Assembly (NCBI GenBank): GCA_027491355.1
Contig: JAIXWI010000017.1
Location: 1-39,078 of the forward strand
DNA from: Bacteroidota bacterium
Lineage (GTDB): Bacteria > Bacteroidota > Bacteroidia > UKL13-3
Direction: 5' to 3'
Length of the DNA: 39,078 bases
The notes under the pieces are model-generated. The model ran no database searches, was not told where the DNA came from, and worked only from the letters and a program-made list of their open reading frames with translations. The position numbers and the translations under genes are program-made. This document shows positions 1 to 39,078 of the stretch, piece after piece; position 1 is the first letter of the stretch, and every line of letters starts with the position of its first letter.

Positions 1-1175
1 AATTCACTGTGCGCATGGCCTTGGTCGCCAAAGGCAGTGGTAATGGGTGTTTTAAATTCTGGGTCTTGGTATGGCGCATAGGTAAATGAAAAAGCACCTG
101 GTCCGAAGCCCAAAAAAGGTTTGGCCTTGTTCATGTTAATGGCTGCCATCCAACGGTTCACGCGTTCTAAATTAGACACATCGTTGCGCACATTGGAAAC
201 CGATTCCAAATGTTTTTCAAAACCATCCGCAGAGTTTTGTTTGTTCTGGTAAAGCTGGTAGAAAATATCATCAAAATTCACGAGCACAAAACACACCCCA
301 ATGCCTGCCAACAACAACAATTGCCATAGCCTTACCCTGAAAAACAGCAAGAGGCTGAAGCCCATCGCTACTGCAATGCTCAGCCAAGCGGCTCTGGTAA
401 ATGAGAATGCAACACCAGCCGAAAACAACAAGAGTAAGAATGCAGAAATCAACACAATATGCAGGCTTATATTCATTCTGTAACCAAACAAAATATAACA
501 AGCCAATAGGGGAATAAAAAAGGCAATGGCGGCTGCATAAATGCCATGGGCAATATAAAATGGCGCCATAATTTCAAATGAGCTGATTTGAGAAAAATTG
601 TCCTCGCTGTGCTTGATCAAAGTGAACACAATCACCCCAGCCAAAGGAATCATATAGGCCCATAAAAAATTAAAAATATGTTTGATGTTTTTAAACAAGA
701 CCACTCCCAAGAGGTAGAATAGCACAATGTACCAAATCCTAGATAACAGGAATTTAAACGAAACCAATACCTCCAAGCTGGTTAAACAGGTAACAAAAAT
801 CCAAAGGGTATTGATGGCAATGGCAATGGTAATGGGGTGTTTCAATACCCTGTAATCGTAATCACCATCAATAATGAACTTGTAAACCACCAGTAAAAAC
901 AACACAATAATGAGTGGCTCATCGGGTAAACTGATGCCCAAACCCATTCCAATGTCTTCAATGTTAATAGACAAAGGTACCATGGCCACAATGAACAACA
1001 GCACAAGGTCTAGTTTAAAGGTTGCCAATAAACCCAATGCAATGGCAATTGGAATCAAACAAATCCAATAAATTTCTAAAGCAATGGCAAGGGTATTGAT
1101 TGCAATGAATAAACCAACCCAAGCAAAGAGTTTTTCTTGTTTACTTTTGAGTAAATTGTTAATTGTTGAAAGCAA
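1..1175 (-). CDS. O-antigen ligase/polymerase family membrane protein (partial, C-terminus off the window)
   Basis: The reading frame runs leftward off the window edge, leaving about 391 residues visible. It is very hydrophobic, with roughly ten membrane segments, followed by a soluble loop and the segment FLGFGPGAF and, at the very edge, GDQGHAHSE. The pattern G-x-GPG-x-F followed by a His-rich H-x-H-[NS]-E motif in the large periplasmic loop is characteristic of the Wzy_C / O-antigen ligase superfamily. Such proteins either polymerise undecaprenyl-linked repeat units (Wzy) or transfer the chain to an acceptor (WaaL); the sequence does not separate the two roles. There is no ATG near the front. 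The only start codon after the in-frame stop is a TTG at 1175, which overlaps the end of the upstream wzz-like gene by 17 nt, so translational coupling is likely. Family assignment is strong; the exact start and role are less sure. Confidence 0.8.
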   Translation of the reverse strand, partial: MLSTINNLLKSKQEKLFAWVGLFIAINTLAIALEIYWICLIPIAIALGLLATFKLDLVLLFIVAMVPLSINIEDIGMGLGISLPDEPLIIVLFLLVVYKFIIDGDYDYRVLKHPITIAIAINTLWIFVTCLTSLEVLVSFKFLLSRIWYIVLFYLLGVVLFKNIKHIFNFLWAYMIPLAGVIVFTLIKHSEDNFSQISSFEIMAPFYIAHGIYAAAIAFFIPLLACYILFGYRMNISLHIVLISAFLLLLFSAGVAFSFTRAAWLSIAVAMGFSLLLFFRVRLWQLLLLAGIGVCFVLVNFDDIFYQLYQNKQNSADGFEKHLESVSNVRNDVSNLERVNRWMAAINMNKAKPFLGFGPGAFSFTYAPYQDPEFKTPITTAFGDQGHAHSE

Positions 1176-2172
1176 TTTTCTTGTGTTTTATTTTCTCAAT
1201 AAAAATGAGCACAATACAACTCAATACAAAGGTTCCAAGAATGGATCCCAATACAATCATCCAACGAATAGGGTAGGTTTTACGTTCAGCAGCACTGGCA
1301 GTTTGTAAAATAAAAACGTTGCTCAAATGTGCTTCTACATCTATTTTAGCTTGGTCAAACTTCTTTTTGAGTTCATTTAACTGTTCAACCTGCAATTCTA
1401 AATTACCTGCCAAATACATGTTTTCAGCACCATATTCTGAAAGTGCTTTCTGTTGTTTGCTCACATAGTCGTTTACGCCGGTTTTACCAATCAATTCTGT
1501 AATGGCTTTCGATTGCTCTTCAAATGAATACACCCCTTTTTCTCCAATTTCTTTCATGCGGAGTTTGATGTTATTGATTTCTTCCACTTTGCGGTTGTAT
1601 TCAGCTTCAATAATGGTAAGGGCTTGTAAGGCAACTGTTTTTTGAACTTCAGTTTTTACACTGTCCAATATGCTCACAATGCCATTTGCAATGTCGGCAG
1701 CCAATTGTGGGTCAACATCCAATACATTTACTTCAATGGAAGCATAAGGTGTTTTTTTAGCCGAAATGTTTTTGGCGTATTCTCTTCCAACTTTGTAATT
1801 GATTTCTTTGTCATCCGCTTCAATATTGTAATGCGCTACCAAATTGTATTGTCTGATGACCCTGTTTTTGAGTGCATCCGATTCTAAAATTTGAACATAT
1901 TGTTGGGCTGCTACTTGCTCTCCAAATTCCAAAGGGTCTTTTTTACTGGTCCTGGAATCAGACAACAAGGCATTTGAAATGGAGTTGTTGGTGGAAGGAT
2001 AAAAAACGGCGGTTGATTTGTATTTTGGTTTAATAACCAATGGGCTAGAGATAATGATGGCCAAAATAGCTGAGGCACCGCACAACAATAACAATTGTTT
2101 TCTCCAATGGATGATAAATGCAATCACATCTATCAATTCAAAATAATACTGCTTTTTGTTTTTGTTTGTCAT
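1159..2172 (-). CDS. Wzz-like polysaccharide chain-length determinant (short PCP, no kinase domain)
   Basis: A 337-residue protein with the classic co-polymerase layout: a short cytoplasmic N-terminus, a membrane helix at about residues 26-47, a long periplasmic region rich in coiled-coil-forming helices (about 150-300), and a second membrane helix at about 302-327 followed by a basic tail. The periplasmic part begins with a beta-like stretch (KYKSTAVFYPS) typical of the Wzz N-terminal domain. It lacks Walker motifs, so it is not a tyrosine kinase like the Wzc protein at the other end of the window. It sits between the flippase gene, 22 nt upstream, and the O-antigen polymerase/ligase gene, whose TTG start lies inside its last codons. 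Expected role: controlling the length of a Wzy-made polymer in the inner membrane. Family confidence is high; the substrate is unknown. Confidence 0.85.
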   Translation of the reverse strand: MTNKNKKQYYFELIDVIAFIIHWRKQLLLLCGASAILAIIISSPLVIKPKYKSTAVFYPSTNNSISNALLSDSRTSKKDPLEFGEQVAAQQYVQILESDALKNRVIRQYNLVAHYNIEADDKEINYKVGREYAKNISAKKTPYASIEVNVLDVDPQLAADIANGIVSILDSVKTEVQKTVALQALTIIEAEYNRKVEEINNIKLRMKEIGEKGVYSFEEQSKAITELIGKTGVNDYVSKQQKALSEYGAENMYLAGNLELQVEQLNELKKKFDQAKIDVEAHLSNVFILQTASAAERKTYPIRWMIVLGSILGTFVLSCIVLIFIEKIKHKKIAFNN

Positions 2173-2194
2173 GTAACTGCGAAAATATAAAAAT

Positions 2195-3652
2195 CTATTG
2201 ATTGTCTTTGCTTTTATCTGATTGCAAAGGAAGTAATCCCATTAAAGATGGGATTGAGAGCAATTGGGTAGCAAAAGTGACAACCATAGTGAGTGTTCCA
2301 ATGAGTATAAATCCCCATAGCCAGCTGCTTACCAACAAACTTGTACAGTAGCTGCAAACAAGGATGAACAACAGGGTAACGAAAAATCTATTAGCAAAGT
2401 ATGCCGAAAACTGAAGTTTGAGTGCTTTTTTGGCAGTTAACCAATTGCTCAACCCAATAAATGCCTGTGTTGTTAAGGTGGCAATTGCCGCACCCAATGC
2501 CTTGTATGGGGGAATGAGTATGAAGTTCAGTAGCATATTCATAAGCAGTCCAATACCGGCTAATAGTATGAGTGTTTTGAGGTTGGCATTGGCCGTTAAC
2601 AAGGTGCCATAAATGTACATCATGGCCATTGGAATAAAGCTCAAAATGATCCAACCAAATACCCTGTTTGCTTCAGTGGTGGAGGCCGGAAACATACTTT
2701 TCATCAATGCCTCTTTGTAAAAAAACGCAGCTATGGCTATTACTGCAGCTGGAATAATCATGACTGCACTGGCCAATTCTACCAAATGTTCAAGTTTTTG
2801 TTTTTCTGCAATCATTTTAGAAAACATAGGCAATAACAACATACTCACCATGGCAACCATCATGTTACAGGCATCCAATAACCTGTATGAAGAGGCATAT
2901 ATACCATTTTGGATATCACCATCCACCAATAGTTGTTTGATTAAAACGGCATCCAAACGGGTATACAATGTCATTACCAATGAAAGTAAAGCATAGGGCA
3001 TTGTCTTTTTTATAACCGCTTTAATTTGAACCGTATATAAACTGAATTGAATGCCTTTTAAGTGCGGTACCAATACTATTCCTCCAGAAAGAATGGCAAT
3101 GAGGTAGGCTATGGTTTGTGCACCTATGAAATTGTATAAAGTAACGCTCGTATAATTTCCCCAAAGTAAAAATCCACATAACAATACCATCATGGAACGG
3201 TCTGCAACAGACAACAACGAGTCGGTTCTATACAGCTGCAATCCACCAATCAAACTTCTGAAAAATGTAAAAAAATAGGAGAGCACCTGGTTCAATCCAA
3301 TCCAAAGTAACAATTCAATCCTCCAGCTTTCGTAATTAAATACCGTTGCCAAGGTATAAGTTAGGCCTATGTAAACAAGGGCAGTGAAAAGTTTAAACAG
3401 TGTAAGCGGAAAAAATTCTGTTTTTAACAAGGCCGGCGATTTGGCCACAGTGCTTGCAGCATAAGTATTGATACCCATGTCTAAAAGTGTCACCATTAAA
3501 AAAGAAAATGCCATTAAACCTGCATAAATACCGTATTGTTCATAGCCCAATGTGAGCTGAATGTTTCGCTCTACACCTAAAATCCAAAAAGGTTTAATCA
3601 GTAAGTTGACCGCAACCAAAAGAATTAAATTACTGATAAAGTGTTTTTTCAT
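2195..3652 (-). CDS. Wzx-like lipopolysaccharide/polysaccharide flippase (MOP superfamily)
   Basis: A 485-residue, almost wholly hydrophobic protein with about 12-14 predicted membrane segments, the size and texture of the polysaccharide transporter (PST/Wzx) branch of the MOP exporters. The opening segment (FISNLILLVAVNLLIKPFWI) followed by GYEQYGIYAGLMAFSF resembles the N-terminal helices of Wzx proteins; a Leu-Asp-Met-Gly-Ile-Asn segment follows, as in the common LDFGL region. Wzx flips undecaprenyl-PP-linked oligosaccharides across the inner membrane. I prefer the ATG at 3652 (MKKHFISN, basic start) over the TTG six codons upstream. The gene leads a minus-strand set (flippase, Wzz-like, polymerase/ligase) and is divergent from the glycosyltransferase at 3741, with 88 nt between them. 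Which polymer it serves cannot be read from the sequence. Confidence 0.85.
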   Translation of the reverse strand: MKKHFISNLILLVAVNLLIKPFWILGVERNIQLTLGYEQYGIYAGLMAFSFLMVTLLDMGINTYAASTVAKSPALLKTEFFPLTLFKLFTALVYIGLTYTLATVFNYESWRIELLLWIGLNQVLSYFFTFFRSLIGGLQLYRTDSLLSVADRSMMVLLCGFLLWGNYTSVTLYNFIGAQTIAYLIAILSGGIVLVPHLKGIQFSLYTVQIKAVIKKTMPYALLSLVMTLYTRLDAVLIKQLLVDGDIQNGIYASSYRLLDACNMMVAMVSMLLLPMFSKMIAEKQKLEHLVELASAVMIIPAAVIAIAAFFYKEALMKSMFPASTTEANRVFGWIILSFIPMAMMYIYGTLLTANANLKTLILLAGIGLLMNMLLNFILIPPYKALGAAIATLTTQAFIGLSNWLTAKKALKLQFSAYFANRFFVTLLFILVCSYCTSLLVSSWLWGFILIGTLTMVVTFATQLLSIPSLMGLLPLQSDKSKDNQ

Positions 3653-3740
3653 GAAGTAAAGTTGATGCAACTTGAATCTTGGTGGGAAATTAATTCATTC
3701 AAAACAATTTGTATCATTGTAAGCCTGATTAATTTAAAAA

Positions 3741-4772
3741 ATGCAGTTTAACCTGAAGGAAAAATTGGTGTATGCCTTTTCTATGATGCTGACACGGTTC
3801 ATCAATCGGTCAAAACTGCTCCATAAAATTCAGCCCCAATCCATATTGGTAGTGAAGCTCGATGAAATAGGCGATATGTGTTATGCTTTGCATGTGTTTG
3901 ATTTGTTAAAAAAACAATACCCGTCTTCTATCATTACAGTGTATTGTAAGCCATTTGCAAGTAGTTTGCTTCAAAACCATCCTGCAGTTCACAACATCAT
4001 TCATCAGTTGGATGAAATACCAACTAATATTGACCTTTGGGTTGAACTGAGAGGGAATTTTAAAACAATTTTTAAAGCATTGTTTCGCAGGCCCAAAGTG
4101 CGTTTAGACCGCGGAACCATCAGGTTTAAAAACAAAATGCAAGGTGCACATCCGCATGAAATTGTTACCAATCAACAAATCATTGCGCCCTTGTTTCAAA
4201 CAATGCCTGCTCAATCGTATCCCCTTTTGACAATTGGTGATCAGGCTCAATTGCAGGTACATAATTATTTAGAGGCGCATCAAATCAATGATTATGTGCT
4301 CATTCATCCGGGTGCCAGAAAAGAACTGCGTAGGTGGAAGCCTCAATTATTTGCAGCTTTGGCTGATTGGTTAACGCTTGAAATGGGCGTTCAAGTTGTT
4401 TTAATAGGAGATCAAAATGAAACTGGTTTAATAGCTAGCATCATTGAAAAAGCCTCAAGTAAAGTACATTCAGCTGCAGGCATTGGCGATTTAACTTTTT
4501 TAGCGGCATTGATGGCTCAAGCTAAATTGTTTGTTGGAAATGAAAGTGGTCCATTGTGCATGGCTTCAGTTTCTAATATTCCTTGTGTAGGTTTATTTGG
4601 CCCAGGAGAACCCAACGTTTTTTATCCAATTGGAAAGCAATCAGCCTATATACACCATGTTTTACCCTGCAATCCTTGTAACCAACTCACCTGCCAGCGT
4701 CCAGAACAAACCTGTATGGACTTGATTACTTTAAATGAGGTACAACTAAAAATTAAATCGCTCCTTTCTTAA
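3741..4772 (+). CDS. Glycosyltransferase family 9 (heptosyltransferase-like)
   Basis: 343 residues in the GT-B fold of family 9, the ADP-heptose:LPS heptosyltransferase family. Near the N-terminus is SILVVKLDEIGDMCYALHV, matching the family's [RK]-x-D-x-IGD signature. The C-terminal domain carries LIHPGARKELRRWKP (the H-P-G-x3-x3-R-x-W-P donor region) and VGNESGPLCMASVSNIPCVG followed by LFGPGEP, the usual nucleotide-sugar pocket. Close to the end is a cysteine cluster (CNPCNQLTCQRPEQTC), a feature seen in many Bacteroidota and LPS-core family 9 enzymes. It would add a sugar to lipid A core or another glycolipid at the cytoplasmic face. The start is a clear ATG, and rnhB follows after 12 nt, suggesting cotranscription. 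The sugar need not be heptose. Confidence 0.85.
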   Translation: MQFNLKEKLVYAFSMMLTRFINRSKLLHKIQPQSILVVKLDEIGDMCYALHVFDLLKKQYPSSIITVYCKPFASSLLQNHPAVHNIIHQLDEIPTNIDLWVELRGNFKTIFKALFRRPKVRLDRGTIRFKNKMQGAHPHEIVTNQQIIAPLFQTMPAQSYPLLTIGDQAQLQVHNYLEAHQINDYVLIHPGARKELRRWKPQLFAALADWLTLEMGVQVVLIGDQNETGLIASIIEKASSKVHSAAGIGDLTFLAALMAQAKLFVGNESGPLCMASVSNIPCVGLFGPGEPNVFYPIGKQSAYIHHVLPCNPCNQLTCQRPEQTCMDLITLNEVQLKIKSLLS

Positions 4773-4784
4773 TTCAATTTTAAA

Positions 4785-5384
4785 ATGACGCTGCAACTGT
4801 ATTACGATCCACACAAAATTGAAGCTGGCTGTGATGAAGCAGGTAGGGGATGTTTGGCTGGTCCGGTATTTGCAGCAGCCGTTATTTTAGACCCAACGCA
4901 TCCAATTGAAGGTTTAAACGACAGTAAAAAAATAACAGAAGCTACCAGAAACAGCCTCAGAAAAGCCATTGAATCCAAGGCATTGGCTTGGTCAGTTGCC
5001 ATGATGGACAATACAGAAATAGACAAGGTGAATATTTTAAAAGCCAGCATTTATTCCATGCAAAAAGCGGTTCTTCAATTGAACATAAAACCAGAATTGT
5101 TATTGATTGATGGCAACCGATTTTACCCATTAGCTTCCTACCAACACCAGTGTATTGTAAAAGGCGATGCCAAATTCCAAAGCATTGCAGCCGCCTCTAT
5201 TTTAGCCAAAACATACAGAGATGAATGGATGGAAAATGCACATAAAACCTACCCTCAATACGGCTGGAACCAAAACAAAGGTTATCCTACCAAATCACAC
5301 AGAGATGCCATCAGGAGTAATGGTGTTAGCCCTTTGCACCGTTTGAGTTTTAAATTACTACCAGAACAGTACAGTTTGTTTTAA
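4785..5384 (+). CDS. rnhB: Ribonuclease HII
   Basis: A 199-residue RNase HII, which nicks RNA-DNA hybrids and removes ribonucleotides misincorporated in DNA, using two metal ions. The diagnostic motif GCDEAGRGCLAGPVFAAAVI lies at residues 15-34 with catalytic Asp17 and Glu18; further family elements are LNDSKK, LLIDGNRF (third acidic residue) and the block VKGDAKFQSIAAASILAKT with the fourth acidic residue, then HKTYPQYGWNQNKGYPT near the end. Length is normal for the family. It lies 12 nt after the family 9 glycosyltransferase gene. Its TAA stop interlocks with the stop of convergent aroE in a shared TTAA, leaving no room for a separate terminator. Confidence 0.97.
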   Translation: MTLQLYYDPHKIEAGCDEAGRGCLAGPVFAAAVILDPTHPIEGLNDSKKITEATRNSLRKAIESKALAWSVAMMDNTEIDKVNILKASIYSMQKAVLQLNIKPELLLIDGNRFYPLASYQHQCIVKGDAKFQSIAAASILAKTYRDEWMENAHKTYPQYGWNQNKGYPTKSHRDAIRSNGVSPLHRLSFKLLPEQYSLF

Positions 5385-6139
5385 ATTGTAGTTTGCATCC
5401 AAATGGCAAAGGCCGCATCTGCTTGCAGGTGAAGCATTTCTAAGCCATTTTTAACTGTAGCACCATTAGCAGCACTGGCCTTTAAAAATGGAGTTTGTGC
5501 GGGCAAATAAATTAAATCGTAACAACTATGCTGGCTGTTGATATACTGATAAGGAATGGGCAGTAATGTGGTTTCATTCGGACTCATGCCTACTGGGGTA
5601 CAATTTACCAATAGTTGGTACTGTTTAAAATGCGCTGCAGTCAATTCATTGTAACTGATTTTTTGTTGGGATGGATCTGATTGTCTTCCAACAAGGAGTA
5701 TATCAAATCCTAGTTTTTTTAAAACATAACAAACAGCTTTTGCTGCCCCACCATTGCCAAACACCAGGGCAGTTTTGGTAAATTGAATAGGCAGCCAATT
5801 CTTCAATGATTGCTCAAACCCATAGGCATCAGTATTGTGACCAACTAAGATGGTTTGCTCCTGTATTTTTTTAAATTCAATACAATTAACAGCTCCAATT
5901 GCTGCAGCTGCTGGGCTCAATTCGTTTAAGTAAGGGATGATTTTTTCTTTGTAGGGGATGGTTACATTTAAGCCATTGAGTGCTGGATGCGTGTGCAACA
6001 AAGCAGGGAACAGCTCAATCGTTTCCAACGGAAAATTGCAATAGCTCGCATCCTTCATTTGCAATTGCTTGAATTTGCTTTCAAAATAGTTTTGTGAAAA
6101 GGTATTTTTTAAAGGGTATCCTATTAAGCCAACTTTCAT
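5381..6139 (-). CDS. aroE: Shikimate dehydrogenase
   Basis: 252 residues; catalyses NADPH-dependent reduction of 3-dehydroshikimate to shikimate in aromatic amino acid synthesis. The N-terminus GLIGYPLKNTFSQNYF is the substrate-binding start typical of AroE (the S-x-S region appears as T-F-S). LNVTIPYKEKIIPYL contains the catalytic Lys, and GHNTDAYGF contains the catalytic Asp. The NADP domain has VFGNGGAAKAVCYVLKKLG, a G-x-G-G-A-x-x-A variant, and the C-terminus has the conserved NGLEMLHLQADAAFAIW. It is slightly shorter than E. coli AroE, as is usual in Bacteroidota. It is preceded by 4 nt and a methyltransferase gene on the same strand, so the two are probably cotranscribed. It converges on rnhB with a 4-nt overlap. 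Confidence 0.96.
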   Translation of the reverse strand: MKVGLIGYPLKNTFSQNYFESKFKQLQMKDASYCNFPLETIELFPALLHTHPALNGLNVTIPYKEKIIPYLNELSPAAAAIGAVNCIEFKKIQEQTILVGHNTDAYGFEQSLKNWLPIQFTKTALVFGNGGAAKAVCYVLKKLGFDILLVGRQSDPSQQKISYNELTAAHFKQYQLLVNCTPVGMSPNETTLLPIPYQYINSQHSCYDLIYLPAQTPFLKASAANGATVKNGLEMLHLQADAAFAIWMQTTI

Positions 6140-6143
6140 ACGG

Positions 6144-6899
6144 TTACATTTTAACTGATTTTAACAAGGACTCATTTGCATTCAAACCAAGTTGAACCAT
6201 TTCATTGTTTGGAGGATACTGCCAAAAATCTGGTTTTAAACCGTGTTCACTCAGTTTATTTGCAAAATCTTCCCCAAAAAGTCTGAGGTGGTCTGACTGC
6301 CCTAAGTGGTTTATTTTGTCTTGCTTATCCCAATGTGGCAATGCTTCAATGCTTTGTTTAATTTTTTTCGATAAAGGGACTTGTGTAATGGCAATTCCAT
6401 TTGGTTTTAAAACCCTGGCTATTTCACTGATTGCTGTTGAAGCATTTGAAACATGTTCCAGTACATGGTTTGCAACCACAACATCAAAAGTTGCTGATTG
6501 AAAGGGCAATTGACACAAATCTATTTCCAGAACATTTTTTCCATATAAAAATTGGGCATAACCAATCTTCGCATCTGCAGCAGTCACCTGCATGTGGAAG
6601 GTATTTTTAAATAATTTTGACAAGGCTTTTTCAGGTGCAATGTGTAGTAGTTTTTTTTCTGCCAATTGGTTGTTGTTATACTCAGACAAGAAGTAAGCAG
6701 CTATCAATCGGTCTCGGTCCGATGATCCACACTGAATGCAATCTACGTTGCGTTTTCCAGCTCCTATAATTTCTAGTGCTTTGATGATTGGAAAATCATG
6801 CCCACGTTTCAGGAAAAACTTGGCTTTGTAGCCACAAATATTACAATGGCAAAGATTGCCTTTTGTAAAAACTGAAGGTATGAATGAATAAAGGTGCAT
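6144..6899 (-). CDS. Class I SAM-dependent methyltransferase with N-terminal two-CxxC knuckle
   Basis: 251 residues. Before the methyltransferase fold lie two paired cysteines, CHCNIC (about residues 18-23) and CIQC (about 56-59), which look like a small zinc-binding knuckle. The catalytic part has LLHIAPEKALSKLF as a divergent motif I, an acidic motif II, then the family block TFDVVVANHVLEHVSNASTA and EIARVLKPNGIAITQVPL, which is the Methyltransf_11 signature. The methylated substrate is unknown; proteins of this build often sit near surface polysaccharide or glycosyltransferase genes, which is compatible with the left part of this window. It is encoded 4 nt upstream of aroE. A TATATTTG element at 6908-6915 on this strand resembles a Bacteroidota -7 box but has no clear -33 partner. 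Confidence 0.75.
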   Translation of the reverse strand: MHLYSFIPSVFTKGNLCHCNICGYKAKFFLKRGHDFPIIKALEIIGAGKRNVDCIQCGSSDRDRLIAAYFLSEYNNNQLAEKKLLHIAPEKALSKLFKNTFHMQVTAADAKIGYAQFLYGKNVLEIDLCQLPFQSATFDVVVANHVLEHVSNASTAISEIARVLKPNGIAITQVPLSKKIKQSIEALPHWDKQDKINHLGQSDHLRLFGEDFANKLSEHGLKPDFWQYPPNNEMVQLGLNANESLLKSVKM

Positions 6900-7005
6900 C
6901 TGTTGGTCAAATATAACTTAGAAAAAGACAGATTCATGCTTATGAACGATGTATTTATTTCATTGTAACAAAGGCCAAATCCAACAATTCCCTTAATATT
7001 GTAGC

Positions 7006-7686
7006 ATGGAAGTAAAATCTGCCGTTTTTAAGATGAGTGCTGCTGGCCTAAAAGAATGCCCCAAAGCCATATTCCCTGAATATGCTTTTATAGGCAGGAG
7101 TAATGTGGGCAAGTCGTCTTTGATTAACATGCTTTGCAAGAAAAAAGAATTGGCAAGAACTTCATCTACTCCAGGCAAAACCGTTAGCATGAACTATTTT
7201 ATGGTCAATGACAATTGGTTCATTGTTGATTTGCCTGGATATGGTTTTGCTAAAAGAAGCAAAGAGCAAAGGCATGCTTGGAGCAATGCACTGTCTAATT
7301 ACCTTCAAAAAAGAGAAGTACTGGCTTGTGTTTTTGTTTTGGTTGATTCCCGCATTGAGCCTCAGTTAAATGATTTAAGTTTCATTAATTTTTTAGGTCA
7401 ACATGCCATCCCTTTTTGCATAGTGTTTACCAAATTAGATAAGTTGAAACCTGAAGCAGCAGAAAAAAACATCGCACTTTTTTGTGAGACTTTGTTACTT
7501 GATTGGGAGCAATTGCCAGACATGATACGAACTTCATCACTAGACCAAACAGGAAAAAAAGAACTATTGAATTATATTGGCCGTATCAATGACCAATTTT
7601 GGAAAGCCAGAAAAGAAGCTGGTATTACAGGAAAAATAAAACAAGCCAATCAACTTCAACCAGATACATCCAATTCAGATGACTAA
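7006..7686 (+). CDS. engB: Ribosome biogenesis GTPase EngB/YsxC
   Basis: A 226-residue TrmE-Era-EngA-EngB family GTPase needed for large ribosomal subunit assembly in other bacteria. G1 is GRSNVGKS (residues 30-37), G2 contains the Thr of STPGKT (about 54-59), G3 is DLPGYG (75-80), G4 is TKLD in VFTKLDKL, and a Ser-Ser-Leu G5-like segment follows. Family members usually have about 200 residues; this one has an extended polar C-terminus after GRINDQFW. The ATG at 7006 has no Shine-Dalgarno. The stop codon is overlapped by the ubiE start (8-nt overlap), so engB, ubiE and porT probably form one transcript. The gene is divergent from the methyltransferase gene with 106 nt between. Confidence 0.95.
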
Positions 7687-8410
7687 AGAAATTAAACCAG
7701 ATCAATTTTCTACGCGCTCTAAAAAAGAACAAGTAGAAGATATGTTCGATGACATAGCCCCTAAGTATGATTTTCTGAACAGGTTTCTATCACTTGGTAT
7801 AGACAAAGGTTGGCGTAAAAAAGCCATCAAAGCCATTGCAAAAGGCAATCCCAAGCAAATTTTAGATGTGGCAACTGGAACAGCTGATTTGGCAATTGAA
7901 GCCATGAAAAGGATTCAGCCAGATGCAATCATTGGTTTAGATTTGTCTGAACAAATGTTGGCAGTTGGTATCCATAAAATCAAACATTTGGGGTTGCAGG
8001 ATAAAATTCAAATGGTAAAAGGGGATAGCGAAAACCTTCCTTTTGAAGCCAACCGTTTTGATGCCATTACTGTAGCTTTTGGGGTAAGAAATTTTCAAAA
8101 CCTCCACAAAGGATTGACTGAAATGAATAGGGTGTTGAAGCCGGGCGGCAAATTAGCGGTATTGGAGTTTTCTAAACCAAGGGGATTTTTGTTCAAGCAT
8201 TTTTTTGGATTTTATTTCAAATACATATTGCCATTTTTAGGGAATTTACTCTCTAAAAGTGCCAATGCTTATACCTATTTGCCCGAATCGGTTCAATATT
8301 TTCCTGAGGGTTCGGAATTTTCAAGTATTTTAGTAGCTTGCGGATTCAGAAATATTGATGTTCAACCTTTAACATTTGGAACGTGCACACTCTATATAGC
8401 AGAAAAGTAA
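7679..8410 (+). CDS. ubiE: Demethylmenaquinone methyltransferase (UbiE/MenG)
   Basis: 243 residues; transfers a methyl group from SAM to demethylmenaquinone, the last step of menaquinone synthesis (UbiE also acts in ubiquinone synthesis, which Bacteroidota lack). Family motifs are [20 protein letters not shown] near the N-terminus, motif [56 protein letters not shown] and the diagnostic [14 protein letters not shown]. Length is normal. The start ATG lies inside the end of engB, and its last 28 nt are overlapped by porT, indicating translational coupling. The product feeds the quinone pool used by the alternative complex III encoded further right in this window. Confidence 0.96.
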
Positions 8411-9078
8411 AGAGTTTATTGTTTTTTTTATTGCTTGGATTAGGGGTATACGCACAACCCAATTTGGAGCAATATGATAACCGAATAGTTCATTTTGGTT
8501 TTACCTTATCAACCAATATTGGAAGGGCCTATTTAGATACAAAATCAAATTTGTTGCCATCTGATACCCTGATGCAATTAACCACTAAAAGCTTTCCTGG
8601 TATTGGATTGGGAGTGGTTACAAACCTGCATTTAGGAGATAGGTTAGATTTGAGATTATTGGCTCCTGTAATTTCATTTGTTCAAAGAAACATCCAGTAC
8701 GATTTTCCGAATACTAAAAAAATTGTAAAAGTAGAATCGGCTTATTGCGATGCTTCCTTGTTGTTAAAATACAAATCAGCCAGAAGAAAAAATACCCGTT
8801 TGTATGTGTTGGGTGGTGGCAGATTGAGTTATGATTTTGCCTCAACAGTTTCTAAAAATAGAGGACTAGAAGACCCAGTAGTTTCATTGGTTCCATGGAC
8901 TTACGGCTGGGAGGCAGGAGTTGGTTTAGATTTTTATTTTGAATATTTCAAATTCTCACCAGAAATAAAAGCCTGTCAAACATTGGGCAATGCATTGTAC
9001 AAAGACGGATACATTTTTACCAATTACATAGACAGAATAGCCCCTCAAATGATTCAAATCTCTTTTCATTTTGAGTAA
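8383..9078 (+). CDS. porT: PorT-like outer membrane protein (type IX secretion/gliding component)
   Basis: A 231-residue protein with a signal peptide (basic start, hydrophobic core about residues 11-22, cleavage probably after VYA at 24) followed by alternating polar/hydrophobic strands that look like an eight-strand outer membrane barrel, ending in Phe-His-Phe-Glu. In other Bacteroidota, porT/sprT lies directly downstream of ubiE and is required for type IX secretion; the same order here is the main support, together with the segment [18 protein letters not shown] near the N-terminus. The start is GTG at 8383, inside ubiE; starting later would remove the charged part of the signal peptide. 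A T9SS cargo protein is encoded at 12340 in this window. It converges on tgt with only 7 nt between stops. Confidence 0.82.
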
Positions 9079-9085
9079 TCAGTCC

Positions 9086-10204
9086 TTACAATCTTCTCAT
9101 TGTTTTTTCTAATATTTCTTTTTTCCAAGTACTAAAATCACCTGCAATGATGTGCTTGCGGGCTTCTTGACTCAACCAAACATAAAAGCTTAAATTTTGA
9201 ATACTGGCTATGGTTGCGCCCAACATCTCATTACATTTAATCAGGTGCTTCACATAGGCTTTAGAGTACTCAGGAGTAAATATTGGGTCTAATGGACTGA
9301 AATCAAGTTTCCACTTTTCGTTTTTAATGTTCACAATACCCTCAGAAGTAAAGATAAAACCATGACGTGCATTTCTGGTAGGCATGACACAGTCAAACAT
9401 ATCAACGCCTAAAGCGATGCCTTCAAGAATGTTTTCTGGTGTGCCTACACCCATTAAATAACGTGGCTTCTCTTTGGGTAGGATTTCACATACCAATTGG
9501 GTCATTTCATACATTTGTTCAGCAGGTTCTCCAACACTCAAACCGCCTATTGCATTGCCATCCATACCTTGGTCTGCAATGTATTTGGCCGATTCAATTC
9601 TTAAATCTTTAAATACTGAACCTTGCACTATTGGAAATAAACTTTGTTCGTATCCATACAATGGGCTTGTTTCATTAAACCGATTGACACATTTACTCAA
9701 CCAACGGTGTGTCAGTTTCATTGATTTTTCTGCATATTTTTTGTCGCAAGGGTAGGGTGGACACTCATCAAATGCCATGAAAATATCAGCACCTATGGTT
9801 CTTTGAATATCTGTTGCATCAACAGGCGAAAGAAACAATTTACTACCATCTAAATGCGACCTAAACGAAACCCCCTCTTCAGTAATTTTACGTATACTAC
9901 TCAAACTAAAAACTTGGTAACCGCCACTGTCTGTTAGCATTGGTTTGTGCCAATTCATGAATTGGTGAATGCCACCAGCTTTGTTGATGACTTCCATACC
10001 CGGCCTTAAAAACACATGGTAAGTATTGGCCAATATAATTTGTGCTTTGATGCGCTCCAATAAGTCTGATTGGCTTACAGATTTTACTGTAGCTTGGGTG
10101 CCAACAGGCATAAAAATAGGTGTTTGTATAGGCCCTCTTGCAGTCTCTATAATCCCTGCACGGGCGTTGCTGTTGCTGTCTTTTGCTATTAATGAAAATT
10201 TCAT
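9086..10204 (-). CDS. tgt: tRNA-guanine transglycosylase (Tgt), without the usual zinc cysteines
   Basis: A 372-residue bacterial-type Tgt that exchanges guanine-34 of GUN-anticodon tRNAs for preQ1 on the way to queuosine. Seen: TPIFMPVGTQATVKSVS, ANTYHVFLRPG, the catalytic region MLTDSGGYQVFSLS, AFDECPPYPC, IGGLSVGEP, and MFDCVMPTRNARHGFIFT with the nucleophilic Asp. Oddly, the C-terminal stretch that in E. coli holds the zinc ligands C-x-C-x2-C is replaced here by PLDPIFTPEYSKAY with no cysteines, although the reading frame is intact and the flanking family sequence (KCNEMLGATIASIQNLSFY) continues normally. From memory other Bacteroidota Tgt proteins share this. I start at the ATG at 10204 (MKFSLIAKD), which matches the family; an in-frame start 12 codons upstream would lie in the promoter. 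Confidence 0.95.
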   Translation of the reverse strand: MKFSLIAKDSNSNARAGIIETARGPIQTPIFMPVGTQATVKSVSQSDLLERIKAQIILANTYHVFLRPGMEVINKAGGIHQFMNWHKPMLTDSGGYQVFSLSSIRKITEEGVSFRSHLDGSKLFLSPVDATDIQRTIGADIFMAFDECPPYPCDKKYAEKSMKLTHRWLSKCVNRFNETSPLYGYEQSLFPIVQGSVFKDLRIESAKYIADQGMDGNAIGGLSVGEPAEQMYEMTQLVCEILPKEKPRYLMGVGTPENILEGIALGVDMFDCVMPTRNARHGFIFTSEGIVNIKNEKWKLDFSPLDPIFTPEYSKAYVKHLIKCNEMLGATIASIQNLSFYVWLSQEARKHIIAGDFSTWKKEILEKTMRRL

Positions 10205-10210
10205 ATGCAA

Positions 10211-10241
10211 CAAAGGTATCAATAACACCAATATGCGCAAA
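10211..10241 (-). promoter_or_regulatory. Predicted Bacteroidota-type promoter for tgt
   Basis: On the minus strand TTTG (10241-10238) is followed after 19 nt by TACCTTTG (10218-10211), a full match to the Bacteroidota -33 TTTG and -7 TAnnTTTG pattern at a usual spacing. Transcription would start at about 10205-10207, almost exactly at the tgt ATG (10204), giving a leaderless or nearly leaderless mRNA. This is a motif match only. Confidence 0.45.
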
Positions 10242-10305
10242 CTTGCCTAAAGTTCATTTAAATGAGGAGCAATCGTTGAATGTTTATTATTTTGCAACAG
10301 AATTA

Positions 10306-11412
10306 ATGAAAAACAGACTCCAAACATATTTTCAATTGGGAATCATAGACCGTTACATCCTTAAAAAGTTTTTGACTACTTTTTTTTATGCGGTTTTACT
10401 ATTTACACTCATTGCAATCTTTATTGATATCAGTGAGAAAATCGATGATTTTATCAAGAAAAAGCCCCCATTATCGGTGCTGATTTTTGATTATTACATT
10501 TATTTTATTCCTTATTTCATGGGTTTGTTCAGTTCTGTTTTTGTGTTTTTGAGTACCTTGTTTTTCAATTCAAAATTGGCCCAAAACACAGAAATCATTG
10601 CCATTCTAAACAGTGGCTTACAGTATCCAAGGTTTTTAAAGCCATATTTAATTGGTGCTTCGGTATTGTTTGTTGTGTTTTTAATTTTAAACACACAAAT
10701 ACTCCCAATCTGTGACAAGTACAGGTTGAAATTTGAAGATGAATGGATCCATGACCATGTACAAACGCAAAACAACAATATTTTTAACATGTTAGATGAC
10801 AACAATATCATCCACATGGAGTCTTTCAATTACAAAGACAGTGTTGGTTTTAATTTTACATTAGAGGCATTCAGAGACGGAAAATTAATTGAAAGAACCT
10901 TTGCCAACAGGCTCATCTGGAACAAAGAAAAAAACTGCTGGACATTTGAGGGCTATGTCAGGCGTTTGTTCAACAACCAACAAGAGTTTTTAGTGAAAGG
11001 CTTAAGAATGGATACTACCCTCAACATCAGTCCAGATGAGTTTGTGGTTAAAACCAATTATGTTTCTTCAATGACCAATCCTGAGCTCAACGAATACATT
11101 AGAAAGGAAACAGAAAAGGGCAATCCCAAAGTGGTTAAGTACAAGGTAGAATTGTACAAAAGAACCATTGTGCCTGTTTCATTTTTTGTGTTAACACTAT
11201 TGGCTGTTGCTGTTTCCTCCTCTAAAAACAGAGGTGGAACAGGTTTTCATTTGGGAATAGGTATCATTATTACTTTTGCTTATTTATTGTTCATTCAAAT
11301 ATTCAATACCATGGGAAATACAGGAGTCATGTTGCCATGGGTTGCAGTATGGGTGCCAAGCATTGTATTCTTTTTTGTTGCATTGGTATTGTTAAAAAGA
11401 GCTCCCAAATAA
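10306..11412 (+). CDS. LptF/LptG (YjgP/YjgQ) family LPS export permease
   Basis: 368 residues from the ATG at 10306 (MKNRLQTYFQLGIIDRYILK), the usual start for this family; an ATG-like start further upstream would add 41 unlikely residues and cross the divergent promoter region. Membrane helices lie near the N-terminus (FFYAVLLFTLIAIFIDISE, then IYFIPYFMGLFSSVFVFLS and a third), a periplasmic beta-jellyroll region occupies the middle (LDDNNIIHMESFNYKDSVGF onward), and three helices close the protein. This is the layout of the LptB2FG permease subunits that extract LPS from the inner membrane for transport across the periplasm. LptF and LptG cannot be told apart by eye. The stop codon is followed at once by the start of an EamA transporter gene in the same frame. 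Confidence 0.9.
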   Translation: MKNRLQTYFQLGIIDRYILKKFLTTFFYAVLLFTLIAIFIDISEKIDDFIKKKPPLSVLIFDYYIYFIPYFMGLFSSVFVFLSTLFFNSKLAQNTEIIAILNSGLQYPRFLKPYLIGASVLFVVFLILNTQILPICDKYRLKFEDEWIHDHVQTQNNNIFNMLDDNNIIHMESFNYKDSVGFNFTLEAFRDGKLIERTFANRLIWNKEKNCWTFEGYVRRLFNNQQEFLVKGLRMDTTLNISPDEFVVKTNYVSSMTNPELNEYIRKETEKGNPKVVKYKVELYKRTIVPVSFFVLTLLAVAVSSSKNRGGTGFHLGIGIIITFAYLLFIQIFNTMGNTGVMLPWVAVWVPSIVFFFVALVLLKRAPK

Positions 11413-12300
11413 TTGAAACTGAACAAAACTTTTATCGCTTTACATGTCATTGTATTCCTATGGGGATTGACACCTGTTTTAGGAAAATTGATAACATTAC
11501 CTTCTTTAGAATTGGTATGGTGGCGTTTGGTCATTGCTGTGCTGAGTTTAACTGTATACGCTAAATTCAAGGATATTCAACTCTATTTAAACTGGAAACA
11601 GGTAACACCTTTATTGGCTTGGGGTGTTATTGTAGGCTTGCATTGGTATTTTTTTTACCATGCCATTAAGGTGTCGAATGTATCAGTTGCCATGATGGGT
11701 TTTAGTACGTTAACTTTATTTGCAAGTCTTGTTCAGCCAATTCTTTTAAAGAAAAAGTTCGTTTCTATAGATGTAGTTTATGGTTTAGTTATTTTAATTG
11801 GTTTGTGCATCATCAGTTATGCTGAGCAATTTTATATTAAAGGAATTGTATTTGGTGTTTTAGCAGCATTTACGGGGGCAATGTTTGGGGTATATAATGG
11901 TAGTTTAATTCAACGCTACCATGCGGTTCAAATTGCATTTTATGAATTTATAGGTGCATTGATTTTTATCAGTATCATTGCTATGGTAGACTCAAAATCA
12001 ATTGTAGGTTTTGCGACTTTACCTTCTTTACAAAATTTTATTTATTTGTTCATTTTATCAGTTATATGTACCACATTTGCTTTTACTTGGAGCGTAGAAA
12101 TTCTTAAAAAGATAGATGCAATTACTGTTATAGTAACCAATAATTTAGAGCCAATTTATGGCATTGTTTTGTCGTTAATTATTTTTGGTGATTCTGAATA
12201 CATGTCTGCCCAATTTTATATGGGCGCATTTATTTTATTGATGGCAGTTTTCAGTTACCCTTTTGTAAAAAATAAAATTGAGCAAAGAAATAGGCAATAG
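11413..12300 (+). CDS. EamA/DMT family transporter
   Basis: 295 residues with about ten membrane helices in two repeated halves, typical of drug/metabolite transporters with two EamA domains. Family features are HVIVFLWGLTPVLGKLI at the N-terminus, WWRLVIAVL in the second helix, and the second-repeat segment NNLEPIYGIVLSLIIFGD near residue 255, the characteristic LEP-x-x-A-x-x-x-x-x-x-x-GE region. The substrate is unknown; members export amino acids, nucleotides or metabolites. The only sensible start is the TTG at 11413, the codon immediately after the TAA of the LptF/G-type gene and in the same frame, so translation must depend on termination-reinitiation. No Shine-Dalgarno is visible. Confidence 0.88.
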   Translation: MKLNKTFIALHVIVFLWGLTPVLGKLITLPSLELVWWRLVIAVLSLTVYAKFKDIQLYLNWKQVTPLLAWGVIVGLHWYFFYHAIKVSNVSVAMMGFSTLTLFASLVQPILLKKKFVSIDVVYGLVILIGLCIISYAEQFYIKGIVFGVLAAFTGAMFGVYNGSLIQRYHAVQIAFYEFIGALIFISIIAMVDSKSIVGFATLPSLQNFIYLFILSVICTTFAFTWSVEILKKIDAITVIVTNNLEPIYGIVLSLIIFGDSEYMSAQFYMGAFILLMAVFSYPFVKNKIEQRNRQ

Positions 12301-12339
12301 ATTATTTGAATACTAAGCCTCATTTAGTAATTTGCCAAT

Positions 12340-14196
12340 ATGAATATACCTTTAAGTAAACGCATCCTTTATTTATTTTTAGTTTTTAATTCAGTACATG
12401 TACTAGCTCAAAACCATGACAATGGACTGTTGATGAATTTTCCGTTGTCAAAATCCATTGATTTGAGTGAAATTTCAGACTTACCTGAAGCCAAAATCAT
12501 ATCAATGGCTCCAGCCCCTTTAACCGATAAAAAAATCAAGAAGCAATTCTTAGACCAACAACGATTGCAAAAACAACGTGTTGTGCATAGCCTTCATAAA
12601 AAGTCAAGCAGTGCAATTTCGCCTTTGGTTGGTGTAAATTTCATGGGTAACCTCGTTATTTCAACTCCTAATGACAATGACATTGCTGTTTCTAATGGTG
12701 GTAAAATACTGAGCTGTGTTAACCAAAACATTCGTATTTATAACGATACAGGTAGGGAATTGTATGGAAGAACATTGGCTGCAATAGCTTCAGCTTTAGG
12801 TCCATTAAACAGAACCTTTGATCCAAGAGTTATTTATGACCCAGAGACTGATCGTTTTGTATTAGTTTTTTTACAAGGCTCAACCGGTAAAGATACCAGA
12901 ATCATTGTTGGATTTTCTCAAACCAATGATCCACAATTGAAATGGAATTTCTATACAATCCCTGGAAACATTACAGCAGACAACAGTTGGAGCGATTATC
13001 CAATCATTTCAATCAATAAAAACGAATTGTTTATTACTGTCAACAGGCTCAGAGATAGTACTTCTTGGCAAAATGGTTTTTTAGAATCATATGTATGGCA
13101 AATTAATAAACACAATGGTTTTGCTGGAGATAGTTTAAAAACAAAAAATTACAACAAAATCAATTTCGGTGGAGCTCCAGTTTGGAGTTTATGTCCGGTT
13201 AAAAATAACTTTGAATTGCAAAGCCCGGGTATGTTTTTTGTTTCGCACAGGCCTGCCGACCTCAGCAATGATACCGTATTTCTTCATTACATTGACAATA
13301 CCATTGAATCTGGTTCAGCTAAATTAACCACTAGGGTTTTAAAGAGCAATTGTGCTTATGGATTGCCGCCCAATGCATACCAACCAAATGGTAGAAGGCT
13401 TCAAACCAACGATGCGCGTGTGTTGAGTGCGATGATTGTAAATGGTGAAATTTTATATGTTGGCAATACCATAGACACCGCATTGTACAGTCCATCTGTT
13501 TATTTAGGAAGAATTGAAAATACATGGGAAGCTAATCCAAAAGTAACTGCTCAAATTATTTCATTTGATTCTTTAGACATTGGTTATCCCAGCATTGCAT
13601 ATGCCGGAGCTGGAAGCTATGGAGACCACAGCAGTATCATTGCTTTTTCTCATAGCTCTTTGAAACATTTCCCTGGTAATTCAGTGGTTTACCTAAATAG
13701 GAATTTTACAGTTAGTGCCCCGGTATTTGTTAAAAAAGGAGAATCTGTTATTGCTATATTACCTGATTCTGTTCAACGTTGGGGCGATTATTCTGGTATT
13801 CAAACCAAATACAATGAGCTGGGTGTATGTTGGTTTGCTTGTTCTTATGGCACCGCTAGCAGAGACAACAGAGCCTGGATTGGCAAAGTACAAAGTCAAG
13901 ACCCGCTTTTAAGTTTGCCTCCAGTATTACCAGTATTAAAAAATAACATTTATCCCAATCCAGTTGCTTCAACTTTTACACTTGAATTTGAAATGCCTAG
14001 CTCACAATTGCTAGAAATTCGATTGGTAACATTAGATGGTAAATCAAGCCTGCTCTTGAACAAAGAATTGGCTAAAAGAGGTTTGAATGAATTACGCATA
14101 GAAACAAGTTCTATTCAAAATGGAATTTATTTATTACAGTTGTTACATGAAAATCAAACCATTCTTACCAAGCGTATTGTTATTGACCACAATTAA
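12340..14196 (+). CDS. Secreted protein with type IX secretion C-terminal sorting domain
   Basis: 618 residues. A signal peptide occupies about residues 1-24 (hydrophobic core ILYLFLVFNSV, cleavage after VLA). The central 450 residues contain repeated blade-like segments such as RVIYDPETDRFVLVFLQ, WSDYPIISINKNELFITVN and VNGEILYVGNTI, suggesting a beta-propeller-like fold; I recognise no catalytic motif. The last 80 residues form a type A sorting domain: NNIYPNPVASTFTLEF, then LVTLDGKS, LNELRIETSSIQNGIYLLQL and ILTKRIVI. This domain directs export through the type IX system and is normally removed as the protein is anchored or released at the cell surface. The next gene, a tiny lipoprotein, begins inside its last codons in another frame. 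Function is unknown beyond secretion. Confidence 0.88.
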   Translation: MNIPLSKRILYLFLVFNSVHVLAQNHDNGLLMNFPLSKSIDLSEISDLPEAKIISMAPAPLTDKKIKKQFLDQQRLQKQRVVHSLHKKSSSAISPLVGVNFMGNLVISTPNDNDIAVSNGGKILSCVNQNIRIYNDTGRELYGRTLAAIASALGPLNRTFDPRVIYDPETDRFVLVFLQGSTGKDTRIIVGFSQTNDPQLKWNFYTIPGNITADNSWSDYPIISINKNELFITVNRLRDSTSWQNGFLESYVWQINKHNGFAGDSLKTKNYNKINFGGAPVWSLCPVKNNFELQSPGMFFVSHRPADLSNDTVFLHYIDNTIESGSAKLTTRVLKSNCAYGLPPNAYQPNGRRLQTNDARVLSAMIVNGEILYVGNTIDTALYSPSVYLGRIENTWEANPKVTAQIISFDSLDIGYPSIAYAGAGSYGDHSSIIAFSHSSLKHFPGNSVVYLNRNFTVSAPVFVKKGESVIAILPDSVQRWGDYSGIQTKYNELGVCWFACSYGTASRDNRAWIGKVQSQDPLLSLPPVLPVLKNNIYPNPVASTFTLEFEMPSSQLLEIRLVTLDGKSSLLLNKELAKRGLNELRIETSSIQNGIYLLQLLHENQTILTKRIVIDHN

Positions 14197-14317
14197 TTGG
14201 CTGGCCTGTAAAAGCACCAACCATCCTCAAGTTCAAAATCCAAAACCATTGATGGGTATACAAACAGATTCATTGAAAATGGTCATAGACTCAATTCGTG
14301 CAAACAGAAGCAAGTAA
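14147..14317 (+). CDS. Small putative lipoprotein overlapping both neighbouring genes
   Basis: A 56-residue reading frame: a basic start (MKIKPFLPS), a short hydrophobic core (VLLLTTINW), then the lipobox-like LAC with Cys21, followed by a polar tail (KSTNHPQVQNPKP, then a short helix ending IDSIRANRSK). It would be a tiny outer or inner membrane lipoprotein. It begins 50 nt inside the end of the T9SS cargo gene and ends 20 nt inside the lipid kinase gene, so only about 100 nt are unique. The signal-plus-lipobox order is unlikely to arise in a random frame, and the position fills a gap between two same-strand genes. There is no recognisable ribosome binding site and I know no family; it could still be chance. 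Confidence 0.5.
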   Translation: MKIKPFLPSVLLLTTINWLACKSTNHPQVQNPKPLMGIQTDSLKMVIDSIRANRSK

Positions 14318-15179
14318 ATATTTTACCCAAAGTAAATTTCTAGTTATTTACAATCCTTTGGCTGGAAAAGGAAGGGCTCTCAAAGAAAAAAACAGTGTTG
14401 TACATTTCTTTGAGCAACATGCCATACGCTATACATTACAAACCACCACACAAGTTGATTTTTCTACTCCATACAATTGTATTGTAATCATTGGGGGAGA
14501 TGGCACGTTGAATTACCTGCTCAATAAAAAAATACCATTTCAAGTTCCAATTTTATTAATTAAAGGTGGAACCGGAAATGATTTTTATTCGCATTTGTAT
14601 GGTAAAATTAAAACTACTGAATTATTAAATACACTCTTTCAGCAGTATCGCCTCCAATCTATAGACTTAGGACAATGTAACGCAAAATATTTTATCAATG
14701 GCATTGGCTTAGGTTTTGATGCTGCAGTGGTTCAAACCAATAATGCTAAAAAGTTCATCAGGGGTAAATTGGGCTATTTGATTGATGTGCTTCTGAATTT
14801 GTTCTTGTTCAAAGAACAATTGGTTTCATTTAAAATCAACAATGAAAAACCAGAGCTTCAGTCTTTATTCATGCTTACCATTGCTAATGGTAAAACATAT
14901 GGAGGTGGATTCAAGGTTGCACCAAATGCGCTCTCAAATGATGGTTTATTGGAATGTATAGCAGTTGCTCCTATTCCTAAATGGAAAAGATTGCTGTTGT
15001 TACCAATAATGGAAAGGGGCAAACATTTAAGTCTTAAAAAGGTTAGCTATCAACAAATTAACACTTGTGAAATCAGTTCAACTCAAACCATATCAATCCA
15101 TTTAGATGGAGAACTGATGTTGGGTACAAATTTTACAATTTCACTGTTGCCAGCTCAACTACAATTTTTGGTTCCTTAA
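14298..15179 (+). CDS. Diacylglycerol/lipid kinase family protein (DagK/YegS-like)
   Basis: 293 residues of the soluble lipid kinase family. Near the N-terminus FLVIYNPLAGKGRA is the conserved N-P-x-[AS]-G-x-G motif; CIVIIGGDGTLNYLLN contains the GGDGT nucleotide-binding loop (residues 66-70); LIKGGTGNDFYSHLYG matches the G-T-x-N-D-F/L motif; and GIGLGFDAAVV and GGGFKVAPNALSNDGLLE are further family blocks. It probably phosphorylates diacylglycerol or a related lipid at the membrane; substrate choice cannot be read. The start is GTG at 14298, inside the small lipoprotein gene. Its TAA interlocks with the stop of the convergent phosphohexomutase in a shared TTAA. Confidence 0.9.
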   Translation: MQTEASKYFTQSKFLVIYNPLAGKGRALKEKNSVVHFFEQHAIRYTLQTTTQVDFSTPYNCIVIIGGDGTLNYLLNKKIPFQVPILLIKGGTGNDFYSHLYGKIKTTELLNTLFQQYRLQSIDLGQCNAKYFINGIGLGFDAAVVQTNNAKKFIRGKLGYLIDVLLNLFLFKEQLVSFKINNEKPELQSLFMLTIANGKTYGGGFKVAPNALSNDGLLECIAVAPIPKWKRLLLLPIMERGKHLSLKKVSYQQINTCEISSTQTISIHLDGELMLGTNFTISLLPAQLQFLVP

Positions 15180-16582
15180 GCCAATATAACCTGCTTACAA
15201 GCTGTTAGTATAGCATTTGCTTGCTCCTCGGTAGCACTCTCGCTGTATACCCTTAAAACAGGCTCTGTACCACTTGCTCTGATCATTACCCATTCGCCAT
15301 TTCCTAAATGGAATTTGAATCCATCTAAGTCTTCTGTTTTTTGAATGGTATAATTACCAAATTGTTTGTAGCTGCCGTTTTTGCAATTGTTCAATACACG
15401 TTGTTTGATTTCCTCTGTAATGTGTAAATCAATACGACCCATAGCAAAGCTACCCACAATAGCATAAACCTCTTGAATCAATGCATCTAGGCTCTTACCT
15501 GTTTTAGCCATGAATTCCCAAAGTGTCAAACCAATCCAAATACCGTCACGTTCAGGTATAAATCCTTTGATAGCAATGCCACCGCTTTCTTCACCACCAA
15601 CCAACACATTTTCGGTAACCATCTTTTCGCAAATGTATTTGAATCCAATTTTGGTAATTTCAATTTCTAGGCCATAGGCTTTTGCCAATTCAGTAATTTT
15701 TGAGGTTGCACTGAAGGTTGTTATTACTTTCCCATTTAATTTTTTATAATGGTGCAAGTAATGCACCAATAACAAAATGATGTGATGAGAGTCTATAAAT
15801 TTTCCAGCTTTGTTGTACAATCCAATTCTGTCGGCATCACCATCTGTTACCAATCCGCAGTCAATGTCTTCGCTGATACGAATCAATTCACTGAATTCTG
15901 ATAAGTTTTTGTGTATCGGTTCTGGCGCTTGTCCATCAAATCCTGGGTTGTGCTCACAATGCAACAAGGATATTTCAGGGAACAATTTTCTCATTACCTG
16001 TTGACCCGCACCGTACATGGCATCGTAAGCAAATTCAAGTCCTGATTTTTTGATTAAATCTAAATCAAAATGACTTTCAATTTCGTTGATATAAAGTGTT
16101 TCCAAATCAACATACTCAATCATTCCACTAGCAATTAATTCATCCATACTTTTTAATGGAAGATTTACTGGTGAATTTGGAATGGCCTTTTCAACTGCAT
16201 CAATTACTTTGGGGCTTGATGGTCCACCATAATGAGCCTTCAATTTGTAACCGCTGTAACTTGCTGGATTGTGACTAGCTGTGATGATGACACCCAATGC
16301 AGCATTGAATTTTACTGCACCTAAACTTACCATTGGTGTTGAAACAAAACCTTTGGCCATTTTAACCTTAATGCCATTTGCACACATCACTTTTGCAGTG
16401 GTTTCCGCAAATAGTTCTCCTGCAAATCTACAATCATGACCAATCACTACGGATAAATTATCGGCAAAATTTGCTTTGATGTATTGGGCTGTACCTTCAG
16501 CAACCCTTTTTACATTTTCAACTGTAAAATCATCTGCAATGATGCCTCTCCATCCGTCAGTACCAAATTTAATTTCAATCAT
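15176..16582 (-). CDS. Phosphoglucomutase/phosphomannomutase family enzyme
   Basis: 468 residues of the alpha-D-phosphohexomutase superfamily, which moves phosphate between C1 and C6 of a hexose. All four active-site elements are present: phosphoserine loop TASHNPASYSG with Ser103, metal loop DGDADR (247-252), sugar-binding loop GGEESGGI, and C-terminal phosphate-binding loop RASGTEPVLRVY. The N-terminus IKFGTDGWRGIIADDF is also typical. Whether it prefers glucose, mannose or glucosamine phosphate cannot be decided by eye; any of these would supply nucleotide sugars for the polysaccharide genes in the window. It follows the acyl-CoA dehydrogenase gene by 26 nt on the same strand and converges on the lipid kinase gene with a 4-nt overlap. 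Confidence 0.93.
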   Translation of the reverse strand: MIEIKFGTDGWRGIIADDFTVENVKRVAEGTAQYIKANFADNLSVVIGHDCRFAGELFAETTAKVMCANGIKVKMAKGFVSTPMVSLGAVKFNAALGVIITASHNPASYSGYKLKAHYGGPSSPKVIDAVEKAIPNSPVNLPLKSMDELIASGMIEYVDLETLYINEIESHFDLDLIKKSGLEFAYDAMYGAGQQVMRKLFPEISLLHCEHNPGFDGQAPEPIHKNLSEFSELIRISEDIDCGLVTDGDADRIGLYNKAGKFIDSHHIILLLVHYLHHYKKLNGKVITTFSATSKITELAKAYGLEIEITKIGFKYICEKMVTENVLVGGEESGGIAIKGFIPERDGIWIGLTLWEFMAKTGKSLDALIQEVYAIVGSFAMGRIDLHITEEIKQRVLNNCKNGSYKQFGNYTIQKTEDLDGFKFHLGNGEWVMIRASGTEPVLRVYSESATEEQANAILTACKQVILA

Positions 16583-16608
16583 CTTGTTCAGTCTTTTTCA
16601 ATTCTTGA

Positions 16609-17823
16609 TTAACTAAAAGCATTTTCACCAGTAACATCCATACCGGTTATCAATAAATGAATATCGTGTGTACCTTCATAAGTAATGACACTTTCTAAAT
16701 TCATCATATGTCTCATGATTGAATATTCACCTGTAATGCCCATTCCGCCTAACATTTGTCTGGCTTCACGAGCAATGTTGCAAGCCATGGCAACGTTGTT
16801 TCTTTTTGCCATAGAAATTTGAGCAGGAGTTGCTCTGCCCTCATTCATTAAAACACCTAAGCGCCAAGTTAACAATTGTGCTTTTGTAATTTCTGTAATC
16901 ATTTCAGCCAATTTCTTTTGTTGCAATTGGAAACCTGCAATTGGTTTTCCAAACTGGTTTCTCTCTTTGGCATACCTCAAAGCAGTGTCATAACAATCAA
17001 GTGCTGCGCCAATTGCTCCCCAACTAATGCCATACCTTGCAGAATTTAAACAAGTCAAAGGACCCTTTAAACCCTCTACACCTGGTAATATATTTTCAAC
17101 AGGTACTTTTACATCATTGAAAACCAACTCTCCGGTTGCACTTGCTCTTAAACTCCATTTGTTATGTGTTTCAGGTGTGCTGAAACCTTCCATACCTCTT
17201 TCTACAATGATTCCTTTAATTTTACCAGCTTCGTTTTTAGCCCAAACTACTGCAATGTCTGCAAATGGAGCGTTGCTGATCCACATTTTTGCACCATTTA
17301 AAATGACATGTTTTCCATCGCCAGCATCTTTGAAATGGGTTACCATACCACCTGGATTTGAACCGTGGTCTGGCTCAGTTAAGCCAAAGCATCCCATTAA
17401 TTCACCTGTGGCTAATTTAGGTAGGTATTTGTGTTTTTGGGTTTCAGAACCAAATTTATAAATGGGATACATAACCAAACTTCCTTGAACAGATGCAGTA
17501 GAACGAATGCCAGAATCACATCTTTCTAATTCTTGCATAATGATGCCATAGGTAATGTAATCCATTCCACCGCAACCATATTCAGCAGGTAATTGTGGTC
17601 CAAATGCTCCAGCTTCTCCCAATCCTCTGATTAAATGATGAGGAAAAGCAGCTTTTTGAGCACAATCTTCAATAATTGGAGAGATTTCTTTTTTTACCCA
17701 ATCCCTAACAGTATTTCTAATTAACAAATGTTCCTCCGTTAACAATTCGTCCATTAAATAATAGTCGTGATGTTGGTAAGCATCTTGTTTGTTGGCTTTG
17801 GTAAATGTATTTTCTGTTGTCAT
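16609..17823 (-). CDS. gcdH: Glutaryl-CoA dehydrogenase-like acyl-CoA dehydrogenase
   Basis: 404 residues with the complete acyl-CoA dehydrogenase fold: N-terminal helical domain, FAD-binding block GCFGLTEPDHGSNPGGM, middle beta domain (GAKMWISNAPFADIAVVWAK) and C-terminal helical domain (YAKERNQFGKPIAGFQLQQK, ARQMLGGMGITGEYSIMRHM). The active-site segment ITYEGTHDIHLLITG places the catalytic base at Glu383, in the same position and context as glutaryl-CoA dehydrogenase, which oxidises and decarboxylates glutaryl-CoA to crotonyl-CoA in lysine and tryptophan breakdown. The EPDHGS signature also favours this subgroup over short-chain enzymes. It precedes the phosphohexomutase gene by 26 nt and is divergent from folB. 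Family is certain; substrate is likely. Confidence 0.88.
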   Translation of the reverse strand: MTTENTFTKANKQDAYQHHDYYLMDELLTEEHLLIRNTVRDWVKKEISPIIEDCAQKAAFPHHLIRGLGEAGAFGPQLPAEYGCGGMDYITYGIIMQELERCDSGIRSTASVQGSLVMYPIYKFGSETQKHKYLPKLATGELMGCFGLTEPDHGSNPGGMVTHFKDAGDGKHVILNGAKMWISNAPFADIAVVWAKNEAGKIKGIIVERGMEGFSTPETHNKWSLRASATGELVFNDVKVPVENILPGVEGLKGPLTCLNSARYGISWGAIGAALDCYDTALRYAKERNQFGKPIAGFQLQQKKLAEMITEITKAQLLTWRLGVLMNEGRATPAQISMAKRNNVAMACNIAREARQMLGGMGITGEYSIMRHMMNLESVITYEGTHDIHLLITGMDVTGENAFS

Positions 17824-17910
17824 ATTGTTTTATTAGTGTACGACTTTGTCTGCCATACTTTTTTTAATGGTACGAATTTAGCTTTTTTGCGTAAGTTAAA
17901 AAGCATTCAA

Positions 17911-18270
17911 ATGAGATTGGTTACAAAATTAAAAGACTTCCATTGTCAGGCATTCCATGGTATATATCCAGAAGAATTAGAAAAAGGAGGTCCATTCATC
18001 GTAAACATTGAAGTCACACAAAAGTTTCAAAATCAAGATACTTTGAATCAGCTCAATCAATTGGTCAATTATGAGTTACTATTGGCATTTACCAAAGAGC
18101 AAATGGCTATTCCAAGACCTTTGATTGAGACTGTTGCGCAAGCCATACTGGAAAAAATCAAAAAGCAATTCAACCATTTGTTTCAAATCAAAGTTGAAAT
18201 CATAAAAGTGAACCCAATGCAACAATTTGACCATGCAAATGTTGCTGTAGAATTGATTCAAGATTTTTAA
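17911..18270 (+). CDS. folB: Dihydroneopterin aldolase
   Basis: 119 residues from the ATG at 17911; this start matches the family (MRLVTKLKDFHCQAFHGIYP), while the open frame upstream extends into the divergent region and is not used. FolB splits 7,8-dihydroneopterin to 6-hydroxymethyl-dihydropterin in folate synthesis. Seen residues: AFHGIYPEE with Glu22, the LVNYE segment with Tyr54, the ETVAQAI motif with Glu73 and the EIIKVNP motif with Lys99, all matching the active site. The gene stands alone between gcdH (divergent, 87 nt) and the act operon (convergent), with a hairpin terminator 18 nt after its stop. Confidence 0.93.
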   Translation: MRLVTKLKDFHCQAFHGIYPEELEKGGPFIVNIEVTQKFQNQDTLNQLNQLVNYELLLAFTKEQMAIPRPLIETVAQAILEKIKKQFNHLFQIKVEIIKVNPMQQFDHANVAVELIQDF

Positions 18271-18288
18271 CTGGAACTGATATTCTAC

Positions 18289-18318
18289 AAAAAAGGCTGC
18301 TCAATGGCAGCCTTTTTT
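18289..18318. terminator. Bidirectional intrinsic terminator between folB and actF
   Basis: A perfect 12-bp inverted repeat, AAAAAAGGCTGC (18289-18300) and GCAGCCTTTTTT (18307-18318), encloses a 6-nt loop TCAATG. The GC-rich core and flanking A and T runs give a U tract on either strand, fitting its place between convergent folB and actF. It would end both transcripts. Confidence 0.9.
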
Positions 18319-18336
18319 GTGTTATTATTTTAAGAA

Positions 18337-19644
18337 TTATACACCTACATCGTGCAAAGCACTTTCCATGATATATGGATGTTTGGTAGGATATAAGTTA
18401 GCTTTTGTCAAAGCTTTTAAAGTCATCCACAAGAATAATCCTGCAAACAAGCACAAGAAACCAACTTCCATGATGCCAAATCCTTGGAATGGAACTTTGA
18501 TAATTCCTGCAGGATTTTCTGCAGTTGGATTGGTAGCTAAATTCATACTTCCAGGCATTACCATTAAGAATACATCTAACCAATGTCCTAATAGCAATGC
18601 AGCTCCAACAGTATAACCTACTTTTCTACTTCTTTTCCAATCTCTTCTCATAAAGATGAAGAATGGTACACAGAAATTTAAAACCAAAATGAAGAAAAAT
18701 AAGAATTGGTAGCTACCAAACAATCTTTCTTTATAATAAGCAACTTCTTCTGGAATGTTAGCATACCATATCAATAAGAATTGAGCTGTAAACATGTAAG
18801 TCCAAAATACAGAGAATGCAAACATGAATTTACCTAAATCGTGTTGGTGCTCATCAGTAGCAATTCCCAATAAACCTTTGCTTCTTAAGTAATGAGTAAA
18901 CAAATACATGATAGTTAAGGCGCTTACCCAACCAGTAGCAAAATTATAGATAGAAAAAATGGTTGAATACCAATGAGCGTCAATGCTCATCATTTGATCC
19001 CATGAGAACATAGAGAAAGTAAAACCAAAAATAACAGTAAATGTAGCTGATAAAGCGTAAGTTTTGGTATAATTATTCAGGCCACCTTCCAAATCTTCAT
19101 TTCTTGAATACTTACGGAACATGTGTGCACAAAACATCCAAAAACCCATGAATAAAACCATTCTTATGTAGAAAAATGGCACATTCAAATACCAACTTTT
19201 TCCAGCTAAAATAGCGTCATAATTTGCTGCATCTGGGTTCATGATACCTTCGTGAGCCCAGTGGTACAACATAGGTAAAGCGAACAAACTAACAATGATT
19301 AAAATAGGTCCACCTATTAAGGTGTATTCACTCATTGCTTCAGGAATTCTTCTGATTGCCACATACCAGCCTGCGTTTGCAATTTGGGAAATTGCTATAA
19401 AAGCAGCAGCACAAATTGAAACGATGAAAAAGAAGTAACCATTTACAAGCAAATTACTCCATAAACGCTTTTGAGTTAAGTGATGTAAATCATGTTCGCT
19501 CAAACCTTCAATGTGAGGATGGTAAGTAAAGTAACCGATTACGGCTAATAAAAATCCAACAATCATCAGACCGAAGGCCCATTTTTTATTACCTGAAGAA
19601 ATCTCAAATTTCTCTTCTTTTATATGAACTTCTGCGTGTTCCAT
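18337..19644 (-). CDS. actF: Alternative complex III subunit ActF (NrfD-like quinol:cytochrome c oxidoreductase)
   Basis: 435 residues with about ten membrane helices. It begins with a short polar segment then WAFGLMIVGFLLAVIGYFTY, and contains WYVAIRRIPEAMSEYTLIGG, FYIRMVLFMGFWMFCAHMFR and TFSMFSWDQMMSIDAHWYST, blocks found in ActF and related NrfD/PsrC quinol-interacting subunits. In known complexes ActF pairs with ActC; both form four-helix bundles, and ActC holds the quinol site near the Fe-S subunit. It is the last gene of the act operon, 21 nt after actE, and ends at the bidirectional terminator. Position plus family makes the call firm. No cytochrome oxidase gene follows it. Confidence 0.92.
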   Translation of the reverse strand: MEHAEVHIKEEKFEISSGNKKWAFGLMIVGFLLAVIGYFTYHPHIEGLSEHDLHHLTQKRLWSNLLVNGYFFFIVSICAAAFIAISQIANAGWYVAIRRIPEAMSEYTLIGGPILIIVSLFALPMLYHWAHEGIMNPDAANYDAILAGKSWYLNVPFFYIRMVLFMGFWMFCAHMFRKYSRNEDLEGGLNNYTKTYALSATFTVIFGFTFSMFSWDQMMSIDAHWYSTIFSIYNFATGWVSALTIMYLFTHYLRSKGLLGIATDEHQHDLGKFMFAFSVFWTYMFTAQFLLIWYANIPEEVAYYKERLFGSYQFLFFFILVLNFCVPFFIFMRRDWKRSRKVGYTVGAALLLGHWLDVFLMVMPGSMNLATNPTAENPAGIIKVPFQGFGIMEVGFLCLFAGLFLWMTLKALTKANLYPTKHPYIMESALHDVGV

Positions 19645-19665
19645 TTTCTTTTTTTTACTGATTCT

Positions 19666-20289
19666 TTATTTAGATGCTGTTGCTGATGATGTTGTTGCTT
19701 TGTATGGTCCACTCACTGACCTGATATAATGAACAACTTTCCAAATTTGCTTAGGAGTCAAAACTGTTCCATAGGCACCCATTAAATTCTTACCATATCT
19801 GATAGAATAAAAGAGTTTACCATCTGGGGTAGTTTTAATCCTGTCTGAATTGTAACTAGGAGGAGGAGGGAACTTACCTGCTGCAACAATAGTTCCATCA
19901 CCCAAGCCGTTGTCTCCGTGACATGGTGAGCAATTGATATTGTACAAAGTATTTCCTTCTGCCAATACAGTTTTGCTGAATGCTATTGGATTTTTTAAAC
20001 CAGCAGCTGCCTCATAAGAGGCATTGTTTACAGTAAATTCATATTTAGCAAAATCAGATTGCCCTCTAGCAATGGTATTTTTTACAGGCTCACGCATGTT
20101 CATACCATGGGCATTGATGGTATTGGGTTCTTCAGCTTTTTGAGACAAAGGCTCATAACCAAAACCATGGTACATATTTGGTGCATATTCGTAGCCTGGA
20201 TTGTCTCCACCAGAGCTGCATGAACTGAAAACAGTGAGTGCAATAGCCGAAGCAACGACACCTCTGAATATATTTTTAGCGTTAAACAT
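19666..20289 (-). CDS. actE: Alternative complex III subunit ActE (mono-haem cytochrome c lipoprotein)
   Basis: 207 residues: a signal sequence ending in the lipobox FSSC with Cys24 as the lipidated residue, a polar linker with the segment YEYAPNMYHGFGYEPLSQ, and one cytochrome c domain with haem-binding CSPCH at 120-124. A likely Met ligand lies in YGKNLMGAYG. ActE sits on the periplasmic face of the complex and in studied species passes electrons onward together with ActA. The C-terminus is Ser/Thr/Ala rich. The start codon shares one base with the actD stop (TAATG), indicating tight translational coupling. Confidence 0.93.
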   Translation of the reverse strand: MFNAKNIFRGVVASAIALTVFSSCSSGGDNPGYEYAPNMYHGFGYEPLSQKAEEPNTINAHGMNMREPVKNTIARGQSDFAKYEFTVNNASYEAAAGLKNPIAFSKTVLAEGNTLYNINCSPCHGDNGLGDGTIVAAGKFPPPPSYNSDRIKTTPDGKLFYSIRYGKNLMGAYGTVLTPKQIWKVVHYIRSVSGPYKATTSSATASK

Positions 20290-20813
20290 TAGTCTTTGAT
20301 CCTTTCTCTGACTTCTAAAGCTCCATTTTCAACCAAAATTTGGTTCAAAGCTTGAATGTCAGTTTTATTTTCTTGAATTTCTATAGATACAACAAACAAA
20401 TCATCGGTAACTCTTGGGTCAATGATATCAGCATTTTTACCCCAAAACATTTTGTTTACAATAAAAAAGCAGGTTACCATTCCAAATGCCGTGAACAAAA
20501 TACTCAACTCAAAAGTAATTGGAATATAAGTTGGGATATGCAAATTGGGTTTGCCACCAATGATCATTGGCCAATCAATTTTTGATACATATACCTGAAA
20601 TGTTACAGCAAGTGTTAAACCGGTCATCGCAAATAAGAAGGCCGCAACTGTTAAGTTTGATCTTTTGATACCCAATAAACGGTCCATTCCGTGAATGGCA
20701 AATGGTGAATAAACATCATCAACCTTGTAACCTTTATTGATCAGTTTTTTGGTTGTTGAATAAATTTTATCAGGGTTGTCATAAACCCCTAAAATGTACT
20801 TATTAGTTTGCAT
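20289..20813 (-). CDS. actD: Alternative complex III subunit ActD (DUF3341 membrane protein)
   Basis: 174 residues. The N-terminal soluble part [20 protein letters not shown], then [20 protein letters not shown], is the DUF3341 signature of ActD. Two membrane hairpin helices follow (about residues 55-77 and 100-120), then an acidic C-terminal region. ActD is a small structural subunit packed against ActC/ActF. I choose the ATG at 20813, 13 codons inside the longest frame, because it matches the family start and has a Shine-Dalgarno-like AAAGGAGA just upstream, rare for this phylum. The gene overlaps the actC end by 11 nt and the actE start by 1 nt. Confidence 0.92.
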
Positions 20814-22197
20814 GATTTTCTCCTTTCGCATGGTTATGTCCATGGTCTTCATGGTGGGTAGGAATGATACTCTTTACTTCTGCCATATTGATTGTAGGTA
20901 AGAATTTACAGAACAAGAAATACAAAAAGAAGAACAAGCCAAATGAACCAATTAATATACTAACCTCTGTAATGGTAGGAGTATACATAGCCCAGCTTGA
21001 TGGTAAAAAGTCTCTGTGCAATGAGGTTACTATAATTACGAAACGTTCAAACCACATACCAATATTTACAATGATTGACATGATGAAAATGAACCATGGT
21101 GTGGTTCTTGCCCATTTGAACCAAAATACTTGAGGTGCAATGAGGTTACAAGTCATCATGGTCCAATATGCCCACCAATAAGGTCCGAAAGCTCTGTTTA
21201 AGAAAGCGTATTGTTCATATTCAACACCAGAATAAGCAGCTACAAAGAATTCAGTAATGTAAGCCATACCTACCATTGTACCTGTTACCATTACAATTTT
21301 AGTCATAGCATCCAAATGGGCTTCAGTGATGTAATCTTTGTAATTCATTACTTCACGAGCAATGATTAACAAGGTCAATACCATTCCAAATCCTGAGAAG
21401 ATAGCACCCGCAACGAAGTAAGGAGGGAAGATGGTTGTATGCCATCCTGGTACCAACGAGGTTGCAAAGTCCATAGATACAATTGAGTGTACCGACAATA
21501 CAAGTGGGGTTGAAATACCAGCTAAAATTAAACTGATTACTTCATATCTGTGCCAAGTTTTGGTTGATCCATTCCAACCCATTGCAAAAAATCCATACCA
21601 GAATTTTCTTGCTTTTGAAACTGCTCTGTCTCTAACAGTAGCAATATCTGGAATCAATCCAATGTACCAGAATACCAATGAAACTGAAAAGTAAGTTGAG
21701 ATTGCAAATACGTCCCAAACCAATGGTGAGTTAAAATTAACCCATAAAGTACCAAATGCATTTGGGAGCGGAATTGGCCAATAAGCAACCCAAGGTCTTC
21801 CCATGTGTGAAAGAATGAATGAAGCTGCGCAAATTACAGCAAAAATGGTCATTGCCTCTGCCGATCTGTTGATTGACATACGCCATTTTTGACGGAATAA
21901 TAACAATACTGCAGAAATTAAGGTTCCGGCGTGACCAATACCAACCCAAAATACGAAGTTGGTAATATCAAATGCCCATCCAACAGTTTTGTTCAAGCCC
22001 CAGGCTCCTAAACCTACCAAAACAGTATAGGTTGTGGCGCCAATCCAAAGGGCTAAAACCAAAGTTGAAATGCTAAATCCAATCCACCAACTTTTTGTTG
22101 GTGCGTTTTCTAGTGGTCTTGTTACATCGCGTGTTACGTCACGGTATGTTTTGCCACCGGTTACTAATTGGTCTCTAATTGGTGATTCGTATGACAT
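20803..22197 (-). CDS. actC: Alternative complex III subunit ActC (NrfD-like, quinol-binding membrane subunit)
   Basis: 464 residues with about ten membrane helices and a His-rich C-terminal tail ([15 protein letters not shown]). The NrfD/PsrC family block [20 protein letters not shown] starts the membrane part; [20 protein letters not shown] and [19 protein letters not shown] are strongly conserved in ActC. ActC binds menaquinol near the membrane surface and passes its electrons to the iron-sulfur subunit ActB. It lies 20 nt after actB and its last 11 nt overlap actD. The His-rich tail may bind metal, but similar tails are common and no function is claimed. Confidence 0.95.
20819..20826 (-). 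promoter_or_regulatory. Shine-Dalgarno-like sequence of actD
   Basis: AAAGGAGA on the minus strand, with its AGGAG core 6 nt from the ATG at 20813. It lies inside the last codons of actC and decides the actD start in favour of MQTNKYILG. Bacteroidota genes seldom have such a site and no other gene in this window shows one as clear. Confidence 0.6.
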
Positions 22198-22217
22198 GTG
22201 CTAGTGCAGTTTTCTGA

Positions 22218-25200
22218 TTATGATTTTGATTCTGAATGTTGATGAGATTCTTGAGTAGCTTCATTTTTATGTTTACCAGCATGGTGTTCCTCTGCAACCA
22301 AATTTTCATCTACATTTCTAATTTTGGTTAAGTAAGTAACTGATGGTTGTACATTGTATTCATCTAATAAGAAGAAGCCTCTTTCATTTTTGAAGTGTTT
22401 AGCTACATTGCTTTCTGGATCATGAATATCTCCAAATACAATGGCATCAGCAGGACAAGTTTGTTGGCAAGCAGTCTTAACATCACCATCTTTAATGGTT
22501 CTGTTCTCTAATTTAGCTGCTAATTTACCTGATTGAATTCTTTGTACGCAGAAAGAACATTTTTCCATAACACCTCTAGATCTAACGGTTACATCAGGAT
22601 TGATGACCATTCTGCCTAAATCGTTATTGAAATTGAAATCAAATTGGTCATTTTCACGGTATTTGAACCAATTGAATCGACGAACTTTATAAGGACAGTT
22701 GTTTGCGCAATAACGTGTACCAACACAACGGTTGTAAGCCATGTGGTTCAATCCTTCACTGCTATGAACAGTAGCTAATACAGGACAAACTGTTTCACAA
22801 GGTGCATGTCCACAATGTTGACACATCAATGGTTGGTGAACAACACTCACATTTTCGAAATCAACACCAGTTTCAGGATTGTTGTATTCTTTTTCTTTGC
22901 TGATATTGTTGTTTTCCTTGTTTCTGAAACGGTAATAGCGATCAATTCTAATCCAATGCATCTCTCTGCGTTTCAATACTTCAGCTCTACCAACAACAGG
23001 AACATTGTTCTCAGCATTACAAGCAACAACACAAGCGCCACATCCAGTACATTTGTTTAAATCAACGGCCATGGTCCATTTGTGTCCTTTGCTGTCGTGT
23101 TCACCCCATAAAGTTAAGAGGTTACCATTTTCTTTTAAAATAGCATGGTGATCGTGGTTACCAGCTTTGGTATCTTTTAAATACTCATTCAAAGAAGCCT
23201 CTTTGATCAAGGCCCTACCTTCAATGGTATGGTGTGTTTGCGTTTGAGCCAACTCATATTTACCTTCAGCCTTTTCAATGGTAATAGCTGCGTTATTGAA
23301 TTGTACAGACTTATTGGTAAATGCAGCCATTTGGTAAGCATTTTTACCTACATTCTTTGCTACTCTACCTCCAGAAGTACGACCATAACCAACTGCAATT
23401 GCTATGGTGTTGTTTGGTTGACCAGGTTGAACCAATACCGGTAAAGCTTCGATTTTACCTGCTTTTGAAGTGATATTGATCAAATCACCGTCCTTCACAC
23501 CAATTGAATCAGCAGTTGCTTTGCTGATATTGGCATAGTTATCCCAAGTTACTTTACTTATTGGATCTGGTAATTCTTGTAACCATGGGTTGTTTGCATG
23601 TGAACCATCTCTCACACCAACTTTAGCGTACAACCTTACCTCTAAATTTGTTTTAGAGGAAGTATACAAACTGTATGCGGCATTAACTGTACCACTCAAA
23701 TCAACGTTAGCTTTAGCTGCAGTTGTTGCTTTAGCAGGGGTCATGTAAAAACCGTCATGTAAACTTTTGATCCAAGCATCTTCAAAACTAGCTTCATTGC
23801 TCAAAACTGCTTTCCAATTAGAACGGATGTAATCGTAGTAAGCAATATTGTTATCAGCCCATCTCAACAAGCTTTCTTCCATTTGTCTGGTATTAAAAAC
23901 TGGAGAAATAGTTGGTTGTGTCAATGCAAAGTAACCAGCTTTAGGTTCGTTGTCATTCCAAGATTCTAAGAAATGGTTAGCTGGCACATGGTATTTACAC
24001 AATTCAGCTGTTTCGTCTAAACTACTGTTTGATGTAATTGTAGTTTTTGCTTTCTTGATACCTTCAATAAGTTTAGCCGAATTGTAGTAGGCATAAACTG
24101 GATTTACATCCCAGAAAATAACAGTGTCAACAGTACCTGAATTCAGGTCATTGACTAAAGTTTCAAAAGCAGCATCGTTGCTAAAATGTTGGTTACTGTA
24201 ATTGTCTAAATCTACAGTTGTACCAATGTTATTCAATAAACTATTGATAGCATTTACCAATAATTGGTGGTCTAAATTGTTTGATCCTGAAACTACCAAT
24301 GATGCCCCTTTTGCGGCCCATAATTCTTTGGCAGTCATTTCAATCATATTCAATGGCAATTCAACAGTTGGCATATTGCCTAATGAAGGAGCACCAGCCA
24401 ATGCAGCAATTTTATTGTACAAGCTAATCAAATAAACACCTTCTGATGATGGTTTAATTGGATAACGCACATCCGCATTTGAACCCGTTAAAGACAGTAA
24501 AGATTCAAACTGAATATGACGGCTCATACCTTTGTTTTCAGGTGTTCTGTTAGATGCCCATTGCTTGGTATATTCAGTTGGAGAGATCCATGTTCCAAGA
24601 AAATCAGCACCAAATGATACAATCACTTTAGCCAAGTCAAAACGGTATCCAGGAATTACATTTTTACCAAATGCAATTTTGTTTGATTCTGCAATTGAAC
24701 CCAATGAGAATGCTTCAAATTGGATGTGTTGGGTTGAAGGATATTTGCTTGTAAATTCTGCAATTGCTTTTTTACCTGAAGGACTGTTGGTAGTTTTTGT
24801 AACCAATCGGATATTTTTTGCTGATGCCAAAGCTTTTTTGATTTCTTTGTCAATAGCTTCCCAAGTAGATTCTGCCCCATCAATTTGAGGAGCGTGAAAC
24901 CTGTCATTGTCATACAATCCTAATAATGCACCTTGGCCTGTGGCACAAACTGCGCCTTTGAACACTGGCGAATCGTTGTTACCTTCAATTTTGATTGGCC
25001 TTCCTTCTCTTGTTTTAACTAGAATGCTACAATTGGCAGCACATGCATTACAAGTACTCGCATAGTAGTTAGGTATACCTGGCGTAATGTTTTCAGGCTT
25101 TACGATATATGGAATTGCATTTTTAATAGGTGTTTTATTGCAAGCAGCCAATGCAACAGCTGAAATACCAAATCCAAAATATTTTAAAAAGTCGCGTCTG

Positions 25201-25343
25201 TTGGCATTCAATCCACCATCTTCTTCTGAAAAAACTTCTTCTAAGGGAATTCCCTCAGCAAATTCATTTCTTTTATGCTGTAAAAATTGAGGGTCCTTGT
25301 TTAACTCCTCAAGACCTTTCCAGTAATTATTTTTGTTTTCCAT
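22218..25343 (-). CDS. actB: Alternative complex III subunit ActB (molybdopterin-like plus Fe-S ferredoxin domain)
   Basis: 1041 residues, a fusion of a molybdopterin oxidoreductase-like domain (about residues 85-740) and a four-cluster ferredoxin domain (about 755-970). A Tat signal lies unusually far inside the protein: twin Arg 49-50 in NRRDFLKYFGFGISAV, then LAAC with Cys68, suggesting Tat export and lipidation, as known for Act complexes. The Fe-S cysteines are CTGCGACVVAC, CQHCGHAPCETVC, CVGTRYCANNC, and CSFC with CQQTC. In studied ActB proteins the first domain has no molybdenum cofactor, and the second carries three [4Fe-4S] and one [3Fe-4S] cluster moving electrons from ActC toward ActA. 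A His/Glu-rich tail closes it. Order after actA (39 nt) and before actC (20 nt) is the standard one. Confidence 0.95.
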   Translation of the reverse strand: MENKNNYWKGLEELNKDPQFLQHKRNEFAEGIPLEEVFSEEDGGLNANRRDFLKYFGFGISAVALAACNKTPIKNAIPYIVKPENITPGIPNYYASTCNACAANCSILVKTREGRPIKIEGNNDSPVFKGAVCATGQGALLGLYDNDRFHAPQIDGAESTWEAIDKEIKKALASAKNIRLVTKTTNSPSGKKAIAEFTSKYPSTQHIQFEAFSLGSIAESNKIAFGKNVIPGYRFDLAKVIVSFGADFLGTWISPTEYTKQWASNRTPENKGMSRHIQFESLLSLTGSNADVRYPIKPSSEGVYLISLYNKIAALAGAPSLGNMPTVELPLNMIEMTAKELWAAKGASLVVSGSNNLDHQLLVNAINSLLNNIGTTVDLDNYSNQHFSNDAAFETLVNDLNSGTVDTVIFWDVNPVYAYYNSAKLIEGIKKAKTTITSNSSLDETAELCKYHVPANHFLESWNDNEPKAGYFALTQPTISPVFNTRQMEESLLRWADNNIAYYDYIRSNWKAVLSNEASFEDAWIKSLHDGFYMTPAKATTAAKANVDLSGTVNAAYSLYTSSKTNLEVRLYAKVGVRDGSHANNPWLQELPDPISKVTWDNYANISKATADSIGVKDGDLINITSKAGKIEALPVLVQPGQPNNTIAIAVGYGRTSGGRVAKNVGKNAYQMAAFTNKSVQFNNAAITIEKAEGKYELAQTQTHHTIEGRALIKEASLNEYLKDTKAGNHDHHAILKENGNLLTLWGEHDSKGHKWTMAVDLNKCTGCGACVVACNAENNVPVVGRAEVLKRREMHWIRIDRYYRFRNKENNNISKEKEYNNPETGVDFENVSVVHQPLMCQHCGHAPCETVCPVLATVHSSEGLNHMAYNRCVGTRYCANNCPYKVRRFNWFKYRENDQFDFNFNNDLGRMVINPDVTVRSRGVMEKCSFCVQRIQSGKLAAKLENRTIKDGDVKTACQQTCPADAIVFGDIHDPESNVAKHFKNERGFFLLDEYNVQPSVTYLTKIRNVDENLVAEEHHAGKHKNEATQESHQHSESKS

Positions 25344-25382
25344 TGAAATTAATTTTCGTTTTAAATTGGTCTTTTAAACTGA

Positions 25383-26675
25383 TTAATAGTGGCATTTTCC
25401 ACATTCTAAACCACCGTTTTGTGCAACTGTAACCATGCTTTTACCGTCAAGTTTTAACTTAGCATGAAGCTTTTCATAGTAATTGTTATTAGCTACATCT
25501 ACTTTGGCTTCACGGTGACAATTGATACACCATCCCATTTGTAGGCTTCTTTGTTGAGAAACCACTGGCATTTTTTCAATAGGACCATGACAAGCTTGGC
25601 ATTCAACTTTACCTATTTTCACGTGTTGAGCGTGGTTAAAATAAGCATGGTCAGGTAGGTTGTGAATACGCACCCATTTGATAGGGGTTTTCTCCTTCGT
25701 AGGGTCGTAAGCTCTTTTTTCTGCATCCCAACCTACTGCATTGTATATTTTTTGGATTTCAGGTGATACTGAACCATTGTATTTTTCTTTTGCTTGAACA
25801 TGCATGTGACAATTCATACAAGTGCTTGGAGAAGGAATAGATGCTTGTTTGCCTTTATCTGCTCCGTTGTGACAATACAAACAATTTATTTTGTAGGTAC
25901 CAGCATGTAATTCATGAGAGTATTTTATAGGTTGTTCTGGTGCATAACCTTTTTGAACGCCAATGTATTTATTACCGTAATCAAAGCCATACAATCCAAA
26001 TACCAACATAAATAACAAGGAAACCATCAACGTGCCAACAACTGGATGTTTAACAAATAATTTGTATCTGAAACTGGCTTTGTTTTGCTTCCAAGAGATA
26101 GCTATTGGTTCTGAGTTTTCTTCAGTAGCTGGGAATTTTTGTGCATGCAATTCATCTACTACTTTCTTTACTTTGTTGATGACAAATAACAATACCACTA
26201 ATATAAGTGTCATCACCAACAATGCCCAGAAGGTTGTTTGGCTGTAAAATCCACTATTGTTTGAGTTTGATTCAGTTTTGCTGGTTCCATCTCCAGCTAC
26301 ACTTGCAGTAGCTGTGGTTTGAGCAGGCTGTTCACTCTCTTTTTGAATGTAATCTACAATGGATTTAATTTCTGCATCGCTCAATTGTTCAAACGAAGTC
26401 ATTACTGATTCATTGTTTTCTTTGTACAATGCAACAGCAGTAGGGTCTCCTGATTTGATGAGTGCTTGAGAGTTTTTAATCCATTTTAATAGCCACTCGG
26501 GATTTCTTCTTTTGTGAACATCCTTTAAAGCCGGACCAACTATTTTATCGTTGATGGCATGGCAAGCCGTACAATTGGCTTTGAAAATTTTTTCTCCTTC
26601 AGTGGCATCTGCCAATACTGAATTCAGTGAGAAAACAAAAATTACAACAAATGCGAGTAATCGATAAATCTTCAT
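25383..26675 (-). CDS. actA: Alternative complex III subunit ActA (multihaem cytochrome c, six CxxCH motifs)
   Basis: 430 residues in two parts. Residues 1-22 are a signal peptide, and 23-115 form a mono-haem cytochrome c domain (CTACH at 35-39, VGPALKDVHKRRNPEWLLKW as in class I cytochromes, Met candidate at VMTSF). After a Ser/Thr-rich linker come a membrane helix at about 148-166 and another at about 213-230, then the pentahaem part with CLYCH (265), CMNCH (286), CQACH (359), CINCH (383) and CGKCH (425). ActA is the periplasmic electron-delivery subunit. The best-described ActA proteins carry five haems, so the N-terminal domain looks like an added cytochrome c. It is the first gene of the operon, preceded by 294 nt without a gene. 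Confidence 0.93.
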   Translation of the reverse strand: MKIYRLLAFVVIFVFSLNSVLADATEGEKIFKANCTACHAINDKIVGPALKDVHKRRNPEWLLKWIKNSQALIKSGDPTAVALYKENNESVMTSFEQLSDAEIKSIVDYIQKESEQPAQTTATASVAGDGTSKTESNSNNSGFYSQTTFWALLVMTLILVVLLFVINKVKKVVDELHAQKFPATEENSEPIAISWKQNKASFRYKLFVKHPVVGTLMVSLLFMLVFGLYGFDYGNKYIGVQKGYAPEQPIKYSHELHAGTYKINCLYCHNGADKGKQASIPSPSTCMNCHMHVQAKEKYNGSVSPEIQKIYNAVGWDAEKRAYDPTKEKTPIKWVRIHNLPDHAYFNHAQHVKIGKVECQACHGPIEKMPVVSQQRSLQMGWCINCHREAKVDVANNNYYEKLHAKLKLDGKSMVTVAQNGGLECGKCHY

Positions 26676-26969
26676 TTATATAATGATTTTCTGTTAGTTT
26701 GGGTTCTGTCAAAGCTTTGTCAAAGGTGAATGGTTCGACTCAGACAATTTGGAACACTGCTGCGAATATAATATGAATTCTATTTGCTAAAAGCCTTGTG
26801 TAAAAAAAAATCTATTTAGAAAGTTTCTAAAATTCATATTCAAAGCCAAGTATTGTAAGTGTTTTGGTTTAAATATTTGTTTTTTAGGAGATTAGTTAAA
26901 ATACAATAAAAATAACGCTCAATGTAAAAAAATGTATTGGTACACAATTTTGTACAAGAATCCCATTAA
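26676..26969. other. Gene-free stretch upstream of the act operon
   Basis: 294 nt between the actA start and the end of the WbpM-like gene, both on the minus strand. AT-rich, with several short frames and no credible gene. It should hold the act promoter. I see no full TTTG / TAnnTTTG pair; the nearest is AAGCTTTG (minus strand, 26717-26710), one base off the -7 pattern, inside the repeat listed separately. No hairpin with a T run marks the end of the WbpM-like gene's transcript. Confidence 0.6.
26708..26725. repeat. Helically phased GTCAAAG direct repeat upstream of actA
   Basis: GTCAAAG occurs at 26708-26714 and 26719-26725, 11 nt apart start to start, or about one helical turn. The two copies also create the 10-bp palindrome CAAAGCTTTG. 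Lying 33-50 nt before actA, it could be a regulator site or part of the promoter; both are inference. Confidence 0.35.
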
Positions 26970-28895
26970 CTAGTGGTCCAATTGTTCATAAACTGAATTT
27001 TTACTTTTAAATTCAGGAACAATTGATTTCATTTTGGCCACAATAGACATCATGTTTTGGGTTTCATACAAAGCTATCAACTCGTTTATTTGATTTGAAA
27101 CGGTTTCAAAGTTGTTTTCTTTAACATTAGCTATCATTATTTTATGGTGATGGGTAGGTATTGTATTTTCGCCATCGTTGAGAAGTTCTTCATAGATTTT
27201 TTCACCGGGTCTTAAACCTGTGTAAACAATTTGAATATCCTTTCCAAGTGTTAGCCCCGATAACTTGACCATTTTTTTGGCTAAATCAATAATTTTTATT
27301 GAATTACCCATGTCAAAAATAAATATTTCTCCTCCTTGACCCATATGACCAGCCTCTAGTACCAACTGACTCGCTTCAGGAATGGTCATGAAATACCGAG
27401 TTATTTCTGGGTGTGTCACAGTTATAGGGCCACCTTCTTCAATTTGTTTTCTGAATCTAGGAATAACTGAACCACTAGAACCTAGTACATTTCCAAATCG
27501 AGTGGTAATAAACTGGGTTGTTTTACCTTGTTTTTTGATTTCATTGAACAAGGATTGTACATAAATTTCAGCAATACGTTTACTTGCACCCATCACATTT
27601 GTGGGATTGACGGCTTTATCTGTGCTTACCATCACAAATTTACTCACACCAAATTCTACTGATGTGTCAGCCAATGTTTTGGTTCCTTTTACATTCACCC
27701 ATACTGCTTCGCTAGGATTTTCTTCCATTAAAGGAACATGTTTGTATGCCGCAGCATGGTAAATAATTTCAGGATTGTATTTTTCGAATATGTTTTTTAG
27801 TCTGGAATAATTTGTGATGTCAGCAAGCACAATTTCAATCGATACATTTTCATCTTTGAAATTTGATTTTAAGAAAGCTTCAAGGTCATATAACCTAACT
27901 TCTGATTTGTCCAAACAGATAATTTTTTTTGGCCTAAATTTGAGTATTTGAATGACCAACTCGGAACCGATAGAACCCGCAGCACCAGAAACCAATACAA
28001 CTTTATTATTGAGTTGTTTGTTGATTTGTGTGATGTCAAGTTCAATGATTTCTCTTTCAATTAAGTCTTCAATTTTGATGGCCTTTATTTGATTAAAGCT
28101 CAATTCTCCATTGATCCATTTTTCAATAGGAGGAATGGTTTTAACATTCAAATTCAAGTTCAAGCATATTTCAACGAGTTCTTGTTTTTTAGATTTAGTG
28201 ATAGATGGGATAGCTATGATTAAGTTTTCAATATTGTATTTTTTGATGGTATCTTCAAATTGTGAGCGCCCATCATATATTTTTACTCCATCTAACATTT
28301 TGCGGTATTTGTTGGAGCTATCGTCAAAAAACACAACTACTTTTCCAGCTCCTCTGCTCTCCATTTCTAATTTCCGTTTTGTAGTTAAACCTGATTCACC
28401 TGCTCCATAAATTGCATAATTGATGGTTTGGGAATTGTTATTTGCTATGATTCTGATGTAAAGTAATTTGATGAAAACTCTGAATGAAGACAAAAAGAAA
28501 ATTGAAAGACAAAAATCTATCAAGATAATTGACTTAGGGAAGAAGGTTATGTCTGATCCCAAGGTAGAATTCAGTATAAAATCTGATAGCAACATCAATA
28601 CACTAGATGTAGACATTGCATAAAAAATTCTCAACCCATCTTGTACACTGGTATGCCTAATTATAAAGGTATGTAACCTGAAATAACCAATTGTCAAGCC
28701 TTTGATAAAAATATACAAAGGAAGTACCCTCAGTGCAAGAACAATTTGAACAGATACATCTCCTACAGGGTAGAAGCTAAACCTTGTAAATAAAGATAAA
28801 ATATAACCAATGATACACAATGAAATATCAAACAAAAAAATGATCCATCTTGGGATTTTACTTGATTTTGTAAATATGAATTTTAGAAATTCCAT
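26970..28895 (-). CDS. WbpM/CapD-family membrane UDP-GlcNAc 4,6-dehydratase
   Basis: 641 residues. Four N-terminal membrane helices (about 17-37, 46-68, 90-107, 121-143) precede a first Rossmann domain (YAIYGAGESGL, 160-170) and a second, catalytic SDR domain (LVSGAAGSIGSELV, 301-314). The catalytic region reads VMVSTDKAVNPTNVMGASKR: the Tyr of the SDR Y-x3-K pair is Met435, with Lys439, the Ser-Met-Lys form typical of WbpM-like enzymes. These convert UDP-GlcNAc to UDP-4-keto-6-deoxy-GlcNAc, the precursor of QuiNAc and FucNAc. It is divergent, with 355 nt between, from the sugar operon at 29251 that includes WbpV-like and WbpL-like genes, its usual partners. A TATATTTG -7-like element lies at 28953-28946 without a good -33 box. 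Confidence 0.92.
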   Translation of the reverse strand: MEFLKFIFTKSSKIPRWIIFLFDISLCIIGYILSLFTRFSFYPVGDVSVQIVLALRVLPLYIFIKGLTIGYFRLHTFIIRHTSVQDGLRIFYAMSTSSVLMLLSDFILNSTLGSDITFFPKSIILIDFCLSIFFLSSFRVFIKLLYIRIIANNNSQTINYAIYGAGESGLTTKRKLEMESRGAGKVVVFFDDSSNKYRKMLDGVKIYDGRSQFEDTIKKYNIENLIIAIPSITKSKKQELVEICLNLNLNVKTIPPIEKWINGELSFNQIKAIKIEDLIEREIIELDITQINKQLNNKVVLVSGAAGSIGSELVIQILKFRPKKIICLDKSEVRLYDLEAFLKSNFKDENVSIEIVLADITNYSRLKNIFEKYNPEIIYHAAAYKHVPLMEENPSEAVWVNVKGTKTLADTSVEFGVSKFVMVSTDKAVNPTNVMGASKRIAEIYVQSLFNEIKKQGKTTQFITTRFGNVLGSSGSVIPRFRKQIEEGGPITVTHPEITRYFMTIPEASQLVLEAGHMGQGGEIFIFDMGNSIKIIDLAKKMVKLSGLTLGKDIQIVYTGLRPGEKIYEELLNDGENTIPTHHHKIMIANVKENNFETVSNQINELIALYETQNMMSIVAKMKSIVPEFKSKNSVYEQLDH

Positions 28896-29250
28896 TGAAT
28901 TTATGAAGATAGCAAGCTACAAATAATACTTTGAAATAGAAAATTCAAATATAAGATATGAAGAACCAAGTTGTAAAAAAAAATCTGTTTGTTTGTGTTT
29001 TTTTGTCATGATTTATGAGTGCTGTTTTCAAAAAAAAGATACTTTAGTCAATATTAAAAGATATTTAATTGATGTTTAAAATGACAATAACAAGAGTAAT
29101 TATGGCTGCATGGTTCAAGTTTTCAGCTATTTATGGATAATAACTACGAGCTCAAAAACTAAGATAAAAAAATAGAACTTTTAATTAAATTTGAGGACTA
29201 TTACTATGGTTTGTACTGACTAGAAAATAGTTTCCGTTAATTTTAAATTT
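28896..29250. other. Divergent AT-rich intergenic region of the polysaccharide locus
   Basis: 355 nt between two divergent genes. No credible gene; the few ATG frames stop within 20 codons. Two elements match the -7 pattern TAnnTTTG: TATATTTG at 28953-28946 (minus, toward the WbpM-like gene) and TAAATTTG at 29186-29193 (plus, toward the TviB-like gene), giving leaders of about 50 nt, but neither has a TTTG at the right distance. Several A/T homopolymer runs are present. No strong hairpin seen. Confidence 0.5.
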
Positions 29251-30516
29251 ATGATCAAAAATGAAAAAACAATTGCAATAATAGGCTTGGGTTATGTTGG
29301 TTTGCCCCTTGCAGTTGAGTTCGGAAAAATTGTCAATACAATTGGTTTCGACATATATGAGAATCGTATCAAAGAACTGAAAGAGGGTATAGACAGAACT
29401 TTAGAAACAAGCAAAGAAGAGTTAAATTCAGCCACAAAGTTAAAGCTAACTCACAATGTAGCAGACCTAACATCAGCACAAATATTTATTGTAACAGTAC
29501 CTACTCCAATTGACAAAAACAATAAGCCAGATTTAAATCCTTTACTTTCTGCCAGTAAATCAGTTGGTACTGTTCTTAAAAAAGGAGATATTGTAATCTA
29601 TGAATCTACCGTTTTTCCCGGATGTACTGAAGAAGAGTGCGTACCAATTTTAGAAAAAGCAAGTGGGCTTCAATTCAACATAGATTTTTATTGTGGATAT
29701 TCTCCAGAGCGAATAGTGCCAGGAGACAAGGAACGCACACTGACAAAAATTAAAAAAATCACTTCTGGTTCTACACCTGAAATAGCTCATGAAATTGATC
29801 AATTATACCTACAAATCATCAAAGCAGGAACATATTTAGCACCAAGTATCAAAGTTGCAGAAGCTGCAAAAGTCATCGAAAATTGTCAAAGAGATTTAAA
29901 CATTTCATTTGTCAATGAGTTAGCGCTCATCTTTGATAGGATGCAAATTGACACAACAGAAGTACTTGAAGCAGCAGGCACCAAATTCAATTTCTTGCCT
30001 TTTAAGCCAGGTTTAGTTGGAGGACATTGCATTTCAGTAGATCCTTATTATTTAACTACAAAAGCTGAATCACTTGGTTACTACCCTGAAGTAATACATT
30101 CAGGTAGAAGAATCAATGACAATATGGGGGAGTTTATCGCCAATAAAGTTGTAAAACTGATGATCCATAAAAACCTCACCATAAAAGGCTCAAAGGTATT
30201 GGTAATGGGTATCACCTTCAAGGAGAATTGTCCTGATTTGAGAAATTCAAAGGTCATAGATGTTATCAATGAATTGAAAGAATTTGAATTGGAGGTAGAC
30301 GTGTTCGACCCTCAGGCAGATGCTGATGAAGTTTTTCATGAATATGGTTTGAACTTAAAGCAACAGTCTGAGCTCATTCAATACAATGCTGTGATACATG
30401 CAGTATCACACAAAGAATTTAATCAGTTCAATTTCCAATCAATTATGAATTCCAATGCTGTATTGTATGATGTGAAGTCTGTACTTCCCAAACATATGGT
30501 AGACGGTAGGTTGTAA
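29251..30516 (+). CDS. Nucleotide sugar dehydrogenase, TviB/WbpO type (UDP-HexNAc 6-dehydrogenase)
   Basis: 421 residues of the UDP-glucose/GDP-mannose dehydrogenase family, a four-electron oxidation of the sugar C6 to a uronic acid using two NAD+. N-terminal Rossmann motif IGLGYVGLPL (residues 11-20), VTVPTP (81-86), YESTVFPGCTEEECVP (117-132), the domain-joining helix EAAKVIENCQRDLNISFVNE (204-223), and catalytic GLVGGHCISVDPYYL with Cys260. The wording around the Cys and FNFLPFKPGL resembles TviB and WbpO, which act on UDP-GlcNAc or UDP-GalNAc, more than UDP-glucose dehydrogenases. It is the first gene of a plus-strand operon, 12 nt before gmd. The exact substrate is inference. Confidence 0.92.
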   Translation: MIKNEKTIAIIGLGYVGLPLAVEFGKIVNTIGFDIYENRIKELKEGIDRTLETSKEELNSATKLKLTHNVADLTSAQIFIVTVPTPIDKNNKPDLNPLLSASKSVGTVLKKGDIVIYESTVFPGCTEEECVPILEKASGLQFNIDFYCGYSPERIVPGDKERTLTKIKKITSGSTPEIAHEIDQLYLQIIKAGTYLAPSIKVAEAAKVIENCQRDLNISFVNELALIFDRMQIDTTEVLEAAGTKFNFLPFKPGLVGGHCISVDPYYLTTKAESLGYYPEVIHSGRRINDNMGEFIANKVVKLMIHKNLTIKGSKVLVMGITFKENCPDLRNSKVIDVINELKEFELEVDVFDPQADADEVFHEYGLNLKQQSELIQYNAVIHAVSHKEFNQFNFQSIMNSNAVLYDVKSVLPKHMVDGRL

Positions 30517-30528
30517 AAATAAAAAAAG

Positions 30529-31668
30529 ATGTCAAAAATTGCATTGATAACCGGTGTAACCGGTCAGGATGGTTCTTATTTAGCCGAATTGTTATTGTCA
30601 AAAGGTTATGAGGTACATGGAATCAAAAGAAGAAGTTCTTTATTCAATACAGATAGAATAGATCATTTGTACCAAGATCCGCATGAAAAAAACATACATT
30701 TCAAACTACATTTTGGAGATTTAACAGATGCTACCAATTTAATCAGAATCATACAAGAGGTTCAACCTGATGAAATTTATAATTTGGCTGCAATGAGTCA
30801 TGTTCATGTCAGCTTTGAAACGCCAGAATATACAGCCAATGCAGATGGATTAGGTACTTTAAGAATTTTAGAAGCAGTTAGATTGTTAGGACTCACAAAA
30901 AAAACAAAAATTTACCAAGCATCAACTTCTGAATTGTATGGTTTGGTTCAAGCTGTTCCACAGTCTGAATCGACTCCATTTTATCCTAGGTCACCATATG
31001 CTGTAGCTAAACTTTATGCATATTGGATTACTGTGAATTACCGTGAGGCATACCAAATGTTTGCATGCAATGGAATTTTGTTCAATCATGAAAGCCCTGT
31101 AAGAGGAGAAACATTTGTTACAAGAAAAATAACCAGAGCAGCTGCTAAAATAGTTTTAGGTATGCAATCACAATTGTATTTGGGCAATCTGAATGCCCAA
31201 AGAGATTGGGGACATGCAAAAGATTATGTTGAGGCTATGTATTTAATGCTTCAACAGGAACAAGCAGAAGATTTTGTAATTGCAACTGGAATAACAACAT
31301 CAATTAGAGAATTTGTAAAGATGGTTTTTGCGGAGTTAGGAGTGAATCTAGAATTCAAAGGTAACCTAATTGACGAAGTTGGATTCATTTCCTCTATTGA
31401 TAAAGAAAAACTCAATCAATTAGGAGTAGCTAATTGTCCATTGAAAATAGGCGATGAAATCATTGCTGTAGATCCACGTTATTTTAGGCCAACTGAAGTT
31501 GATTTATTGGTTGGAGATGCTACCAAGGCTCAAAACAAATTGAATTGGAAACCTAAATTCAATCTGAAATCATTGGTTGAAGATATGGTTTTGTCGGATT
31601 TGAAATTAATGCATAAAGAAAAGTTCTTATTCGATGCTGGTCATTCTATTTTCAACCAAAACGAGTAG
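30529..31668 (+). CDS. gmd: GDP-mannose 4,6-dehydratase
   Basis: 379 residues, an SDR enzyme that converts GDP-D-mannose to GDP-4-keto-6-deoxy-mannose. Seen: [17 protein letters not shown] (7-23), the Gmd-specific [45 protein letters not shown], the catalytic STSELYG and [14 protein letters not shown] with Tyr-x3-Lys, and [15 protein letters not shown]. Length is slightly above the usual 350-373. The product is the branch point to GDP-fucose, GDP-rhamnose or GDP-perosamine; no partner enzyme for those is encoded in the window, so the final sugar is open. It sits 12 nt after the dehydrogenase gene and 26 nt before a glycosyltransferase gene. Confidence 0.95.
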
Positions 31669-31694
31669 TTTCCAATTACTTTTACATACCAAGT

Positions 31695-32447
31695 TTGAAA
31701 GTATCTATTGTTACAGTTTGTAAAAATGTAGAAGCATCTATTGAGCTTACACTGTTATCGGTATTAAAACAAGATTATTCAAATATCGAATTTATCATTA
31801 TAGATGGTAAATCGAGTGATGGTACAAACCAGATTTTAAAAAAATACCAAAATCATTTTGCGTTTTACATCAGTGAACCTGATCATTCTCTTTATGAGGC
31901 TTTGAACAAAGGAATCCGTGCCTCAACAGGCGAAATCATAGGTTTTCTTCATGCAGGAGATGTTTTTTATAATCATGAAGTTATTTCAAAAATTGTTTCA
32001 GTTTTTTCAAAGGAAAACAATACAGAAGCCGTATATACAGATGTTTGCTTTGTGAACAATTATAATAAAATTGTAAGGTATATTCGGCCTCAATATTTTG
32101 CTTTAAATGACTTTAGAAAAGGCTTAATGCCTCCACATCCAGGTTTTTTCTGCAAAAAATCATGCTACAATCAACAAGGTTTGTTCAATGAAGCATTCGA
32201 AATTGCTTCAGATTTTGATATGTTGCTACGCTTGTTATACTTGAAAAAAATCAGTGCAAAATATTTACCAATTTTATCGGTTAATATGCGAACTGGTGGT
32301 AAAAGCAACAATGGTTTGAAAAGTTATTTTATTAAAACAAAAGAAATCATTGGTTCTTTGAAATCTCATCAAATTAAATCTTCTTTTACAGTGGTTTTAT
32401 TTAGATTTATATTTAAATTAAAACAGTTTAAATCAATCAATAACTAA
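31695..32447 (+). CDS. Family 2 glycosyltransferase
   Basis: 250 residues with a GT-A fold. The start VSIVTVCKNVEASIELTLLS, then VLKQDYSNIEFIIIDGKSSD, is the nucleotide-binding half; DHSLYEALNKGIRASTGEII and GFLHAGDVFY contain the metal-binding acidic residue, and MPPHPGFFCKK and ASDFDMLLRLL are the acceptor-side blocks seen in the WcaA-like branch. It would transfer one sugar of the repeat unit at the cytoplasmic membrane face; donor and acceptor are unknown. The start is TTG at 31695, in register with the family start; no ATG is available. The next gene begins 9 nt after the stop. It is the only clear GT2 of this locus within the window. Confidence 0.88.
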   Translation: MKVSIVTVCKNVEASIELTLLSVLKQDYSNIEFIIIDGKSSDGTNQILKKYQNHFAFYISEPDHSLYEALNKGIRASTGEIIGFLHAGDVFYNHEVISKIVSVFSKENNTEAVYTDVCFVNNYNKIVRYIRPQYFALNDFRKGLMPPHPGFFCKKSCYNQQGLFNEAFEIASDFDMLLRLLYLKKISAKYLPILSVNMRTGGKSNNGLKSYFIKTKEIIGSLKSHQIKSSFTVVLFRFIFKLKQFKSINN

Positions 32448-32455
32448 TTCATTCT

Positions 32456-33406
32456 ATGTCTATTTTAGTTTCAGGAACTACTGGTTTTGTTGGGAAGCAC
32501 CTGATTGCTTATTTAAACGTTAAATTCCCCAATCAGCAAATTTTTCATTTAAACAGGTTAAAAACCAATTCTGAAACGGGTATCACATGGGAGCAAATTA
32601 CACAAAACAACATGCCTGCAATTTCAAGTATTGTACATTTAGCAGGAATGGCTCATGATACAAAAAACAATACCAACGAGCACGTTTATTTCGAGGTCAA
32701 TACAGAATTAACTGTTAAATTATTCAAAAGCTTTTTGGCATCGCATGCAAATCAATTTATTTACATCAGTTCAGTAAAAGCAGTTGCAGATCAAGTAGAA
32801 ACCCTTCTGAAAGAAGATATGCACCCAAGTCCACAAACAGCATATGGGAGGTCTAAATTAGCAGCTGAAACTCAAATAACAGAATTACTCACAGCATATC
32901 TTGCTAAGCATCCAACAAGCAATAAAAAGTTATACATTCTGAGGCCATGTATGATTCATGGGCCTGGTAATAAAGGGAATCTCAATCTTTTGTATAATTT
33001 TATCCAAAAGGGTTTACCTTATCCTTTAGCTGCCTTTAATAACAAACGATCTTTTTTAAGTATTTTTAATTTAGTCTATGTCATTGGAAAGCTCATAGAA
33101 AGCCATATTCCTTCAGGAGTTTATCACATTGCTGATGACGACTACCTTAGTACAAACCAACTGATTGACACCATTGCAGAAATGAACAAAAAAAAGGTAT
33201 TCAAACTCTATATCCCTCAGAAGTTGGTTAGAGCCATTTTTAAATTTTTTGATGTGATTAATTTTCCAATTCAAACAGAACAATTGAACAAAATGGTTGA
33301 AAATTATCAAGTGAGTAACGAAAAAATTCTAAGAGAACTGAACTTGAAACTTCCTGTTTCTTCCATAGACGGTTTAAAAATTACAATCAATTCATTTAAA
33401 AAATAA
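32456..33406 (+). CDS. NAD-dependent epimerase/dehydratase, WbpV-like 4-ketoreductase
   Basis: 316 residues, extended SDR fold. N-terminal ILVSGTTGFVGKHLIAYL, then SSIVHLAGMAHDT, YISSVKAVADQ (catalytic Ser) and TAYGRSKLAAE (Tyr-x3-Lys), followed by ILRPCMIHGPGNKGNLN. The HLAGMAHD and LRP-x-x-x-x-GPG-x-KGN pattern resembles the WbpV/WbpK group, which reduces UDP-4-keto-6-deoxy-HexNAc (the WbpM product) to UDP-QuiNAc or UDP-FucNAc. The next gene, 2 nt downstream, is the WbpL/WecA-like initiating transferase, the same pairing as in Pseudomonas O-antigen loci, and a WbpM-like gene is divergent from this operon. Subgroup and product are inference from this context. Confidence 0.8.
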   Translation: MSILVSGTTGFVGKHLIAYLNVKFPNQQIFHLNRLKTNSETGITWEQITQNNMPAISSIVHLAGMAHDTKNNTNEHVYFEVNTELTVKLFKSFLASHANQFIYISSVKAVADQVETLLKEDMHPSPQTAYGRSKLAAETQITELLTAYLAKHPTSNKKLYILRPCMIHGPGNKGNLNLLYNFIQKGLPYPLAAFNNKRSFLSIFNLVYVIGKLIESHIPSGVYHIADDDYLSTNQLIDTIAEMNKKKVFKLYIPQKLVRAIFKFFDVINFPIQTEQLNKMVENYQVSNEKILRELNLKLPVSSIDGLKITINSFKK

Positions 33407-33408
33407 CT

Positions 33409-34338
33409 ATGGTTTTAGAGTTACTGATCTTATCAATTCTATTATTTGTATTAGAGTTTACTTTTATAAAAGTATCACAATATTTTAAAATAATAGATTT
33501 ACCCAATGAAAGAAGCTCTCATCAAATTCCTACAATTAGAGGTGGTGGAATTGTTTTTGTTATAGCTACACTTTTCTATTTCATACAATACAATTTCCAA
33601 TTTCCTTATTTAGTTTTAGCTGTCTGCATTGTTGGAACAATCAGTTTCTGGGACGATGTAAAATCACTTTCAAATAAAGTCAGGTTTACTTTCCATTTAA
33701 TTGCTATGTTACTTGTTTTCTATCAATTAGACTTGTTCCATGTCCTTTCACCAGTATATACATGCATTGCGTTGGTTTTGTTTATTGGTATCCTAAATGC
33801 ATACAACTTTATGGATGGGATCAATAGCATAACAGCTTTGTATTCACTTTCTATTTTAATTCCATTTGCATTAACAGAAACGGATTACTCTTTAAAAATG
33901 CTTGAAATTTATATTGTAATTTCAGTGATTGTTTTCTCATTTTTTAATATCAGAAAAGTAGCAAAAGTATTTGCAGGAGATATTGGAAGTATAGCAATGT
34001 CTATACTCATCGTATTTTTAATCATCTCCAGAATGAAGGAGACTGGAAATTATACTTTAATTGGCGTTTTGTTAGTGTATGGTGTAGATACCATATTTAC
34101 GCTAATGCACAGGATTTATAAAAAGGAAAATATATTCAAGGCACATCGTCAGCACTTGTATCAATTCCTTACCAACGAGGATAAACATGCTCATATAAAA
34201 ATTGGCATGTTTTATTCAATCATACAGTTTGGACTCAATGTGTTGTTGTTGAATCAGCAGGTAAGTTTGATTGTATTCATTGGTCTGGTTTTTTTATTTA
34301 GTCTTTTGTATTGGAAGCTTAAATGGAAATACATTTAA
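33409..34338 (+). CDS. WecA/WbpL-like undecaprenyl-phosphate sugar-1-phosphate transferase (MraY/GT4 superfamily)
   Basis: 309 residues with about ten membrane helices. Hallmarks: DLPNERSSHQIPTIRGGGIV after the first helix, the Asp-Asp pair in FWDDVKSLSNKVR, NAYNFMDGINSI, FAGDIGSIAMSI, and the C-terminal cytoplasmic loop motif AHRQHLYQFL. Such enzymes start a polysaccharide by moving a HexNAc-1-phosphate (GlcNAc, QuiNAc or FucNAc) from its UDP form to undecaprenyl phosphate. The pairing with the WbpV-like gene 2 nt upstream favours a WbpL-type FucNAc/QuiNAc substrate. It is somewhat shorter than WecA of enterobacteria. It is the last gene of the plus-strand operon and is followed by a strong bidirectional hairpin terminator. 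Confidence 0.9.
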   Translation: MVLELLILSILLFVLEFTFIKVSQYFKIIDLPNERSSHQIPTIRGGGIVFVIATLFYFIQYNFQFPYLVLAVCIVGTISFWDDVKSLSNKVRFTFHLIAMLLVFYQLDLFHVLSPVYTCIALVLFIGILNAYNFMDGINSITALYSLSILIPFALTETDYSLKMLEIYIVISVIVFSFFNIRKVAKVFAGDIGSIAMSILIVFLIISRMKETGNYTLIGVLLVYGVDTIFTLMHRIYKKENIFKAHRQHLYQFLTNEDKHAHIKIGMFYSIIQFGLNVLLLNQQVSLIVFIGLVFLFSLLYWKLKWKYI

Positions 34339-34348
34339 ACTCATTCAT

Positions 34349-34380
34349 AAAAAAAGAGCACCATTTGGTGCTCTTTTTTT
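34349..34380. terminator. Bidirectional intrinsic terminator between the WecA/WbpL-like gene and wzc
   Basis: A perfect 14-bp inverted repeat, AAAAAAAGAGCACC (34349-34362) and GGTGCTCTTTTTTT (34367-34380), with an ATTT loop. It gives a U tract in both directions. The last two bases overlap the TAA stop of wzc, so wzc ends inside the terminator arm. Confidence 0.92.
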
Positions 34381-36883
34381 ATATGCCTAGTATACGTTTC
34401 CAAACAGGTTTCTTTTCTTGTTCTATTTCTCCATAGTTACCATATCCATATCCATACCCGTAACCATATCCATACCCGTATCCGTAACCATAGCCATAGC
34501 CATAATTGTTACCATACCCATATCCATAAGAACCGTATCCATAACCATAAACATTCGCAAAATTGATGTCATTGAATACCAGCCCAACATTTTTTTCTTG
34601 TTCTTGACTATATATATCATTGATCATGTTGAGGTAATTTTTTCTACTGATTCTTTGACGAACAACATACAAAATGATGTCAGTATGTGGCATCAAGTCT
34701 AAACCGTCAGCAACCAATCCAATAGGAGGGGTATCAAGAACAATAAAATCAAAATCAGACTTGAGTTCAGCTATCAGATTTTTAAATTCATCAGACATGA
34801 TTAACTCTGAAGGGTTAGGAGGTGTAGGCCCAGCTGTAATGATACTTAAATTAGGAGTTAAGGTGTTTTGGATAATATCGTTTTTACCTACTTTTCCAAT
34901 TAGATAGTTGGTTAATCCAATATGGTTATCTAGTTTAAAATCTTGGAAAATTTTAGGTTTTCTTAAATCCACACCAATTAGCAATGTTTTGAAACCACCA
35001 ATTGCCAGTACTGATGCTAAGTTCATACTGATAAAAGTTTTTCCTTCACCAGATACTGTTGAGGTAACTAATATTGTATTACACCCAGATTTGTTTTTGG
35101 TGATGAAATTCATATTTGACCTCAGATTTCTGAAACTTTCAGACACTGCAGCCTTGGGATGATTTGCAATTACCAATGTTGATTTTTTATTGTTGTGTGG
35201 AATGTTACCAACAATAGGAATTGAGGTTACCGATTGAAGAATACTGTGGTTGTTGATTCTATTGTCGAAAAATTCAATAAAGAATATAACAACCAAAGGT
35301 ATAACAAGACCAAAAATGATTGAAAATAAATAATTCATGCCAGTTTTTGGTGATGTTTTCATAATCACAACAGCATTGTCTACAATCTTATTATCTGAGA
35401 TATTTGCTGCTCCTGCTATACCAGCCTCAGCTTTCTTTTCTAATAAATAAGTGAGTAATTTATCGTTTAACTTATATTTCCTTTCAATGTTTAGTAGTTT
35501 TTGCTCTTTTTCAGGTAGAGTGGAAACTTGACCTTCAAATCCATTGATTCTGTTAGAGATGTCAGCAATTAATATTTTAGAATTGTTTTGGATATTTTTG
35601 ATGTTTTCTAAAATGGTCGCTTTGATTAAATCTATGGATTTATCTTTCTCCAATAAAGCAGGATTGATTCTTTCCATGCTTTGAGTTAAAATGAGTTTTT
35701 CTGCGTATAACTGCACTAATTTTGCAACCAATTGGTTCAACAATGGATCAGGAATACCCATGATACTTGGTGCAGCTAGTTTATCTAAGTCTTTGTTTTT
35801 GTGAAGGTATTCGTTTAAGTAAGCATAGTATTTTATCTTTATTTCCTCTTCTGCTTTTTTCTTCTCCAAATCATACAGATTTTCCATTAAGTTTTTACCT
35901 TGAATACTGATGTCAACCAGTTTGTTTTGTATTCTAAAGTTTTGAAGCCTGTCTTCAAAAAACTGAAGTGAGTCTGTAATAGAAACAAGGTATTTGTCAA
36001 TGAATGTAATGGTATTCATTGAAATTTGGTTTTTGTCATACAATCCTTTTTGGATGTATGTTTCCATGAGTGTATTGATGAATTTAACATCTTTTTCTGG
36101 CCACAATCCTTCTTTAAAAATTTCAACAACACTTGTTTGTTTATTGATTGGTTTGATTTTAAATGAACCCGCGTACTTGTTAACCAAAGATTTTTTAGAG
36201 TTGAAGACAAAAGCATATTCCTCTCCATATTTGATGGATTCAGGAAGTGTAATGTAAATTCTGAATGCATAACTGTTACCTTTCACAAGTTCACCTACTT
36301 TAAATTTGCCTTCGGTTAGAACAAAAGGGACATTGTATAAGGCTTGCGTTTTAGGGTCTAATACAATTGGTTTTGCTTCTTTGACATATAAATTAAACTC
36401 ACTTTCATTGATAAATTTGATTAAATAAGAAACACCATAAGTCTGAACATGGCTAGAATCCACTAAAACTGTAAATGGACTATTCGGATACAAATCAATT
36501 TTTTTAATTTGACCCCTTAAAAAATAGTCAATATTGAAATCACAATTTTGGATGGTTTCATTGGTAACCATCCGTGAACTCATTAATTGAATTTCATTCT
36601 CAACGTTTTTACTTGTATTTAACAATTGTAAGCCTTGAATGAAATTGTCCATTCCTTCAAAACTATTTCTACCTCCTTTTTCTTTTATCAAAAAATATCC
36701 TTTTACTAGATATTTTTCTGAAGAGTAACGATTTACTAGGAATGCAATTAGAAAGCTTAAAACAATTGAAAGGATGTAATAAGGTAAATATCCAAGGAAT
36801 TTACCAATTAACGTTTTAAAGTTTTTACTAGCATCAGATGAATTGATAGGGGTAAATTCCTTGAAGTCTTGTTTATTGTTCAT
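34379..36883 (-). CDS. wzc: Wzc-type tyrosine autokinase/polysaccharide co-polymerase with Tyr-Gly-repeat tail
   Basis: 834 residues. A membrane helix at about 31-51 opens a Wzz-type periplasmic domain; helical coiled-coil regions follow (about 290-480), and a second helix lies at 516-537. The cytoplasmic BY-kinase carries Walker A SGEGKT (611-616) in LVTSTVSGEGKTFISM, Walker A' LLIGVDLRKP (634-643) and Walker B FIVLDTPPIG (713-722). The C-terminal tyrosine cluster that such kinases autophosphorylate is here an almost pure Tyr-Gly run, residues 779-818, with 18 tyrosines, followed by a short charged tail ending VWKRILGI. Wzc controls chain length and export with Wza, encoded 11 nt upstream. 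Tyr codons alternate TAT and TAC and Gly uses four codons, so the tract is not a simple 6-bp slippage product. The C-terminus runs into the terminator. Confidence 0.93.
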   Translation of the reverse strand: MNNKQDFKEFTPINSSDASKNFKTLIGKFLGYLPYYILSIVLSFLIAFLVNRYSSEKYLVKGYFLIKEKGGRNSFEGMDNFIQGLQLLNTSKNVENEIQLMSSRMVTNETIQNCDFNIDYFLRGQIKKIDLYPNSPFTVLVDSSHVQTYGVSYLIKFINESEFNLYVKEAKPIVLDPKTQALYNVPFVLTEGKFKVGELVKGNSYAFRIYITLPESIKYGEEYAFVFNSKKSLVNKYAGSFKIKPINKQTSVVEIFKEGLWPEKDVKFINTLMETYIQKGLYDKNQISMNTITFIDKYLVSITDSLQFFEDRLQNFRIQNKLVDISIQGKNLMENLYDLEKKKAEEEIKIKYYAYLNEYLHKNKDLDKLAAPSIMGIPDPLLNQLVAKLVQLYAEKLILTQSMERINPALLEKDKSIDLIKATILENIKNIQNNSKILIADISNRINGFEGQVSTLPEKEQKLLNIERKYKLNDKLLTYLLEKKAEAGIAGAANISDNKIVDNAVVIMKTSPKTGMNYLFSIIFGLVIPLVVIFFIEFFDNRINNHSILQSVTSIPIVGNIPHNNKKSTLVIANHPKAAVSESFRNLRSNMNFITKNKSGCNTILVTSTVSGEGKTFISMNLASVLAIGGFKTLLIGVDLRKPKIFQDFKLDNHIGLTNYLIGKVGKNDIIQNTLTPNLSIITAGPTPPNPSELIMSDEFKNLIAELKSDFDFIVLDTPPIGLVADGLDLMPHTDIILYVVRQRISRKNYLNMINDIYSQEQEKNVGLVFNDINFANVYGYGYGSYGYGYGNNYGYGYGYGYGYGYGYGYGYGYGNYGEIEQEKKPVWKRILGI
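34430..34549 (-). repeat. Imperfect 6-bp tandem repeat encoding the Tyr-Gly tail of Wzc
   Basis: About 120 nt of degenerate TAY-GGN units inside wzc: three, then three, then eleven Tyr-Gly pairs, separated by Ser and Asn-Asn, then Asn-Tyr-Gly. Third-position bases vary between units, so the DNA repeat is imperfect while the peptide repeat is nearly exact. Copy number could still vary between strains. Confidence 0.9.
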
Positions 36884-36894
36884 TGATTCTTTCT

Positions 36895-37743
36895 TTATTT
36901 GAGGTTGTTCAAAATGATGTAAGTATTCAGTACTAATAGAAAGGTGCTTAACAATGGTAATACAGCATTGATTGAACTCTGAAAGTTACTTAAATTTCCA
37001 ATTGAACGAGACTTAACGGGTTGCACATACAAAATATCATTAGGTTGTATGTAATAATAGCTCGATTTGATAATGTTTTTGTCAGTTAAATCAATTGGTA
37101 TGAGTTTATTTTCCCCATTTTCCTCTCTAATTAAAATTAAATTTGTACGCATGGCTATTTCATTCACATCACCAGCCATAGCCAAAGCTTCAAAAATGTT
37201 CAAATGGTTTACCATAAAAAAGTGTTGTCCAGGACGGTTTACAGCACCTAATATGCTAAATCTAAATTCTGCCAATTTTACTTGAAGAAAAAAGTTTTTG
37301 AAATATTTTGAGCCTTCATTGTACATAAGGGCTTTCGCCTCTTCAACTGTTTTACCTTTTAATGGAATTTTACCAATGTATGGTAACGCTAAATCTCCTT
37401 CTGTGTCAAGCGAGTACCCCATCAGGTAAAACGGAGTTCCAGCACCACCTTGTGAGAGAATTTGCATATTCATGTTGCCACCAAATAATGGGTTGAAGAG
37501 TGAGTTCATTTTTTCATCTTCTGTTACCATCCTTATGTATAAAATATCTCCTGGTTTTAATCGATATTCTACAAAACTAGATTTTACGGTTTCTATTTTT
37601 GAATTTAGTGTTTCCTGTTTATTTTGGAGATAGAGGTATTTTTTATTGCCAATACAGCTCGAAACAAGTATCGATAAAAAAATATATAATATTCCTTGTT
37701 TTAAATTTGAACTTGAAACAAAGTATTGCTTGTTTTTTTTCAT
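36895..37743 (-). CDS. wza: Wza-like polysaccharide export lipoprotein
   Basis: 282 residues. A lipoprotein signal ends in ILVSSC with Cys30. The Poly_export domain begins at VEYRLKPGDILYIRMV and includes DTEGDLALPYIGKIPLKGKT with the usual VEEAKALM helix; a SLBB-type domain follows (FRFSILGAVNRPGQHFFMVN, LNIFEALAMAGDVNEIAMRT, YYIQPNDILYVQPVKSR). The C-terminus has a hydrophobic helix (VLPLLSTFLLVLNTYIIL), as in many Bacteroidota Wza proteins that span the outer membrane. It forms the export channel working with Wzc, whose gene follows after 11 nt. A well-matched promoter and an 18-bp palindrome lie upstream. Function is firm; the polymer is unknown. Confidence 0.93.
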   Translation of the reverse strand: MKKNKQYFVSSSNLKQGILYIFLSILVSSCIGNKKYLYLQNKQETLNSKIETVKSSFVEYRLKPGDILYIRMVTEDEKMNSLFNPLFGGNMNMQILSQGGAGTPFYLMGYSLDTEGDLALPYIGKIPLKGKTVEEAKALMYNEGSKYFKNFFLQVKLAEFRFSILGAVNRPGQHFFMVNHLNIFEALAMAGDVNEIAMRTNLILIREENGENKLIPIDLTDKNIIKSSYYYIQPNDILYVQPVKSRSIGNLSNFQSSINAVLPLLSTFLLVLNTYIILNNLK

Positions 37744-37767
37744 TTTTGGTTGATTTATCGTCAGAAA

Positions 37768-37785
37768 TTGTTAAAATTTTAACAA
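37768..37785. repeat. Perfect 18-bp palindrome in the wza leader
   Basis: TTGTTAAAATTTTAACAA is its own reverse complement across all 18 bases. It starts 25 nt upstream of the wza ATG and lies 24 nt downstream of the predicted -7 box, so it would fall in the 5' untranslated region. Form and place fit the operator of a dimeric repressor; as RNA it would make only a weak A-U hairpin. No second copy was noticed in the window. Confidence 0.6.
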
Positions 37786-37808
37786 CAATTTAATATTTCT
37801 CAGTATTG

Positions 37809-37838
37809 CAAATATATGTTTTCAATGGAATATTCAAA
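37809..37838 (-). promoter_or_regulatory. Predicted Bacteroidota-type promoter of wza-wzc
   Basis: On the minus strand TTTG (37838-37835) is followed after 18 nt by TATATTTG (37816-37809), a full match to TTTG / TAnnTTTG. Transcription would begin near 37803, about 60 nt before the wza ATG. On the opposite strand TATCTTTG at 37847-37854 could be the -7 box for the divergent oxidoreductase gene, without a clear -33 box, so the two promoters would nearly abut. Confidence 0.55.
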
Positions 37839-37909
37839 GCTAATAATATCTTTGTGGGCTTTGTTTTCATAGTAATGAGCGTATTTATCACGTTTTAAAA
37901 AATACAATT

Positions 37910-38929
37910 TTGAATAGTAAGTTTTTCTGTGTTTTGGGGTTTGGACATATAGGCATGCGCCATGTTGAGGAAATACTTGCACACCCTAATTGTGAACTTT
38001 CTGCCATTGTAGAAAGCAATCCAGAAAACTACAATCGTGCAATTTCTCTTTACGGACATATTGTTCCTGTTTTTGAATCTTTCTCAAATTTTCTCTTTGC
38101 AAATGTTGCCACAGATGTAGTTGCAATTTGTCTTCCTAATGGTTTACATGCCCAATATGCCTCAATTTCACTGAAACAAGGTTTAGATGTATTGGTTGAA
38201 AAGCCATTTTGTTTGTCATCAGCAGAAGGAAAAGATTTGATACAGCTGGCAGCATTATTCAACCGCAAGATTTTTGTGGTTAAACAAAACCGATTTTCTC
38301 CTTCTGTTATTTGGATGAAATCCTTAATTGATGGTGGTAAATTAGGTAAAATACATTTGGTTCAAATCAATTGTTTTTGGAATAGAGATGGACGATATTA
38401 TACAAAAGGTTCTTGGCGAGGAACTAAACTATTAGATGGTGGCCCTTTGTTTACTCAGTTTTCTCATTTTATTGATATCATGTATTGGGTGTTTGGAGAT
38501 ATCAATGAAATAAATTCAACCTTTCACAAGTTTAATTCCAATAGTCTTTCAGAGTTTGAGGACTCAGGACTCATACAATTTAAATTTTTAAAGGAAGGAA
38601 TTGGCACATTTCAATATTCAACGGCTATTTGGAATGCCAATTTTGAAAGCAGCATTACGGTTATAGGTGAGAATGGCACAATAAAAATAGGTGGGCAATA
38701 CATGAATAAGATTGCGTATTGTCACATTAAGGATTACACAATGCCCTTGATAGAAGAATCGGTTTTGCCCAACCACTATGGTGACTTTATGGGAAGTGCA
38801 TCAAACCATTCTTATATATACGACAATGTAGTAAAATGTTTAAACGGAGTTGAACAAATAGCCATTGATGCCCATGACGGTTTAAAAGTTGTAGATATAA
38901 TTGAAAGAATACTTGCCGCAAAAAAATAA
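37910..38929 (+). CDS. Gfo/Idh/MocA oxidoreductase, WlbA/WbpB-like (UDP-GlcNAcA 3-dehydrogenase)
   Basis: 339 residues. N-terminal Rossmann fold CVLGFGHIGMRHVEEIL (7-23), VVAICLPNGLHA, and VLVEKPFCLS with the family Glu-Lys-Pro (97-99). The C-terminal half has QNRFSPSVIWMKSLIDGGKL, GKIHLVQINCFWNRDGRYYT and the active-site stretch LLDGGPLFTQFSHFIDIMYW. The CFWNR and DGG-x-L-x-x-Q-x-x-H-[FY]-ID pattern matches WlbA/WbpB, which oxidise UDP-GlcNAc uronic acid at C3 on the way to di-N-acetylated uronic acids. The TviB-like enzyme in this locus could provide that substrate. The start is TTG at 37910, in register with the family. It is divergent from wza, with 166 nt between, and may lead an operon that continues beyond the window. 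Confidence 0.85.
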   Translation: MNSKFFCVLGFGHIGMRHVEEILAHPNCELSAIVESNPENYNRAISLYGHIVPVFESFSNFLFANVATDVVAICLPNGLHAQYASISLKQGLDVLVEKPFCLSSAEGKDLIQLAALFNRKIFVVKQNRFSPSVIWMKSLIDGGKLGKIHLVQINCFWNRDGRYYTKGSWRGTKLLDGGPLFTQFSHFIDIMYWVFGDINEINSTFHKFNSNSLSEFEDSGLIQFKFLKEGIGTFQYSTAIWNANFESSITVIGENGTIKIGGQYMNKIAYCHIKDYTMPLIEESVLPNHYGDFMGSASNHSYIYDNVVKCLNGVEQIAIDAHDGLKVVDIIERILAAKK

Positions 38930-39078
38930 TTTCAAAGTGTTTTGAAACGAAATTTCCCTTATAAAAAGGGCTAATGGTTATATTTTTTCAAATTTTAGTA
39001 GTTCATTTATAGGTAATTGTATAAAGGAACAACAAAAGAGTTGTTGAAGAATATAAAAGTGGTAGCTTTGCCACCCCT
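38930..39078. other. Right-edge stretch without a gene
   Basis: 149 nt after the oxidoreductase gene. No credible reading frame. A short hairpin CCCTT-ATAAA-AAGGG (near 38956-38970) and another, AACAAC-AAAAGA-GTTGTT (near 39029-39046), are visible, neither followed by a T run, so neither is a convincing terminator. Confidence 0.4.

Follow-up and report, generated by a model that had tools for sequence, protein, structure and literature searches.

Research on capsules and biofilms has yet to settle by what means BY-kinase tails determine polymer output. For Escherichia coli Wzc, two reports describe a tail which inserts into the active site of the neighbouring subunit and which is phosphorylated from the C-terminus inward, with the Tyr at i-2 of the active-site Tyr occupying a pocket (PMC11986026, PMC8285477). 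They also describe the tail as disordered when N711 would need to occupy this pocket and the octamer as lost past the 3pY state (PMC11986026, PMC8285477), and no individual Tyr is essential or sufficient (PMC8285477). In the K30 Wzc, a PCP-2a BY-kinase (7nhr), the tyrosines reported as phosphorylated are 708, 713, 715, 717 and 718, with a gap at N711 (PMC11986026). For VpsO of Vibrio cholerae, a BY-kinase with a multi-Tyr tail, both the position and the amount of tail phosphate were described to modulate polymer output (PMC7485978). Within the phylum Bacteroidota, the BY-kinase Ptk1 of Porphyromonas gingivalis carries a C-terminal Tyr cluster and was shown to autophosphorylate and to be a substrate of the LMW phosphatase Ltp1, which dephosphorylates it (PMC4082711).

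The kinase studied here is encoded on a window of 39,078 nucleotides (the whole stretch of DNA that was analysed) from a Bacteroidota genome. It has the same catalytic residues as the K30 Wzc and likewise ends in a Tyr-rich tail with YxY steps, although the K30 tail is much shorter. It differs from K30 Wzc in a conserved W-containing C-terminal cap and in the pocket, as E675 and S679 of K30 Wzc are not conserved and are represented by Y750 and I754 at those columns. With VpsO it shares the multi-Tyr tail, but VpsO has six tail tyrosines (717, 720, 721, 723, 726 and 727; PMC7485978) with irregular spacing. With Ptk1 it shares both the phylum and the C-terminal Tyr cluster. A search of the open-licence PMC literature found no report of BY-kinase tails built from YG repeats, and two passages on the SCMBYK dipeptide scores do not mention YG.

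Kinase gene and genomic neighbourhood

The following features were assigned to the kinase gene and its surroundings:

34379..36883, minus strand: BY-kinase/polysaccharide co-polymerase gene, 834 aa (open reading frame, GNVR and TIGR01007)
Residues 460-535 of this protein: GNVR domain (PF13807; 29.6 bits, cut-off 27.7)
34556..35167, minus strand: BY-kinase domain, residues ~573-776 (catalytic residues and ExxRxxR)
36895..37743, minus strand: Wza-like Poly_export (OPX) gene, 11 bp upstream of the kinase (47.8 bits, cut-off 28)
29251..34338, plus strand: convergent polysaccharide genes (domain matches)
26970..28895, minus strand: Polysacc_synt_2 nucleotide-sugar dehydratase/epimerase (domain match)

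The protein scored 162.2 bits against the BY-kinase model TIGR01007 (cut-off 108.05). Its Walker A, A' and B variants (GEGKT, DLRKP and IVLDTPP) are all intact, with K615, D639, R641 and D717 aligning with K540 (M in the solved chain), D564, R566 and D642 of K30 Wzc. The ExxRxxR oligomerisation motif is present as ESFRNLR at residue 582 and was also found in 150 of the 157 surveyed BY-kinases of sufficient length. E. coli Wzc (7nhr) was the best solved relative, with the alignment extending into the Wzc tail. As the score against the NCBIfam Wzc equivalog NF008568 was 189.5 bits and thus below the cut-off of 1068, the kinase is regarded as Wzc-like and not as Wzc proper. The N-terminal Wzz model gave no reported match in the protein at E 0.001, and the full-length kinase query matched one protein in the genome. 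An AlphaFold2 model built on a four-row alignment was unusable (mean pLDDT 32.6, with 0 residues above 50).

Of the 27 orthologs, defined as matches with at least 49% identity to the window protein, 25 have an ORF similar to the Poly_export gene at their locus. The convergent plus-strand genes encode a UDP-glucose/GDP-mannose dehydrogenase, a GDP-mannose dehydratase family protein, a glycosyltransferase 2, an epimerase and a glycosyltransferase 4. Three tyrosine phosphatases are encoded in the genome, namely two of the LMW type (PF01451) and one of the CpsB/CapC type (PF19567), all of which lie on other contigs than the kinase. It should also be noted that genes for a multihaem cytochrome, a molybdopterin/4Fe-4S protein and NrfD lie side by side at 20803-26675, a set which we take to resemble an alternative complex III cluster.

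The tyrosine-glycine tail and its orthologs

The C-terminal part of the kinase comprises the following elements, with a short acidic stretch between the tail and the cap:

34430..34549, minus strand: Tyr-Gly tail with 18 Tyr, residues 779-818 (translation)
34532..34549, minus strand: first block (YG)3, residues 779-784 (kept in orthologs)
34439..34504, minus strand: (YG)11 run with 11 Tyr in gap-free YxY register, residues 794-815 (codons and spacing)
34382..34414, minus strand: C-terminal cap KKPVWKRILGI, residues 824-834 (ortholog comparison)

The 40 residues of the tail read YGYGYG-S-YGYGYG-NN-(YG)11-N-YG, with all 18 Tyr lying in 18 YG dipeptides (3+3+11+1); the translated ORF thus bears out the preliminary description, in which an 18-Tyr tail of 3+3+11 pairs plus one more Tyr had been reported at this position. 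These pairs are encoded by seven different hexamers, and Tandem Repeats Finder returned a degenerate array with 69-72% matches in its 6-bp rows and 76% in a 24-bp row. When the 2.44 Mb genome was searched with the (YG)3 codon pattern, 11 overlapping matches were obtained, all inside the kinase gene, while the reversed-pattern control gave 0 matches in the whole genome. As the pattern matches only the kinase gene genome-wide, the tail is not a chance occurrence.

The tail codons were compared between the species of the window and two congeners (proteins 97% identical) in three pairwise comparisons. Over the 40 tail codons, 26, 18 and 15 synonymous codon differences were counted, with equal length and 0 amino-acid changes; over the remaining 794 codons of the kinase, the same three pairs showed 22, 28 and 19 amino-acid differences. 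An identical peptide despite so many synonymous differences means that selection, rather than recent slippage, keeps the pattern, which is what had been proposed initially. The tail peptide is under purifying selection, and within the genus both its sequence and its number of repeat copies are preserved.

All 64 genomes of the window's family gave a match to the kinase query, some of them only to MinD/ParA-like proteins. A Y/G tail is retained in all 27 orthologs, with 14-18 Tyr in 26 of them and 8 Tyr in one (L034), so that absent or unrelated tails in close relatives, named earlier as counter-evidence, did not occur. The first-block motif [VAI][YF]GYGY is likewise present in 27 of 27, and the YG run is broken after exactly three YG in 24. 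The congeners of L034 within the same tail class have 15-17 Tyr (17 in L028, of the same genus group), and the codons around the missing YG units are identical to those of the congeners. The short tail of L034 may represent a repeat-mediated deletion or a collapsed repeat in the draft genome assembly; with this reservation, it suggests that large tail contractions are possibly tolerated.

The conserved cap has the form KPxWKRxxG, and its motif W[KQMN][RK]xx[GN] was found in 26 of the 27 orthologs. A MinD-like amphipathic helix was considered for the cap and not supported: the mean hydrophobic moment was 0.35 against 0.37 for shuffled sequences, and only 12 of the 27 caps scored above the mean of their own shuffles.

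Tails of BY-kinases across the Bacteroidota

A TIGR01007 match over the cut-off was detected in 164 of 247 genomes of the phylum. The kinase profile matched 222 loci, of which 212 were used after dropping three duplicates and seven matches that were MinD/ParA-like or otherwise not kinases (L002, L006-L009, L013 and L014). These 212 distinct BY-kinases comprise 65 from the window's family and 147 from outside it; as the latter are the best-scoring among the TIGR01007 matches listed, the survey fractions lean to canonical kinases.

Among the 212 (best among the matches listed), the median number of tail Tyr was 10, with quartiles of 9 and 13 and a range of 1-26. The stretch is, as described earlier, the C-terminal Tyr tail of a BY-kinase, but the handful of tyrosines assumed as the norm is low for the phylum. 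In the same sample (best among the matches listed), YG runs of at least three units were found in 110 tails; runs of at least eight were found in 40, and the longest had 15. Tails with at least 18 Tyr numbered 23 of the 212 (more than 18 in 15), and all 23 were in the window's family (best among the matches listed). Within this family (n = 65) the median was 16 tail Tyr and 49 tails had a YG run of at least three, while the other families (n = 147, best among the matches listed) had a median of 9 Tyr, a range of 4-15 and such a run in 61. The tandem-YG tail type is thus common in the phylum, and the surveyed tails with at least 18 Tyr all came from the family of the window. The tail had been presented as exceptional, which does not hold for its kind but does in part for its length, as 18 Tyr exceed the maximum of 15 in the other-family sample (n = 147, best among the matches listed). 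The window protein is an ordinary BY-kinase whose tail, though long, belongs to a widespread type.

The same tail type is found in L193, L042, L048, L200 and L215, which have pure YG runs of 15, 14, 13, 13 and 10 units and differ from the window kinase in their break positions and C-terminal ends. Two of them (L193 and L200) also have, unlike the window kinase, a His at the Walker A' Arg. This unusual change of a catalytic motif was observed in nine (YG)n-tailed BY-kinases (L115, L129, L133, L151, L193, L200, L209, L211 and L216).

Tails without YG runs carry other fillers, for example YYKYYYYY or DYYTNYSYYKRTYSEYY. A second recurrent tail type, with Tyr runs replacing Tyr-Gly, was observed in other families (L077-L110 and others) as GYGSYYKYYYYY and YYKYYRYYNYYY. 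A kinase-domain tree of 210 rows (a quick tree under a simple model) requires 13 or more changes of the (YG)3 state.

Possible role of the tail

It is likely that the protein is a Wzc-like polysaccharide co-polymerase BY-kinase whose tail is a long form of a multi-site autophosphorylation substrate. The kinase residues, the Wza-like neighbour, the phosphatases, the selection on the tail and the precedent of Ptk1 argue for the tail being such a substrate with good confidence, while the non-conserved pocket, a deficit of YxY in tails without (YG)3, the relatives L190 and L034 and the location of the phosphatases off the contig count against it. By analogy with E. coli Wzc, unphosphorylated tails would enter the active site of the neighbouring subunit and hold the ring together, and phosphates added from the C-terminal side would weaken it. 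Phosphatases would then reset the ring, and the cycling of phosphorylation would set polymerisation and export, as shown for Wzc and in part for VpsO. Compared with the tail of E. coli Wzc, the window tail probably allows a larger number of phosphorylation steps, and as (YG)11 forms a gap-free YxY register, the same device with more steps is the simplest reading. A finer-graded version of the stepwise phosphorylation of Wzc is plausible, and the graded counter suggested in the preliminary description is compatible with the Wzc data.

Natural controls were available among the relatives. Every kinase of the other families has at least four tail Tyr (147 of 147, best among the matches listed), and the sole protein with one C-terminal Tyr among the 212 (best among the matches listed) is L072. 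In L072 the Walker A' Arg is lost and the Walker B Asp is changed to Glu, with the Walker A Lys kept, and judging from these residues it is likely a pseudokinase. EcpK of Myxococcus xanthus is described as a pseudokinase without Walker motifs and without a Tyr tail (PMC12004946). The two cases are consistent with the tail serving kinase activity. However, L190, in which Asn replaces the Walker A' Asp, keeps five tail Tyr; this weakens the L072 control, so that the link between tail and activity rests on one case.

Gap-free YxY runs of at least 11 Tyr were present in 18 of the 212 proteins (best among the matches listed), the window kinase included. In the 102 tails without (YG)3, YxY was counted 309 times and so below the shuffled expectation of 371.5, whereas the +3 and +4 spacings exceeded it (410 against 354.4 and 412 against 335.3, respectively). 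A phylum-wide YxY rule is therefore not supported, and stepping by two does not hold as a general property of these tails. The pocket was compared in an alignment of the 212 proteins minus one short row, from which L072 was additionally removed for the tree. Position 675 is F, M or Y in 83 of the 109 aligned proteins with (YG)3, and at the column of K701, which in K30 Wzc forms an ion pair with D28 between helices alpha1 and alpha23, the window kinase has F in a gapped part of the alignment. Raw counts of pocket residues and of the W/F-containing end differ between tail classes, and the tree shows no co-variation signal; as only nine independent pairs remain on it, most of them without a difference in the second trait, this comparison has little power.

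It is possible, though doubtful, that the number of Tyr is neutral above a handful of accessible ones, with YG units expanding and contracting by repeat recombination and only the presence of some Tyr being under selection. The range of 4-26 tail Tyr across the survey without L072 (best among the matches listed) would fit such neutrality, as would the 8 Tyr of L034 within flanking codons that look as after a repeat-mediated deletion, although the draft state of that genome leaves room for a collapsed repeat. Neutrality agrees less well with the 14-18 Tyr of 26 of the 27 orthologs and with the constancy of length and sequence between the species of the window and its two congeners over large synonymous divergence. 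Nature provides, within this phylum, a range of tails from 4 to 26 Tyr, roughly half of which are regularly spaced by Gly; to separate the effects of Tyr number and spacing, they are better suited than the E. coli tail with its irregular pattern.

A more specific form of the autophosphorylation reading, which we consider rather unlikely, is that the (YG)n tail acts as a processive phosphorylation ladder in which the number of units determines the count of phosphates that the tail takes up until the ring comes apart, and with it polymer length or run time. Since each Tyr after the first of a run has a Tyr at i-2, each phosphate could advance the tail by a single YG unit within the active site of the neighbour, and no gap comparable to N711 would interrupt it. 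Lineages would then tune how many units lie between the conserved breaks, and the conserved cap would hold or load the free tail end.

Alternating Tyr-Gly resembles aromatic-glycine low-complexity segments, and the tail could accordingly be pictured as a self-associating segment which clusters the export machinery and is dissolved by phosphorylation. Gly is the filler in 877 of 1198 YxY triplets (212 tails, best among the matches listed), which would fit self-association. However, many relatives have Tyr, Lys, Asn, Ser or Arg as fillers instead of Gly, and because the fillers vary in this way it is the Tyr richness of the tails that is constant and not their Gly-Tyr chemistry, making a self-associating tail quite improbable. 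Slippage of a hexanucleotide repeat or an assembly artefact can be rejected as the origin of the tail with near certainty: the tail DNA does form an imperfect 6-bp tandem array, but its copies have diverged at synonymous positions, similar tails recur across the family, and the identical 40-residue peptide in two other species, despite many synonymous changes, refutes this explanation for the window's genus.
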